A DNA stretch of 64,000 bases from Aporhodopirellula rubra (lineage in GTDB: Bacteria > Planctomycetota > Planctomycetia > Pirellulales > Pirellulaceae). Of this stretch, positions 1 through 64,000 are shown one piece after another. The DNA lies in contig NZ_JACHXU010000020.1 in assembly GCF_014192335.1 (NCBI RefSeq), forward strand, positions 1 to 64,000. Direction: 5' to 3'. The notes under the pieces were generated by a model. It was not told the origin of the DNA and ran no database searches. It was given only the letters and a program-made list of their open reading frames with translations. Within the stretch, counting starts at the first letter, position 1; each line of letters starts with the position of its first letter. The translations under genes were made by a program, and so were the position numbers.

Positions 1-268
1 CGGGAAGAGGAAGCAGTTAGGCGGGCTTCGGCTTCGTGACGGCACCGTGTTTGGTTTCGACCGATAGGTGAGCTGGCAGGGTCGCACGTCATCTTCGTGT
101 GATCCGGAGTGAATGCCCGGCGATGCTGGACACCGAATCGCCAAACATTACTGTCAAGAGATGCCGCCAACCAAACGCGGCCGGCCGGGGGCGAGGTTGC
201 TAGGGCGATTTCTTTGTCCGAAGAGATGTCCGAAGAGATAGAGATAAGGTGCCGACGAAAAGGAGGCC

Positions 269-305
269 GGTACCGCTGCGGCTTTTCGGTACCGCACACC
301 TTTTT
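269..305 (+). terminator. Possible hairpin terminator
   Basis: GGTACCG (269-275) and CGGTACC (287-293) can pair around an 11-nt loop, and a run of five T follows at 301-305. The spacing of about seven bases between stem and T-run is longer than usual, and no gene is recognised upstream, so this is only a candidate. Confidence 0.22.
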
Positions 306-486
306 CTCACTGGGATTGGTGAGTGAGTGGTTTTCGTGCTGGGGGGGGTGGTTGGGGTTTGATTCTTGGTCTTAATCTTTCTCTTAATCTTGATCTTTGG
401 TTTTGGGGTGGTGTGTGGTTGGGGGTGAGGTGCTGGTTTATTTTGTGGGGTGGGCAGAAGTTAGGTTGCGCTGGGCTGAGCCTGCC

Positions 487-547
487 GGTGGCTTGATGGC
501 TGTGGGTGGCTTGATGGCTGTGGGTGGCTTGATGGCTGTGGGTGGCT
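487..547 (+). repeat. 18-bp tandem repeat, 3.4 copies
   Basis: The unit GGTGGCTTGATGGCTGTG occurs at 487-504, 505-522 and 523-540 without a mismatch, followed by a partial copy. The partial copy leads directly into the palindrome at 545-567. Exact identity between copies suggests recent slippage. It lies in non-coding DNA. Confidence 0.9.
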
Positions 548-567
548 GACCGAGGGCCTCGGTCAGC
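545..567. repeat. Palindromic repeat, copy 1
   Basis: GCTGACCGAGG (545-555) is followed after one base by its exact reverse complement (557-567), then by TACGGGGG. A near-identical element with the same 3' flank lies at 687-709. Such short interspersed palindromes resemble REP-type elements; no function is shown here. Confidence 0.8.
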
Positions 568-650
568 TACGGGGGAGGTTGGTTGGCGATTGAAGGCTTG
601 ATCTTAATCTTGGTCCTGATCTTTGGTTTTAGGTTGTGTGGGATTGTGGT

Positions 651-687
651 GGGGGTGGGGCTGCTGGGGTTTGATGGGTGCGGGGGG
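651..687 (+). other. G-quadruplex-like G-run cluster
   Basis: Five G-runs of 3-6 bases lie within 37 nt on the + strand (651-655, 657-660, 666-669, 676-678, 682-687), separated by loops of 1 to 6 bases, which fits the usual G3+N1-7 pattern. It sits immediately before the second palindrome, in non-coding DNA downstream of ruvC. Folding is inferred from the pattern only. Confidence 0.5.
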
Positions 688-709
688 CTGACCGAGGGCC
701 TCGATCAGC
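687..709. repeat. Palindromic repeat, copy 2
   Basis: Second copy of the element at 545-567, with one substitution in the right arm (CCTCGATCAGC instead of CCTCGGTCAGC) and the same TACGGGGG flank. The mismatch falls in the stem, so this copy would fold slightly less well. Confidence 0.75.
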
Positions 710-870
710 TACGGGGGTGGGTGGATTTTGTGTCGGCCCGTTGGGCCTGGGGGCAAACGAAAAGCTGAAAGCAAAAATTGTTGGGTGCAGTGGCGACGAC
801 ACGGCTTAGTCGACGCAAGCCTGGCTGCTTGATCGGTAGGCAAACGCCGCAGCTAAAAACTGGAGCGGCA

Positions 871-1398
871 TCAAACGTTCAGCGGATTGCCGGTGAGATA
901 GTGCCCGGTGAGGGCGATGGCCATGGCATCGGCGACGTCGTTTGGTTCAGGGACCTTTTCGAGCCCGAGCTGCAGCTTCACCGCTTGTTGCATCTGCGTT
1001 TTGCTCGCGCGGCCATTGCCCGTGATGACTTTCTTCACACGCGTCGGCTCATAATTGGCGATCGGCAATCCGGCTTCGCCCGCGGCCAAACAGATCACAC
1101 CGCGAGCGTGCCCCATCAGTATCGCGGTTCGAGGTCGCTCGTAGTGCGAGAACAATTGCTCGAGGGCCATCGCGTCGATCGGATGGGCCGCGATGACTTC
1201 ACGCACCCCATCGCTGAGTTCCTTAAGACGAGCCCCCAGCGGATCGCGAGCACGGCTGCGAATCACCCCCGCTTCGATCAGCAGAAGGCTGCCACCATCG
1301 CGGCGGATCACCGCGTAACCGGTCGTGTTGAGCCCCGGATCGATGCCCAGTATGCACTGAGCAACATCGGGACGATCGACTACGAGCTGCGTTCCCAA
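871..1398 (-). CDS. ruvC: Holliday junction resolvase RuvC
   Basis: Endonuclease that cuts Holliday junctions symmetrically during recombination and repair, working with RuvAB. The 175-aa product has the family's usual length and the four acidic catalytic positions: D20 in the GIDPG motif near the N-terminus, E80 in ALEQLF, and D154 and D157 in the [11 protein letters not shown] segment. The basic stretch around residues 120-135 (RVKK, GRASK) fits the DNA-binding face. The start chosen overlaps the 3' end of cysS by 19 bp, so the two genes are probably co-transcribed with cysS first. No ruvA or ruvB is nearby. Identification is secure; the exact start codon is less so. Confidence 0.95.
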
Positions 1399-2999
1399 GA
1401 CGTTCCTTCTTTTTTATCGAGCAGTGCGATTCCGAGTTCGGAAAGCCGGTCGCGGATCGCGTCGCCCGTCGCGTAATCCTTTCGCTCGCGAGCTTCTTTA
1501 CGAAGATCGATTAACAGATGAACCACTCCATCGAGGAGTTCAGCAGAACTGTCGTCACCACCGGCGGCGATCGGCGGCCGCGCAAAAAGACCGAGCACGC
1601 GGGAGAGTTCTGCGATCACGGTCGTTGCGGTAACCAGCTTCTTGACCGACTCCGATTCGACGTCGCTGCCCGGAGCGAGTTTTTCGGAATCGATAAACCG
1701 GTTAAGGGCCCGCAAAGAATCGAACAGCACACTGATGGCGAGCCCGGTGTTGAAGTCGTCGTCCATCGCGGCGAGGAACTTCGTACGGATCGATTTGATT
1801 TCGTTGAGCAACGGATCTTTGCCGGCGTCAAAATCACCTTCGGTGCGCAGACGCGGTGTTTCGAGCGAGTAGAACGATTGGCCGGTGATCTCCGAGAACC
1901 GCTCGAAAAAGCGATAAAACGCTTCGAGTGACGTTCCGGCTTCGGCGAGCGTTTCGTCGTTGAAGACAATGGTGCTGCGGTAATGGGTTCGCAGCAGGAA
2001 GAAACGAATGCGTTCGCCGGTTTGGGTGCGGATCAGTTCTGCCAAACCGCCGGCACCTTTGCTGCGGCTGATTTTTCCCGAAGCGGCTTCTTCGACCGAC
2101 TCGGCGGTTTCGGCGGCAGCGTTTTCGCGGTCGCTCTTGCCACCGATCTTGCCTTTTTCGCCCGCCCGCATCAGACCGTTGTGCATCCAGTATTTCACCA
2201 TCGGTGCGTCATGACGGCACGTGCTCTGGGCCCGTTCGTTTTCGTGGTGCGGGAACATCAGGTCCAGCCCGCCACCGTGGATGTCGAACGTTTCGCCGAG
2301 AATCTCGTGGCTCATCGCCGAGCACTCGATGTGCCATCCGGGCCGGCCGTCACCCCATGGGCTCTCCCAGCTCGGTTCGCCCGGTCGGGCGGATTTCCAG
2401 AGTGCGAAGTCGCCAGGGTTGCGTTTCTTGGCGGCCGCTCCGCCGCCTTCGCCCTGCTGCGACTCGACGCTGCGGTTGGACAGTTGCCCGTAGCCGGGGT
2501 CCTTCGTGACGTCGAAAAACACGTCGCCGTCGATCGCGTAGGCGAAGCCTTTTTCCTCGAGCGAACCGATGAACGCAATGATTTGGTTCATGTGGTCGGT
2601 GGCGCGAGGCAGGTGATTGATTTGGTTGACGCCGAGTTCTTTCAGGTTAGCCAAGTAATCAGCGGTCATTTCCGCCGCGATTTGGCTCATCGGGATGCCG
2701 CGTTCTTTGCTCTTGGCGATCAATTTGTCATCGACGTCCGTGATATTGACCACGAACATGACGTCGTACCCGCAATAAGTGAGGAAGCGTTTGATCGTGT
2801 CGAAAATCACGGGACCGACCATGTGCCCGATGTGCGATTCGGCGTAAACGGTCGGTCCGCACAGATACATTCCCACGCGGGGCGGACGCAGCGGCGAGAA
2901 TGGTTCCTTCGTCTTGCTGAGCGTGTTGTAAACCCGGATGGAGGGCCGAGATTCAACGTTTTTGTCAGCGAGAGCGGGGGAGGTCACGGTCGAACTCAT
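1380..2999 (-). CDS. cysS: Cysteine--tRNA ligase
   Basis: Class I aminoacyl-tRNA synthetase charging tRNA-Cys in the cytoplasm. The 539-aa protein carries the zinc cysteine C47 in MYLCGPTVY, the HIGH box at residues 56-59, the ECSAMS and HHENE zinc/substrate motifs, and a KMSKS-like loop that reads KISRSK at about residues 308-313. Just before that loop is an insertion of roughly 30 residues rich in Ala and Glu, absent from typical bacterial CysRS; this seems to be a planctomycete trait. The C-terminal part holds the DALR-type anticodon-binding helices. It is longer than the usual 460-500 aa because of this insertion and an N-terminal extension of about 20 residues. ruvC follows with a 19-bp overlap. 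Confidence 0.96.
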
Positions 3000-3624
3000 G
3001 TTTCACAAGAGAAAATAGAGGGGAAAAACGGAGGCAAGCGAGTCCGGGAGTATAGGAAACATCGGTACCTCAGGGCGAGTCCACCTTTTTCGCCAGCGTC
3101 GAGCGTTTGTCACCGGTCGCGTAACGACGAATCTCAAACGCGTGCTGACTCCGCGATCGGCGGCCATCTGGAGAAAACTACGGAGATTGCCTCGAAAATC
3201 CCCAAAGGCCCCATGCCGGGTGCGAATTTCCGGGCAACGACGCCACAGGGGCACCCCCAGAAGTAAACCATCCCGGCGGGAGAATTCTGGAACGCGACAT
3301 CCGAGCAGAAGATGACATCCGAGCAGAGATGCAGGGCATTGTTGTTGGGACCAGTCGTTCCTGTGACTAGGCGTTCCTGGGACCAGGACCAGGCGGGCAT
3401 TTCCCGCCGGGCGGGAATCTGCGGGGTCAAATCTGCAGGGTCAACGGTGGGATTTCCGGGCCATGGCGGTCCGGTCGTAGCGACCGACATTCTCATTTCC
3501 CCAACCGCTTTGGATGGGCAGGCTTTGCCGCCCTTGGCAGCCAAGGGTGACAAAATTATCATGCCGCTCCAATTCGTCGCGACCCGCACCCTCTTTGACA
3601 GCTCTGAAGCTGTGTTTTTGCGTC
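3000..3624. other. Intergenic region upstream of cysS and ilvN
   Basis: These 625 bases separate divergent cysS and ilvN, so both promoters should lie here, but no clear sigma-70 promoter stands out. Visible structure: a direct repeat of GACATCCGAGCAGA at 3296 and 3314; a hairpin TTCCCGC/GCGGGAA at 3401-3417; a hairpin CCCTTGG/CCAAGGG at 3531-3547; and a hairpin plus T-run right before ilvN (listed separately). A 13-codon frame at 3329-3370 has Ile-Val-Val early on, but this is weak evidence for a leader peptide. Longer open frames across the region lack recognisable features. Confidence 0.5.
3598..3619 (+). promoter_or_regulatory. Hairpin with T-run directly before ilvN
   Basis: ACAGCT and AGCTGT pair around a CTGA loop (3598-3613) and are followed by GTTTTT, ending six bases before the ilvN ATG. 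The shape is that of a weak intrinsic terminator. It could act as an attenuator or simply structure the ribosome entry site. The stem has only six pairs, so confidence is low. Confidence 0.3.
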
Positions 3625-4167
3625 ATGGCCAACTCGAACTATCGTCACCTCCTCTCGGCACTCGTTCAGAACGTGCCCGGGGTGTTGGCTCACATTTCCG
3701 GAATGCTCGCATCGCGTGGATTCAACATTGACTCGCTCGCCGTCGGCGAGACCGAGGATCCCACCCTGTCGCGAATGACGTTTGTCGTCGTCGGCGACGA
3801 ACGGGTCCTCGAGCAGGTCCGCAAACAGCTCGAAAAGATTGTCACCGTCGTCCGCGTTCTCGACATCAGTTCGAATGATTTCGTCGAGCGAGATCTGTTG
3901 CTGGTTAAGATCAGCGCCCCGGCAGGCAGCGTTCGCAGCGAAGTTCGCGAGCTGGTCGATATCTTCCGCGGTCAAATCGTCGACGTCGGTCCTGAAGAAG
4001 TGATGATCGAAATCAGCGGCCGCGAGAGCAAGGTCCAGGCCTTTATCGAGCGTGTCCGTCCCTACGGCATCCGAGAATTGGTCCGCACCGGACGAATCGC
4101 GATGGTCCGCAGCGATGGTTTGACGCCGGCTTCCAACGTGCCGGGCGTCGAAGCCTTGCACGCGTAG
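3625..4167 (+). CDS. ilvN: Acetolactate synthase small (regulatory) subunit
   Basis: Regulatory subunit of acetolactate (acetohydroxyacid) synthase, the first shared enzyme of valine, leucine and isoleucine synthesis; it confers valine feedback inhibition and boosts activity of the catalytic subunit. The 180-aa protein has the N-terminal ACT domain (NVPGVLAHISGMLASRGFNI, residues 16-35, including the effector-contact Asn16) and the C-terminal ALS_ss domain with the typical end RTGRIAMVR. Start chosen at ATG 3625, where homology begins; the frame is open further upstream but without recognisable content. The catalytic subunit gene (ilvB) is not adjacent, so it must lie elsewhere. ilvC follows after 143 bp. 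The symbol ilvH would be equally valid. Confidence 0.94.
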   Translation: MANSNYRHLLSALVQNVPGVLAHISGMLASRGFNIDSLAVGETEDPTLSRMTFVVVGDERVLEQVRKQLEKIVTVVRVLDISSNDFVERDLLLVKISAPAGSVRSEVRELVDIFRGQIVDVGPEEVMIEISGRESKVQAFIERVRPYGIRELVRTGRIAMVRSDGLTPASNVPGVEALHA

Positions 4168-4310
4168 CCAATCGCCGACGCGATGACGCGTACGCGTTCG
4201 GTTTGTTCTGGACGCCGTGATATCGAGAGGACGCAACAACGCGTCCGCTTCTCATTCAACAATTACAACACCTCTATCTTCCCCCGTACCCTTCGAAGGT
4301 TTCGACTCTG

Positions 4311-5315
<1,005 letters not shown>

Positions 5316-5319
5316 TTCA

Positions 5320-5922
5320 GTGACAACCTTACCTCCGGTATCAACTCTGACGCAGCTTCAAATTGACTGCGTTGAGAAATGGCATAACGAACCGATCTCG
5401 AATCCGTATTCGGGTTTCGAAGAATTGGTGTGTCGCCAGCACGAATTCAATTATCGGCTTTGGCACGAGGAAGACATCGCCCGTAGTCCCGAAGCCACCG
5501 ATGAGCGAATCGCCGGAGTGAAAAGGTCGATCGACAAGCTCAACCAAGCTCGCAACGATATGATCGAAAAGATCGACGACGCGATCACCGAACTTTTGGC
5601 TGCCGCGGGTGTCGGAGATACGTCGGCACTGCCGATTAATACCGAAACCTCCGGGAGTGCGATCGATCGTTTGTCAATCATGTCGTTGCGTTTGTACCAC
5701 TACGCCGAACAACGCGACCGCGAAGACGCGACGGATGAACACCGTCAGAAAGTCGACCAGCGGGTCGCGTTGTGCCAGGTTCAGCATGCCGATTTGTCGA
5801 ACAGCCTGCAGACATTGCTGGATGATCTGTTCGCCGGGCGGAAGCAGCACAAGACGTATCGCCAGATGAAGATGTACAATGATCCGTCATTGAACCCCGA
5901 AATTTATCGGGCGAAAGGCTAA
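5320..5922 (+). CDS. DUF4254 domain-containing protein
   Basis: A 200-aa protein of the DUF4254 family, whose function is not known. The family signature is seen in W21-H22, the RQHEFNYRLWHEEDIAR stretch (39-55) with paired Trp, His and acidic residues, and a following helix-rich region (NQARNDMIEKIDDAI). It is predicted soluble, helical and without a signal peptide. The start is GTG, five bases after the ilvC stop, so translation is likely coupled to ilvC. DUF4254 genes in other bacteria are often near glycosyltransferase or surface-polysaccharide genes; here the neighbours are amino-acid synthesis upstream and a signalling phosphatase downstream, so the role stays open. Confidence 0.85.
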   Translation: MTTLPPVSTLTQLQIDCVEKWHNEPISNPYSGFEELVCRQHEFNYRLWHEEDIARSPEATDERIAGVKRSIDKLNQARNDMIEKIDDAITELLAAAGVGDTSALPINTETSGSAIDRLSIMSLRLYHYAEQRDREDATDEHRQKVDQRVALCQVQHADLSNSLQTLLDDLFAGRKQHKTYRQMKMYNDPSLNPEIYRAKG

Positions 5923-5993
5923 TCGCCGAACGCGGATGATGTCTCGGCGGGATTGGTTTTTCTGCTAACTCTCGAAATCGGACCTGCAGTGTC

Positions 5994-7835
5994 ATGGCAT
6001 ACGTTACGTCCACCATCAACGGCGCGCCGTCAGACCAGTTCGAACTCGATCGTGACGAGATGCGAATCGGCAGGCATCCCGAATGTGACATCGTTGTCGA
6101 TGCCGGTGCGGTCAGTCGGTATCACGCCAAATTGATCCACGCCGGCGAAACGTGGACGGTCGAAGATCTCGGCAGCCGTAACGGGACGTTTGTCAACGGG
6201 CAACTGCTCACCCGTCCGCATGTGCTGGCGCAGGGAGACCGGATTCGCATCAGCGAAGTGGAACTGCTGTTCCACAGCGACGCGATTCCCGAATTCGCCC
6301 GTGGTGGGACTAGCGAAATGACTTTCGATGGAACCAATTTTGGTATCCAGATGGTCGACGAATCGGATACCGAGGTCGTCGCCAGCTCGAAGATTGAATT
6401 CCGCAGCAGCGATCAAGGTCTGAAAATGACCGCGACGCCGGAGGCCAAACTCGCGGCGTTGATTGCGATCAATCGAAATCTGACCGGGGCGATTTCGCTC
6501 GACGAAGTCCTTCCCAAAGTTCTCGCGAGTTTGTTTGAGGTCTTCCCATCGGCCGACCGCGGATTTGTTGTCATGGAAACGCCCGACGGCAGCCTCGTGC
6601 CGCGGTGGGTGAAGACACGATCCAAGAATGACGAGACCGAGACGGTTCGGATCAGCCGCACGATCATTCGCAAAACAATGGAAAGCGGCGAGACGATCCT
6701 GTCGCTCGACGCGATGGACGACAGCCGGTTCGACAGCAGCGAATCGATCGCGGACTTCTCGATCCGTTCGATGATGTGCGCCCCACTTCACAACGCGGAC
6801 GGCGAAGCGATCGGTGCCCTGCAGATTGACTCAACGCAGGGCCGCGGGCAATTTCGCGACGAGGACATTGACCTGCTCACCGGCGTTGCTGCTCAAGCGA
6901 GTGTGGTGATCAACAATGCCCGTTTGCACGAACAATCGCTGCGACAGAAAGAGGTCGAGACGGACCTGAAACTCGCCACCGAAGTTCAACACGCGTTTCT
7001 GCCGTCACGCCAACCCGAAGTCCCAACGTATCGGCTCGAGAGCTATTACCAAGCGGCCAACCATATCGGCGGTGACTACTTTGACTATGTCGAGTTGCCC
7101 GACGGACGCGTTGCGGTCGTGGTCGCGGACGTGGTCGGCCACGGCGTCGCGGCGGCGATGTACATGGCGAAACTGGCCGCGGAAACGCGTTTCTGCCTCG
7201 CAAGTGAACCGGATCTCGCCCGCGCCGTTGAGCGTCTGAATGATCTCATGAGTGGCTTGCACGTCGAGAGGTTTGTCACGTACCTGCTCGTCGTGATTGA
7301 CCCCCGCAGTGATTCCATATCGATCGTGAACGCGGGACACATGCCACCGATCATTCGCCTCGCCAAGACCGGTGAAATTGTCGAACCAGGCGATGAAGAT
7401 TCGGGGTTGCCGATCGCGATCGATGAAGGCATGGAATACGCGGTTACGACGTTCCCGTTCGACGAGGGTGACCTCGCGGTGATGTACACCGACGGGATCA
7501 ACGAAGCGATGGACATCGACGACGAAGAATGGGGAACCGACCCACTGCGTGCGATCGTTCGCGACACGCTCGTGATGCCAGGCACCGATGACACCGCGGC
7601 GATTGTTGTGAAGGAACGGATCATCGAAAGCGTTTTCGAGCACATGGGCGACGCGGTCCAGTTCGATGACATGTGCATGGTGATCATCGAGCGAACCGAA
7701 AGCGCGCAAAAACGATTTAGCACGAACGAGACCGTGGAAGAAGATCTCGAACAAACCGAAGTTGACCTATCCGACATCGCTGAAACTCCTGAACTGGGCA
7801 CGAAGAGCAATTTGAATGACACAGTCGACACCTGA
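5994..7835 (+). CDS. FHA-GAF-SpoIIE serine phosphatase
   Basis: A 613-aa cytoplasmic regulator. An FHA phosphothreonine-binding domain fills residues about 5-95, with the key residues intact (G26-R27, S41-R42-x-H44, N63-G64). A GAF sensor domain follows at about 155-320, a short helical linker (RQKEVETDLKLATEVQHAF) at about 320-345, and a SpoIIE/RsbU-type PP2C phosphatase at about 350-565 with GGDYFDY, ADVVGHG and MYTDGINEA motifs that hold the metal-binding aspartates. The last 45 residues are acidic and disordered. Such proteins dephosphorylate anti-anti-sigma factors in partner-switching systems; no anti-sigma or STAS gene is seen nearby. The gene end overlaps the next gene by 20 bp. Confidence 0.93.
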   Translation: MAYVTSTINGAPSDQFELDRDEMRIGRHPECDIVVDAGAVSRYHAKLIHAGETWTVEDLGSRNGTFVNGQLLTRPHVLAQGDRIRISEVELLFHSDAIPEFARGGTSEMTFDGTNFGIQMVDESDTEVVASSKIEFRSSDQGLKMTATPEAKLAALIAINRNLTGAISLDEVLPKVLASLFEVFPSADRGFVVMETPDGSLVPRWVKTRSKNDETETVRISRTIIRKTMESGETILSLDAMDDSRFDSSESIADFSIRSMMCAPLHNADGEAIGALQIDSTQGRGQFRDEDIDLLTGVAAQASVVINNARLHEQSLRQKEVETDLKLATEVQHAFLPSRQPEVPTYRLESYYQAANHIGGDYFDYVELPDGRVAVVVADVVGHGVAAAMYMAKLAAETRFCLASEPDLARAVERLNDLMSGLHVERFVTYLLVVIDPRSDSISIVNAGHMPPIIRLAKTGEIVEPGDEDSGLPIAIDEGMEYAVTTFPFDEGDLAVMYTDGINEAMDIDDEEWGTDPLRAIVRDTLVMPGTDDTAAIVVKERIIESVFEHMGDAVQFDDMCMVIIERTESAQKRFSTNETVEEDLEQTEVDLSDIAETPELGTKSNLNDTVDT

Positions 7836-8952
7836 ATCGAAATTTGTCCGATGGGGATTCATCGGTGCGGCACAGATCGCTCGCAAGAATTGGAAGGCCG
7901 TCCGCATGAGCGGCAACGGTGTGGTTGCCGCAGTCGCGAGTCGCGATGTTTCTCGCGCCGAAGCTTTCATTCATGATTGCTCAATGGAAGCTCCGCCGGT
8001 CGTCGTCAATGCGAACGGAGAGGCGACGCTCGCACGCCCGGTGGCGGTCGGCGATTACCAAGATTTGATCGACCGAGATGACATTGATGCGGTTTACATC
8101 GCGCTTCCGACGGCGGTTCGCAAACAATGGGTCATCGCGGCCGCGAAAGCAGGCAAACACGTCCTGTGCGAAAAGCCGATGGCGGTTCATGCCGACGATG
8201 CTGACGAAATGATTGCGGCCTGCCGAGAAAACGGTGTCGAGTTCATGGATGGCGTGATGTTTGATCACTCATCGCGTTTGCCCGCGGTGAAGGAAGTGCT
8301 CGCTGACTCGGAACGATTCGGAAAAATGCGCCGCATCCAGACGCATTTTTCATTCTGTGCCGACGACTCATTCCAGTCTGACAACATTCGCGCCAGTGCC
8401 GAACTGGAACCACACGGATGCCTCGGTGATCTCGGTTGGTACTGCATCCGGTTCAGCCTTTGGGCGACGGGTGACCGGTTACCAGCTGCCGTTTCTGGTC
8501 GCGCGATCTCGGTCTATGACGGTGGCAGTGTCCCGTCAGAGTTTCAAGGCGAACTGAAATTTGACGACGACCTGACCGCAGGATTCTTTTGCTCGTTTCG
8601 CTGCGTCAATCAACAGACGGCGACGATCACGGGCGATCAGGGCTACCTCACGATCGATGATTTCGTTTTGCCGTTTGTGGATGCTGAGTCAAAATGGCAA
8701 TGCCACCAACACGAACTGCAGATCGACAATTGCCGCTGGAACTTCGGTCGCCACACGACGAACGGTGCGGTACGAGAACACGCCTCGGGAGAAGCGGACT
8801 CGCAGGAGGTTCGAATGATTCGCAGCTTTGGCGAGTCCATCCTGAATCGAACACGCAACGAGCGTGCAGCCGACATCGCAATCAAAACGCAACGAGTGCT
8901 CGACGCATTGCGGCAAAGCGACGCCGAAAATGGCAAATGGATCACGTTATAA
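7816..8952 (+). CDS. Gfo/Idh/MocA family oxidoreductase
   Basis: A 378-aa NAD(P)-dependent sugar or polyol oxidoreductase. The Rossmann domain begins with WGFIGAAQIARKNW (residues 13-26), carries the family EKPMA motif near residue 119 with its catalytic lysine, and the C-terminal alpha/beta domain includes EPHGCLGDLGWYCI. The substrate cannot be told from sequence; homologues act on glucose, inositol, UDP-sugars or trans-dihydrodiols. The start lies within the end of the upstream phosphatase gene (20-bp overlap), so the two are translationally coupled. A hairpin CACGTT/AACGTG (8943-8959) spans the stop codon and lacks a T-run. Confidence 0.92.
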   Translation: MTQSTPESKFVRWGFIGAAQIARKNWKAVRMSGNGVVAAVASRDVSRAEAFIHDCSMEAPPVVVNANGEATLARPVAVGDYQDLIDRDDIDAVYIALPTAVRKQWVIAAAKAGKHVLCEKPMAVHADDADEMIAACRENGVEFMDGVMFDHSSRLPAVKEVLADSERFGKMRRIQTHFSFCADDSFQSDNIRASAELEPHGCLGDLGWYCIRFSLWATGDRLPAAVSGRAISVYDGGSVPSEFQGELKFDDDLTAGFFCSFRCVNQQTATITGDQGYLTIDDFVLPFVDAESKWQCHQHELQIDNCRWNFGRHTTNGAVREHASGEADSQEVRMIRSFGESILNRTRNERAADIAIKTQRVLDALRQSDAENGKWITL

Positions 8953-9043
8953 AAACGTGCTCCCAATACCGTCATGATGCTTGAGCCAAGCAGGATGACC
9001 AGGCGACCAAAACCCACTCACTCTCATTTAACGAAGTAATGAC

Positions 9044-9418
9044 ATGCCCGCTCGAAAATCCGGTGCGAAGAACGTCCTCGGAACGGAGCTAGCCGTTTGC
9101 AGCACCGATCCGATGACCGGTTTTTACCGCGACGGGTGCTGCAACACAGGCGGACAGGACGTGGGTTTGCACGTGGTGTGTTGCGAGGTGACGGCAGAGT
9201 TCCTCGAGTTCAGCCGTGAACGAGGCAACGATTTGTCGACGCCCATGCCGATGTACGAATTCCCCGGATTGCAGCCCGGTGATCGGTGGTGCCTGTGCGC
9301 GGCGAGGTGGAAAGAAGCGTTTGATGCGGGAAAAGCACCTCAGGTGCACCTCGAAGCGACTCACATTTCGGCACTCGAATTTGCGAGTCTCGAAGAACTA
9401 GAACAGTATCGCGTTTGA
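9044..9418 (+). CDS. DUF2237 family protein
   Basis: A 124-aa cytoplasmic protein of the DUF2237 family, function unknown. Characteristic segments are KNVLGTELAVCSTDPMTGFY, DGCCNTGGQDVGLHVVC, and the C-terminal GDRWCLCAARWKEA followed by the LEATH motif. Six cysteines arranged in CC and CxC pairs suggest metal or redox chemistry, but that is inference. It sits 91 bp after the oxidoreductase in the same direction and converges with the next gene 18 bp away. Confidence 0.88.
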   Translation: MPARKSGAKNVLGTELAVCSTDPMTGFYRDGCCNTGGQDVGLHVVCCEVTAEFLEFSRERGNDLSTPMPMYEFPGLQPGDRWCLCAARWKEAFDAGKAPQVHLEATHISALEFASLEELEQYRV

Positions 9419-9436
9419 GTCGCGACGGAAGCAGCT

Positions 9437-9967
9437 TCAATATCCGGAACGCCGCCACCAGAAGCGAACGAGTTCCGCGACGCGTTCTCCGTCAATCGCA
9501 TCACCGATCGAGAGTTCGTCCGCTAACGCCGCGATGGCGGGCCAAACGGGCGGGTTGGCGATCAAACGCTTGAGCCGGGAAATGGCATCACGCATGATCC
9601 GATTTTGCATCTCTCGCTGAGCGTGCATTTGCCGGACACACTGTTCGGCCTGTTGCCAATCGAGATGCCAGGTCGCGACGTCGATTTCGTCGGCGTCTTC
9701 TGCGCGGTACACCCACTCTGCGATCGGACCAGCCAAAATTGTGAGCAGTTCGCGTTGTTGTTGCCAAACCTGATTTGGGTCGACGCGGCCCCAGTTGACC
9801 AGACAATCGCCAAAGCGGTTAGGCAGATCATCTTCCAAATCGTCGTACGCGGAAGCTTGGGAAAGTGAGACCCGATCGATTTGGGCGCCGAGTGCGCATC
9901 CGACGATCGCGTGCCCGGCTTCGTGGTAAGCCGTGTAGGTTTCGTCTTCGTCGGATTCCCAATCCAT
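9437..9967 (-). CDS. Stand-alone M41 (FtsH-like) peptidase-domain protein
   Basis: About 176 aa matching only the peptidase half of FtsH. The zinc motif is YHEAGHAIVG (HExxH) near residues 14-18, and an Asp in the helix HLDWQQAEQCVRQM near residue 110 matches the third zinc ligand of M41 enzymes. There is no AAA+ ATPase domain and no membrane segment, so it cannot unfold substrates like FtsH and may act on small or unfolded proteins, or be regulatory. ATG 9967 is preferred because the HExxH domain starts right there; an in-frame ATG at 10057 would add 30 basic residues with low complexity. It converges on the DUF2237 gene. Confidence 0.75.
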   Translation of the reverse strand: MDWESDEDETYTAYHEAGHAIVGCALGAQIDRVSLSQASAYDDLEDDLPNRFGDCLVNWGRVDPNQVWQQQRELLTILAGPIAEWVYRAEDADEIDVATWHLDWQQAEQCVRQMHAQREMQNRIMRDAISRLKRLIANPPVWPAIAALADELSIGDAIDGERVAELVRFWWRRSGY

Positions 9968-10156
9968 CTTCGAATTCCTGTTCCTATTCAGGTTCGCACG
10001 GGCTCGTCCCGTCTTTGGCCGCGATGCCAAGGACGCCAACAATCGATTCACAAACACTTCATCGCAACCCGCCTCACGTACGGTCTGGGTTCGTGAGGCG
10101 GATCAGGGCTGCATTCGGGCGAGAGCGTCAGATCGTTCGCTCAGGTCAAAACAACT

Positions 10157-10362
10157 CGCCGAAGCTCTGGTTAGCTCAGGGCAACAACAAGTCGCTGACG
10201 CTCCGTTGGCTCAGGGCTGTAAACATCCGCTAACGCTCCGTTGGCTCAGGGCTGTAACAACCCGCTAACGCTCCGTTGGCTCAGGGCTGTAACAACCCGC
10301 TGACGCTCCGTTGGCTCAGGGCTGCAAACATCCGCTAACGCTCCGTTGGCTCAGGGCTGTGG
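10157..10362. repeat. 35-bp tandem repeat array at 3' end of leuA
   Basis: Five copies with exact 35-bp spacing start at 10193, 10228, 10263, 10298 and 10333. All share the core GCTCCGTTGGCTCAGGGCTG; copies differ mainly in CTAACG/CTGACG and in the tail (TAACAACC or AAACATC). A decayed copy lies at 10157-10192 and a fainter one at about 10121-10156. The last copy is truncated and its GGCTCAGGGCTG supplies the leuA stop codon (TCA at 10351-10353 on this strand) and its final residues. The array thus decays away from leuA. Confidence 0.92.
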
Positions 10363-11955
10363 CAGTTCGCTGTCGCCCTGAGAATTCTGCCCGGCGGCGA
10401 TTCGGTCGATCGCGTTCAGGATCGCGAGGATCGTGCTTTCGACACTATCTGTGCTAACGCCGACGCCGCGGTAGGATCGCCCTTTGTGCTCGACCTCCAC
10501 GTTCACTTCTCCGATCGCATCACGTCCGAGCGTCGCACTGCGAACCCGGAAATCTTTGCAGACCAGTTCAATGCCGGTGATTTTTTCGACCGCCCAGAAC
10601 GCCGCATCGATCGGCCCGTCGCCCTGTTCAACCTGTTCGGTGAATTCTTTGTCGCCGTGCCCGAGGGTCACGCGAACGCGAGGTGTTTGGTTTCTCGCGC
10701 TGGTGACTTCGTAGTCGAGCAGTGTCCACTGAGTCGTCGACGTGCCGCTGATTTGCTGTTGCACGAGAGCGACGATGTCACCGTCGTAGATTTCTTTCTT
10801 TTTATCAGCGAGCACTTTGAAACGATCGAAGACCGATTGCAGTTGCTCTCCGTTGAGGGTGAAGCCGAGTTGTTTGGCGCGATCGGCGAGAGCGGCCCGA
10901 CCGCTGTGTTTGCCCAAGACCAAATCCGTTTTTGAAAAACCGACTTCCTCGGGTGACATGATTTCGTAGGTGCTGCGTTCCTTCAGCATGCCGTCTTGGT
11001 GAATCCCCGATTCGTGCGCGAACGCGTTGCGGCCGACGATGGCTTTGTTTCGTTGGACGTTGATACCGGTCGTCTTGCTGACCAATCGGCTGACCGGAAC
11101 GAGGCGTTTCGAATTGATGCCGGTGGTCAGGTGGAAGTAATCCTGGCGAGTTTTGATCGCCATCACGATTTCTTCCAACGCGGCATTCCCCGCACGTTCG
11201 CCGATACCGTTGATTGTGCACTCGATCTGTCCGGCACCTCCGGCGACTGCCGCCATCGAGTTTGCAACGGCCATCCCCAAATCGTTGTGGCAGTGGGTGC
11301 TGAGGACAGCCTTGTCCATATTGGGCACGCGGTCGCACAGCATTTTGAATCGGTCAAAGACTTCGCCTGGGGTCGCATACCCGACGGTGTCGGGGACGTT
11401 GATCGTCGTGGCACCAGCGTCGATGGCGGCTTCAACGACGCGGCACAGGAAGTCATGCTCAGTGCGGCAAGCGTCTTCGGGTGAAAACTCGACATCGTCA
11501 CAGTATGACGCGGCACGTTTAACGCCGGCGATCGCCCGTTCGACGATTTCATCTGTGGTCATCCGCAATTTGAACTGCCGATGGATCGCGCTGGTGGCGA
11601 GGAACACGTGGATGCGTGCACTCGATGCGACTTTCAGTGCCTCCCACGCCCGATCGATGTCTTTGTCGTTACAGCGTGCCAAACCGCAAATCGTCGAACC
11701 GCGGACGGTTTGAGCGATTTGCCGGACGGACTCGAAATCCCCTGGCGAGGCAATCGGGAAACCTGCTTCGATCACGTCGACGCCCATGTCAGACAGCGCG
11801 GCGGCGACCTCGAGTTTCTCCGAAAGATTCATGCTCGCACCAGGCGATTGCTCGCCGTCGCGAAGCGTGGTGTCGAAGATGCGGATATGTCGCTGCGGAG
11901 ATTCGGACGTCGGTCCGGAGGATGGCTGATCCGTTACGGTCGTGGTTTCAGACAT
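10351..11955 (-). CDS. leuA: 2-isopropylmalate synthase
   Basis: Condenses acetyl-CoA with 2-ketoisovalerate, the committed step to leucine. The 534-aa protein has the HMGL-like catalytic barrel from about residue 22 (DTTLRDGEQSPGASM, holding the metal-binding Asp), STHCHNDLGMAVANS with the HxH metal ligands, and the NGIGERAGNA loop. A linker leads to the C-terminal LeuA dimer/regulatory domain at about 395-520, which binds leucine for feedback inhibition. Length matches the family. ATG 11955 is preceded by a 90-nt leader that starts after an intrinsic terminator; with the upstream Leu-rich peptide this makes an attenuator. The final residues and stop codon come from a 35-bp repeat unit. Confidence 0.97.
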   Translation of the reverse strand: MSETTTVTDQPSSGPTSESPQRHIRIFDTTLRDGEQSPGASMNLSEKLEVAAALSDMGVDVIEAGFPIASPGDFESVRQIAQTVRGSTICGLARCNDKDIDRAWEALKVASSARIHVFLATSAIHRQFKLRMTTDEIVERAIAGVKRAASYCDDVEFSPEDACRTEHDFLCRVVEAAIDAGATTINVPDTVGYATPGEVFDRFKMLCDRVPNMDKAVLSTHCHNDLGMAVANSMAAVAGGAGQIECTINGIGERAGNAALEEIVMAIKTRQDYFHLTTGINSKRLVPVSRLVSKTTGINVQRNKAIVGRNAFAHESGIHQDGMLKERSTYEIMSPEEVGFSKTDLVLGKHSGRAALADRAKQLGFTLNGEQLQSVFDRFKVLADKKKEIYDGDIVALVQQQISGTSTTQWTLLDYEVTSARNQTPRVRVTLGHGDKEFTEQVEQGDGPIDAAFWAVEKITGIELVCKDFRVRSATLGRDAIGEVNVEVEHKGRSYRGVGVSTDSVESTILAILNAIDRIAAGQNSQGDSELPQP

Positions 11956-12045
11956 GAGTTTTTCAGATTTGGGAATCTAGGTGACTGAAGGAATTGGGAT
12001 AGGAAACGAGAGTGAGGCGATTTCGAGGGTCACATTCGGGATCAC

Positions 12046-12086
12046 AAAAAAAAAGCCCGAGTCGCACAGTGAAGGCGGCTCGGGCT
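12046..12086 (-). terminator. Intrinsic terminator in leuA leader (attenuator)
   Basis: Read on the - strand, AGCCCGAG (12086-12079) pairs exactly with CTCGGGCT (12061-12054); after one mismatch CGC/GCG adds three pairs, leaving a 9-nt loop, and at least eight T follow (12053-12046). It lies 91 nt before the leuA ATG and just after the Leu-rich leader peptide, with no other gene that it could be ending. The leader sequence CTCGGCCT (12170-12163) matches seven of eight bases of the 3' arm and can trap the 5' arm as an antiterminator. Confidence 0.88.
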
Positions 12087-12122
12087 AATTCGTTTTTTGG
12101 TGGTGGTCGGGAAAGCGAGGCT

Positions 12123-12206
12123 CTACGTACCCACGACGAATCGGCTCGAGCTGCCGGGAAGCAGGCCGAGGTCGAGAATAAGTCGTAGAGCTAGTCGATT
12201 TCGCAT
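12123..12206 (-). CDS. leuL: Leucine-rich leader peptide of leuA
   Basis: A 27-codon frame (ATG 12206 to TAG) upstream of the leuA terminator. Its core RLALRLILDLGLLPG has seven Leu in thirteen residues (codons 5, 7, 9, 11, 13, 15, 16), two of them the generally rare CTA. It ends 36 nt before the terminator stem. Codons 13-15 (CTC GGC CTG) contain the antiterminator arm that can pair with the terminator's 5' arm, so a ribosome stalled at the early CTA codons would leave that arm free and favour read-through into leuA. No Shine-Dalgarno is visible, and the predicted -10 box lies only six bases before the ATG, implying a leaderless transcript. The function as control peptide is inferred from layout; it is a new leuL-like case by analogy, not by similarity. 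Confidence 0.82.
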   Translation of the reverse strand: MRNRLALRLILDLGLLPGSSSRFVVGT

Positions 12207-12212
12207 GGCATC

Positions 12213-12242
12213 AAAATAAACAGTGAGTCCGGCAATGGTCAA
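12213..12242 (-). promoter_or_regulatory. Probable sigma-70 promoter of leuA leader
   Basis: On the - strand TTGACC (12242-12237) is separated by 18 bases from TATTTT (12218-12213). The -35 matches the consensus at five of six positions. The expected start point falls at or within a base or two of the leader-peptide ATG at 12206, so the transcript would be leaderless. A 16-base spacing to TTTATT is an alternative -10. Confidence 0.6.
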
Positions 12243-12398
12243 GCCTGCCAAATGGGTTTTCGGTCGCGAGAACGTGCAAAATGAGCGATTCTCGTCCAAC
12301 AACAGCTGGAAATACCGCCACATCAACAAAACAAGCCGAATTGACCCAAGGGGGGAGGCACCTTAGACTTTTCCGCTTTTCTTTTCCGGCAATTCTAA

Positions 12399-13262
12399 AT
12401 GAATCAAGCGATCGCAAAAGCGGACACACTCATCGAAGCGATGGGGTGGATCCGTCGATTCCGTGGCAAAACAACGGTGATCAAACTCGGTGGCAGTTTG
12501 TTAGAAGATCGCACCGCGATGCACCACCTGTTGCTGGACGTGATCTTTATGGAGACTGTTGGGCTGCGTCCGGTCGTGGTCCACGGCGGCGGCAAAGCGA
12601 TCACGCAAGCGATGGCCGACGCGGGAATCGTCGCACAATTCATTCGCGGTCGCCGCGTCACCGACGAACCGTCGTTGAAGGTGGTCGAGCAGGTGCTCGC
12701 CGGTGAGCTTAATGTCGAGCTGACCGAAATGATGGAGCGTCTGGGCGGGCGAGCCATGAATCTCTCGCCGCGCACGACGTGCGTGCTGCACGGGCAAAAA
12801 ATGCTCGATCCCGATGGCGAGGATCTGGGATTCGTCGGTGAAGTCACGCGGGTTGATCGCGACGTGATCGAAAGCCTCGCCTACACGGATCAGGTCCCGG
12901 TGATTCCCTCGTTGTGCTATGACGACGAAGGTCAACTCTACAACGTCAACGCGGATACTGCTGCGATGGCTGTCGCGCAGTCTCTCGGTGCCGATAAATT
13001 AGTCTTCCTGTCGGACGTTAACGGTGTCCGGCGAGATGAGTCGGACCCGAATTCGATCATCCCTGCCATGTCCGCGGCTACGTCAAGGGAACTGATCGCC
13101 AGCGGGGTGATTCGAGGTGGCATGATTCCAAAAGTAGAAGCTTGTTTGGAAACGCTCGATCGCGGCGTTCAAAAAGTGCACATCATTGATGGACGTTTGC
13201 GACATTCTCTGCTGCTCGAAATTTTCACCACCGACGGAGTCGGGACTGAGATTCACGCATGA
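12399..13262 (+). CDS. argB: Acetylglutamate kinase
   Basis: Phosphorylates N-acetylglutamate, step two of arginine synthesis. The 287-aa protein shows the amino-acid kinase fold: KLGGS at 29-33 and HGGGK at 62-66 bind ATP phosphates, [19 protein letters not shown] forms the nucleotide-site helix, and [14 protein letters not shown] carries the conserved lysine. An N-terminal helix of about 20 residues before the fold is typical of hexameric, arginine-inhibited enzymes, so arginine feedback is likely. The stop codon overlaps the next ATG (ATGA at 13259), giving a tightly coupled argB-argD-like-argF operon. The gene is divergent from leuA, sharing the 443-bp upstream region. Confidence 0.96.
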
Positions 13263-14986
13263 ACCAATCCAATCGCGGCGATCATGAGTTGGACGCACTT
13301 GCCGGCATGATCTCGCCCACCGGACGCGGAGGTGAGTTTCTCGCCGATGCGGTTTCGCAATGGGCGCATTCCTATTGGGAAAATGCGTCCGGCGGAGGCA
13401 CGGACTGGTCGGCGCGACTCGCCGAGCGATTGCGCGACGTCACCGGTCACGATGAAACGGTGATCGCGACGTGTTTGCCCGCGGGTTCACTCGAAGACCT
13501 GCTGCAATGGGCGATCGTCCTCTGCCGTCGACGACACCAATCCATCACGGTGCAATCGGACAATGCGAATTCGTCGAATGACGGTGGTGCAGCCGAATCA
13601 CGCGTGCTCTGTGCCGTTGGCAGTGATCACGGCCGAGGCGTTGTCGGCCGGATGGCGAGCGGTCGAGCCGATCTTCGCGAACCGGCGTGGCCGTTGGTGC
13701 CAGGGTTCGTGCACGCGCCACTCGATTCCTTGCATCAACGGATCGACGACAGCACCGCGATGGTGTTGATCTCGCCCGTGGATTTGCACGAACAGGTCCA
13801 ACCGATTTCACTCGAACAGTTGATCGCGATCCGTGAAGCCTGCGATCGCCATCATGCCGCGTTGGTGATCGATCATCGCAACCTTCCGCCGATGGGCGGT
13901 GGCCACTTTTGGATTCAAGACTCCATCGCCTCGGTGACGGCGGACGCGGTCATGATGTCCGCCGGGCTGAACGGCGGATGCGGTGGCGGCGTGCTGGCTC
14001 TCAACTCGGCCCTCGCTGAACAAATCCAACAACTAGAACCGGCTGATGCGAGCAGAGTGACCAGCGAGCAAGAGATGCCGCTCAGCCCTCAGGTAGCGGT
14101 TGTCGTCGACGCGACATTGCAACAATGGATGACCCTTTCGTGGCAGTCGACCGAATTGGATTCCCTCGCAACCTCCTTGGCCGAACGATTGGCTCGTCGA
14201 GAAAGTGTTCGCGATTTGCACGTGACGGGACGCTCGATCGGCATCGAACTCGACCTGCCTTCGCTACAATGGGCAGAGGTTGCCGCCGGTTTTGGACTCG
14301 CCGTTGCGACGGCGGGCGAGTTCGCAGTCCGCTTGCAACCACCACTGATCTTCGAAGCCGACGAACAATCGGAATTGCTCGATCGCATCGACATGGTTTT
14401 TGAAGCCATCGAGGAAGAAGAGCAGCGTTCGGACGAGCCTGTTGCGGAGGCTTCGCCGGAAGACTCCGAGGCATCGGAAGAAGACACACAATCCGAAGCC
14501 GAGTCCCTCGACGAAGTGGCGGACGCTCCTTCGGACATTGTGGACGATGACGAACTCGGAGACGACGAATCGGATGTCGAAGACGAAGAAGACAGCGACG
14601 AGAACCACGAAGAAGCGTTCGCGGACGATGAATCCGACAATGATGAACTCGACGAAGAAGAAATAGAAGACGAAGAACCAGAACACGACGAACTCGACGA
14701 CGAACTGGATGAGGACGAGTCGGAAAGCGACGAGTTGGAACAGAAATCGTCCAACGAACTGGAATACGAGTCCGATGGTGAAGACGAGAACGAAGAAGAT
14801 GAAGATGACGCCTCGGATGAAGATGAGTTCGAAGAAGAAGAGCAACTCGACGTAGACGAGATTGACGAAGACGAAATCGAAGACACTGACGACGATGAAG
14901 TGAAACGATCCCAATTCGAAGGTGAATTCGCCGAAAGCGAAGCCGACGATTCGGATTCGATAACCGATCCGGAGACCCAATCATGA
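13259..14986 (+). CDS. ArgD-like aminotransferase-fold protein, PLP lysine lost, acidic tail
   Basis: A 575-aa protein in the place where argD (acetylornithine aminotransferase) would sit. Residues about 20-385 follow the class-III aminotransferase pattern: [10 protein letters not shown] (121-130) matches the FHGRT.G loop, ALVIDHRN (201-208) the LIxDEVQ motif with the PLP-nitrogen Asp at D205, SAGLNGG (234-240) the AKGLGGG lysine motif, [11 protein letters not shown] (324-334) and RLQPPLIF (358-365) the C-terminal domain. The PLP lysine position is Ala235, and the glutamate and glutamine of DEVQ are His and Asn, so ordinary transamination is unlikely. Residues 384-575 are an unstructured tail with over half Asp/Glu and only two Lys and two Arg. 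Start and stop both overlap neighbours as ATGA. Role unknown; a structural or regulatory partner of ArgB/ArgF is one possibility. Confidence 0.8.
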
Positions 14987-15924
14987 GACATCTGCTAACT
15001 CTGTTCGATCTGACAACGGACGAACTGAAATCCATCTTAGCCACCGCCTGCCACCTCAAAGGTGAACTGCGTGCCGGGTTGCGACCACCAATTTTGGATC
15101 GCTACACCCTGGCGCTCCTTTTCGAAAAACCGAGCTTGCGGACGCGGGTCAGTTTCGAAACCGGAATGACGCAACTCGGTGGCAACAGTTTGTTTTTGGG
15201 CGAGGATGTCGGATGGGGCAAACGTGAATCTCCATCGGACTTCACCAACGTTCTCGGGCAATTTGTCGATGCGGTGGCCTGCCGCGCCAAAAGCCACGAC
15301 CGCGTCGAACAACTCGCCAGCTTCAATGCGATGCCGGTGATCAACAGCCTCACGGACTTGTCGCATCCCTGTCAGGCGATCGCGGATGTGTTGACGATCC
15401 AAGAAGCGTTTGGGTCTCTCGAAGGTCGACACCTGGTCTTCGTTGGCGATGGCAACAACGTCTCTCGTTCGTTGGCGTTAGCCTGTGCGATGCTGGGACT
15501 ACGCTTCACCCTCGCGTGTCCCGAAGGTTATGAACTCGACGACGAGTGGCTCGGCCGAATCAAAGAACGGTATCCCGACGCGAATTTGCGACAGGTCACC
15601 AATCCTAAGGAAGCGGTGAAGGAAGCCGATGCAATCTACACCGATGTGTGGACTAGCATGGGACAAGAAGCCGAGTCCAAAATTCGCCGCAAAGCGTTCG
15701 CGGACTATCAACTCAACGAAGAGTTAATGGCGTCCGCACCGTCGACCGCACGCGTGTTGCACTGCCTTCCCGCAGTCCGCGGCGAAGAGATTACCGACGA
15801 CGTGATCGACGGCCCTCAAAGCGACGTAATCAACCAAGCCGGGAACCGCATGCACGCGCAAAAGGCGCTGCTGGTTTTCCTTCTTCGCCCCGAATGGATT
15901 CAAGAGAACGTCACGACCAAATAA
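14983..15924 (+). CDS. argF: Ornithine carbamoyltransferase
   Basis: Makes citrulline from ornithine and carbamoyl phosphate in arginine synthesis. The 313-aa protein has the carbamoyl-phosphate motif SLRTR at 51-55, the HPCQ motif ([10 protein letters not shown]), the ornithine-binding TDVWTSMG segment and the HCLPA catalytic cysteine loop. These distinguish it from aspartate carbamoyltransferase. It starts four bases inside the end of the argD-like gene (ATGA), so all three arg genes share one transcript. Downstream (15925-16114) are short T and A runs, and no clear terminator. Confidence 0.96.
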
Positions 15925-16114
15925 GGTCGCGGTAGCAAACGATTTTTCTCGATACTGTGTCTGGGAATGCAGACTGAGCGGCCACGTCGTTTTTTAAAAA
16001 CACTAGTTCTAAAAACACTGGGCAGGCACCAATGGACCGTTGCCGCGAAATGACGACGCTCAGTCGAGATCGAGCGGTGTTTCGTCGTAGCGAGGCTCAA
16101 CGTGCAAGAAGGCC

Positions 16115-18529
16115 TTACGAATCGACGGTATCGTGGAAGACGAGTCCTGCGTCACCGTCATCGGGTTCCGCATCCGCTTGGCTAACCCATTTGATTGGTT
16201 CGGCGAGGACTTCATCGATGCCCGCGAAGTCATCCGTCACCACGGTCGATTCGCCGGCAGCTTGACTCGAAACGAGGTTCGTTGATGCGGCAACCGATTC
16301 ACCCGAAGGGGCGGCGTCGGCCTCGCGGACATTGAGGTAATTGATCACACGCAGGGCATCGAGCGCCGTGATGACCCCATCGTTGGTCACGTCGATTTTG
16401 CTGCCTTCCGTGTCGTCCCACGTCAGCGTTCGCGAGCCGTTCAGATTGAGGTCGTTAATGACCTGCAATGCGTCAACAGCCGTCACCGTACCGTCTTGGC
16501 TGACGTCGAATGGATCTGCGGTGTTGTATCGAGGGCTATCAACGATCTTCGCGGCTAGAACGATCGGACCGTTCACCGAAGGGTTAACTTCGATCACATC
16601 GAAACCATAGGTAACCTGATCCGCAACCGCCGTGAGTCGGTACTGTCCCGCGGGAAGATCTTCGACCGAGAATCCACCATAGGCGTCGGTGTTCAAAACA
16701 CCTGGCACTCCCGTGCGGATCGCGGTCATCCCGATCGATGTGTCCGCGTGCCCGGCGATCCGTATCGACGCGATCTCTCCATTCGGATCACTGACACCAA
16801 GCGTTTGTGTCTCACCGAAATCGAGTTGCCCGTCCGCGTTGCTCTGCAAATCCGTGGTCGCTCGATCGATCAGTTCGCCCGCGGCATTGTAGGCTTCGAA
16901 TCTCCCATAGGAGGATTCACCCGACTCCAAACCAACGATGTCAACTTCGACGTAGCTGGTCGGCTCATCAAGTGTTGCTCGAACACTCACACGCTGGCCT
17001 AGCCGCGGCGTCCAGAACTGCAACTGCGGGTCAAATACCTGAAACAGTGGGAGGTTGTCCAACGAGCCAAACGCCCTGGCTTCGACGTCGGACGTCATTC
17101 CGATGAGGCTTCCGACGAGAGTGATCCCATCAACCGTACTGAGCTCGGTATTCAGTGGTGTGTCGGCCGCGTCAAAACTACCTCGCGGAAGCTCACTGCC
17201 GTCGTTGGATTGAATGGTCAGTGACACGTCACCGAGGAGTGGCTCACCCAATGACGCAACTCCGTTGGAATCCAGATCGAGAAACGCGTATCCCGTCAGG
17301 CTCGTGTTGCTCGACAACAGCGGAATCGTTGGGGTGGCGGAGAGGATTTCGCTCGTGATTCCGGTTTGAGCATCGACGACTCTTAATTGAATCGTTGAGA
17401 AGTCTGACGGGACCGCAATATCGAGATCAAACGTTGCCGTGTAAGTGTCTGGTTCGGCGAGCGTTTGCCACGGCCCGTTATCGATCGACGCTTCCAATCG
17501 GCTGACGCGGTTCAGCGTGATGTCGCTTTGGTGCCCTGACGAATTCAGGTTGGCGAGCGTTCCGACGGACGCTTCGCCGACGAATTCAAATTGAGACGTG
17601 TCGGTGTTGTAGCCACCGGTTCCGACTAAATTCAACGGCACGTCGAGTACATCGAAGATGCCGTCACCGTCACTGTCTTGCCAGCCGACCTGAGCCAACG
17701 TTGAGGCGGCCGAGGTATGCGAAACGTAGGAGGCGACGAGACGCTCGTAGCCCGCCATGATGCTGTCTTCTTGTTCGAATCCAGGCGTCGGGTTGTCCCA
17801 TGCGTTCAGGTTTTGGGTGTCGTAGTAGCCGCGACTGTTGGCGTAATTCCCGCCGCCGGAATACTCATCCATGGCCCAGAAAATGTGCCCCATCTCGTGA
17901 GCAATGGTGCTTGAAGGACGCGTCGAAGGCGTGACCATGTACAACCCGCCCGCGAATGCAAACGCACCGCGGAAGGAGCCGCCGCTCGGGAAGAATCCGT
18001 CGGTATCCTCCGAAGAATCGGCGACGAAGATAGAGAACGCCCAGTCGGTTCCGAACTTCTCACGTTGGGCGTTGTTGAACGCAAACATGCCCTCATCGAG
18101 CTGCAACGATCCGTCGATTTCGGCAAAGTCGAGAAAATCGCTGACGTATTGGTTGTAGTTGTCGCTGACGCGGTTGATCGGCTCGTAGCCAGTCTCAACC
18201 GGAGTTCGGGCATACGTATCGTCAATGACGAACTCGAGCGAATGAACCGTGTCGAGTTCATCGAGCGCGTCGGACCACCAATTCACCCCCGTCGTAATGT
18301 TAGCCAGCACCGCGTCAATTTCCGCGGCGGTCCAATCCTGTGCGTTGGTGTCGATCGATCCATCGGACTCCAAGAAGATCGGCGTGACCGTGACGGTGCC
18401 GAGCAAGAATTCCGCCGTGTCCTGGGGCGTTGCTCCGAATGGCAATTCAGCCGCCATCACCCGCCGACGCTCGAGAATTTCGAGCTTCGGGCGTCGGAAA
18501 CGCTTTCGGTGGCGATCGGGACGCGGCAC
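16115..18529 (-). CDS. Exported metallopeptidase-like protein with dockerin repeats
   Basis: An 804-aa secreted protein. Residues 1-27 are strongly basic and end in LEILERRRVMA, the planctomycete LExR..LA export motif. The N-terminal domain (about 30-300) is a zinc-peptidase candidate with HEMGHIFWAMDEY, H211 and H215 being the metal histidines and E212 the catalytic acid; it resembles M64-like peptidases. Beta-sandwich modules follow (about 310-650). Two dockerin-type repeats with calcium-binding Asp/Asn patterns (DVSQDGTVTAVDALQVINDL at about 673 and DVTNDGVITALDALRVINYL at about 710) precede a short acidic tail. Dockerins here are not cellulosomal; in planctomycetes they occur widely on exported proteins. 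It lies downstream of the giant gene in the same direction. Confidence 0.88.
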   Translation of the reverse strand: MPRPDRHRKRFRRPKLEILERRRVMAAELPFGATPQDTAEFLLGTVTVTPIFLESDGSIDTNAQDWTAAEIDAVLANITTGVNWWSDALDELDTVHSLEFVIDDTYARTPVETGYEPINRVSDNYNQYVSDFLDFAEIDGSLQLDEGMFAFNNAQREKFGTDWAFSIFVADSSEDTDGFFPSGGSFRGAFAFAGGLYMVTPSTRPSSTIAHEMGHIFWAMDEYSGGGNYANSRGYYDTQNLNAWDNPTPGFEQEDSIMAGYERLVASYVSHTSAASTLAQVGWQDSDGDGIFDVLDVPLNLVGTGGYNTDTSQFEFVGEASVGTLANLNSSGHQSDITLNRVSRLEASIDNGPWQTLAEPDTYTATFDLDIAVPSDFSTIQLRVVDAQTGITSEILSATPTIPLLSSNTSLTGYAFLDLDSNGVASLGEPLLGDVSLTIQSNDGSELPRGSFDAADTPLNTELSTVDGITLVGSLIGMTSDVEARAFGSLDNLPLFQVFDPQLQFWTPRLGQRVSVRATLDEPTSYVEVDIVGLESGESSYGRFEAYNAAGELIDRATTDLQSNADGQLDFGETQTLGVSDPNGEIASIRIAGHADTSIGMTAIRTGVPGVLNTDAYGGFSVEDLPAGQYRLTAVADQVTYGFDVIEVNPSVNGPIVLAAKIVDSPRYNTADPFDVSQDGTVTAVDALQVINDLNLNGSRTLTWDDTEGSKIDVTNDGVITALDALRVINYLNVREADAAPSGESVAASTNLVSSQAAGESTVVTDDFAGIDEVLAEPIKWVSQADAEPDDGDAGLVFHDTVDS

Positions 18530-18897
18530 AGGCGGTACTAGGCAAATGAGGAGAATAGAGACCAGCGACGTGCGTCATCGGGTACGCAACGATCACGCCA
18601 GTAAATGGTTAGACGCGAGAAACTCCAGAAGAGTTTCATCAAATCCGATCACACAGCCCCGCCGGGGGGAAGGGTCTCCCGGTGCGGTTCCTTGTCAGAG
18701 GATTCGACGATTCAGAAAACGAGCGTGTCGAGCCGATTCGCCCCGTCGAGAACGATCAACATCGTCTCGCCGGGGAATTCCGGTTCGTGGTGCCTGGTTC
18801 AGGGGCTTTCGGATGAAAATCCCCTAACTCTCGCCCGCCACACGTCACATTTTCCGTCGTCCGTCTATCTCCTAGTTTGGTTCGAACTCTCCTCAGA
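18530..18897. other. Intergenic region between two dockerin genes
   Basis: These 368 bases hold no gene. A perfect hairpin GAAACTC/GAGTTTC with a 5-nt loop lies at 18619-18637 without a T-run, and a GC-rich CCCCGCCGGGG element lies near 18657-18667. The promoter of the metallopeptidase gene should be here, but no strong consensus was recognised. Confidence 0.5.
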
Positions 18898-21800
18898 TCA
18901 TCCCAACTCGGCGAAAAAATCGTCGAGCACCGAGACGTCGTCATCCGATCGCGACGGTTGTGCGTCCTGACGGTCCTGAGCGAGCGTGTCGACGATTCCG
19001 TCGAGTTGCATCGTGGCAGGCGAATCGAACACGCTCGTCTTGGACGTTTCGCTGATCGATTCGTCGAGTGACGGTGAGTCCGCCGCAACCGGCATCGGTT
19101 CGCCCGATGGGCTCGATACGGTCTGCGTCGAAGTCGGAGCAACGGTCGGATCGAACATGATCGTCGAATTCGTCGCCATTACACCTTCGGCAACCGGCGA
19201 GTAAGCGACCGACTGAGTCGATGTGCTCGCGAGCGGCTCCGATCCTGGAACTTCACCAGGACGGTTGTTGGCGTTGAGCCAGTTAATAACTCGCAGTGCG
19301 TCGATCTCGGTGATCATGCCGTCACCGTTGACGTCAGGATACTTCGGCAACGACAAACCAGCTGGCACGTTCGTTAGGTCGACTCCACCGCCGTTCGCGT
19401 TGAGCACGTTGATGATCAACAAGGCGTCCAGTGGCGTAACCGCACCGCTGTCGTTGACGTCTTCGACCTGAGTACGCCCCGTGAAAGGATTGTTCACAAC
19501 GGTGTAAACATAGTCTTCGACCTCACCGGCGTTGGTGGCTCCAACAGGTCCCAGTCCCGCTTCATAGCTGAGGCGGAATCGGGCCTGAACGTCACCGAGT
19601 TGAGCCGTCGAAGGAACGGCAATCTCCAACGTGTTGACCAAGAACGGTGTGTTGGCAGGGAATGTGAACCGGTTCACTTCTCCGGCGGATTCCTCAAACG
19701 CACCGTCGCCGTCCCAGTCGAACCAAACGTCGAGGTAGCTGGTTTGCGATGGAGATGGTGCTCCGGCACGTTGATTGATCGAGACTTCGAAGTCACTGGT
19801 GAAGCCAGGCTGCAACGTACCGAGCTGGATCACACCGTCATCGATGTCGAGGTCATCATTGGAACCGTTAACGTCGGCCGTGACCGAACCGCCGAGGAAC
19901 AACACGTCATCGTCATTGTCAACGATCGTGTGGCTCGGTCCGCCGGTTTGGATCGTGGTTGGGTAGTTCTGCCCGTTGCCGAACGTCAGCGACGCGTCCC
20001 CGTAGTCGGACAGTTCACCGACAAGGATTTCAACGCGGGAGCTGACCTGTTCGCTCGCCGGTTGGAGACGGTTGCCCGCTTTGTCGGCGATGAATTCGGT
20101 CACGACTGCGTCACCGATCGGCGTCGTGTCGGTCTTCAACAACACACGGTTGTCGATTTGTCGAACATCCGTCCCGTCGACTCCGCCGAGTCCGGCCGCA
20201 AGTGCGGCGTCTCCGAACGCTTCGGCGACAGTGTTGGCGTCATCGTTGTAACGAATGACAACGGCTTGTGACGCCGGGTCGCCCGGCGAACCGACTTGTT
20301 CGATTACGGTTCCCGCGGTGCTGAGTCGGATGTCCGAGTCGCCACCGAGAGTGATCTTACCGCCACCATGGTTAATCGGTGTCAACGATGGGAAGATGAG
20401 CGAAACCGCCGACACGATCGCATTAGCGAGCGAGTCCGGTGATCCGCCGAATCCGCCACCGAAGACGGTTACCGGTGTGGCACCTGCGTTGAGCAAATCG
20501 CCGTCGAAGTCGATCTCAAACGTGACCGGGGTTCCCAGTCCGCTCGCGATTGTGAACGTTTGGCCGTCCTCAACCGCGGTCGAAATTTCACCTTCGGTCG
20601 TTGGGATTTGCATTCCAAATCCGAGCGAAACACCAATGCTGCTGTTGCCCGTGATCAACGCACCACCGTTTAGAGCCGTCAACGAAATCGGTCCATTGGT
20701 TCCGCGTACCCGGAAGACACCCGAGGCACCGGATGCTTGCAGGTCGAGGTCCTCGTCTTGGAACCCTTGAATCAATGCCTGCACCAATTCGCGAAGCGAT
20801 GCGTCCGCTGCGACTTGCAAAACGACTCGATCCACATCGGGGTCGATCGCGGCGATGATCCCGTCGGTGTCGAATTCGAACGCGACCTCTCGGGTGCCGT
20901 CAAACACCACGATCGTTTCGTTGTAATTCGTCAGACGCGAACCATCGATATCGATGTCAATTTGCGGCAACAACTGAACGTCGAGTTCCTGGTTCACTTG
21001 GCGGAACATCGCGTCTTCATCGAAACTGACGTAGGCCAGATCGCTGTTGGCGTGAGTTCCGAGCAATTGCATGCGGCCCGTTGTGCTGGTGCCGTCGTCT
21101 TCCAGGTAAACCGCTTCGATGTTCAGCACGCTAGGTTGCGATGCCGATAGATCGTTGATCGCTTGAGTCAACAACAAGGCGACTCGTTGAGCCGATGCCG
21201 TCGATGGCAGACGGATTGCGTAGTTGCCGGTCGCGGTGACGATACCATTGACCACTTCCTCAGTGATGTCGGTAACGAATTCGAACGTGACGGGCGTGTT
21301 TACGCCATCGAACACGGTGATCGTTTGGCCGTTAATCGCAGAGCTGGTCAATCCGGTCAACGCGTCGGTTTCGGTCAACGCTGCCGATGGCACGGCGAGT
21401 TGGATACCGAGTTCCGTTTCGAGAATTTGACCATCGATAAAGGTCTTCTCACCGTCGGCGTACTCGAGTCCGGTTTCGGCTTTCAGGACAGCGTTGTATC
21501 CGTCCGCACTGCCGGCTTCGGTACCGAGGAACTCAACCGTGTAAACAGCGTTATCGGCCCAAATGCCAGCGATCGGAGTGATTCGAATCGTGTTGTCGGA
21601 CGGCTCGTAGGAGAACTTGTAGTCTCGGCCTTCTTCGAGCAACTCGACGGTGGTGCTGCCGACGACCAAACGGGTCACCAACAGATTCTCACTCGTGACG
21701 GTGTTGTCATTAACGCCCACGCCGTATCCGGTATCGGCAGGAACAATTCCATCGATCAGTTGAATTTCAAAGGCGTCATAGATCGTGCCTTGCGTGATCG

Positions 21801-24800
21801 AACGGCCGAACAGATCGCGTGTTTGATCGAAGATCAGATCTTGACCACGTGGCGACGTCAGGACGAAGCGAGGTCCTTCGTTGTCAGTCCGCTCTTCCGC
21901 ACCGCGATCAATGAAACCGCTCAATCCGACACCAAACGAAGCATCGAACGTTGGATCATCAACCCGCAGTTGACCGTTGGCGTCGAACGTCGGTGCAAGA
22001 ATTGGGCTCGAAGGCAGTCCGAGTGAGTTCCGCAGCGAGATCAACGACGCACGATCCTCGAGCGACGCGATGCCGCTGTCGATGATCGGGGTGCGTGATT
22101 GAGGCGTGAAGATCAGGTTGAAAGCGTCGACGAACACTGAATCGCTCGCGTCGATGAACTGGGCCGATTGGCCGATGCCGTCGATGCCTGCGATCAGCGA
22201 TGCCAGATCGTTGCGATAGTAGGTTGTTCCACCGATGACGGTGAGGCTAGCCGAAACGTCGATCAGACCGCTTGCGAGAGTCGGAGTCGGAGCAACCGAC
22301 AATCCGACTTCGAAGTTGCTAACCACATTGTTGAGCAGTGTCGGTGCCGCGTTGTCCGCGACTCGGATGCCTGTTTGCCCGGCAACAAAGGTGTCACGAG
22401 GAACGGTCGAGATCGCACCCACGGCGTCAATGTCCGCACCGCCGGGACCGAAGTTATTCGTTCCCGATGGCGAAAGGTCAGTCAATCGCACGTAGGAGAA
22501 ACGATCGCTCAGGCCAAAGCCGAAGGCGTCGAGGTCGATCTTGTTTTCGAGTCCGAATATCTCACCCACGTTGAAATAGGTGACGTTGTCGCGACTGATC
22601 TCGACACGAACACGTTCAGGAATACCGGTTTCGAAAATGACGAGGTCATCGATACCGTCACCGATTCCCATCACTGCCGATGGATTGCTCGAACTACCCG
22701 TCAACAGATTGTCATCGAATGCAAAGACGGCACTTCCGCCCGATCCGAGCGAGAAGGTGAACAAGCCGTTTTCAGGATCGGTCGTCGAGACGCCGAAGCA
22801 ATCCGGCGAACCGAGAGCGGCTTCACTATCGGTGAACGATTCCTCGACATCAGGGCCATGAACCGTTTCACTGTCCAGGACGCTGTCCGCAAACGAGATC
22901 GCACCGAGAGGGAAGAACGTCGATTCGAAGATCTGCGAACCGAGGTTCGCGGTTTGTTCGATCGTTCCACCAACGAGCGTATTGTTCAAGATACGGTCGA
23001 ATCCGACAGGGTTCTCGGATGCGAAACCGCTGTTTTCCAGACCGCTGATGTCGATACCGACGTCTTGGTTAAACGCAAAGGTGTTGTTGCGAACAACCAC
23101 ACCTGGGATCAGGTTTTCCGTGTTGAGTTCAAGGAAGTTGCGAGCGTAAGTCACCAACGACGGGGTCGCGTCGATCGGATCATCCGAAATCACGGACTCG
23201 GACGCATCACGCGAGATTTGCAAACCGGCGTCTTCGTTGTGAATGAACCGACTGTTCTCGATCATGATCACACCCTGTTCGGTACGATCACGGTTGGTGT
23301 CACCGCGAAGATCGTCGGTCGTCGTCGAAACGAATGCGGTGGCTCCGATCGCGTTGGTGCGAATCGATGTTGCACCGGAGAGGTTGATGCGAGTATCGGG
23401 CACACTGCCGGGGGTGTTGGCGCGGGTCAGGTTACCACGCATTGCCGAAACGCCGAGCACGGTGCTGACCTGTTGCGAACTGATCCGTCCGATGATCGTG
23501 TCTGCGACTTCTTCCGCAGTCGCGTCGGCGGCGATCTGAACGAGCACACGGTTAGCATTTTGTGCGAAGCCGTTGCTATTGCCGGCTGCATCGAGGACGT
23601 CAAATTCGAACGTCACCCGGTTGTTTTCGCCCGCGATCGTGAAGGTCGACCCGTCAAGAATTTCCGATGCCGGCTTGGTCACCAGCGAAACGCTCGACGA
23701 CACCAAACGCTCGTTGGTATCGAACGCACGGAAGCGTGCGTCGACCAAGTTCGGAGCACCTTCGAGGACCGCTCCCGAAGCAACGTATTCTGATGCGTCG
23801 CGGATCTCGAGTTGATAGGATCCCGATGATGTCGGACGTGGTGATTCCGCAGGCGATGTCAGCGACAATTCACCGGAATCCACGAAGACTTCCTCGGCCC
23901 CAATCGGGGTTGCTGCGGTGACCATTTCACCCCGTTCAGCGAAACCGATGATGATGTCGTCGATGTACGCACCTTCGGAATCATTGGCCGAAGCTCCGGC
24001 CTGATAGTCGCCACCGAAACGATCGCCGTAACGTTCTGCGGTCGAGACGAATGGACCGAGTTGGTCGGCGTCAAAGTTCATGTTCGGTAATCGGACGGCC
24101 GATCCGGCAACCGGGATCAGCGATGTGTCGCCACCGGCGAAGCGTTCCGCCAATGCGGCTTGCAATGCGATCGCGACGTCTGCGGCGGAGTCACCACGAC
24201 TAACCGAAATCGGCGTACCGGTCAGTGGTTTCTGGTTGCTCGCGGCCAATCCGTCTGCGGCACCGTCGGTGACTTCGGCGGCACCAACGCTGACGATTCC
24301 GGCACCGCCGAATTCGACGCTCGCACCGGACGCGACAATGTTCATGTCGGCTTCGATCGAGATACTCGCGGCGTATCCACCGGTTTGGGCTGCGTCTGCG
24401 GTACCGGAAATACGGGGATCGTAGGTCGAGTTTTCAGGGCCGCTGATTCCGATGTAGTACAACCCGTTGCTCGGGATGACCACAGAGATGGTGCCGTCAG
24501 CAATGTTCTCGACAGCGAGCGTTCCACCGCCGGCGGCGAGCAGTTCGATGCCGTCTTCATCGAAGAAGCGAACGTTGTTATCGACGCCTGGCTGATCGGA
24601 CGTGACACTGACACTAACAGTTGTCCCGGCAGCAAGGTTGTCGATGCTAACCAGGTCGACATCACCGCGGTTGGTGATCAGTGTCGGAGTGATCGTGCCG
24701 AGCGTTCCTCGGCCGTTGACGATCAAGTTGCCGCCACTGTAAGCAATCGGCGTGGCTTGATAAGTCAAATCGTTACGACCGAGTTCACCGGCGGGGTTCG

Positions 24801-27800
24801 GGTTGCCGAACGGGTCGGTCGGATCCGATGGGTCGCTGAAGTCGAACTGATCGATCGAACCGTATGCGGGCGTTTGGATGCCGAAGGTGCTTTCGACGAT
24901 CGCTTGCAATTCGCCGGCAACGTCGGCTTGCGTCACGTCGCTCCCCAACGGAACCGACACTTGGTTCACACCAACGTTTCGCAACCCATCATTGAGCACG
25001 AACTCGACATCGTCGATCGTGACAATGAATACCGCGTCGCTGTTGGTGTAGTAGTTGTCGAGAATATTTGCCGTCGGAACGAGTTGGCCGTAGTCGACCG
25101 CAAAGTCCGTCTCGCCGATCAGCGAACCAATCACAAACGCAACATCGTCGGCAGACAAATCGTCCAAGCTGGTCGCGTCGGTGCCGTTGATCGACAGCAA
25201 TTCGAAGAGCGAGAAGACATCCACTTGGCTGCGACGGGCGAACAGATCCGTGTTGAATCCGAGCGTCAGGTCGCTTCGCTGAGTGTCACCGTCGAGCAGA
25301 ACGAATTCGGTGCCGTTGAGGTAAACAGTGAACAGTTTATCGGGGTTCTCGGCATAGTACGCATCGGGGTCGACACCGATTGGGATCGGATTGGCGTCGT
25401 AGAATTGCTCGATCTCGGTGCCTGTTGGCAGCAATCGGGCCAAGTCAATTTGTATATCAAACGTTTCAGCGACCGCACGAGCGATATCGCCCGCAGTCAG
25501 CTCGGCGAGAGTCGCACCGACGGGCTGACCAGCGAGCAAATTGATCGAGATCACTCCGGCAGGCACCGTACGAGTGCCGTCATTGAGCAGATAGGTTTGA
25601 CCGTCGACAGTGAATGTCGACGTCGCATTCGGATCTTGATAGAGCTGTTGGAGCGAGATGCCCGATGAGAACGTGACGACAGGAGCCATGTCGATCGAGA
25701 AGCTCTCGCCGTTGATGATCAACGTTTCACCGTCAATCAGCTCGCTCGCCGCGACAGTGCGGATTTCGTCAGTCAGCGTCGAGGTCGTGCCGGCGGTCGA
25801 GAATTCGATCCGCAGCGAAAGACCACTTTGGCCCGCGAACTCTTCCAGCGAGACGCGTGCTTGTCGCCACGTTCCGGTGTTGTCATAGAGTTGCTGCACG
25901 TCGACATCGATCGAGTCGTCGTAAACGCCGATTTGGGCCGGATCGTCGAACTCGTCATCGAACAACCCGTCGCGACGTTGTTCGTTGTTCGTTGCGACGA
26001 GATGCTCAACACCGTGCTGGTCGACAACATAGACGCGAAGCGTGTCTTGATCTTCGCCGAACAGGTCGAAGTCGTCGTCGCTCGCGGAGTCGTCATCGAC
26101 ACCGTCGGTTTCCAGGAAGTAATTGAAGTACATGGTCGGCAAGTCGGCCGCCGAGTATCCCTCCAACGAGAACGCGTTGGACTGAACCGTTCCGCGTGCA
26201 CCGCCGGGGAAGTTGTATGTTCCCTGAACGTCCTGCCCGTCTTGGCGAACGTTCTCAGCCGCCGTATTGATATTCTGCACCGGAGCTTCACCGGCACCGT
26301 AGTTACCGTTGAACGCAGCGGCGGTGTAATTGAACACGAGCGAATTGTTCGCGTCGCCTTGATCGGGACGGGCGCCATGGTAAGCGTCGTTAATTCCGTG
26401 ACCTTCATCTGAATCACGTGCACTGGTGACGTGCCACAGGTTGTAATCCAGCGTCGCAAAGTCGAGACCTTGTGCGTTGAAGATGCCGGTGCTGATCGAC
26501 GTGCGTCCGCCGGCGAATACCGCTTGCAATTCGCCGTCGAGGTTGAACGCGTGGATGTCACCGTTGCTCGTGATACCGAACAGGATTTGCCGTCCTTCGG
26601 CGTCACGCAGACTGTTAGGCCCGGCACGAAGACCGGAGAAGTTGATGCCGATCAGGTCGGTCGACGAGGCGACGTATTGGCCCACGTTGGCGTTGCTGCC
26701 TGCACTGCCGTTAAATCCAAGGAATCCGGACGGAACACGGTAGAGTCCCCCCGCATCGGAGACCGCATACAGGTCGTTGCCGACCAATTCGATACCCGTA
26801 ATGGATCCACCGTTAGCGAAGCCGCCCAATCGGAGGTTTCCGGCGGCCGAGTTGGCGTCCACGACAACACCGGTGATTTGAACCGCACGGCCCAGTGAGG
26901 TGCCGATCACGGTCGGCAATGCACCGCCCGCGTTTTGCGTCGCAATCGCTTGAACGATTCGGTTGGCGATCGTTTCGGCGGAATCCGTCGGCAACAGCGT
27001 GACCGGAACCCGACCGGGCTGAACCAATTGACTTCCGTTCAGCGTGAGGCCGCTGACCGGGTTCGCGTTCGGTGGGGTCAACGTGACCGCGGTGGCAGTT
27101 GGGAATGCCAATTGCGTTCCCTTGAACGAGACCGGAATGCCTGGCGATTGGGCCTGGATTGCGGCAGCGAGTTGCTCGATGAAGACCGTGTTGCTGGCCG
27201 TGCGATCGATATTCACGATCACGTTGCCCGGCGTCGTTGGATCCGGTGCGTTGGTCAATTCGAAGGTCACCGGTGCACGTCCCGGCAGCGTCACTGACAG
27301 CGTCGTGCCGTTGGCGATACTCGCCGGGTCGGACGAGATCAGCGTGTAACCTTGGTTGAGTTCGAAGGTAACGAACTGCGTACCGTTGGTCAGAGTGAAG
27401 TTATCACCGTCGAACAGTTGCGGAACCGCAACGCCAGCGGCATTGACTTCTGTCGCCGACGAAATTCCGATCACGTTGGCGTCATCGGGTTGTCCGTCGT
27501 CTGGATCTTGGCTCGTATCGATCTGGCCGACTTCACGGATGTTCGTACCCGCACCGGCGTTGGCCAATGTGAGGTCGAAATCGGGGCCCGTCGCTTCACC
27601 GGTTTCTTCATCGAACGCATACAAGATGTTCGTGGTGTAACCTTGACGGTTGAAGTTCAACCCTGGGGTCAAACCTTGACGAACGACCGGGCGATCGGCG
27701 ACCAAGTAACCGGTTTCTTCACCGAAGCGGTTACGGATCGTAATCGCTTCCACGATCAATCCGTCATCGCTGTCTTCATCGAGAACCTGGACGGCGTCTT

Positions 27801-30800
27801 CTTCGATTTCCAAATCGTGAGAAGTCTCAATCCCGGTGTTTTCCAACGGTGTGATCGTGCCGTTAACCGTATCGATGCGGGCGTAGGTGTAGTTGCCGTC
27901 ATCGAGTTGTTGTGGAACGGTGTATCCGAACAGTTCGCCGTTGGCGGTAAACGCGACGTCGAGAATCGTTGTTCCGAATCCGCCAAGAGTCGCGTAGCGA
28001 GCACCGGTGAACGGGTTAACCAAGAACAATTCCGTGCCGCTGTTGACGTACAGGAAAACGTCGTCGAGCGTGTGTTCGATGATCGAATTGTTATCGAACA
28101 AGACTGGCACAACTGGGCCCTCGGCGACCTGCGTGTAGGCCGACGGGTTCCCGAGGTTTTCGAAACCTTCTTCCGCGATTCGGCGAGTGCTGTCGACAGG
28201 TTCGAGGCGGATCAGCGGGTTGGTCGGGTTCCGAGTGGTGAATTGATCCAGCTGCGCGGGGGCTTGGAACTTGTTCGAAATCGCAACGTAGTAGGTGCCT
28301 TCGGGAAGTTCAGCCGAACCGATGTATGGGTCGGCGGTACCGTAGGATCCGCGAGACAGATCCGAGGTGCTGGTCGCCCCCGAAGAATTCATGTCGTCGG
28401 CGATATTCGAATCACCACCGATCAGAACGAGGTTACCGGCCGCGTCAAAGACGTACAGCGAGAGGTCAGCACGCGAGGCGCCGTCGGCGTAATCGATATC
28501 GAAAACGGTCGCGAGATACATGGCCGCATCGTCACGAGTGAGCTGCTGATATTCGATCTCAAACTCGAACCAATCGACATCGTTGGTGTCGTCGATGAAG
28601 CCGGAGATATTCTTGGCCAAGCGGTCCGAAGACAGAGGGCCAGCACCATTGTTGAGTTCCACATCGACGCGGTCGACCGTCGCGGAATCACGCGAGATCA
28701 GAATCGATCCGTCAGGCTGCACAACGGCAGCCGGGTCGAGTGCCGGGTCGCCGGAGAACTGCGTGTCGTAAAGACCGAGGCGTTGAGCGTTACCGAATGT
28801 GCCGTTGTCGCCCGCGGTTTCGAAATCTTCACCCGCGAGTGGGCTGTGCAGCGGTCCTCCGATGATTTGCACGCCGTTGTCGGCATACATGACATCGCTA
28901 TAGCGGATTTGAGTTCCAGCAGAAACATCGGCCTCTTCGATCCGAATCTGCAATTGGTATGAACCCTTAGTCAATCCGTTACGCAATCCGCCGGTTTGAT
29001 TTTGGAGTGAATCTTCGTTGTCGGCAACGTTGCTCGTATCGCCCACCACCATCGGGCTCTTTCCATCACTCGTCAGCGTACTCTTCGAGCTGGTCGAAAG
29101 TGCACTGCGGACACGGACGTGATAAAGCGTGCGTTGTCCAACCACGCCGGGCAGGATCACTCGCATTCCGGCGTCGCGACTGTTGATCGAATAGTTGTCT
29201 TGGAAGGCAACCAAACCAGCACTCGAGTCGATTTGACCGGTAGCCAAACCGAAGATCGAATCGATATCGAGAGCTTGATCGCCTCGACCGGTTCGAGCAC
29301 TGATCAACGCTCGCAATTCTTCGCGACGTGCGGCGGTGTTCGGGTCGGCCGCGTCAAGGCTCAAAAGTTCCTCGATCAATGCAGCTTCCGCCATCGCGTC
29401 GTCCGACAACACCAACGTTTGGCCGTTGGCGTTAACGAGTTCGATGACCGTATCGACGCTCAAATTTGTGCGATCGATATCCAACCAAACCTGTGTGCCA
29501 GCCTCAGCAACGAACGAGTAAACATCGACATCGCTCGCACTGGACAATTCACCGTCGACGATCAGGCCGAGCTGGCGGTTCTCATCTCCCGATGCACGAT
29601 CCGGTGCGACTTCACCGACAAACTGTGCACGGCTGGCAACCGCGTTGGTATCACTGAGACCGACGTTGGATGGTTCGTTTTCGGATGTGATCGACGCGTT
29701 GGAATCGGACGCCGCTTCGCGGATCACGATGCCATCCCATCCACCGGGCGTCGGGGTATTGTTGGCTCCGTCGGTATTCAGGTTCGCCAGGCCAGAAGGC
29801 GTGAACCCTGCACCCACGGTATCGTCAGCGAGCGAAGTCAGCACAACAGGGAAGTCCGGTTGCCCGATCACTTGCAGGCTGCCACCGATACGGTCAGCGA
29901 TGCCATTCAATTCGTCTTCGGCGGTATAGCTATTACCACCAACCACGATGCCAGCCTGACGGCGAAGCAACGCATCTTCTTGGAATGGAACTTCACTCTC
30001 GGGGAAAATCGTGCCGGTGTCGATACGAATGACATCATTCGGCTCGAACGTCAAACCAGCGATGTTCAGGAACATTATGCCATTGATGACGATCAGGCGA
30101 CCGTTGTCGAAGCCGTTGAGCGATGTGCCGCCGATGTCCAGCGTCGCGTTGTCGAAGGCACCAAGATCAAACTCAGGGCTGAGTTGAATTCCGGCGAAGG
30201 TATTATCAACGATGGTCGCGCCGGTCGTTTCTAGAATGGTCACTTCAACGAAGTCATCGCCAATCTCGACACCAAAATCGAAGTCAGTCGCGTCCGCCGG
30301 TGTGACGGACGTGAAATCTCCGGGTTCGTCGAGCGAGCCATCGAATACGAAATCGGCATCACCAGGAACAGGAAGGTCCGCCGGTTCGGTTGCCGTGTTG
30401 ACGGCAGTGATGAAGATCGTTTGTTCGGGAATATCGCCGAGCGTATCGAACTTCACGACCAAGGAAGCCCGTGCATCGCTTTCGATACGCAGGCCGCCGT
30501 AGATGTGCTGGTTCGGCACTTCGATCGTGTCTCGAACGATGTGCACAATGTCCGTATCGTCCCAGACGACTTCCGTTGCCACGGTGCCACCACGAACTTC
30601 GAGTCCCGCGAGGCTGTCGCTGCTGTTTTCGATCAAGTTGCCCTTGATCAACGGACCGCTGTTACCACGCAACTCCAACGCATCGATTCCGCCCGTCGAA
30701 CGTCCCGGATCGGTTTGCTCTTGCCAGGTGAAACTGTTGACGTCGAAGGTCATCGTTGGACCGTTGCCGTCGATGAACGTATTGTCAATGATCACCGGTT

Positions 30801-33800
30801 GTGATCCGCGAACGAAGATCGTTCCGCTGGCGTTATTGACGCGTCCGACACGTTGTTCGCGTGGGTCGTCAGGGTTGTTATTGCTGTTGCTGCTGTCGTT
30901 AACAAACGAGCGTCCGTCGTCGTTGTTTTCGAAACGTGTGTTCGCAATCCGCAAATCGCTCTGGTGTGCTTCGATCACGTTGAAGCTGGCAAAACCACCT
31001 TCGACACGCGACGTTCCACCACCACCGGCAATCACACCGTGGTCGATCGAAACATCGGCACCAAACGCGGCGTAGATGCCCGCCCAATCCCCTGCGTCGC
31101 CGCCCGATGGGGCACCCGGTGTGGAGTCTTGAGCGAGACCGTTGGTGTTGAATGTTCCGCCCGTTCCGTAGCGACGATCGTTCAAACTGGTCAACACGAT
31201 CGGTGCCGTGTCAGTACCTTCGGCGTACAATCGCGAACCGAACGTGACTTCGATGCGGGCGTCGTTCAATTTGACGATCGTGCCCGGATCGATCGTGAGA
31301 CCTGGATCGAGTCGGCCCGACAACGCGAGGCTGGCTGGTCCGATACGATCGGGATCCAATGGGGTCAGACCGGTTGCGATGGTATCGGTGAACGATGTGT
31401 CGGACGTATTCAGACGACCGACTCGGGTGAATTCACCATAGATAGGCTGGCCATTGACATCCGTGCCGGTAACGGGGGCACGATACAAACGACGTCCGGT
31501 GTAATCCGTACCCGAGACGACCGTTGGCAAGTTATTCAGTCGAATCGCACCGGTCGCCGACAACGTCACGGTCAGGCTCGCGTCGCTGGCGGCACTTTCG
31601 AAACCGTCGCGAGTGACATACGTCATCCGATAAGCATATTGTCCCTGAGGAATGTCGCCGTTATCGATCGTCGGCGTGTTCACAGCGCCTGTGGCCTGGG
31701 TGAGCAGCAAGCTCGGGCTTTCGCTGAGACTCACCGGTCCGCCAGGGTTTCCTTCAATGAGAAGGTTCTCGATCAAGATGTGAACAATGTCGGTGTCATC
31801 GAAGCGAGCATTCAAGTCGAGCGTTTCGGTGCTGCCACCGCTCGGCGTACTGATTCGAATGAGCAGACCGTTGTAGGTGTTGTCCGTGATCGTGTTACCA
31901 CGAATGTGTGGACCGATGCGAACAAAGTCGCTCGTGAAGTAGTCCGACAGTCCCGCACCAGCGGCGATTTCGTTTTGGAAACGCGATTCGTCGAACCGAG
32001 TCTCGGCAAAGGTGTTCGGCGTCGCTGCGATCGCGGCATCACCGGACTGCGTGATCATGCTGTTGATGATCGTGGCCCGCGATTCAGCCAATTCGATCGC
32101 GGAAACCGTTCGCAAACCGCCGTCGACGCGAACTTGACCACCGGCGTTTTGAATGTCGGCGTATTGGATGTGATTGAGGAAGACGCCGTTCTCTTCCATG
32201 TTCGTGCGGCTGTCGTCGGCGTAGTCAATGTCGCCGCGAATTTCGATACCGCCCCACGTGCCCTTTTGCGGATTGGTTCCGAAGCCGACCAGTTCAACGG
32301 GGCTATCAGGCGTACCGAGAACTTGGATCGACGAGCCACTGCGGTCGACCGAAGCCGACGTGCTGCCAACACCGATTCGGCTGCCGGACATTTCAAACCG
32401 GACGCCCGCATCGAGAACCAAGTTCACGTCTTTGGGAACGTCGATGGTAGTCAATTCACCGTTAGTCAGAGCCGAACCGAGTTGGGTGCGGCCGATCTTA
32501 TAGGTGCCACCGCTGACGACACGAACGACTTCAACCGGGTTATTGCTGAGTCGACGCCCCTCGACGCTAGCGAACGCTTGATTGAGCGTGCTGAACGGGT
32601 TGGTAATCGAACCAGGTATGCCGGTTCCGGCGGTCGTGCCTGAGTTGTCGACGTAGACCGTTGTGTTGGCGTCGTTGGGTTCAAACCAGAATTGGAACAA
32701 ACCACCTTCTTCGCCATCCGCATCACCGTCGAGGATGTTCACACCGTCCGAAATCGCTGACAAGGTGGTCGTCGTCGGTGTGAACGTCATCGCGACTTCG
32801 TAGTCGCCTTCACTGACGCCGCCAATACCGGTGCCCGCAATGATCGGATCGTATTGATCGTTGCCCGACGCGCTGACGCCAACGACGTAGGTGCCTTTCT
32901 CGACTTCGATTTCGATCATCGAGTCGTTGCTGAAGTAGTCATCATTCGCCGCAATCTCGATCGGCAAACCGCCTTCGATCTTGTAAAGCCGCAGCATCGT
33001 GTCGAGCGTGCTCGACGATGCCAATCGTTCGGCGATCGTCGAGATATTCAGCGTGCCCTTGTTGGCGAGCGTGAACTGATACAAGTCAATGTCGTTGCTC
33101 TCGGGGCGATACAAGAACTGCCCGTTGACGATATCCGCGGGACTCGGGAACAAAGACTCGTTGGTGTCCAGCAGGTCCGCAGTCGTCGAAGGAATCGCAT
33201 CCTGAGTCAGTTGAGTCGGGTCGAGAACGCTGTCGGTGGACTGAGTGATGGGCTGTGGAAGGTGATCGGCATAACCATAGCCGAGCAATTGACCGATGCC
33301 CAAGAACACGCCGCGGAAGAATTCACCGCCGGTGAAGTCATCGGTGCTTTGGTCGAAGTCCTGACCGTCGAGAACGATCAATTGGTTACCGTTAACCGGG
33401 AGCGAATCGACTTCGAGTGGCAGGAACGTGTTGCCCTGATCATCGAGTTCGCGGCTCGCCACGGTGACACCGCCAGCGGCGCTGTTGACGCGTGCCGTCG
33501 TTCCGTCGAACGTGCTCGACAATTCGCCCACGCCGATGCTGTAAACGGGGCCGACTTCGCCAGTGAAATTAGGACTCGTGATCGCCGCAGCGGCGTCTTG
33601 CCCGACTTCGATGAATTGAATGCCGAGGTATTCGCTGAACAACGAGGCGACTTCGCGAACGCGTTCTTTTTGCTGTTCAGTGATCGCGTTGCTGTAGGTC
33701 TCGTTCAGGTCGGTGGTCTGCGTCCCGAAGTCTTCACCCTGCCACTCGTCAGGGAAGTTGTAATAGATCGTGCTGATACCGGCAGTCGTATCGCCGTCAG

Positions 33801-35790
33801 TTCGCCAGATACCCAATGGCACAACACGATCGTTGCTGCTCGGATCATCCGGACGGATGTCACGAACACCTTCGTAATCGCTGCCGCCGGGGAACTGCAG
33901 AATCTCACCGAGGGCATTCTCAATCGAACCACCCGTCAAACGAATGGCGCTCGTTTGAGTGAGGTTAATTCCGTTGAAACTCGTCAGCACCATCGGACCA
34001 GGTTCAGCGATCGGTGACGCGGCATTGCGATAAATGCTGTCGCCCGATTCGGCTTCGGTAACCGGAGTTTCGATCGGTGCGGCCGGCAATGCGGTGCTAT
34101 CACCGATTCGGAAACGTACCGAACCTTCGATCGAAGAACCCGGGTTGTCAGGATCCGGTGTGCGCGAGAACGGTGAGTTAAAGATCACTCGGACCGCGTC
34201 CGTACGCCCATCAAGGGCTTCCACAGCAATCGGCTTGATCGCTTCGTCATCGCCACCGGTAACGGTATCGCGGGTGAAAACAGCGGTGTAGTAGTTCGCG
34301 TTCAAAACCGAACTGTTAACGTCGTTGGTGAAGTAAACTTCAATGACGTTGGGTTCGGAGATCAATCGTCCGTCGGACTGTTTGGTCACCGGCTCTGGCA
34401 CGACCGCCAAAACCTGCGGTGCGGCGTTGATCTCGAACTGGACGGCAAAATCTTCACCGTCGTTGAACGCTTCGCCGGCGGTGTTGAGCAGTGCCCGTTC
34501 GCCTTCGCCGTAGATTTCGATTTGGTAAGCGTCGTCAGGCAACGGCTCGGCAAATCGGAACACGACTTCGTTCGCGGTGTCGCCGATACCGACGAAACCA
34601 GGAGACACGACCGTGTCGCTCGCACCGGTCAAAGGCAGGCCCGTTGGGGTGGCCGCGGTAACGGTGGTGAATGTGGTTGAGATCAATCCCGTGGAGCTGC
34701 CACGTTGCAGCGATGCGGTGACGAGGTTTGCCGCAGTCGCCGAATTGTTGATGGCTGTAACTAATTGGCCAACTGTCGTTTGAGCACCGGCCGTTGAGTT
34801 GATCCGGACGTTGATCACGTTGTTCGCGACGCTGACCAATGGCGTCGACGACGAACCGAGGTTTGCGGGAGTGATCCTAATACTGATCTCACGACCGGCG
34901 GCTCCCGATTGGTTGGCCAGGAACCGAACTTGGGTCGTGTCGCCCAAACCGAGATCGGTCGTCGCGCGGGCCGTGTTGGCACCGTCGAGGTTCAACGTCA
35001 GGCCGGTCGCGGGCAGGTGGGTGTTGATCGCGGTCGTCGTCAAACCATGAACCGAGTACGCCGTCACGACTTGGTTCGCAGTTGGATGATTTTCCAGCGT
35101 CTCGAGCAGATCGCTGACCGTCGCCGGGCGAGGCGAATTGGTGTTCAGGCGGATGTCGATCGTTTTCAAGTCCGGGTCGACCGAGGCGATCACAACCGGG
35201 GCCGCACTGCCGGCGACGCTCGCGTTGGTGATCCGAACGGTGGTGCCGTTGCCCGACACGCCTGGAGCGGCGGCGCGGAACTCGACTTCAACGCGTCGAT
35301 TTTCTGTCGCGTTAACGCTCGTACCGAAATCGGTGAGCGCCGTCGCGGTTTCAAATCGTTGGTCGCTGCCCGCGCGTGTGATGCTCAACCCCAGTGGCAA
35401 CAACGTGTCGTCGTTGGCGGTTGCGGGGTTAAGCAACGTGGCCACGTCGATCGACGAATTGCTGTCGAAACGGAATCGCAACTCGTTCGGCGCGGTCTGC
35501 AACAGATCGGTACCGAACAACGGAGCCGAATCGATCGACGTGCCGCCACGGATCAATTCACCGCTGTTGGGTTGGATGCCGACGAGTTCGGGCCCCGCCA
35601 ACAATTGACGAGCCTCGAGCGATTGCGAATGCAATCGTCGTTCGATTGTTGCCCGTCGTTCACGGACGCTCATGGAGCGTTTTCCACGCCGGCGTCGTGT
35701 GGCTTCGTCACCGCCCAATCCCAGCCGATTGGCGAGATTTTCGCGGAAACTACGACCTGAGGAATGTTTGCCCGGTTTACCGATCGTCAT
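18898..35790 (-). CDS. Giant exported repeat protein (5,630 aa) with dockerin
   Basis: A single uninterrupted frame of 16.9 kb. Residues 1-66 are basic and end with SLEARQLLAG, the planctomycete export motif. Then follow Big-like and repeat modules (70-700), a matrixin-like domain (about 700-860) in which the HExxHxxGxxH residues are replaced (LGIGQLLGYGYAD), PPC-type beta-sandwich modules (about 900-1030, again near 2200), long right-handed beta-helix segments (about 1050-2000 and 4100-4400), three tandem copies of an LNDG-type repeat (about 3365-3635), scattered TFEFD-type modules, a GEVED domain (about 5300-5432) and two dockerin repeats (5438-5510). The last 120 residues are Ser/Thr/Asp-rich. 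It is very acidic and nearly free of cysteine. Likely a surface or adhesive filament; true function unknown. Confidence 0.92.
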   Translation of the reverse strand: MTIGKPGKHSSGRSFRENLANRLGLGGDEATRRRRGKRSMSVRERRATIERRLHSQSLEARQLLAGPELVGIQPNSGELIRGGTSIDSAPLFGTDLLQTAPNELRFRFDSNSSIDVATLLNPATANDDTLLPLGLSITRAGSDQRFETATALTDFGTSVNATENRRVEVEFRAAAPGVSGNGTTVRITNASVAGSAAPVVIASVDPDLKTIDIRLNTNSPRPATVSDLLETLENHPTANQVVTAYSVHGLTTTAINTHLPATGLTLNLDGANTARATTDLGLGDTTQVRFLANQSGAAGREISIRITPANLGSSSTPLVSVANNVINVRINSTAGAQTTVGQLVTAINNSATAANLVTASLQRGSSTGLISTTFTTVTAATPTGLPLTGASDTVVSPGFVGIGDTANEVVFRFAEPLPDDAYQIEIYGEGERALLNTAGEAFNDGEDFAVQFEINAAPQVLAVVPEPVTKQSDGRLISEPNVIEVYFTNDVNSSVLNANYYTAVFTRDTVTGGDDEAIKPIAVEALDGRTDAVRVIFNSPFSRTPDPDNPGSSIEGSVRFRIGDSTALPAAPIETPVTEAESGDSIYRNAASPIAEPGPMVLTSFNGINLTQTSAIRLTGGSIENALGEILQFPGGSDYEGVRDIRPDDPSSNDRVVPLGIWRTDGDTTAGISTIYYNFPDEWQGEDFGTQTTDLNETYSNAITEQQKERVREVASLFSEYLGIQFIEVGQDAAAAITSPNFTGEVGPVYSIGVGELSSTFDGTTARVNSAAGGVTVASRELDDQGNTFLPLEVDSLPVNGNQLIVLDGQDFDQSTDDFTGGEFFRGVFLGIGQLLGYGYADHLPQPITQSTDSVLDPTQLTQDAIPSTTADLLDTNESLFPSPADIVNGQFLYRPESNDIDLYQFTLANKGTLNISTIAERLASSSTLDTMLRLYKIEGGLPIEIAANDDYFSNDSMIEIEVEKGTYVVGVSASGNDQYDPIIAGTGIGGVSEGDYEVAMTFTPTTTTLSAISDGVNILDGDADGEEGGLFQFWFEPNDANTTVYVDNSGTTAGTGIPGSITNPFSTLNQAFASVEGRRLSNNPVEVVRVVSGGTYKIGRTQLGSALTNGELTTIDVPKDVNLVLDAGVRFEMSGSRIGVGSTSASVDRSGSSIQVLGTPDSPVELVGFGTNPQKGTWGGIEIRGDIDYADDSRTNMEENGVFLNHIQYADIQNAGGQVRVDGGLRTVSAIELAESRATIINSMITQSGDAAIAATPNTFAETRFDESRFQNEIAAGAGLSDYFTSDFVRIGPHIRGNTITDNTYNGLLIRISTPSGGSTETLDLNARFDDTDIVHILIENLLIEGNPGGPVSLSESPSLLLTQATGAVNTPTIDNGDIPQGQYAYRMTYVTRDGFESAASDASLTVTLSATGAIRLNNLPTVVSGTDYTGRRLYRAPVTGTDVNGQPIYGEFTRVGRLNTSDTSFTDTIATGLTPLDPDRIGPASLALSGRLDPGLTIDPGTIVKLNDARIEVTFGSRLYAEGTDTAPIVLTSLNDRRYGTGGTFNTNGLAQDSTPGAPSGGDAGDWAGIYAAFGADVSIDHGVIAGGGGTSRVEGGFASFNVIEAHQSDLRIANTRFENNDDGRSFVNDSSNSNNNPDDPREQRVGRVNNASGTIFVRGSQPVIIDNTFIDGNGPTMTFDVNSFTWQEQTDPGRSTGGIDALELRGNSGPLIKGNLIENSSDSLAGLEVRGGTVATEVVWDDTDIVHIVRDTIEVPNQHIYGGLRIESDARASLVVKFDTLGDIPEQTIFITAVNTATEPADLPVPGDADFVFDGSLDEPGDFTSVTPADATDFDFGVEIGDDFVEVTILETTGATIVDNTFAGIQLSPEFDLGAFDNATLDIGGTSLNGFDNGRLIVINGIMFLNIAGLTFEPNDVIRIDTGTIFPESEVPFQEDALLRRQAGIVVGGNSYTAEDELNGIADRIGGSLQVIGQPDFPVVLTSLADDTVGAGFTPSGLANLNTDGANNTPTPGGWDGIVIREAASDSNASITSENEPSNVGLSDTNAVASRAQFVGEVAPDRASGDENRQLGLIVDGELSSASDVDVYSFVAEAGTQVWLDIDRTNLSVDTVIELVNANGQTLVLSDDAMAEAALIEELLSLDAADPNTAARREELRALISARTGRGDQALDIDSIFGLATGQIDSSAGLVAFQDNYSINSRDAGMRVILPGVVGQRTLYHVRVRSALSTSSKSTLTSDGKSPMVVGDTSNVADNEDSLQNQTGGLRNGLTKGSYQLQIRIEEADVSAGTQIRYSDVMYADNGVQIIGGPLHSPLAGEDFETAGDNGTFGNAQRLGLYDTQFSGDPALDPAAVVQPDGSILISRDSATVDRVDVELNNGAGPLSSDRLAKNISGFIDDTNDVDWFEFEIEYQQLTRDDAAMYLATVFDIDYADGASRADLSLYVFDAAGNLVLIGGDSNIADDMNSSGATSTSDLSRGSYGTADPYIGSAELPEGTYYVAISNKFQAPAQLDQFTTRNPTNPLIRLEPVDSTRRIAEEGFENLGNPSAYTQVAEGPVVPVLFDNNSIIEHTLDDVFLYVNSGTELFLVNPFTGARYATLGGFGTTILDVAFTANGELFGYTVPQQLDDGNYTYARIDTVNGTITPLENTGIETSHDLEIEEDAVQVLDEDSDDGLIVEAITIRNRFGEETGYLVADRPVVRQGLTPGLNFNRQGYTTNILYAFDEETGEATGPDFDLTLANAGAGTNIREVGQIDTSQDPDDGQPDDANVIGISSATEVNAAGVAVPQLFDGDNFTLTNGTQFVTFELNQGYTLISSDPASIANGTTLSVTLPGRAPVTFELTNAPDPTTPGNVIVNIDRTASNTVFIEQLAAAIQAQSPGIPVSFKGTQLAFPTATAVTLTPPNANPVSGLTLNGSQLVQPGRVPVTLLPTDSAETIANRIVQAIATQNAGGALPTVIGTSLGRAVQITGVVVDANSAAGNLRLGGFANGGSITGIELVGNDLYAVSDAGGLYRVPSGFLGFNGSAGSNANVGQYVASSTDLIGINFSGLRAGPNSLRDAEGRQILFGITSNGDIHAFNLDGELQAVFAGGRTSISTGIFNAQGLDFATLDYNLWHVTSARDSDEGHGINDAYHGARPDQGDANNSLVFNYTAAAFNGNYGAGEAPVQNINTAAENVRQDGQDVQGTYNFPGGARGTVQSNAFSLEGYSAADLPTMYFNYFLETDGVDDDSASDDDFDLFGEDQDTLRVYVVDQHGVEHLVATNNEQRRDGLFDDEFDDPAQIGVYDDSIDVDVQQLYDNTGTWRQARVSLEEFAGQSGLSLRIEFSTAGTTSTLTDEIRTVAASELIDGETLIINGESFSIDMAPVVTFSSGISLQQLYQDPNATSTFTVDGQTYLLNDGTRTVPAGVISINLLAGQPVGATLAELTAGDIARAVAETFDIQIDLARLLPTGTEIEQFYDANPIPIGVDPDAYYAENPDKLFTVYLNGTEFVLLDGDTQRSDLTLGFNTDLFARRSQVDVFSLFELLSINGTDATSLDDLSADDVAFVIGSLIGETDFAVDYGQLVPTANILDNYYTNSDAVFIVTIDDVEFVLNDGLRNVGVNQVSVPLGSDVTQADVAGELQAIVESTFGIQTPAYGSIDQFDFSDPSDPTDPFGNPNPAGELGRNDLTYQATPIAYSGGNLIVNGRGTLGTITPTLITNRGDVDLVSIDNLAAGTTVSVSVTSDQPGVDNNVRFFDEDGIELLAAGGGTLAVENIADGTISVVIPSNGLYYIGISGPENSTYDPRISGTADAAQTGGYAASISIEADMNIVASGASVEFGGAGIVSVGAAEVTDGAADGLAASNQKPLTGTPISVSRGDSAADVAIALQAALAERFAGGDTSLIPVAGSAVRLPNMNFDADQLGPFVSTAERYGDRFGGDYQAGASANDSEGAYIDDIIIGFAERGEMVTAATPIGAEEVFVDSGELSLTSPAESPRPTSSGSYQLEIRDASEYVASGAVLEGAPNLVDARFRAFDTNERLVSSSVSLVTKPASEILDGSTFTIAGENNRVTFEFDVLDAAGNSNGFAQNANRVLVQIAADATAEEVADTIIGRISSQQVSTVLGVSAMRGNLTRANTPGSVPDTRINLSGATSIRTNAIGATAFVSTTTDDLRGDTNRDRTEQGVIMIENSRFIHNEDAGLQISRDASESVISDDPIDATPSLVTYARNFLELNTENLIPGVVVRNNTFAFNQDVGIDISGLENSGFASENPVGFDRILNNTLVGGTIEQTANLGSQIFESTFFPLGAISFADSVLDSETVHGPDVEESFTDSEAALGSPDCFGVSTTDPENGLFTFSLGSGGSAVFAFDDNLLTGSSSNPSAVMGIGDGIDDLVIFETGIPERVRVEISRDNVTYFNVGEIFGLENKIDLDAFGFGLSDRFSYVRLTDLSPSGTNNFGPGGADIDAVGAISTVPRDTFVAGQTGIRVADNAAPTLLNNVVSNFEVGLSVAPTPTLASGLIDVSASLTVIGGTTYYRNDLASLIAGIDGIGQSAQFIDASDSVFVDAFNLIFTPQSRTPIIDSGIASLEDRASLISLRNSLGLPSSPILAPTFDANGQLRVDDPTFDASFGVGLSGFIDRGAEERTDNEGPRFVLTSPRGQDLIFDQTRDLFGRSITQGTIYDAFEIQLIDGIVPADTGYGVGVNDNTVTSENLLVTRLVVGSTTVELLEEGRDYKFSYEPSDNTIRITPIAGIWADNAVYTVEFLGTEAGSADGYNAVLKAETGLEYADGEKTFIDGQILETELGIQLAVPSAALTETDALTGLTSSAINGQTITVFDGVNTPVTFEFVTDITEEVVNGIVTATGNYAIRLPSTASAQRVALLLTQAINDLSASQPSVLNIEAVYLEDDGTSTTGRMQLLGTHANSDLAYVSFDEDAMFRQVNQELDVQLLPQIDIDIDGSRLTNYNETIVVFDGTREVAFEFDTDGIIAAIDPDVDRVVLQVAADASLRELVQALIQGFQDEDLDLQASGASGVFRVRGTNGPISLTALNGGALITGNSSIGVSLGFGMQIPTTEGEISTAVEDGQTFTIASGLGTPVTFEIDFDGDLLNAGATPVTVFGGGFGGSPDSLANAIVSAVSLIFPSLTPINHGGGKITLGGDSDIRLSTAGTVIEQVGSPGDPASQAVVIRYNDDANTVAEAFGDAALAAGLGGVDGTDVRQIDNRVLLKTDTTPIGDAVVTEFIADKAGNRLQPASEQVSSRVEILVGELSDYGDASLTFGNGQNYPTTIQTGGPSHTIVDNDDDVLFLGGSVTADVNGSNDDLDIDDGVIQLGTLQPGFTSDFEVSINQRAGAPSPSQTSYLDVWFDWDGDGAFEESAGEVNRFTFPANTPFLVNTLEIAVPSTAQLGDVQARFRLSYEAGLGPVGATNAGEVEDYVYTVVNNPFTGRTQVEDVNDSGAVTPLDALLIINVLNANGGGVDLTNVPAGLSLPKYPDVNGDGMITEIDALRVINWLNANNRPGEVPGSEPLASTSTQSVAYSPVAEGVMATNSTIMFDPTVAPTSTQTVSSPSGEPMPVAADSPSLDESISETSKTSVFDSPATMQLDGIVDTLAQDRQDAQPSRSDDDVSVLDDFFAELG

Positions 35791-36620
35791 CAGTGGCCTC
35801 GTGATACCGCCCCCAGACTCCGCGTGCCGAAGTGGTCGCGTCAGTGGGGGACAGGAAGCTGAAATTCATGTTGCAAATGCACCCTCAAACAACTTCACCA
35901 TGCCGACGCGTGCCTCGCGAAAGGCTCGAAAAGGTGACGGGGTTGAGAATGCGAGTCTGGATAAGCTGAGGGACCTGCGCAGGATGTGCGTCAGTCTCAC
36001 GTTGCGAGTGTAGTCGGGGCGTCCGGCATAGCAACGAAAAACACGTTCTGGGCAGGGTTTACGCCTGTCGTGGCCGGACAAAACGATTGCACCGGTCGCG
36101 AGGTTCATACCGCCGATCTGACGACACCAGAGTGATAAAAGTTCCCCAGCGATCGCTCGCTCGGCGTGGCGACGGCAACCAACGAAACCAATCCTCCCCC
36201 GATAGACATGGCCCGCAAGCCGGCGCACCACCCTACAGAAGGGCGAGAACGTGCTTGCGAAAACGAAGGACCGCCGCAAAATGGCGTCTGACTCCTTGCC
36301 GACCGCGACGCCGAGCATCCCGCCGAACCATGCACGGCGTTTCGCATCTAGACCTTTTTTTGCGTCGCAAATCGTTGTGCATGGCGGAAACCGCAACTCC
36401 TGAAGGGATTGCAGCATTAGGCACGCCGAAAAATCCGCTTTTCGCTGAATTGGCTACGTCACCTTCGATCTGAGGTGATCCAGGTGATTAGGCAATTTGA
36501 ATTGCTTTCGTTACAATTGCGGCTCTCCGCTGAACCTCCCCCGACGCCTTTATGGTGCCGGAAAGGGCTGAATTTCTGTCTGCGGAGTCGAGTCATTCCC
36601 CCGGATGAGCAGTCCCACCG
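35791..36620. other. Intergenic region between giant gene and FHA gene
   Basis: 830 bases between divergent genes. A 183-codon frame on the - strand (35866-36417) has no recognisable feature and looks spurious. Near the FHA gene a possible promoter TAGGCA-17 bp-TACAAT (36489-36517) overlaps a perfect palindrome GCAATTTGAATTGC (36492-36505), which could be an operator. A short palindrome TTTGCGTCGCAAA lies at 36359-36371. The promoter of the giant gene must lie in the first 100 bases, but no clear boxes were seen. Confidence 0.45.
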
Positions 36621-37757
36621 TTGCCCGCACCAGTCACTAATCGAGCCAGACTAGTCCTGTCCACCGGCAGCCGAGCCGGGCTACGGGCGCCAATCCATCC
36701 GGGTTTCTACCTGATTGGACGCGACAAGAACTGTCAAATCAGGCCGAAAACGCGTTCGGTGTCGCGGGTTCACTGCCTCCTCTATTTCGGCGTCGATCGC
36801 CCTCTGCCGCTGGATGACCCCAGTGGCGAAATGCTGTCGCTCGCTCAAGACACGGAGGAGACGAACGGCCAATTTTACGTGATTGATCTTAACAGCACCT
36901 CGGGCACGAAGATCGATGGCGAAAAAATCGAGCCACGCAAATGGGTCGAGGTCGGCAGCGGTGCCGAACTGCGATGCGGAAAGATGGCTTGGCGGGTCGT
37001 CGTCGAACCGTGCGAGAAAGCGATCGCAGCGGTAAACCCGGGAGCATCAAACTCACCAGGCTCGCAGGCCCCCAACTCAAGTCACCCCGTCTCAAGTTCC
37101 CCCGATTCACAACCAGAGCATTCGCCACCCAAACCGCCGGAATCCAAACCCGCCCGATCGACCGATTCGTCCCCTACTCCTTCGGTGGCAAGCCGGGTCG
37201 CGGCTGACGAATCCGAACAAATGCTCTCAGGCAGCGCGTGGCAGGGTGCCGATGTTGCTGCATTCTTGGCCGCCCACGATGACGCGGACCGTGAAGTTCG
37301 GTACGAGAACATCCGTGCAAAATCGAAGATGAAGGCGGACGAATCGGGTGTTCTCGAAGGCGAAGAGAGCCTCGACGAAGGCAGCCAATTCTTAGACTCG
37401 GCCGTGTCAGGACTGAATCTCGCAACAACCGAAACCGTCACGGACCCACCAATCGCGGACGCACCGACGCTCGCCGAAACACCAGTAAACAAGATTCTGA
37501 GCCCCGCCGAACGCAAGGCGGAGGCCGCTCGTGCCAAACGTGATGCGAAGAAGCAGAAGGGGAACGACCAACGGGCCGCCCGCCGAGCCGAATCGGCAAA
37601 ACGGACTGCTGCCTTGGGCGGCGAAAACCCGATGTTGGAAAAGATGAAATTGGTCATGGCCGTCGCCCTCACCGTTGCGGTGCTAGCGTTTGGCGTTTAC
37701 CAGTTCATCCAATTCCGCTCGGGCCCGCCGGCTCGTGTCGTCGACGGGATCGATTGA
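36621..37757 (+). CDS. FHA-domain protein with C-terminal membrane anchor
   Basis: A 378-aa protein with an N-terminal FHA phosphopeptide-binding domain (about 8-125: FYLIGRDKNCQIRP, SRVHCLL, NSTSGTKIDG hold the conserved Gly-Arg, Ser-x-x-His and a degenerate Asn-Gly turn). A Ser/Pro-rich linker (140-190), an acidic region, a basic coiled stretch (about 295-335: ERKAEAARAKRDAKK) and one C-terminal transmembrane helix (about 343-362) follow, so the FHA domain faces the cytoplasm. The start appears to be TTG 36621: an in-frame stop lies at 36606 and no ATG precedes the domain. An ATG at 36605 is in another frame and stops after 11 codons. The flippase gene follows after 82 bp. Confidence 0.85.
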   Translation: MPAPVTNRARLVLSTGSRAGLRAPIHPGFYLIGRDKNCQIRPKTRSVSRVHCLLYFGVDRPLPLDDPSGEMLSLAQDTEETNGQFYVIDLNSTSGTKIDGEKIEPRKWVEVGSGAELRCGKMAWRVVVEPCEKAIAAVNPGASNSPGSQAPNSSHPVSSSPDSQPEHSPPKPPESKPARSTDSSPTPSVASRVAADESEQMLSGSAWQGADVAAFLAAHDDADREVRYENIRAKSKMKADESGVLEGEESLDEGSQFLDSAVSGLNLATTETVTDPPIADAPTLAETPVNKILSPAERKAEAARAKRDAKKQKGNDQRAARRAESAKRTAALGGENPMLEKMKLVMAVALTVAVLAFGVYQFIQFRSGPPARVVDGID

Positions 37758-37839
37758 CGCCCCTAACGCCCGCTGGCCGACAACTTTTGCGTAGGAACAA
37801 TTACCGTGTTTCCTAACGCAGATTATACTCATTCGGCAC

Positions 37840-39252
37840 ATGCCATCTCCACACTCCACTGTCGTTGCCTCGCCGTCGATGGCGGCATCCCTGCCGGAAT
37901 CCGCTCCCACGATGAACGACAGCGCTCCGACCGCCGTTACCGATCTGCCTCCATTGACCGACGGAGAGCACGAAAGCGCACCCGAGGGCGTGGCAGTTCC
38001 CTCTCAAATGGGCCGGACGAAAAAACGAGGCAAGCTCGGGTCGTTTGTGCAAACGGTCGGCTTTGCATTCGCGATTGTGGCCCTGCAAATGACGCAGGGC
38101 ATTCTGTTGGCGCGATTACTCGGACCGGAAGGACGCGGCCAATACGCGACCACGGTTCTCTACGTGCAAATGCTGCTGTACGTCGGTTTGTTCGGCGGCC
38201 TGGAGGTGATCTGCCGATATGCTGCCGAAGGCAAGACGGACATTCTCCGCCTTCGCCGCGCCGCGATGTGGTTGGGCATCACGACGGGTGCCATCACGAC
38301 TGTGTTGGTGATCGCGTGCAACGCGTTTGCACTTCCTGAAGAAAAACGCTTCCTAATGCCACTCGGTTGGCTTTGTGCGATCAGCATGATCGGCCAACAC
38401 GTGATGCTGATCATGACGGCGGTTGACCGCGGGGCAGGCAAATTTGTCGCGTACAATGTCCTGCGTTTTGTCGCTGCAGCGGCTTTTCCAACGCTGTTGT
38501 TGATCGCCGCGATCGTGACCGACGTGACGCTGCAATTAGCGTGTGTGCTGTTCGTGGCGTCGTCGGTAATTTCAATGATCGCGTGTTTGTACGGGATCAA
38601 ACGACCGTTGACCGGACCGAGCGAACCTCCGGTCGGACGACTGTTAAGCGAAAGTCGCCCCTACGGGATCGCGATGCTCGCAACGGATCTGTTCGAGCGA
38701 CTCGACCTGCTCTTGGTAATGTGGCTGATCCCTTTGGTCACGCAAGGGTTTTACGCGGCCATGGTCCCGGTGGTGTACCCGTTAACGGTAATCCCCAACA
38801 CACTGGGAATCTTCCTGTTTAACGCAGGCGCGGACAACTCAAAATCGCTGACTACCCGTGACGTGCACCGAATTCTCGGAGGATCGATCGCGATTCAAAC
38901 ACTGTCGACAGTGGCGTTCATGCTGCTGGTCGGGCCGTTGGTGAACCTGGTTTACGGAGCCGAATTTGGGCCCGCGGTACGGTTCGCCCTTTGGCTCGCA
39001 CCGGTATCGGCGATCAAGGGGATCCTGCAAGGCCTCGACAGTTACGTCAAAGGCCGCGGACGTCCTTTGGCTCCGATTCGTTGCCGGATCGTTGCCTCGA
39101 TCGTCATGGTGATCGTCGTGGCGGCGTTGCTCGAATCGCAAGGTGCCGTCGCCATCGCGATCGCAGCCCTCGTCGGCCAAGTGATCTGTTTGATCTGGCT
39201 ATCAGCAATCGTCTATAGCGACGTTTCGCAGTCAAAAAACTCGAGCGGCTGA
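37840..39252 (+). CDS. Polysaccharide flippase (Wzx/MurJ-like, MOP superfamily)
   Basis: A 470-aa membrane protein with about 12-14 hydrophobic helices in the pattern of oligosaccharide flippases. The first 65 residues are a hydrophilic, Ser/Thr/Pro-rich cytoplasmic extension, then VQTVGFAFAIVALQMTQGIL begins the first helices with the family's LLGPEGRGQYA turn. Such proteins flip undecaprenyl-linked sugars across the inner membrane for exopolysaccharide or O-antigen. No glycosyltransferases are adjacent, so the substrate is open. The last 40 bp overlap the end of the convergent RNase D gene. Confidence 0.87.
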   Translation: MPSPHSTVVASPSMAASLPESAPTMNDSAPTAVTDLPPLTDGEHESAPEGVAVPSQMGRTKKRGKLGSFVQTVGFAFAIVALQMTQGILLARLLGPEGRGQYATTVLYVQMLLYVGLFGGLEVICRYAAEGKTDILRLRRAAMWLGITTGAITTVLVIACNAFALPEEKRFLMPLGWLCAISMIGQHVMLIMTAVDRGAGKFVAYNVLRFVAAAAFPTLLLIAAIVTDVTLQLACVLFVASSVISMIACLYGIKRPLTGPSEPPVGRLLSESRPYGIAMLATDLFERLDLLLVMWLIPLVTQGFYAAMVPVVYPLTVIPNTLGIFLFNAGADNSKSLTTRDVHRILGGSIAIQTLSTVAFMLLVGPLVNLVYGAEFGPAVRFALWLAPVSAIKGILQGLDSYVKGRGRPLAPIRCRIVASIVMVIVVAALLESQGAVAIAIAALVGQVICLIWLSAIVYSDVSQSKNSSG

Positions 39253-40460
39253 TCCTCGGTCACATCGGCAACACGAATCGCCAGTTTGCCTGCCAGGATC
39301 TTTCGGAAATTCTTGCCAACAATCTCGCCCCGCCAACCCTGCAGCAGCGCCGGCGTTGGAGAGCCCCGTCGCGGAGTCAGTTCGTAGGCGAGCAGGTCTT
39401 TGACGTCATCGGAATTGCCCACGATCGCCGGCGAAAGTTTGTGTTGCCGGCTAATACACGCGATCGACGTCGACAAAAATTGACTCAGCATCGGGGACGC
39501 CGTTCGCGACCGCCCACGGGTTCGCCGTGGCAAATCTTCATCGGGAGTATTGAGTGCCGTTTCGATCGCTGCGGCGATCGCATCATACTGATCTTGGAAA
39601 TTCCGACGTTCGAGACCGCGGATGCTGCGAATTTTCTTCGGATCCGAAGATCCGCGTTTTGCGAGTTCGACGATCAAGTCGTCTCGCATCACGCGCCGTG
39701 GCAATCGGTCTTTCGACCTCGCGATCTCCTCACGCCACAACCAGATTTGGCGAACGATTTCGAGTTGTCGCGGCTTGAGCCCAGAACTTCCGCTGACGCG
39801 GTGCCAATTCTCAGCCTCTTCGGCTTCGATGACTTTGTTCTGCAACCGCATGGTTTCTTCCTCAACCCACTCGAGTCGATCGAGTTCGTTGATATCGACC
39901 AACAACTTGTCGAACATTTCTTTCAGGTTCGTGACGTCGTGCAGCGCATACGTCAGTTGGTCTTTGGTCAGCGGGCGGTGTCGCCAATTCGTTCGCGTTT
40001 CCCCCTTGGGAAGGGTCGTTCCAACGAGACGCTGGACGAGCGTTCCGAGCGACGCCGGGTACTCGATTCCGACAAACCCCGCGGACAATTGAGTGTCGAA
40101 CAATCCGGCAATCGGTTTGCCCGTGTAGCGGTAGGCGAACCGGATTTCCTCTCGCGCCGCGTGAGCGATCACCTTTCGACCGGGCGTTACCAACAAATCC
40201 CAGAATGCCTGTGTGTCCCCAATCGGATAGGGATCAATGATCGCCAAGTGGTCGCCCGCGGCAACCTGAACGAGGCACAACTCGGGACGGTAGCAGTCTT
40301 CTGAAACGAACTCGGTGTCAAACCCGATCACGCTCTCAGAGGAGATCTTTTCGCAGAACTCAATGAGATGCGATTGTGTCGTGATTGATTCGTAGTTCAC
40401 AAGCGAGATTTCCCGGCGGTCGTGAGGAGTGAGCCTTGCTCGAAAAACTGTAGCGGGCAT
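39213..40460 (-). CDS. rnd: Ribonuclease D-like 3'-5' exonuclease with HRDC domains
   Basis: A 415-aa exoribonuclease that in other bacteria trims tRNA 3' ends. The DEDDy exonuclease domain (about 22-195) shows Exo I as GFDTEF (D48, E50), Exo II as AHAAREEIRF and Exo III as YALHDV. In Exo II the usual Asp is Glu (HAAREE versus HxxxxD), a conservative change. Two HRDC-type nucleic-acid-binding regions follow (about 215-295 and 325-400). The annotated ATG adds about 20 residues before a GTG at 40400 (VNYESITTQ), which is where homology seems to begin, so the true start may be there. The gene ends inside the convergent flippase gene. Confidence 0.9.
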   Translation of the reverse strand: MPATVFRARLTPHDRREISLVNYESITTQSHLIEFCEKISSESVIGFDTEFVSEDCYRPELCLVQVAAGDHLAIIDPYPIGDTQAFWDLLVTPGRKVIAHAAREEIRFAYRYTGKPIAGLFDTQLSAGFVGIEYPASLGTLVQRLVGTTLPKGETRTNWRHRPLTKDQLTYALHDVTNLKEMFDKLLVDINELDRLEWVEEETMRLQNKVIEAEEAENWHRVSGSSGLKPRQLEIVRQIWLWREEIARSKDRLPRRVMRDDLIVELAKRGSSDPKKIRSIRGLERRNFQDQYDAIAAAIETALNTPDEDLPRRTRGRSRTASPMLSQFLSTSIACISRQHKLSPAIVGNSDDVKDLLAYELTPRRGSPTPALLQGWRGEIVGKNFRKILAGKLAIRVADVTEDQPLEFFDCETSL

Positions 40461-40566
40461 TCTGCCGTCGGTCGAGTAGGAGTGTTTTGCGACAACGCCC
40501 CCCGATCACGCCAGAAATCGCAATGATTCCGGCGTGTTCGGTCGCAACCGAAGCCACTTTCGCGGC

Positions 40567-42225
40567 TCAGAAGAACTTCGCAAGAGTTTCCTGCTTTGGT
40601 TTTGGTGTCACCAAAGAGACGACGACTGTCGTGATCAGGCAGCTCAAAAACATCACCACGACGGGCATGATTTCAAACTCTTCACCACCCCACGACACGG
40701 GGAACTGAAACTCACGCAGTCCCTTGGGCGAATTGATCCCGTGGTAAAACAGGATGCTCCAACTGATGATCGCCGCGAACACGCCACTGATCGCACCGGC
40801 GGCGCTGAGGCCTCGCCAATACAGTGCCAAAAACACGATCGGGAACAACGCACTGAATCCACTGAAACACCACACCCCGAGCGCAAACACACTCGTCGGA
40901 TTCCCGAGGCTTAAGAAATACGTTACCGCAACGATGCCGATAATGAACATCCGCGTCGTGAAAACCTGCTGTTTGTCGCTGACGTTCTCCGCACCCTTGT
41001 AGTGCGTATAGATGTCGTTGCTAAAGATCGTGCCGATGCACAAAAATTGACTGTCGAGGCTCGACATGATCGCCGCCAAAATACCGGCCGCGAGAAGACC
41101 GCCGAGCACTGGCCCGGTTTGCGTCTTCACCAAAAACGGCAACACGGCGTTTGCGTTGACGCGGTCCGTTCCAGGAATCAACGGCAACCGTGGGGCGAGG
41201 TCTCCCGTCGCCCAAACACCGACGAGCACGCACGGCACCCACACGATCATGATGAAGATCGGGTGGCAAATCACGGGAATTTTGAACGAAGAGGCACTTT
41301 TGGCCGTCATCCAGTGCTGAAACAGGTGTGGGAACATTCCGACCGATAGCGGGATCAAGAGATACGTGAAGAACAGGCTCTTGCTCATTTCCGAACGGGT
41401 GGCCCTATTTTCGGGAATCGACTCACCGAGCACTTTTAAGTTGGCCATCAGCCCGTCTTGTCCGCCGAGCTTGTGAGCAATCATTACGAACGTGACCACG
41501 CCGAGCACCATGAAGACGAGCGTTTGGAACGTGTTCGCCCACGTCGTCCCCCGCATTCCGCCCATGAACACGTACACCAGCACAACACTGCAAATCAGCA
41601 ACGCGCCCAGCCAGGGCGGGATCCCGCCGTGCAAACCACGATTGGGCGCACCGTCGGGAAGCAAGACGGGGAACCATTCAGGCGACAGCCCCGCGGTCAA
41701 CGTTTGAACCACCGTTCCGCCACCGATGACTCCCACCAACAAATAGGGAATCACGAGACCGACGAGAATCGGGAACAACAGCAATCCGATGAAGTCACTG
41801 TCGAGACGGTCGCGGAAAAACTCAATCTGCGTCGTGTAGCCGTTCGTGCGAGCGAGCTTCCAAACTTTCACGCCGATCAAGAAAAAGCACAACGAGTGAA
41901 TGATGCCGCTGCTACTGGCCAACATCCCGTAAACGCCCACGCCTTCCTTAAATGCCTCGCCGCTACTTCCTACCAAAGCAAACGCGGTCATCGTTGTGCC
42001 GAAGATGCTCATCAGCAACAGGAACGGGCCGATCGAGTGGCTCGCGACTTGGTAATCCTCTTTCGTGCCGCTAAACAGCCTGCTCGAGAACACGCCAAGC
42101 AGCAGTAGCAGGCTCAGGTAAATCAGGATGATGACGAACTGCGGCAAACCTGGATGGTTGAGCAAACCGCCTTCGGCCGGTGGGGCTTGTGCGATCAAAG
42201 ACGCGATCGATTGCAATGAGTTCAT
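40567..42225 (-). CDS. Sodium:solute symporter (SSS family)
   Basis: A 552-aa inner-membrane transporter with about 13-14 hydrophobic helices. Features include the GxxxSRLFSGTKEDYQVASHSIGP segment after helix 1, GMRGTTWANTFQTLVF with the conserved Trp and Thr, and the LAAIMSSLDSQFLCIGTIF helix typical of the family's Na2 site. The substrate is not evident. The gene begins four bases inside the end of the DUF3311 gene (ATGA overlap), a pairing known for SSS transporters in which a small membrane protein accompanies the main subunit. Confidence 0.93.
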   Translation of the reverse strand: MNSLQSIASLIAQAPPAEGGLLNHPGLPQFVIILIYLSLLLLLGVFSSRLFSGTKEDYQVASHSIGPFLLLMSIFGTTMTAFALVGSSGEAFKEGVGVYGMLASSSGIIHSLCFFLIGVKVWKLARTNGYTTQIEFFRDRLDSDFIGLLLFPILVGLVIPYLLVGVIGGGTVVQTLTAGLSPEWFPVLLPDGAPNRGLHGGIPPWLGALLICSVVLVYVFMGGMRGTTWANTFQTLVFMVLGVVTFVMIAHKLGGQDGLMANLKVLGESIPENRATRSEMSKSLFFTYLLIPLSVGMFPHLFQHWMTAKSASSFKIPVICHPIFIMIVWVPCVLVGVWATGDLAPRLPLIPGTDRVNANAVLPFLVKTQTGPVLGGLLAAGILAAIMSSLDSQFLCIGTIFSNDIYTHYKGAENVSDKQQVFTTRMFIIGIVAVTYFLSLGNPTSVFALGVWCFSGFSALFPIVFLALYWRGLSAAGAISGVFAAIISWSILFYHGINSPKGLREFQFPVSWGGEEFEIMPVVVMFLSCLITTVVVSLVTPKPKQETLAKFF

Positions 42226-42566
42226 TTCTGCCCCTCCCCGACGTTGGCTGCAACACTGTCACCCGAACCATGCTCGGGCGATGTGCCGGCCTGAAATTCC
42301 GATTCCACCGGCCACGCGATCTTCGTCGTGAGGAACCACGTCAGCGACGCACCGATGGAAATACACGCATGCCAAAAGAGTCCGATCGGGATAAAACCGA
42401 ACACCAAGCGTCCGTCCGTCCAAAACCAATTGTCTTGATGCAAAACCAACAGCACGACCACCAATGCGGCGATAATCCATAAACCCGAGCGAGAACTGCC
42501 GCCCGGCGTGGTTGTGCGAGACGAGGAGGCCACCGAGGCATCGGCGGAGCGTGGGGAATCAGGCAT
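42222..42566 (-). CDS. DUF3311 small membrane protein, symporter partner
   Basis: A 114-aa protein with two transmembrane helices: LWIIAALVVVLLVLHQ at about 29-44 and GFIPIGLFWHACISIGASL at about 58-76. Signature residues of DUF3311 are the LHQDNWFW motif and the GFxPxGLxxH motif. An N-terminal Ser/Pro-rich tail of about 27 residues precedes the first helix. The stop overlaps the start of the symporter gene, so the two are translated together; it is probably a small accessory subunit like those paired with other SSS carriers. Confidence 0.88.
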   Translation of the reverse strand: MPDSPRSADASVASSSRTTTPGGSSRSGLWIIAALVVVLLVLHQDNWFWTDGRLVFGFIPIGLFWHACISIGASLTWFLTTKIAWPVESEFQAGTSPEHGSGDSVAANVGEGQK

Positions 42567-43068
42567 AGGGCAGGTACTGTGGGGCGAGAGGGGAAGAATT
42601 GGCGGGACGTCAGAGAGCGAAAAACGAACTCGGGACGTAGTTTAGTGTCTAGGCGGGGGCGACGATATCGGTGCTTTCAATTACCCTGATCACTCCCCGT
42701 GTTCGGTCTTCCACGCTCGAATGGACGCCCGTTCGGCGAAAGCTGACCTCACCAATTGTAGTGGCGGGAAAGTGGACGCCTGTGTCGTTGTGCATTCAAA
42801 CCCAGGAGCCCGCTGCGGTTTCGCTTGCGTGAATCATCCGGACGCGTGATCGTCACTGCGGCAGTTGGTGTGGCTTCTTCGTGGCGTTGTTCTTTCCGAA
42901 ATGATTTCACGATGGTGATCTCGCAGCAACCGCTACGCGAGGATGCGATTTCGCCGCAGATCTGACATCGCTGGGACTTCATTTCGCTAATGAACTGCTC
43001 TGCACCGGATCGACCGACCGTGTTCCGGTGTCCGTGCCTTCCAATTCGTATTGCAATATTTAACCTCC
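42567..43068. other. Intergenic region, possible small Cys-rich frame
   Basis: About 500 bases between divergent transporter genes. A 77-codon frame on the - strand (42749-42982) begins MKSQRCQICGEIASSRSGCC, which looks zinc-ribbon-like at its N-terminus but the rest is basic and featureless; it is doubtful as a gene. No strong promoter or terminator was recognised. Confidence 0.35.
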
Positions 43069-44886
43069 ATGATGATTCCGGCCGATTGGCAGATGTGGCT
43101 CACGCTCGCGGTGGCCGGCGGTTTGTTGCTGAGTCTCGCGATGCGTTTGGCTGCGACCGATCTGCTCGCCCTCGCGGCATTGGCGATCCTGGTTCTGGCG
43201 CAAAACCTAACGGGCACCGACAAATTGCCGTCACCGACCCAGGCGGCCGCCGGATTCGGCAACAAGGGACTCGTCACGATCGGTTTGTTGTTCGCGATCG
43301 TATCGGGGCTCGAGCTCACCGGGGGAACGGAACTCGCGACCGGATGGCTGCTCGGCGGAGTCAAAGGGCTCCGCAGTGCGCTGCTGAGAATCCTGATCCC
43401 GGTCGCCGCGTTATCGGGTTTCCTTAACAACACACCCGTTGTCGCAGCATTGTTGCCGGTGATCCATGACGTCAGTAAACGCATCGGTGCTTCCCCCAGT
43501 CGCCTGTTGCTGCCGCTGTCTTACACTGCAATCCTCGGTGGGATGTGTACGTTAATGGGCACCAGCACGAACCTGATTGTTCGAGATCTCTACATGAAGA
43601 ATCATGTGGGCGAAAACTCGCTCGGGTTCTTCACAACCGCGATCGTCGGCATCCCCGCGACGATATTGGGGTTGGTCTACATGGTCTTCGCGTCGCGTTG
43701 GCTCCTGCCCGAACGTAAGCCCGCAGTCTCGGTATCGGACGATCCGCAGAAGTACACGGTCGAGATGCAGGTCGATCCCACCGGCCCCTTGGTCGGACGC
43801 ACGATCCAACAAGCAGGCCTGCGGGCGTTGCCGGGACTCTACGTCGCCGAAATCCAACGTGCCGATGGACGAATCGAACCGGCCAAACCACAACAACGGA
43901 TCTACGGTGAAGACATCCTGATTCTCGTGGGCGCGTTAGAAAGCGTCGTCGACCTGCGGAAAATCCGTGGACTGACGACGCCGGACGGTCAATCGAGAAA
44001 ACTCGAGGTGCCAGCATGGCAACGAACGTTGATCGAAGCCGTCGTCAGCCCACGCTGCTCGCTGATCGGGAAAACGATTCGCGAGGGCAAGTTCCGCTCT
44101 AACTACAACGCCGCCGTGGTGGCGGTCGCGAGAGGCGGTCAACGGTTGATGGGGAAACTCGGCGACGTGCGAATCGAACCAGGCGATGTCTTACTGCTAG
44201 AAGCCTCACCATCGTTCCTTCATCAACAACGAGGCTCGAGCGACTTTTATTTGGTCAGTCGTGTCGAACATGGCGAAGTCCGCCGGCATGAGAAAGCGAC
44301 CGTTTCGTTGCTGATTACCGCCGCCATGGTTGTCGTAGCCGCGTTGGGCGTGATGGAGATCCTCACGTCCGCGATGCTAGCCGCGGTGGCGATGATTACG
44401 TTCCGATGCTGCACGACCGGGGAAGCACGGCGGAGCGTCGATTGGTCGGTTTTGATCATTGTCGGAGCAGCGATCGGTATCGGGGAGGCGATGTACCAAA
44501 GTGGGGCGGCCGATGCGATCGCCAGCGGTTTGCTGCAACTCGCGGGCAACAGTCCGCTGCGGATTCTCGCGGCGGTATACATCGCAACTGTGATCTGCAC
44601 CGAATTGGTCACCAACAGTGCCGCGGCCGTGATCATGTTTCAAATCGCGTGGTCTGCGGCGGATACCATGAACATCGATCCCACACCGCTGATCGTTTGC
44701 GTGATGATTGGGGCGTCGGCCAGCTTCCTGACCCCGTTCGGCTATCAAACCAACACGATGGTCTACAGCGTCGGTGGGTATCAATTGAAGGACTATTTGA
44801 TCTTCGGCTTCCCGCTCAGCCTCCTCGTGTTCGCGATCACGATGATCATGTTATCGACGTGGTACGGCATCGGATGGTCGGCGTAA
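43069..44886 (+). CDS. SLC13/DASS-type permease with two RCK_C domains
   Basis: A 605-aa inner-membrane permease. The first half has about five to six helices (residues 10-210) with LNNTPVVAALLPV, a signature of this superfamily. Two cytosolic TrkA-C (RCK_C) domains follow at about 225-300 and 320-395 (VGRTIQQAGLRALPG and IGKTIREGKFRSNYN). The second half has further helices (about 415-600) with the TNSAAAVIMF and FGYQTNTMVY motifs. Substrates in the family include dicarboxylates, sulfate, phosphate and silicate; the substrate here is open. The start is placed at ATG 43069; the frame is open for 18 more bases to a TTG. The gene converges with the glycosidase gene 76 bp downstream. Confidence 0.9.
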   Translation: MMIPADWQMWLTLAVAGGLLLSLAMRLAATDLLALAALAILVLAQNLTGTDKLPSPTQAAAGFGNKGLVTIGLLFAIVSGLELTGGTELATGWLLGGVKGLRSALLRILIPVAALSGFLNNTPVVAALLPVIHDVSKRIGASPSRLLLPLSYTAILGGMCTLMGTSTNLIVRDLYMKNHVGENSLGFFTTAIVGIPATILGLVYMVFASRWLLPERKPAVSVSDDPQKYTVEMQVDPTGPLVGRTIQQAGLRALPGLYVAEIQRADGRIEPAKPQQRIYGEDILILVGALESVVDLRKIRGLTTPDGQSRKLEVPAWQRTLIEAVVSPRCSLIGKTIREGKFRSNYNAAVVAVARGGQRLMGKLGDVRIEPGDVLLLEASPSFLHQQRGSSDFYLVSRVEHGEVRRHEKATVSLLITAAMVVVAALGVMEILTSAMLAAVAMITFRCCTTGEARRSVDWSVLIIVGAAIGIGEAMYQSGAADAIASGLLQLAGNSPLRILAAVYIATVICTELVTNSAAAVIMFQIAWSAADTMNIDPTPLIVCVMIGASASFLTPFGYQTNTMVYSVGGYQLKDYLIFGFPLSLLVFAITMIMLSTWYGIGWSA

Positions 44887-44962
44887 CAAGCGCCGCTTCG
44901 TCCGCCTAAGACCGACGCAGCGCAAACGACATTCACGTGTCGCGGCCAACCATCACCTCCGA

Positions 44963-47698
44963 TCACGCGTCCGGCGGAGCACCCTCGCTGATGCGACCGT
45001 GGAGTTGTTCGATGCACGTCGCGATCAACGCGGTCCATCCGGTTTGGTGCGACGCACCGAGCCCTTCGCCGGTATCGCCGTGGAAATACTCGTAGAACAA
45101 CACGTGCTCCTGCCACAATTTTTCGTCGCCGGTCATCCCACTTCCAATCAGGCACGGCCTCGCGCCGCCGCCTTCGGGCGACAAAAAGATATTCGACAAT
45201 CGACGGTTGATTTCGCTGGCGACGTCCCGCAAATTCATCATCACGCCCGAACCGGTGGGGCACTCAATCTGGAACGTGTCCCCGAAAAATTCGTGATAAC
45301 GATGCAGGGCTTCGATCAACAGGTAATTCGTTGGAAACCAGATCGGCCCCCGCCAATTACTGTTTCCGCCGAACATCCAACTGTCCGATTCGCCCGGCAC
45401 GTACGCGACCGTGTGCTTCTGCCCACGCACGGTAACTTCATACGGCTCCGCCTCATGAGCCTTTGAGAGCGAACGAATACCGAACTTGGAGAGAAACTCG
45501 TTCTCGTCGAGAAGAACCTTCAGGACGCGTTCGAGTCGTTCACGTGTCGGAATCGCGAGCAACAGTTCACGATGGCCGGCCTTACTCTCACCAAACAAGA
45601 TGTGAGTGACCAGATTGTGCCGGTTCTTCAAAAACCACTCGAGACGATTGCGAAACCCGGGCAGCCCATCGAGCAACTCTTCGTCGAGAACTTCCACCGC
45701 GATCAATGGCAACAACCCAACGAGTGACCGCACACGCATCGGTACGGTTTCGCCATCGATCTTCAGTTGATCGTAATAGAAACCGTCTTCCTCGTCCCAA
45801 AGCCCGCCTTCCTCTCGCCCGTTCATCGCGTCAATGATGCGGATAAAGTGATCAAGGAATTTAGAAGCCATGTCGGAGTACGATTTATCGTCGCGGGCCA
45901 ATTCAAGCGCCATCGACATCATCGTGCCGCAGTAGAACGCCATCCAAGCGGTCCCGTCGGCCTGTTCGAGCTGGGCCCCCTCTGGCAAACCTTTGCTCCG
46001 ATCGAAAACACCGATATTGTCGAGCCCCAAGAATCCTCCGGCGAAGACATTGTCACCGTTGCTGTCGACTCGATTGACCCACCACGTGAAGTTCAGCAGC
46101 AGACGTTGGAACGTTTGCTTGAGAAACATCGTGTCGCGACGGCCCGCTTCGGCTTCCATCTGAAACACGCGCAGACACGCCCACGCATGCACGGGCGGGT
46201 TCACATCGTCGAAATAAAACTCATAGGCGGGCAACTGGCCGTTGGGGTGCATGTACCATTCCCGCAACAGCACCATCAGTTGCCGTTTGGCAAATTCGGG
46301 ATCGATCCGTGCGGCGGGAATCATGTGAAACGCCAAATCCCATGCGGCGAACCACGGGTACTCCCATTTGTCGGGCATCGACAAAATGTCGCGAGCGTAG
46401 AGATGACGCCAATCGCAATTGCGTCCGCTCTTGCGTGATTCAGGCGGTGTCATCACGTCCGCATCACCATCGAGCCAATCCGCGACGATGTAGTGATAGA
46501 ACTGCTTCGTCCACATCAACCCCGCGTACGCTGAACGCGACACGTGCCTCTGCGCGTCGGTTTCGTTTTGAGGAATGACGTGATCATAAAACTGATTCGC
46601 TTCGTCACGTCGCAACTCGAGGACACGCGTGAAATCGCTGGTGAGATCAGGACGCGAGATCGCAGCTTTCTTCGCCTTCGCTTTTGTTGGCTTCGCGGAA
46701 GCCGCAGGCGATTCCGGAATCTCGGTCAAACGCACGCGTGCCCGGCGTGTCTCACCAGGTGCTAGCTTCCAGTGATATTTCGCGGCGACTTTCGTTCCGT
46801 AGTGCTTTGGATTAACCGCCGCCGTTTCGCCGTCGACCACGTAACGATGAAACGCGTCCTTCGTGTAGGCGGAGAAGTTTTCACCTCCAAACAGCTTCTC
46901 GGTATTGGTTTCGTTTTCGGTGAACAGCAATTCGGAATTATCTTGCTGTTCGAAAACACACGTAAACGGCTCCAGCGTGTCGTGAGTCGTTTTGACTGCG
47001 TGGCCTTGCGCATCGGCGTCTATTTGAATTCGCGGTTTCGCCGTGCATCCTTCGTGGCGACATCCCCATACCCACGTGTTGCGAAACCAGAGCGTCGGCA
47101 ACATCGTGATTTCAGCCGCGTCGGGACCATGATTGGTGACCTCGATTTCAATCAACAGATCATTGGCGTCCGCTTTCGCGTACGTCGCCGTGACATCGAA
47201 GAACCGATTCTCGTGAAATAACCCCGTGTCAACGATCTCATATTCGGGATCGAGATAGCCACGCTGCGCGTTGGTTTTGACGAGTTCCTGATACGGGTAC
47301 CGGGCGTGAGGATACCGATACATCGCCTTGGCGTACGAATGGGTGGGCGTGGAATCGAGGTAGTAATAAATCTCCTTGACGTCCTCGCCGTGGTTTCCCT
47401 CCGGCCCTGTCAATCCGAACAAACGTTCTTTGAGAATCGTGTCGTTGCCGTTCCACAACGCGATCGAAAAACACAATCGACATTGTCGATCGGTGACCCC
47501 CAGCAAGCCGTCTTCGCCCCATCGATAGGCGCGCGACCTCGCGTGATCGTGCGGAAAATCGCTCCACGATTGCCCCCCGGGGGAATAGTCTTCGCGGACC
47601 GTTCCCCATTGCCGTTCGGACAGATAGGGGCCCCACCGTTTCCAGTTCTTTTCCCTCGCGGCGTCCTGTTGCAATCGTTGGTGTTCAGGTGTCGGCAT
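44963..47698 (-). CDS. GH63-like (MGH1-type) glycoside hydrolase
   Basis: A 911-aa protein without an obvious signal peptide, so probably cytoplasmic. N-terminal beta-rich domain (1-370) includes WGPYLSERQWGTVREDYS and RWGEDGLLGVTD. The C-terminal (alpha/alpha)6 barrel (about 380-900) includes WDLAFHMIPAARIDPEFAKR with its acidic residue, the GQLPAYEFYFDD segment and NFTWWVNRVD. The pattern fits GH63-related glucosidases and mannosylglycerate hydrolases; the substrate is not determined. ATG 47698 (MPTPEH) is preferred; an ATG 12 bases upstream gives the longer variant. Confidence 0.88.
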   Translation of the reverse strand: MPTPEHQRLQQDAAREKNWKRWGPYLSERQWGTVREDYSPGGQSWSDFPHDHARSRAYRWGEDGLLGVTDRQCRLCFSIALWNGNDTILKERLFGLTGPEGNHGEDVKEIYYYLDSTPTHSYAKAMYRYPHARYPYQELVKTNAQRGYLDPEYEIVDTGLFHENRFFDVTATYAKADANDLLIEIEVTNHGPDAAEITMLPTLWFRNTWVWGCRHEGCTAKPRIQIDADAQGHAVKTTHDTLEPFTCVFEQQDNSELLFTENETNTEKLFGGENFSAYTKDAFHRYVVDGETAAVNPKHYGTKVAAKYHWKLAPGETRRARVRLTEIPESPAASAKPTKAKAKKAAISRPDLTSDFTRVLELRRDEANQFYDHVIPQNETDAQRHVSRSAYAGLMWTKQFYHYIVADWLDGDADVMTPPESRKSGRNCDWRHLYARDILSMPDKWEYPWFAAWDLAFHMIPAARIDPEFAKRQLMVLLREWYMHPNGQLPAYEFYFDDVNPPVHAWACLRVFQMEAEAGRRDTMFLKQTFQRLLLNFTWWVNRVDSNGDNVFAGGFLGLDNIGVFDRSKGLPEGAQLEQADGTAWMAFYCGTMMSMALELARDDKSYSDMASKFLDHFIRIIDAMNGREEGGLWDEEDGFYYDQLKIDGETVPMRVRSLVGLLPLIAVEVLDEELLDGLPGFRNRLEWFLKNRHNLVTHILFGESKAGHRELLLAIPTRERLERVLKVLLDENEFLSKFGIRSLSKAHEAEPYEVTVRGQKHTVAYVPGESDSWMFGGNSNWRGPIWFPTNYLLIEALHRYHEFFGDTFQIECPTGSGVMMNLRDVASEINRRLSNIFLSPEGGGARPCLIGSGMTGDEKLWQEHVLFYEYFHGDTGEGLGASHQTGWTALIATCIEQLHGRISEGAPPDA

Positions 47699-47844
47699 AT
47701 GTCGGCGCAATCACAAGTGGTGGAACCATTTACGAGACGTCAATCCTACCGCGATCGACGCCCGATGGATGCCCCACGTTCGGTCCACAAAATTTCTTAT
47801 TGAAATCCGCCTAATGAAGTTTCTGTTCCTTCGTTATCTTGATT

Positions 47845-47860
47845 GAACGTGTGCACGTTC
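47845..47860. promoter_or_regulatory. Palindrome upstream of alpha-2-macroglobulin gene
   Basis: GAACGTGTGCACGTTC is a perfect dyad with 7-base arms and a TG centre, 47 bases before the start codon at 47907. A -10-like TATCTT (47835-47840) lies just upstream of it. This is the layout expected of a repressor operator, but no regulator is known. Confidence 0.4.
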
Positions 47861-47906
47861 GGTCTGAATCACGCGTCCAACTACTTATCTCCCCCACGAA
47901 TCTGCT

Positions 47907-50900
47907 ATGAAATCTCGCTATGGTCTAATCGGCGTCCTCGCCTTCCTAGTCCTTCTGCTTGCCGGCCAAACAATGCCCATTATGCCCGCCGCGGCTCCCG
48001 AAAGCCCGCAACCTCGAGCGTGGAAACCGATTCAAGACGCCATCGACCAAGGATTGCCGAAAACCGCAATCACCGAGATCGAAAAACTCTTACCCACCGC
48101 GATCAGCAGCGGTGATCAAGATCTCGCGATTCGTTTGCTGGCCACGCGAGCCACGCTCGACGGACAACTCGAGGGGCGAGACGAAGTCCACCGGATCGTG
48201 CGATTGCAAGCGGATATGCAAACCGCCCCGGAAGCTACCCGCCCGGTCATCCGTGCGTTGTTGGCAAATTGGTTTTGGAGCTACTACTCGCAAAACCAGT
48301 GGCGGTTTCGCGATCGAACGGAAGTCGATCCGGATGTGATCAACGCGGACGAACCCGTCATCATCAAATCCGTCGACGATATTTCGACGTGGACACGTCA
48401 ACGGATCGTCACTCAGTCGGCAGCACTTTTCGAAGCCGCACTTCAGTCGACCGACGGCAGTGAAAAGGTTTTGCGAGAAACCGCGATCGGCGACTACGCG
48501 GACCTGTTCGTTCGCGGTAACGCACCGGACAGCTATCGCCCGACGTTGTACGACTTCGTTGTGGCCGACGCGATTGAGTTCTTCGTCGACGCAGCGGAAA
48601 CCTATGCCGGGCCGGCTGAGCGTTTTGAATTGAATGCCGATTCACCGGTCTTCGGCGACGTCAACGCATTCATCAAGTGGAACGTTCCCGAGACAGACCT
48701 GAAATCGCCACTTCGTCGCGCAACGACGTTGTTTCAGGAGTGGCTCGCGTTTCATCGTGACGATGCGGATTCGACCGCATTGATCGACACAGACCTGCAT
48801 CGACTCGAATTTGCCAATCAAAACACGAACGGCGATGCGGCAAAGGACGCGATGGAAGAGGCATTGAAGTCGTTCGCGATTCGTCACGCCGACCATGAGA
48901 TCTCAACCCGCGCTCAGTTCAAACTCGCCCAACTCGCTCGCGAAAATGACAACCCTGCCCGTGCTCGCGAAATCGCCCAATCCGCCGTCGCGGCGCATCC
49001 CAACAGCATGGGCGCCAAAGCGTGTGCCGCGTTGATCGAACAAATCGAAGCTCCATCGATCGAAGTCGCGACCGAGCAAGTATGGAATCCGGAACTGCAC
49101 GATCACGCCCGTCCGACTATCCATTTGCAGTATCGCAACGTCACGCAGGTTCACTTCCGACTCGTCGCTCTCGATTACCAATCGCTCCGCAGTTCAGGCC
49201 GACGCGCCGAAAACCTGACCCAGGTCGGGCGGCAAATGTTGACCAAACGCACCCCAGTCGCCCAGTGGACCGAAACGCTCGCCGCGACCGACGACTTCCG
49301 CGACCGCTCCGTCGACTTGCCCGCACGCCTGGACGTTCCACTGGGAGCCTACTATCTGATCGCCAGCACATCAGATGAATTCCCCATGGAAGACGCCTTC
49401 ACCGCAATCACGGACGTGTGGTTGAGCGGGTTGTCGATCGTGGTGGAGTCGCGTCACGAAGAAGAAAATCTAACCGGATACGTGCTCGAATCACTGACGG
49501 GGAAACCACTCAGTGGCGTGAAGGTCGACGTTTGGGCGCGAAAGAATCAACAGCGGCGTGGCATCGAAAAACCTGCCTCTCAGGCAGTGCTCACCACGGA
49601 TGACAAAGGCCGTTTTGAATTCTCCGGCGACTCGTTCCACAATATCACGTTCCTCGCAACAAGCGGCGAGGATCGCTTGTGGTCGCAAGAGTATCACCTC
49701 TATCGCCGTGGAAACCGCTCGCAGAACGATGTAACGCGGAGCCACTTCTTTACCGATCGTGCCATTTATCGTCCCGGACAAGTCGTTCGTTACAAGATCA
49801 TCTGCACACGATCGAACCAAAGCGACAACGAATATGCCGTATCACCCGATCAGAACATCGACGTCGAGTTGTTGGACGCCAATGGCAAGGTCGTCGAACG
49901 AGCAGCTTTGCGATGCAACGATTTGGGCAGTTGCCACGGCAGCTTCAATCTGCCCTCCGGTGGCCTGACCGGTGTCATGACGCTGCGAACGACGGGGCCG
50001 TTTCAAGGGGCTCAGTCAATTCGAGTGGAGGAATACAAACGACCGAAATTCGAAGTCGAAATCGACGCCCCCGAAAATCCTGTGCGACTGGGTGAATCCG
50101 TCACCGTTAACGGAAACGCCACCGCGTACACAGGAGCCCCCATTGATGGCGCGACGGTGAAGTACCGTGTCGTTCGAGAAACTCAACTGCCACCGTGGTG
50201 GTGGTATCGATGTTGGTGGATGCCACCATCGCCGATGCCTCCGCAAACGATCGCCGAAGGTGAAACCGAAACCGACGAACTCGGCAAATTCTCGGTATCC
50301 TTCGACGCGATCCCGGACACCTCGGTTGACCGCGAAAGCGAACCGAAGTTTCGCTACAAGATCGAAGCGGACGTCATCGACATGACGGGCGAAACTCGAG
50401 AAGGAACGACGTCGGTGTTGGTCGGATACACAACGATGGAAGCGTCGTTGAGCACCGACTCGCCGCAGTGGTTGACCGACGATGCGCCGATCAAAATCAA
50501 CGTCGCCACACGAACGCTGCAAGGTGGCCCGGTCTCGAGCAAAGTGAAGCTCAAAATCCATTCGCTCAAATCACCCGACACAATCGGTCGTCGACGAATC
50601 GGCAATCCGATCCCCTACGGGCCCGCGGGCAACAACGCGGACGCGAAAGACATCGTTCGCCCCGAAGAACCGAATTCCTGGCCCATCGATTCAACAATCA
50701 AAACTGTCGAATTAACGACGGACGAATCGGGTAACGCGAGTACTGAAATTGAACTCGACGCCGGTCACTTCCGCGTCGTCCTGTCCGCCGTCGATGCGGC
50801 AGGTCAAGACGTTTCCGCTTTCCTGCCACTGCGGGTGATTGATCCCGATGCTGAGCAATGCGAACTAAAAATCGCCGACCTGTTCGCTGTGCAGAGCAAC

Positions 50901-53900
50901 AGTGTCGAACCGGGCGAAACGTTTCGCGCCGTGTGGGGCAGCGGATACGAATCGGCGCGGGCGCTCGTTGAAATCATGCATCGCGGTAAAACGCTGCAAC
51001 AATTCTGGACACCGGAAAATCGCACCCAAGCACAAGTCACGCTGGATGTTGACGAGTCTTTACGCGGTGGTTTCACCGTTCGAGTTTGGATGGTTCGCGA
51101 GAATCGCTTCTACGTGAACGAACAACGCATTGACGTGCCGTGGACGAACAAGCAATTGACGGTGCGTTGGGAACGATTCCTGTCGAAACTCAAACCGGGA
51201 CAGAAGGAAACATGGACAGCGATTATCGAAGACAAGTCCGGTGACTCCGACGCCGCAATGAAGCGTGCCGCTGAAATGGTCGCGACGCTGTATGACGCGT
51301 CTCTCGACACATTCACGGCACACGATTTCCCGTCCGAGTTCGGTTTGTTCTACACCGACTATTCCAACGTCTCGGTAAACGATCAGAACCGATGGGAAGG
51401 TTTGCAACGCATCTCGGTCTATCGATCAATCGGCATCCCGTCGGCGACACCGACCTATCGTCAATACCCGCCGGAACTGCAAGGCGCCGCGGTAATGCTC
51501 TACGCCAGGATGCGTTCTCGCGGCGCCTTTGGCGGCAGAATGATGCAAAAAGGCATAGCGGCCGAGGGAATGCCGATGCCTGCGGCCGCACCAATGATGA
51601 TGGCCGACGGTGCGATGGAGATGGACATGATGGCCAACAACGAAATGGCCGATGCGGGCCAACCGCCGAGTGATGACTCGGGGAAAGACGTTGATCTTTC
51701 GGACGTCTCGCCACGGAAAAACCTCAACGAGACGGCCTTCTTCTTTCCCGACTTAACCGCGGACGAAAACGGCCGAGTCACGATGAGCTTCACAATGCCG
51801 GAGGCGTTGACGCGTTGGCAATTGCTCGGATTCGCTCATACTGCAGATCTCGCAGGCGGCGTCATCCGTGATACCGCCGTGACCAGCAAAGACCTGATGG
51901 TCCAACCCAACCCGCCACGCGTTCTACGGGAAGGCGACCAGATCGAACTCACCGTGAAGGTCACCAACCAATCGGCAACGATTCAAAAAGGAACCGTCGC
52001 GTTGGAGTTCACCGACGCACGTACGGGAGACAGCGTTGACGCAACGATCGACAACACGAACGTTCGTCAATCGTTTGAAATCCCGGCAGGTCGCTCGCAG
52101 ACTTTCTCGTGGCCGATTCGAATTCCCGATGGACTCGGATTCCTGGTCTACAAAGCCGTTGCCTCGACGGGACGTTTGTCCGACGGCGAGCAGGGATATC
52201 TGCCCGTCTTGTCTCGCAAAATCCTGGTTCATGAATCGATCGCATTGCCGATCGATGGCGCCGAAACCAAAACCTTCACGCTAGACAAACTCGCGTCGCT
52301 CGATCCGAATTCGATTCGCAATGAATCATTGACGGTTCAGATGACATCCAATCCCGCATGGTACGCGGTGATGGCGTTGCCTTACCTGATGGATTATCCA
52401 CACGAATGCAGCGAGCAGACGTTCAACCGTTTGTACGCGAACTTGTTGGCACGCCATATCGCGACGTCTGACCCAAAAATCGAACGCGTCTTTGACGTCT
52501 GGCGAAACCAACCTCGCGCGACGAAAGGTCAACCGGGTGGGCGTGACGCACTCGAGTCACCGCTGCAACAAAACGAAGACCTCGCGTCGATCGCATTAAC
52601 CGAAACGCCCTGGGTAATCGAAGCTGAATCTGAGACCGAAGCACGACGCAACGTCGGGATCCTTTTCGACCAGAATCGCGTCAATGATCAAGTCGCTCGT
52701 TTGACTCGGCGACTCCAGGACTTGCAACTCGACGACGGCAGCTGGCCGTGGTTCCCTGGTGGACGATCCAATTCGTTCATCACGCTGTACCTCGCAACCG
52801 GTTACGGAAGATTGCGGCACCTCGGAGTGGACGTGGACGTTTCTTCCGCGATCGAATCGCTCTCGCATTTGGATGCATACTCGAGAAAGGTCTACACCGA
52901 AATCAAGAACAAAGATCGCGATGCCAATCATCTCTCGACGACGATCGCCATGTATCTTTACGGCCGCAGTTTCTTCCTGCGAGACGCCGATATTGATGCA
53001 GCGTCTCGTCCGGCACTCGAGTATTGGCTCGACCAAGCGGCGACGCATTGGCTGAAACAGCCACGGATGAGCCAAGCTCACCTCGCGGTCGCGCTGAAAC
53101 GCTTCGGCCGAACCGACGACGCAATGGCAATCGTCGCATCGCTGAAAGAACGCAGCGTCACGGATGAATCGGGCATGCACTGGAACGACGAAGTCCGCGG
53201 TTGGTTCTGGTATCAAGCCGATATCGAAACCCAAGCGATGATGATCGAGATGTTCGACGAGGTTGCATCCGACCAACCGTCGGTCGAGTCGTGCAAAGGA
53301 TGGTTGCTACGGCAAAAAGAGACTCGCTCTTGGGAAACAACGAAAGCGACCGCAGATGCCGTCTACGCGTTGTTGCTGCGAGGCGTTGACCTGCTCGCCG
53401 ACCAGACGCTCGTTGATGTCAAAGTGGGAGAACGCGACGTCGAGCAGGAGAACGTTGAGGCCGGAACGGGCTTCTTCCAACAACGGTTCGAAGCGTCCGA
53501 GATCACGCCCGAAATGGCATCGATCAAAGTCACTAAAACGACACCCGGAATCGCCTGGGGCGGCGTCCACTGGAAGTTCTTCCAAAACGTCGACGAAGTC
53601 ACACCGCACGAGGGCACGCCTCTCGAAATCCAGAAACAGCTCTTCGTGGTTCGCAGCACGCCTTCGGGTGAAGTCCTACGACCGGTAGTCGGAGGATTGG
53701 TTGCCGGTGACGAAGCAACCGACAAAGTAGACGTCGACGGAGCGCCAATCAAAGTCGGTGATGAACTGGTGTCGCGATTGATCGTTCGCAGTTCACGTGC
53801 AATGGAATTCATCCACCTGAAGGATTCCCGAGGCAGCGGCACCGAACCGAGCAATGTGTTATCCGGTTATCGATGGCAAGATGGACTCGGCTACTACCAA

Positions 53901-54086
53901 AGTACGCGTGATGCGGCCGAGCATTTCTTTATCGATTATTTACCGAAGGGAACTTACGTGCTCGAGTCCCGCAGTCGAGTGCAACTTCGCGGACGCTATC
54001 AGTCGGGGCTCGCGACAATCGAGTCGATGTATGCACCGCAGTACAACAGCCACAGCGAGAGTCACGAGATGAAAGTCGGCGAGTGA
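47907..54086 (+). CDS. Bacterial alpha-2-macroglobulin family protein
   Basis: A 2,059-aa exported protein that in other bacteria traps foreign proteases at the periplasm. An N-terminal hydrophobic signal (KSRYGLIGVLAFLVLLLAGQ, 2-21) lacks a lipobox cysteine. MG-type beta-sandwich domains run through the first half (TDRAIYRPGQVV near 614 is the MG2 hallmark). A Met-rich loop lies at about 1210-1250, where the bait region would be. The A2M domain (about 1275-1320: MPEALTRWQLLGFAH) is followed by the thioester segment HECSEQ with Cys1501, equivalent to GCGEQ, and the alpha-helical TED domain to about 1800. No pbpC is next to it, unlike in E. coli yfhM. A terminator lies 90 bp after the stop. 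Confidence 0.92.
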   Translation: MKSRYGLIGVLAFLVLLLAGQTMPIMPAAAPESPQPRAWKPIQDAIDQGLPKTAITEIEKLLPTAISSGDQDLAIRLLATRATLDGQLEGRDEVHRIVRLQADMQTAPEATRPVIRALLANWFWSYYSQNQWRFRDRTEVDPDVINADEPVIIKSVDDISTWTRQRIVTQSAALFEAALQSTDGSEKVLRETAIGDYADLFVRGNAPDSYRPTLYDFVVADAIEFFVDAAETYAGPAERFELNADSPVFGDVNAFIKWNVPETDLKSPLRRATTLFQEWLAFHRDDADSTALIDTDLHRLEFANQNTNGDAAKDAMEEALKSFAIRHADHEISTRAQFKLAQLARENDNPARAREIAQSAVAAHPNSMGAKACAALIEQIEAPSIEVATEQVWNPELHDHARPTIHLQYRNVTQVHFRLVALDYQSLRSSGRRAENLTQVGRQMLTKRTPVAQWTETLAATDDFRDRSVDLPARLDVPLGAYYLIASTSDEFPMEDAFTAITDVWLSGLSIVVESRHEEENLTGYVLESLTGKPLSGVKVDVWARKNQQRRGIEKPASQAVLTTDDKGRFEFSGDSFHNITFLATSGEDRLWSQEYHLYRRGNRSQNDVTRSHFFTDRAIYRPGQVVRYKIICTRSNQSDNEYAVSPDQNIDVELLDANGKVVERAALRCNDLGSCHGSFNLPSGGLTGVMTLRTTGPFQGAQSIRVEEYKRPKFEVEIDAPENPVRLGESVTVNGNATAYTGAPIDGATVKYRVVRETQLPPWWWYRCWWMPPSPMPPQTIAEGETETDELGKFSVSFDAIPDTSVDRESEPKFRYKIEADVIDMTGETREGTTSVLVGYTTMEASLSTDSPQWLTDDAPIKINVATRTLQGGPVSSKVKLKIHSLKSPDTIGRRRIGNPIPYGPAGNNADAKDIVRPEEPNSWPIDSTIKTVELTTDESGNASTEIELDAGHFRVVLSAVDAAGQDVSAFLPLRVIDPDAEQCELKIADLFAVQSNSVEPGETFRAVWGSGYESARALVEIMHRGKTLQQFWTPENRTQAQVTLDVDESLRGGFTVRVWMVRENRFYVNEQRIDVPWTNKQLTVRWERFLSKLKPGQKETWTAIIEDKSGDSDAAMKRAAEMVATLYDASLDTFTAHDFPSEFGLFYTDYSNVSVNDQNRWEGLQRISVYRSIGIPSATPTYRQYPPELQGAAVMLYARMRSRGAFGGRMMQKGIAAEGMPMPAAAPMMMADGAMEMDMMANNEMADAGQPPSDDSGKDVDLSDVSPRKNLNETAFFFPDLTADENGRVTMSFTMPEALTRWQLLGFAHTADLAGGVIRDTAVTSKDLMVQPNPPRVLREGDQIELTVKVTNQSATIQKGTVALEFTDARTGDSVDATIDNTNVRQSFEIPAGRSQTFSWPIRIPDGLGFLVYKAVASTGRLSDGEQGYLPVLSRKILVHESIALPIDGAETKTFTLDKLASLDPNSIRNESLTVQMTSNPAWYAVMALPYLMDYPHECSEQTFNRLYANLLARHIATSDPKIERVFDVWRNQPRATKGQPGGRDALESPLQQNEDLASIALTETPWVIEAESETEARRNVGILFDQNRVNDQVARLTRRLQDLQLDDGSWPWFPGGRSNSFITLYLATGYGRLRHLGVDVDVSSAIESLSHLDAYSRKVYTEIKNKDRDANHLSTTIAMYLYGRSFFLRDADIDAASRPALEYWLDQAATHWLKQPRMSQAHLAVALKRFGRTDDAMAIVASLKERSVTDESGMHWNDEVRGWFWYQADIETQAMMIEMFDEVASDQPSVESCKGWLLRQKETRSWETTKATADAVYALLLRGVDLLADQTLVDVKVGERDVEQENVEAGTGFFQQRFEASEITPEMASIKVTKTTPGIAWGGVHWKFFQNVDEVTPHEGTPLEIQKQLFVVRSTPSGEVLRPVVGGLVAGDEATDKVDVDGAPIKVGDELVSRLIVRSSRAMEFIHLKDSRGSGTEPSNVLSGYRWQDGLGYYQSTRDAAEHFFIDYLPKGTYVLESRSRVQLRGRYQSGLATIESMYAPQYNSHSESHEMKVGE

Positions 54087-54422
54087 TCGACCTCACTGCA
54101 ATCGCGTGACGAAATGAGAATCGTTCGACATGGATGAAATTCATGTCCATCGAACTCGCACGAGCCTTTTCTCACCCTCCCCGATTTACCAATCGCGGGA
54201 GGGTTTTCCATGCGCGGACATCCATCGGTAATCCCGCTTCAGTGACCAAGACGCGGCCGTGCAGCGAGAACCTCCACCAAGGGGAGTGTCCGTTGACGAT
54301 TGTTTTTTCTAGGCTTTGGACGACCGCAAACTCCGCGTCGCTGTCTCGTTTGGATGATGAGTGAACTCAACGACCGGAAAAATCGACAAAAGGGGCTCGC
54401 CGCAAAGAGGGAATGATCAATC
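54087..54422. other. Intergenic region after alpha-2-macroglobulin gene
   Basis: 336 bases with no gene. They hold an imperfect dyad at about 54122-54152 (ATGGA...TCCAT), the intrinsic terminator described separately, and the upstream region of the Nudix gene. Confidence 0.5.
54174..54207 (+). terminator. Intrinsic terminator of alpha-2-macroglobulin gene
   Basis: ACCCTCCC (54174-54181) pairs with GGGAGGGT (54197-54204); inside it CGATT/AATCG adds five pairs with one bulged C at 54196 and a TACC loop. Four T follow (54204-54207). The stem is long and GC-rich at its base, as in strong terminators. Confidence 0.75.
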
Positions 54423-54938
54423 GTGTCAGAGTTTAATCTGCTGTTGCAGACGAGCCGTTTTGATGTCGTCGAAATGGAATTGCCATCGCGTGACGGACAA
54501 GTCCATCGCCGAGCCTATGTCCGACATCCCGGCGCGGTCGTGCTCGTGCCGTTGCTGGATGAAAACACGATCGTGATGATCGAGAACGAACGCACCGGGG
54601 TTGGCGAAACGTTGTTGGAACTTCCCGCTGGGACCCGCGATCCGGGTGAACCGCCGCTGGAAACCGCGGCTAGGGAACTGACTGAAGAGACCGGTTATAG
54701 CGCGACTCAATTTGATATCATTTGCGAATTCTACTCCGCCCCGGGTCTCGGCAATGAAATGATGCACATGATCGTCGCTCGCGATTTAACTGAGGGTGAA
54801 CAACGGCTTGAACCGACCGAACGCATTTCAACGCGAATTGTGTCTCGTGAAGAAGTCGAGAAACTCGTTCGTGGTCGTCAAATTCGCGATTCAAAAACAC
54901 TGGTCGGGTTGCAAAGTTTTCTCCTCGGACACCTGTAA
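54423..54938 (+). CDS. Nudix hydrolase (ADP-ribose pyrophosphatase-like)
   Basis: A 171-aa hydrolase of nucleoside diphosphate derivatives. The Nudix box is intact at about residues 61-83 (G, then E, then RELTEETGY with the metal-binding glutamates). The N-terminal beta-strands and the ELPAGTRDPGE context match the ADP-ribose pyrophosphatase branch. The start is GTG 54423. The stop TAA shares one base with the next ATG (TAATG), so the aquaporin is translationally coupled to it. Confidence 0.9.
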   Translation: MSEFNLLLQTSRFDVVEMELPSRDGQVHRRAYVRHPGAVVLVPLLDENTIVMIENERTGVGETLLELPAGTRDPGEPPLETAARELTEETGYSATQFDIICEFYSAPGLGNEMMHMIVARDLTEGEQRLEPTERISTRIVSREEVEKLVRGRQIRDSKTLVGLQSFLLGHL

Positions 54939-55627
54939 TGCTGCTCGCTCTTCCCCGTCGCTGCGTTTGCGAATTCATCGGAACGTATTTTCTGATTGTG
55001 ATCGGCTGCGGTGCGATGGCCGTCGACGCCCAAACGGCCGCATTAACCCATGTCGGTGTGGCGACGGTTTGGGGGTTGGTCGTGATGACGATGATTTATT
55101 CGATCGGCGACCTCAGTGGCGCGCACATGAATCCCGCGGTTTCGTTCGCCTTCGCCGCCGTCGGTCGTTTTCCATTCAAAGACGCAGCGGCGTACACAAT
55201 CGCGCAGTGTGCGGGCGCGTTGGCGGGAGCGATCAGCATCCGAGCAGTGCTCGGTGTCGACGAAGCTTATCTCGGGACAACGATGACAATCCTGCCGGCG
55301 ACGTCGGCTTGGTTCGTCGAAGCGATGATGACGGCCATTTTGATGTGGGTCGTCATGGGCGTATCGACCGGTGCGAAGGAAAAATCCATTACGGCGGGAC
55401 TCGCTGTCGGTGCCGTCATCGCGATGGAAGCTTTCGTCGCAGGCCCACTGACCAAGGCGTCCATGAATCCGGCTCGTAGCCTCGGCCCCGCAATCGCCTC
55501 CGGATACTTCACAAACCTATGGGTGTACCTTTCAGCGCCGATTGTCGGGGCCTTGGTTGGCGGGTTTACATACTGTTGGGTGCGCAGCGTCGACGAAAAC
55601 ACCGACGCCGCGATTGACGCGTCGTAA
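54938..55627 (+). CDS. Aquaporin / MIP family channel
   Basis: A 229-aa channel with six transmembrane helices and both NPA boxes: HMNPAVS near residue 67 and SMNPARSLGPA near residue 176. The Arg after the second NPA is the selectivity-filter residue, and FVAGPLTKASMNPAR is typical of aquaporins rather than of glycerol facilitators, which have an Asp near this position. It starts at the last base of the Nudix stop codon. Substrate is water or a small neutral solute; the sequence does not decide. Confidence 0.92.
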   Translation: MLLALPRRCVCEFIGTYFLIVIGCGAMAVDAQTAALTHVGVATVWGLVVMTMIYSIGDLSGAHMNPAVSFAFAAVGRFPFKDAAAYTIAQCAGALAGAISIRAVLGVDEAYLGTTMTILPATSAWFVEAMMTAILMWVVMGVSTGAKEKSITAGLAVGAVIAMEAFVAGPLTKASMNPARSLGPAIASGYFTNLWVYLSAPIVGALVGGFTYCWVRSVDENTDAAIDAS

Positions 55628-55844
55628 TTAGCGCCATCACGCGGTGCGGTCAGATCGAAATGTCGAATGACACCCCGACCTCTTTCAGATGTTACAACGT
55701 ACACGTCGGAGCGGACGAGCTGCTTCGTTGCCAGGGTGTCATTTTGAGCCCTCTTGCGACACATAGCACTGCGGCGCCCGTTATCGCTACCATGTTCACG
55801 GAATGATCGGCCACTTCTTCACTCTTATCGCATGAAAGTTCATC

Positions 55845-57086
55845 ATGAAAGCCTTCGAAGCCACTCGGTACTTTTTCTGCAAAGCCGCCGACCAGCTCGA
55901 TATCAGTGAGGAATTGCGTGAAGCGTTGTTAATGCCTGATCGCGAGATCCAGGTGCAGGTCACGATCCGACGTGACGACGGCCGGCTCGCAAACTTCGTC
56001 GGCTTTCGCGTCCAACACGATCACGCCCGAGGCCCGATGAAAGGTGGTCTGCGTTATCACCAAGAAGTCGACCTGGACGAATCCCGAGCGTTGGCCAGTT
56101 TGATGACGTGGAAAACGGCTGTCGTCAACTTGCCATACGGCGGAGCGAAAGGCGGAATCGGTGTCGATCCGAGTCAGTTTTCTAAAACGGAAATCGAAAG
56201 GATGACCCGCGCTTTCGTTGACCAGATCCACGACATCGTCGGCCCCGACACCGATATTCCCGCGCCGGACATGGGGACCGACCATCAAGTCATGAGTTGG
56301 TTTCGCAACCAATGGGAAAAATATCACGGCTTCAACCCTGCCGTGATTACTGGCAAACCGGTTGAAGAATACGGTGCCAAAGGTCGTGAAGAAGCCACCG
56401 GCCGTGGTGTCGGAACGTTAACACAAAAACTGATCAAACGCCTCGGGATGACTCCTGAAAAAACTCGCATCGCAATCCAAGGTTTCGGCAACGTGGGATC
56501 GCACGCGGCGAAGTTCTTGCACGAAGGCCAGTTCCCGATCGTTGCCGTTTCGGACATCACCGGCACGTACTACAACGAAGACGGCCTGAACATTCAAAAG
56601 CTGCTGCGACACAAACTCGCACATCCAAAGGGACTGCTCGAAGGCTTTGACGGTGCCGAACATCTACCACTCGACGCGTTAATGAAACTCGATCCCGTCG
56701 ATGTGCTCATTCCTGCGGCGTTAGGTGGCGTGATCACCGACGATAACGTGGACACTATCAAAGCCAAGGTGATTGTGGAAGCCGCGAACGGGCCGGTACA
56801 TCCTGGCGCGGACGAAATTCTGAACGAGCGAGGCGTTACCGTCCTTCCGGATATTCTCGCCAACGCAGGCGGTGTGACGGTCAGCTATTTCGAGTGGGTA
56901 CAGAACCGACAACACTATCGCTGGTCACTCGATCGCGTGCGACAAGAGTTGGACCATACGATGAACGAAGCGTTCGAAGACGTCTGGCAGATGGCCGCTC
57001 AACACGAGGTGTCTCTACGAACGGCGGCATACATGATCGGGATCTCACGCGTCAAACGTGCCACCGAACTTGCCGGACTCGCTTAA
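55845..57086 (+). CDS. gdhA: Glu/Leu/Phe/Val dehydrogenase (probable glutamate dehydrogenase)
   Basis: A 413-aa amino-acid dehydrogenase linking nitrogen and carbon metabolism. The catalytic domain has GPMKGGLRYH with its substrate-binding Lys, TWKTAVVNLPYGGAKGGI with the catalytic Lys, and the PAPDMGT loop with the catalytic Asp. The NAD(P)-binding domain has QGFGNVGSHAA at about residues 208-218. Length and motifs fit the hexameric glutamate dehydrogenases; leucine or valine dehydrogenases are shorter. Cofactor choice is not decided. Its stop is 51 bp from the convergent MoxR gene. The symbol is a family-level choice. Confidence 0.9.
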   Translation: MKAFEATRYFFCKAADQLDISEELREALLMPDREIQVQVTIRRDDGRLANFVGFRVQHDHARGPMKGGLRYHQEVDLDESRALASLMTWKTAVVNLPYGGAKGGIGVDPSQFSKTEIERMTRAFVDQIHDIVGPDTDIPAPDMGTDHQVMSWFRNQWEKYHGFNPAVITGKPVEEYGAKGREEATGRGVGTLTQKLIKRLGMTPEKTRIAIQGFGNVGSHAAKFLHEGQFPIVAVSDITGTYYNEDGLNIQKLLRHKLAHPKGLLEGFDGAEHLPLDALMKLDPVDVLIPAALGGVITDDNVDTIKAKVIVEAANGPVHPGADEILNERGVTVLPDILANAGGVTVSYFEWVQNRQHYRWSLDRVRQELDHTMNEAFEDVWQMAAQHEVSLRTAAYMIGISRVKRATELAGLA

Positions 57087-57137
57087 AGGTCCGCGCGAAC
57101 TGAGAGCGAGATTTCCAATGGCGATTCGCCCGTGCCT

Positions 57138-58289
57138 TTACTTCGCCATCTTCGGCGGTTCGGGAATCTCGATGTCTTGCAGTAGTCGGGTGATGATTGC
57201 GTCCGTGTTCATCCCTTCGGCCTGGGCTTGGAAATTCGTCGCAATCCGGTGACGCAGCACAGGTAACGCGATGCGATGGATGTCGCCCGGTTCGACGTTA
57301 AACCGGCCGTTCATCGCAGCGATCGCTTTCGCGCCGGCAATCAAGTTTTGCCCCGCACGAGGACCGGCCCCCCAATCGACGAGTTCGCGGACGTAATCCG
57401 GCGCCGAGTCATCGCTGGGACGCGTTGCCCGAACTAAACGGGAGGCATATCGGATCACGAGCGGACCGGCCGCGATACTGGCCACGAGTTTTTGGCATGT
57501 CAAAATCGCTCGCGCCGACAGCACTTTGTTGACCGTTTGAGTTTCACCACGAGTTGTCGCGGTAAGAATCCGTTCCTCTTCTTCCGCAGTCGGGTAGTCA
57601 ATTTTGATGTTGAACATGAACCGGTCGAGCTGAGCCTCCGGCAACGGGTAGGTGCCTTCTTGCTCGACGGGGTTTTGCGTGGCAATCGTGAAGAACGGAT
57701 CGGGCAACGTGTGCGTGTCACGACCGATCGAAACCTGCCGTTCTTGCATCGCCTCGAGCAGAGCAGCTTGCGTCTTGGGCGGCGTCCGGTTGATTTCGTC
57801 CGCAAGCAGGATGTTCGTAAAAATCGGACCTTCGACAAAACGGAACATCCGGCGTCCCGATTCGTCTTCCTCGAGAACTTGGGTTCCGGTAATGTCCGAT
57901 GGCATCAAGTCGGGCGTGAACTGCACCCGTTTGAACGTGACGTCCAGAATGTTAGCCAGAGTGCTGACCATCAATGTTTTGGCGAGTCCCGGAACACCTT
58001 CGAGCAAACAGTGGCCGCGTGTGAAGATCGCCGCTAAGAGCTGTTCGATCGTGTCGGTTTGCCCCACGATCACTTTCCCGAGTTCGTCTCGCATCTTTTG
58101 TTGATGTTCGGCGAATTCTCGCAACACATCGGCAAGGTTGCGTGGTTTTCCCGCCGCGGGCGCGTTCGAGGTCGGTTGTGCCGCTGGCGCCGCGGGTGGA
58201 TTTGCAGATCCACCGCTTTTCGGAGAGACTGGGGGTGTTGAAGATTGATTCACCACGGGCGGTGGGGTTGGCGAAGACGAGTCTGTCAT
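57138..58289 (-). CDS. MoxR family AAA+ ATPase
   Basis: A 383-aa AAA+ chaperone-like ATPase. The first 50 residues are Pro/Ala/Ser-rich and disordered. Walker A is GVPGLAKT near residue 95, Walker B is LLADEINR near residue 160, sensor 1 lies in FFTIATQNPVEQEGTYPLPEAQLDRF, and the C-terminal helical lid ends the protein. MoxR proteins usually work with DUF58 and VWA proteins; none is seen here, but the DUF4159 gene that often accompanies them in planctomycetes is divergently placed 245 bp away, so the two may share regulation. Confidence 0.94.
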   Translation of the reverse strand: MTDSSSPTPPPVVNQSSTPPVSPKSGGSANPPAAPAAQPTSNAPAAGKPRNLADVLREFAEHQQKMRDELGKVIVGQTDTIEQLLAAIFTRGHCLLEGVPGLAKTLMVSTLANILDVTFKRVQFTPDLMPSDITGTQVLEEDESGRRMFRFVEGPIFTNILLADEINRTPPKTQAALLEAMQERQVSIGRDTHTLPDPFFTIATQNPVEQEGTYPLPEAQLDRFMFNIKIDYPTAEEEERILTATTRGETQTVNKVLSARAILTCQKLVASIAAGPLVIRYASRLVRATRPSDDSAPDYVRELVDWGAGPRAGQNLIAGAKAIAAMNGRFNVEPGDIHRIALPVLRHRIATNFQAQAEGMNTDAIITRLLQDIEIPEPPKMAK

Positions 58290-58534
58290 CGTGGTGCTTT
58301 GGCTCGTGGAACGTTTGGAATTGCGAGAACAGCCAGGATCCGCTGTCGGTTGCAGCGTAATGTTATCAGTCTAGGCGTTGCCAGTGAAAATCAAAATCGG
58401 GTTCAGCTTCGAGGATGACAACAATGTTTAAAACAAACCCAATGGAATGGGCAATGGTAACGAAGACGCACAAATTGGAACCACCCGGTCTCGATCAATC
58501 CCCCACGAAAGCCGGATGGGCGGGCAAACCAATC

Positions 58535-60910
58535 ATGCGATGCCTAATCATCCTGTTGCTGTTGGTCGCTCAATCAACACCATCGCGTGCAGAGATTGAT
58601 GCGATCACGGTCCAGCGCTCGATCGACCGTGGCATTGAATATTTGCGGAAGTCACAGAACGAACGCGGAGGATGGGAGGAATACGGTGGCCAATCGTGTG
58701 GATTGTCCGCCCTCTGCACTCTCGCGTGGGTGAACGCAGGTGTGTCTCGCCAAGATCCGGACTTGATCCGGGCGATCGAATATCTCCGCACATTTGAACC
58801 ACAACAAACCTATTCGATTTCGCTGCAAACCCTTGTTTTTTGCGCCGTCGGGGCGTTGGAAGACCTGCCACGAATTCGGCGAAACGTCGCGTGGCTGGCC
58901 GAGCAGCAAAAGGGCCCCAACGACCGAAACAAGGGCGCCTGGACGTATGGCAACGGCCGAGGAAACGGCGACCCGTCCAATGCCCAATTCGCAGTATTGG
59001 CCCTCGGCGCGGCAGCCGAACGTGGCATCGAAGTTGACCCGAAAGTGTTTCAAGCCGCGGCCGATTATTGGCGCCGGATCCAATTGCGAAGAGGCGGATG
59101 GTCCTACGGCGGTCCACGACCGAGCGGTTCAATGACCTGTGCCGGGATCGCCTCGCTCTTAATCTGCGGCAGCAGCCTGAACGACCTCGACGATACCAAA
59201 AACGGCGAGCGATTGAATTGCTGTGGCGGCGGAGAATCAGACGAGGCACTCGAACGAGGACTGGACTTCCTTAGCGACATCTTCTCGATCCAAGCCAACC
59301 CGGGCGGCGAACTGCTCAGCTATTACTACTACCTCTACGCGGTCGAACGCGTCGGTCGATTGTCGGGCCGGCGGCTGATCGGCAACCGCGATTGGTACCG
59401 CGAGGGCGCCGAACGATTAGTCAGCTTGCAGGACGCATTCCAGGGATTCTGGAAAGGCGGCGGTGTCGTGGAGTCCAACCGCGATATCGCGACATCGTTT
59501 GCGCTACTGTTTTTGTCAAAGGGGAAACGACAAGTCGTTGTCGGACGTCTCGACCATCCGTCGCTGCGATCCGAAAGCGAGCAGCGACGCGGGAACGTCA
59601 TCGTGCGAGTTGGTAACGAAGTCAAAACGGAAACTCTCCCGCACTCCGGCGCACTGCGCGAACTCGTCCGACACGTCGAACGTGATTGGTCCAAAGACCT
59701 GACTTGGCAAACGATCGTCGCCGACCAAGCCACCACGCAGGATCTGTTGAAGGCACCTGTGTTGGTGATTACGGGATCAAGCACCCTAAATTTCAATGCG
59801 GCGCTGCGAGAAAATCTCAAACAGTATCTCGATCAAGGCGGCACGATTCTGTTCGACTCACTCTCGGGTGACGGTTGCGGCGACGGGAAAGCGTTCGAAC
59901 GCAGCGTCGTTTCTCTGTGCAGCGAGTGGTTCCCTAAATCGAAACTCGAGCGATTGCCGACCTCGCACCCGGTTTGGTTTGCCGAAGCTCCCGTGGATCC
60001 TGCCGCGATTGCAAACGATTACTGGGTCTATGGTGTCGGCGCGTGTTGCCGAACACCCGTCTTCTATTCGCCTCGCAGCCTAACGTGCCGTTGGTCCCGC
60101 GGTGGTCCTTTGCTCCGCGGCGTCGATCTGCCGCCTAAGATCGGACGCGAAGTGGTCGCGGGAATCACCATCGGTGAGAACATTCTGGCCTACGCGACCG
60201 GACGCGAACTCAAAGACAAACTCGACGGCTCCGGCGTCATCGTTGCCGGCGATGCGCCCCAGCCGACTCGCGGTGCGATTCCGATCGCATCCGGAGCTCT
60301 CGGTGCTGGCGAGGAACAGGTTCAACGTGCCCTTCCCAACGCCGCGTTGATCATTCGCGAGAAACTGACCGTCGAGGTGATTGCCGTCGATGAACCGATC
60401 GCGTTGACCGAGCAATCGCTGCGACGCATCGGCGTGCTCTATCTAACAGGCCAAACCGAATTTGAACTCGACGATGTGTCGCGAGCCGCATTGAAAAACT
60501 ACATCGACCGCGAAGGCATCGTGATCGCGTCTCCGATCTGTGGCAGTGAGGCGTTCGCTTCGTCGGTGCGTCGTGAACTCGCCGCTCTCGTTCCCCAAGG
60601 AGAATTCACTGCCATGCCGAGCGACCACCCGGCGTGGACGACTCGATTCGGAGGGTTTGATCTCACCAATGTCGAGATCCGCGTTCCCAATCAAAAACGG
60701 GCGGGCGACCAATCACTCGTCGTTGCCCAACGTTCCGGATCGCCAGTGATGGAATCGATTCAAGTCAACGGCGTGGATACCATCTTCTATTCGCCGTTGG
60801 ACCTGAGCTGTGCGTTGGAGAGCCAGAACTCGATCCAGTGCCCCGGTTACCCGACCGCCGACGCGGCCAAAATCATTGCAGGGGTGATTCTGTATGCGCT
60901 GCAGCAATAA
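58535..60910 (+). CDS. DUF4159 protein with squalene-cyclase-like repeats
   Basis: A 791-aa exported protein. A signal peptide follows the chosen ATG (MRCLIILLLLVAQSTPSRA); an upstream ATG at 58415 would add 40 hydrophilic residues before it. Residues about 25-340 are helical prenyltransferase/squalene-cyclase-like repeats (RGGWEEYGGQ, RGGWSYGG, SLQTLVFCAVGA). A DUF4159-like segment at about 415-565 and a clear second DUF4159 domain at about 640-790 (PICGSEAF, MPSDHPAW, FYSPLDLSCAL) follow. Function unknown; in related bacteria the genes lie near MoxR, DUF58 and VWA genes, pointing to a periplasmic or membrane complex. Confidence 0.87.
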   Translation: MRCLIILLLLVAQSTPSRAEIDAITVQRSIDRGIEYLRKSQNERGGWEEYGGQSCGLSALCTLAWVNAGVSRQDPDLIRAIEYLRTFEPQQTYSISLQTLVFCAVGALEDLPRIRRNVAWLAEQQKGPNDRNKGAWTYGNGRGNGDPSNAQFAVLALGAAAERGIEVDPKVFQAAADYWRRIQLRRGGWSYGGPRPSGSMTCAGIASLLICGSSLNDLDDTKNGERLNCCGGGESDEALERGLDFLSDIFSIQANPGGELLSYYYYLYAVERVGRLSGRRLIGNRDWYREGAERLVSLQDAFQGFWKGGGVVESNRDIATSFALLFLSKGKRQVVVGRLDHPSLRSESEQRRGNVIVRVGNEVKTETLPHSGALRELVRHVERDWSKDLTWQTIVADQATTQDLLKAPVLVITGSSTLNFNAALRENLKQYLDQGGTILFDSLSGDGCGDGKAFERSVVSLCSEWFPKSKLERLPTSHPVWFAEAPVDPAAIANDYWVYGVGACCRTPVFYSPRSLTCRWSRGGPLLRGVDLPPKIGREVVAGITIGENILAYATGRELKDKLDGSGVIVAGDAPQPTRGAIPIASGALGAGEEQVQRALPNAALIIREKLTVEVIAVDEPIALTEQSLRRIGVLYLTGQTEFELDDVSRAALKNYIDREGIVIASPICGSEAFASSVRRELAALVPQGEFTAMPSDHPAWTTRFGGFDLTNVEIRVPNQKRAGDQSLVVAQRSGSPVMESIQVNGVDTIFYSPLDLSCALESQNSIQCPGYPTADAAKIIAGVILYALQQ

Positions 60911-60940
60911 ACAACTCTCGAGGCTCGGCGAACCTTGGCG

Positions 60941-61411
60941 ATGACAGGGCGAATCCGTAATTGGTTCTCGCCAACGAGACTTCGCGATCGATTTGAGTCT
61001 TGGCGGTACGGCGATTTTGATCCCAACGCAAAGCTCGGCAAGCGGGGCGAACAGGTCGCCGCGATCGAACTGCGACGCAAGGGCCTCCGGGTGATCGCGG
61101 AGAGCGAATCCGACCGGGCGGGCGAAATCGACCTGATCGCGATGGACGTCCGCCGCCGGCTGATCGTTTTTGTGGAAGTCAAAACGCTGGCGACGCGGCG
61201 TCCGGGACATCCCGCCGATCGAGTCGACGAAAAGAAACAGGCACGCATCAGCCGGGCCGCACTGAGGTACCTCAAACGGAAAAAGATCCTCGGCACCCCC
61301 TGCCGGTTCGACGTCATCGCCGTTTGGTGGCCCACTGACGAGCCCACACCGACCAAAATCGAGCACTATGAGGCTGCGTTCGAATCCACGATCGAGTACT
61401 CGTTTTACTGA
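60941..61411 (+). CDS. YraN family (UPF0102) nuclease-fold protein
   Basis: A 156-aa protein with the UPF0102 pattern: GKRGEQVAAIELRRKG near the start, then GEIDLIAMD and VFVEVKT, which form the PD-(D/E)xK-type active site (Asp, Glu and Lys). It ends with ALRYLKRKK and FDVIAV, as in the family. Thought to be a nuclease or DNA-associated factor; not proven. ATG 60941 is preferred; a TTG six bases upstream is in frame. It begins 30 bp after the DUF4159 gene. Confidence 0.9.
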   Translation: MTGRIRNWFSPTRLRDRFESWRYGDFDPNAKLGKRGEQVAAIELRRKGLRVIAESESDRAGEIDLIAMDVRRRLIVFVEVKTLATRRPGHPADRVDEKKQARISRAALRYLKRKKILGTPCRFDVIAVWWPTDEPTPTKIEHYEAAFESTIEYSFY

Positions 61412-61572
61412 GCCCAAACGACGCATTCCTCCTCATTCACCCCGTCACGACTTGAAAAACACGGGCAAACCGGTCAACTTGAGCAGTGAACCTTCCACCG
61501 CAGATCGCTTTCCTTTCGAAGCCCGACTCGACCTCGATCCCGATTTCAAAACATAACGCCACGTAGCAACTC

Positions 61573-62376
61573 ATGAGTTTTCGCATTGACCTGCCGGTCT
61601 ATCGTGGCCCGATCGACTTGCTGCTCTATCTGGTGCGGCGTCAAGAGTTGTCGTTGTCGGAGATGTCGTTGTCCAAGGTCGTCTCGCAGTACGTCGAGTA
61701 CATCGATGTCTTGGAAGAGTTGGATCTCGGCGAAGTCGGTGACTTTTTGGAATTGGCCGCGACGCTGGTCGAGATGAAAAGCCTCGCCGTTTTGCCAAAG
61801 ATCGAAGACGAGAGCGAGGAAGAGGCGATCGAGGAAACGCACGACGAGTTAGTGCACAAACTGTTGGAGTACAAAGAGATCCGCGACGCCGCCTCGGTGC
61901 TCGACGAAATGTCGACCCGTTGGCAAACGCGGTTCGAACGTCTCTCCGATGACTTACCGTCGCGGCGAAACGATCCGGCCGATCAACCGATTGTCGAACT
62001 CGAGATCTGGGATCTCGTTTCCGCGTTCGGTCGAATCATGCGTGAATCCGCTGGACCGCCACCGACCGAGGTGATCTACGATGACACCCCGATCCACGTT
62101 TACATGCAGCGGATCCACGAAGCCCTCGCGCAAAAAGAACGCGTCGAATTGATCGACTTGGTCGAGCCTGGGATGCATAAGTCAGCCTACATCGGCTGGT
62201 TCCTCGCCATGCTCGAACTCACTCGTCACCACGGTGCCGCCGTCACCGAAAATCAAAACGGTGACATCGAGGTCGTTCGCACGACCGACTACCACGCTGA
62301 ACTCAACGTCAACGAAGTTGACAATTACGGTTCCAAGGCGATCGACAACAGCAACATGCCTATCCGGATGCGATAG
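61573..62376 (+). CDS. scpA: Segregation and condensation protein A
   Basis: The kleisin subunit of the SMC-ScpAB condensin that compacts and segregates the chromosome. The 267-aa protein shows the N-terminal domain that binds SMC (YRGPIDLLLYLVRRQEL, residues about 9-25), the DFLELAATLVEMKS helix, a central acidic stretch (EDESEEEAIEE) and the C-terminal winged helix (KSAYIGWFLAMLELTRHHG). Length fits. scpB is not in this window. Confidence 0.94.
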   Translation: MSFRIDLPVYRGPIDLLLYLVRRQELSLSEMSLSKVVSQYVEYIDVLEELDLGEVGDFLELAATLVEMKSLAVLPKIEDESEEEAIEETHDELVHKLLEYKEIRDAASVLDEMSTRWQTRFERLSDDLPSRRNDPADQPIVELEIWDLVSAFGRIMRESAGPPPTEVIYDDTPIHVYMQRIHEALAQKERVELIDLVEPGMHKSAYIGWFLAMLELTRHHGAAVTENQNGDIEVVRTTDYHAELNVNEVDNYGSKAIDNSNMPIRMR

Positions 62377-62406
62377 GCAGGCCGCCCGTGGTTTTCTTCT
62401 CCTGGT

Positions 62407-62431
62407 CGGGAAATCTTCCCGCTCGATTTTT
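62407..62431 (+). terminator. Weak terminator candidate after scpA
   Basis: CGGGAA (62407-62412) pairs with TTCCCG (62416-62421) around a 3-nt loop; after CTCGA comes a run of five T (62427-62431). The gap of five bases between stem and T-run weakens the case. Confidence 0.35.
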
Positions 62432-62469
62432 CATTTGTTTACTCATTCACTTCACCCTTTGTTCCGTAC

Positions 62470-63309
62470 ATGACCGAAAACGTTCCCCTCCTCTCACATG
62501 TTCATGACGGACTAACCATCGAAGGGTATTCGAGAGCCGCCGTGCAAACCTGCTGGCGCGTCAATGAACTGAAACTTTTGTTCGACGCCGGTATTCAACC
62601 ATGGGATTTCATGGGAACGCCGACCATGTTCATTTCGCACGCCCACCTCGATCACATCGCCGCGTTGCCCGCGTACGTCTCGCGCCGACGGATGATGAAG
62701 ATGGAACCGCCGGTGATCTATCTGCCGGACTCCGCCGTTGACACCGCGTGGAAGATGCTGCAACTCTTCCGCTCACTCGACCGTGGCGCCATGCCATGCG
62801 AGTTGGTCGGTTTGTTAGGTGGTGATGAAACCAAAATCGGTAGGGAATATGTGGTCAAGAGTGTCGACGTCAAACACACCATCGATGCACTCGGTTTCAT
62901 CGTCTACCAACGACGCCACAAACTCAAACCCGAGTATCTCGAACTCTCCGGAGAAGAGATCCGTAACCTGCGTCTCGCCGGAACGGAAATCACGACCGAA
63001 CGCCGCGTTCCGGTATTCGCGTACACCGGCGACACTGCCCCGAAAGGCCTCGACGATAACCCCGAATTCTACGACGCAAAAATTCTCGTCAGTGAGCTAA
63101 CGTTCGCCGCCCCCGAGCATCGACGCGAAAAAATCCATAAACACGGGCACATGCACGTCGACGATTACCGCGAACGAAAAGACAACTTCAAGAATGAGTT
63201 GATCATCGGATCGCACGCATCGACCCGCTACACCGACGCGCAAATCAAACGCTTCGTTAAAAAGGTGCTGCCCGACATGCTCGATCAACGACTGAAGTTG
63301 TGGATCTAA
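62470..63309 (+). CDS. RNase Z-like MBL-fold metallo-hydrolase
   Basis: A 279-aa metallo-beta-lactamase-fold hydrolase. The zinc motif HAHLDH lies near residues 56-61, AYTGDT in the middle carries the bridging Asp, and SELTF and HGHMHVDD supply later metal and substrate contacts. The overall pattern (TCWRVNELKLLFDAG, FISHAHLDH, YTGDTAPKG) is that of the tRNase Z branch, which cuts tRNA 3' trailers, but the protein lacks an evident long exosite arm, so it may be a paralogue with another substrate. hemW follows 4 bp after the stop. Confidence 0.85.
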   Translation: MTENVPLLSHVHDGLTIEGYSRAAVQTCWRVNELKLLFDAGIQPWDFMGTPTMFISHAHLDHIAALPAYVSRRRMMKMEPPVIYLPDSAVDTAWKMLQLFRSLDRGAMPCELVGLLGGDETKIGREYVVKSVDVKHTIDALGFIVYQRRHKLKPEYLELSGEEIRNLRLAGTEITTERRVPVFAYTGDTAPKGLDDNPEFYDAKILVSELTFAAPEHRREKIHKHGHMHVDDYRERKDNFKNELIIGSHASTRYTDAQIKRFVKKVLPDMLDQRLKLWI

Positions 63310-63313
63310 ACGC

Positions 63314-64000
63314 ATGACCGGCGAGATGATTGCCTCCGAATCGCATCACCCAACGCCACCAGGCGGATGGCCGCAACCGCGTGCGATGTACGTACATGTC
63401 CCCTTTTGCCGGCATCGCTGCGGATATTGCAATTTCAGTGTCCTCGCCGGGCGAGATGATTTGCAAGACCGTTTCCTCGATGCGATCGAGATTGAAATCC
63501 AAACCGTTCGATCACGTGAGTACGGCGAGGCATTGATCGATCTCGACACGTTATATCTCGGCGGCGGTACACCGACTCAACTGACACGACCAAGACTGCA
63601 ACGACTGCTCGCGATCCTGATGGAAAACGTGAGCCTCTCGCAAAATCCGGAATTCACCTGCGAAGCGAACCCGGAAGACATCAATCCGGAAACGCTCGCC
63701 GCGCTCACTGACGCCGGCGTGAACCGAATGAGTTTGGGCGTGCAATCGTTTCAAAATCCAAAACTGCAAACCCTCCAACGCTCACACAAAGGCGACGAAG
63801 CAGTTGCGGCGATCCAAATGGCGAGCGAATCGATCGGGAACCTATCGATCGATCTGATTTTTGCCGTTCCCGGCGAAACGCTCGCGCAGTGGCAAACGGA
63901 TTTGGACACGGCGACGTCATTGCCCATTCAACACATCTCCACGTATTCATTGACGTACGAGAAAGGCACCGAGTTCTGGTCGCAACGGCGACGCGGAGGA
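63314..64000 (+). CDS. hemW: Radical SAM heme chaperone HemW (partial)
   Basis: The first 229 codons of a gene that runs off the right edge. The iron-sulfur motif CRHRCGYC (C32, C36, C39) lies in the radical SAM core, then LGGGTPTQL, a CEANPE segment (EFTCEANPEDINPE), RMSLGVQSFQ and IDLIFAVPGET follow in the order seen in HemW and coproporphyrinogen III dehydrogenase. The lack of the fourth Cys after CxxxCxxC (Asn-Phe here) favours HemW, the heme chaperone, over HemN. The ATG is four bases after the upstream stop, so the genes are likely coupled. Confidence 0.92.
   Translation, partial: MTGEMIASESHHPTPPGGWPQPRAMYVHVPFCRHRCGYCNFSVLAGRDDLQDRFLDAIEIEIQTVRSREYGEALIDLDTLYLGGGTPTQLTRPRLQRLLAILMENVSLSQNPEFTCEANPEDINPETLAALTDAGVNRMSLGVQSFQNPKLQTLQRSHKGDEAVAAIQMASESIGNLSIDLIFAVPGETLAQWQTDLDTATSLPIQHISTYSLTYEKGTEFWSQRRRGG

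Follow-up and report, generated by a model that had tools for sequence, protein, structure and literature searches.

A conserved leucine attenuator with a probably leaderless leader peptide predicted upstream of leuA in Aporhodopirellula rubra

Comparison with related loci indicates that the region upstream of leuA in Aporhodopirellula rubra is a real, well-conserved, and classical leucine attenuator, found in a phylum for which no description of such an element was located among the open-access matches listed, and that its leader is probably leaderless. The region lies in the window, that is, the whole stretch of 64,000 nucleotides that was analyzed; coordinates refer to its minus strand unless marked otherwise. 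The element is very likely a ribosome-mediated transcription attenuator of leuA with a leaderless leader, which would respond to leucine through three competing hairpins (1:2, 2:3, and 3:4). A leader, control codons, a terminator, and a self-matching antiterminator all emerge from sequence comparison. The observation originally made at 12242–12046 on the minus strand is confirmed, with all elements at their positions. The interpretation attached to it is partly supported: the attenuator, the control by CTA codons, and the leaderless start are upheld, while the placement of the antiterminator within the control codons is not.

The controlled gene is leuA (10351–11955), whose product, 2-isopropylmalate synthase, passes the curated cut-offs of both TIGR00973 and NF002086. 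Upstream of it, the expected sigma-70-like promoter is found 5' of the leader ATG (12213–12242), with TTGACC at 12242–12237, an 18-nt spacer, and TATTTT at 12218–12213, and the bases GATGCC separate the last hexamer from the leader ATG at 12206. The pattern TTGAC, spacer, TAnnnT, short gap, and ATG occurs once in the 64-kb window, against a chance expectation of 0.12. The leader peptide ORF MRNRLALRLILDLGLLPGSSSRFVVGT (12123–12206) consists of 27 codons, ends with a TAG stop (12125–12123), and has no Shine-Dalgarno match. Its seven leucines, at residues 5, 7, 9, 11, 13, 15, and 16, define the control codons 5–16 (12159–12194), and two of them, at codons 5 and 7, are encoded by CTA, as had been described. 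The folding energy of the 177-nt RNA (12206–12030) is -63.1 kcal/mol, compared with -45.7 kcal/mol (sd 4.1) for shuffled sequences (z -4.2). Elsewhere in the window, at 13259–14986 on the plus strand, a 575-aa ORF lies between argB and the ornithine carbamoyltransferase gene; its only match is an argD-like aminotransferase, far below the cut-offs, and it has a long C-terminal tail rich in Asp and Glu.

The use of CTA as a control codon is supported by its enrichment in the leaders. It is the rarest leucine codon of the leuA genes studied, as far as the loci contain these genes. In the genus of the window, CTA accounts for 27 of the 105 leucine codons of the leaders and for 6 of 446 in the corresponding leuA genes; elsewhere the shares are 139/596 and 49/2488. 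At least one CTA is present in the leaders of all 13 congeners and in 65 of the 82 others.

To define the distribution of the element, leuA loci were taken from three sources: a search of 60 related genomes, which gave 59 loci; 80 named contigs, including those of Rhodopirellula sallentina, Neorhodopirellula pilleata, Rubripirellula, Stieleria, and Roseiconus; and a phylum sample, in which 48 of 149 genomes matched at E 1e-100 or better and 28 loci were new. From these 167 loci, 12 with an identical 350-nt upstream end were removed, as was L146, which has no anchor and is the same leuA as L185, a locus that shows a leucine leader. The resulting 154 loci still include close relatives. A leader was defined as an ORF of 10–32 codons with an ATG start and at least 5 Leu in 13 residues, and a terminator as a U-tailed hairpin after the stop codon. 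The leucine-rich peptide anticipated in relatives is present at 98 of the 154 distinct loci, and 95 of these 98 also have the terminator (45/59 in the search of relatives, 44/68 in the contig search, and 6/27 in the phylum sample); the remaining 59 of the 154 do not show both features. Under the same definitions, the regions upstream of ilvB, trpE, and leuC contain an ORF in 2 of 70 cases and an ORF with a terminator in 1 of 70, a control that leaves out L216, L228, L243, L235 (trpE, split match), and L259 (leuC, contig end). On the reverse strand of the leuA upstream regions, the counts are 1/154 and 0/154. The conservation of leader and terminator at 95 loci, set against these controls, supports the proposed leucine attenuator of leuA, and many relatives in the order Pirellulales carry the same predicted switch. 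A chance origin of the layout was rejected on the basis of both controls and of the expected frequency of the promoter–ATG pattern in the window.

Leaders of other compositions were sought upstream of the control genes. No Leu/Ile/Val leader (at least 8 such residues in 12) was found before ilvB at 25 loci, second ilvB copies of three genomes being outside this count, and no leucine leader (at least 6 Leu in 12) before leuC at 24 loci, with L259 left out. The 24 trpE upstream regions (at least 3 Trp in 12; L235 left out) gave a single weak tryptophan match with a TTG start, at L215. A further 18 loci of the phylum, outside the 154 counted, were scanned for ORFs and T runs alone; this looser scan, which allowed other start codons and did not demand a terminator, showed a leucine-rich ORF in 11. 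A different leucine leader, ending in PRGAPG, was observed in four genomes of family f43 (L181–L184); the leuA anchor is 92–106 nt downstream of its stop, which is not followed by a run of 5 T. Of 18 loci scanned, 5 have a tRNA-Leu gene with anticodon TAA close to leuA (L021:519–605, L025:3946–4033, L120:4085–4171, L123:4390–4473, and L135:4081–4166).

The intrinsic terminator of the window occupies 12046–12086 and comprises a hairpin, AGCCCGAGCCGCC...GCGACTCGGGCT (12086–12054), and a tract of nine T (12054–12046). A purpose-made hairpin finder assigns it an energy of -20.0 kcal/mol. The strong terminator reported before leuA is thus recovered, 90 nt from the leuA ATG (11955) rather than 91. 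A simple terminator scan listed no site at 12086–12046, a likely consequence of the limit of 8 that it sets for the loop. In 90 of the 95 loci, the terminator lies 25–50 nt 3' of the leader stop. Within the genus (12 distinct rows), 97.0% of the helix cells pair, with zero two-sided changes. Outside the genus, 72 two-sided cells are found versus 17.9 in shuffled alignments, in a set preselected for having a hairpin, by which 3 of the 98 loci were dropped.

The start of transcription is the next element to be considered. At the canonical distance from TATTTT, transcription is predicted to start at the A of the leader ATG (12206), so that the leader of the window would probably begin at the first base of its RNA. 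In agreement with the leaderless start originally proposed, the promoter spacing is kept in all 13 congeners. A TTGAC motif 35–37 nt before the leader ATG forms a sharp peak of 28 cases in the 95 loci, made up of 13/13 congeners and 15/82 others; for adjacent ATG pairs, the distance was counted from the first ATG, as in L007, where this is the upstream ATG. Across the 95 loci, a distance of 6 or 7 nt between the end of a -10-like hexamer and the leader ATG accounts for 31 cases, whereas other positions mostly account for 1 to 5 each. A Shine-Dalgarno-like match of at least 4 bases is present in 17 of the 95 leaders. A different reading concerns the start alone and is compatible with the attenuator: transcription could begin further upstream, TTGACC and TATTTT being a chance occurrence, with attenuation acting through an ordinary 5' untranslated region. 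The predicted start is sequence-based, and 67 of the 82 loci outside the genus have no TTGAC at 35–37 nt, which favors such a start. This reading nevertheless appears unlikely, since it does not account for the -10-like peak, nor for the sharp TTGAC peak, which contrasts with 8 of 1091 comparison ATGs of the same regions having TTGAC 34–38 nt upstream. Because the close TTGAC is missing from those 67 loci, the leaderless form looks clade-bound.

If the predicted start is right, the product of termination would be a leaderless RNA, about 160 nt long, that carries the 27-codon ORF. The terminated RNA or its peptide could then act in trans as its main role, as described for rnTrpL and peTrpL of Sinorhizobium, and such dual use is among the findings given for S. 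meliloti in PMC10117765. A main role of this kind is quite improbable, as the peptides outside the genus share mainly the leucine run, with most other residues differing, and the arms are matched in cis to the terminator of the same locus. A trans role in addition to attenuation may nevertheless exist. The preferred reading remains attenuation in cis.

In the window, a register-free search identifies a left arm, GGCAGCTCGAGCCGATTCGT (segment 2, codons 18–24, 12136–12155), which pairs at 17 of 20 positions with a right arm, ACGAATTAGCCCGAGCCGCC (segment 3, 12074–12093). Segment 3 overlaps the 5' arm of the terminator, and this makes the antiterminator and the terminator mutually exclusive. The duplex has an energy of -28.9 kcal/mol, and none of 100 synonymous recodings is equally strong. 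In the alignment of the genus (13 species, 12 distinct rows), 92.6% of the antiterminator cells pair, versus 28–40% in slid registers, and the energies of the paired arms range from -26.7 to -29.4 kcal/mol across the 13 species. Compared with synonymous recoding, the mean z in the genus is -2.55, and 11 of 13 species lie below -1.64. Six cells are changed on both sides, a count that shuffles reach in 14 of 500 cases, and the covariation score is reached in 1 of 500; the number of two-sided pairs, 2, is ordinary, being matched by 329 of 500 shuffles. A C-G/U-A exchange is seen at columns 61/130 of this alignment.

The original prediction had instead placed the antiterminator within codons 13–15, where CTCGGCCT (12170–12163) would pair with AGCCCGAG of the terminator 5' arm. 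The sequence does differ from CTCGGGCT by a single base, as was said, and it pairs at 7 of 8 positions in the window and in 81.3% of the cells in the genus. However, a mismatch at one position is fixed throughout the 12 distinct congeneric leaders with no compensatory change, and the covariation analysis of this arm in congeners gives zero two-sided changes, with identical shuffles. Codons 13–15 were rejected as the antiterminator on these grounds and are highly improbable in that role, given the alternative 17-pair helix with its higher pairing and its stability in the congeners. Pairing strength, slide controls, and two-sided change all point to the arm just after the leucine run, at codons 18–24, as the better candidate. 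A place for CTCGGCCT within segment 1 is the better fit.

In the genus of the window, the ORF contains the entire antiterminator arm, and the stop codon is displaced downstream. The leader frame also runs past the arm in Stieleria tagensis and Roseiconus nitratireducens (L068 and L069); the displaced stop is consequently not limited to this genus. In 77 of the 82 loci outside it, the left arm straddles the leader stop when the search extends 60 nt to the 5' side of the stop and up to 25 nt to its 3' side; a narrower search of 14 nt on either side, which favors straddling, gives 75/82. A ribosome at the stop would therefore sit on the antiterminator in most of these loci. Their consensus is GGCCnTAGGGTT pairing with AACCCCGAGGCC, and the stop column of 62 aligned loci contains TAG in 47 and TAA in 2.

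The match between arms was further assessed by permutation, which treats loci as exchangeable and ignores kinship. Across the 95 loci, a locus's own arms give -24.7 versus -19.9 (sd 0.34) for permuted arms, and across 68 representatives from outside the genus -20.6 versus -16.5 (sd 0.37), with 0 of 20000 permutations reaching the observed value in either case. In swaps between GC-matched arms, the own arm outperforms the median at 83 of 90 loci. When the right arms are shuffled instead, the own arms reach a mean z of -1.95, and 45 of the 95 loci pass a z of -2. Synonymous recoding outside the genus gives a mean z of -0.86, with 23 of 81 loci below -1.64, and is a weak test there, the arm being partly outside the ORF. 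The fixed-register alignment A3, comprising 62 of the 82 loci outside the genus with leader and terminator, picked for variety, shows no excess of antiterminator pairing (70.2% versus 69.5% shuffled; 116/500) or covariation (51/500), and a register slid by +1 has a higher covariation score than the proposed one. Consequently, the order-wide case for the antiterminator rests on the register-free test. The null result of A3 may well stem from registers that shift around the stop codon.

The third predicted structure is a protector hairpin (1:2) that is likely to form over segment 2. According to the folds, the outer strand of segment 1, GCTCTACG (12184–12191), pairs with CGTAGAGC (12127–12120), which contains the stop codon, and the inner strand, CTCGGCCTGC (codons 13–16, 12161–12170), has segment 2 as its predicted partner. 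In the 13 congeners, the predicted folds of the leader ORF with 15 additional nt are of the 1:2 type, with energies between -25.5 and -37.8 kcal/mol. Permuted combinations of segments 1 and 2 outperform the own ones in 4 of 5000 cases in the genus and in 0 of 5000 for 80 loci outside it. Compared with synonymous recoding, the 1:2 region has a z below -1.64 in 9 of 13 species of the genus and in 25 of 81 loci outside; in 2 of the 13 congeners it shows no excess stability. The outer stem of the window pairs in 52.7% of cells and is kept in part of the genus.

Taken together, these hairpins would most likely compete so as to switch leuA on when leucine runs out. Ribosome positions, leaderless initiation, and the leucine response are what we infer in the following scheme, which uses textbook values for ribosome footprints. 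RNA polymerase would start at the leader AUG or no more than one base away from it, and a ribosome would load on the leaderless 5' end. When charged tRNA-Leu is scarce, the ribosome would stall at codons 5–11, above all at the CUA codons 5 and 7, covering segment 1. Segment 2 would then be free to pair with segment 3, destroying the terminator and allowing leuA to be transcribed. A stall at codons 15–16 would begin to cover segment 2, and the early codons, including both CTA, should therefore matter most. When leucine is plentiful, the ribosome would reach the stop codon (12125–12123) and cover the 3' part of segment 2, or the 1:2 hairpin would reform after its release. With segment 2 masked in either way, the 3:4 terminator would form and leuA would be off. 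Without any initiation, 1:2 and 3:4 would form together and lead to termination; leuA expression in starvation would therefore depend on leaderless initiation.

A T-box or riboswitch in place of a leader peptide has only a negligible probability: T-boxes do precede leuA in two proteobacteria, Geobacter and Pelobacter, according to PMC2494555, but that work lists none in its one planctomycete genome, an Rfam search of 8 kb surrounding the site gave no match with E of 1 or lower, and nine homologous loci yielded only tRNA genes at Rfam gathering thresholds. A regulator of the Rfam type was rejected accordingly.

A second conserved element was observed between the attenuator and leuA at loci outside the genus, namely at 2356–2447 of L120 and at 29 further loci of alignment A4. 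It comprises a Leu-(Leu/Val/Ala)-Leu run, in many cases with an ATG 16–19 codons upstream, and then a hairpin GCCGRCCnnnGGYCGGC. The search required YTG as the first leucine codon, a third codon of the form YTN, and a GC-rich stem without mismatches, so that the presence of these features is built in. A4 retains 30 of 36 matches; one near-copy and five sequences not resembling the motif were excluded on visual inspection. The alignment shows 23 two-sided cells versus 7.2 in shuffles, a signal that the search criteria partly impose. The criteria do not dictate that the third codon encodes Leu, as it does at all 30 loci, with no instance of TTT or TTC. With a search for the hairpin only, a similar element is found in 34 of the 95 loci. 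The core pattern occurs at 1–3 places each in 7 of 9 genomes probed, although it missed G017, which has the element, and it was not found in the genome of the window. The element is possibly a second leucine sensor. Tentatively, and with the balance of probability against it, the leuA genes of planctomycetes may share an ancient leucine attenuator that extends beyond Pirellulales, usually with the stop codon in the antiterminator. In a Rhodopirellula-type clade it would have become leaderless and would report on leucine charging as well as on the cell's capacity for leaderless initiation, and in many other Pirellulales the second element of Leu codons and a hairpin would follow it, giving two sensors in tandem.

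If the proposed attenuator is correct, classical leucine attenuation would be extended to Planctomycetota. Leaderless leaders would offer a natural assay of leaderless initiation in this phylum, and a stop codon inside the antiterminator would offer a clean case for studying ribosome occlusion.

One of the closest known systems is the enterobacterial leuL, in which a leucine-rich leader with rare CUA codons and three mutually exclusive hairpins precede a terminator before leuA. The window shares the leucine-rich CUA leader, the use of a scarce codon for leucine control, the exclusive hairpins as predicted, and the terminator before leuA. The likeness is one of layout: the window belongs to another phylum, its leader is predicted to be leaderless, without a Shine-Dalgarno match, and the next gene after leuA on the same strand matches no leu gene, unlike the enterobacterial leu operon.

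The original prediction knew of no case in planctomycetes, and no description of a leucine attenuator in Planctomycetota was found among the matches listed in open-access literature, a scope outside which the 2010 comparative attenuation study of Lopatovskaya and colleagues lies, or in the parts consulted of PMC4833913, PMC2494555, and PMC10117765. PMC4833913 counts short leader genes near gene starts in Planctomycetes among other groups, and its main text contains no word beginning with 'leu'. A leucine-rich attenuator peptide is mentioned for Staphylococcus in PMC5794164. The actinobacterial LEU element of leuA, as outlined in PMC1262725, also has a run of Leu codons upstream of the gene. 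Its base stem joins these codons to the Shine-Dalgarno box, and a conserved pseudoknot or alternative structure is described there, with classical attenuation thought unlikely. In contrast, the window has a U-tailed terminator and an antiterminator.

Planctomycete start-site data were likewise absent from the matches listed in open-access literature. The novelty claimed for the leaderless leader has to be narrowed, because leaderless attenuator leaders have been reported in Streptomyces lividans and Sinorhizobium meliloti. In S. lividans, the leucine-rich leader peptides of leuL1/leuA and leuL2/leuS are given as transcribed leaderless, like the predicted leader of the window (PMC8079986). LeuL2 is followed there by a hairpin and a U stretch, while LeuL1, the leader of leuA, is reported to be without a typical Rho-independent terminator, which the window and 95 of the 98 leader loci possess. 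The trpL attenuator of S. meliloti, rnTrpL, is described in PMC10117765 as a leaderless RNA beginning with the AUG of the leader ORF, with functions in trans; it resembles the predicted start in the window and is based on Trp, whereas the leader studied here is based on Leu.
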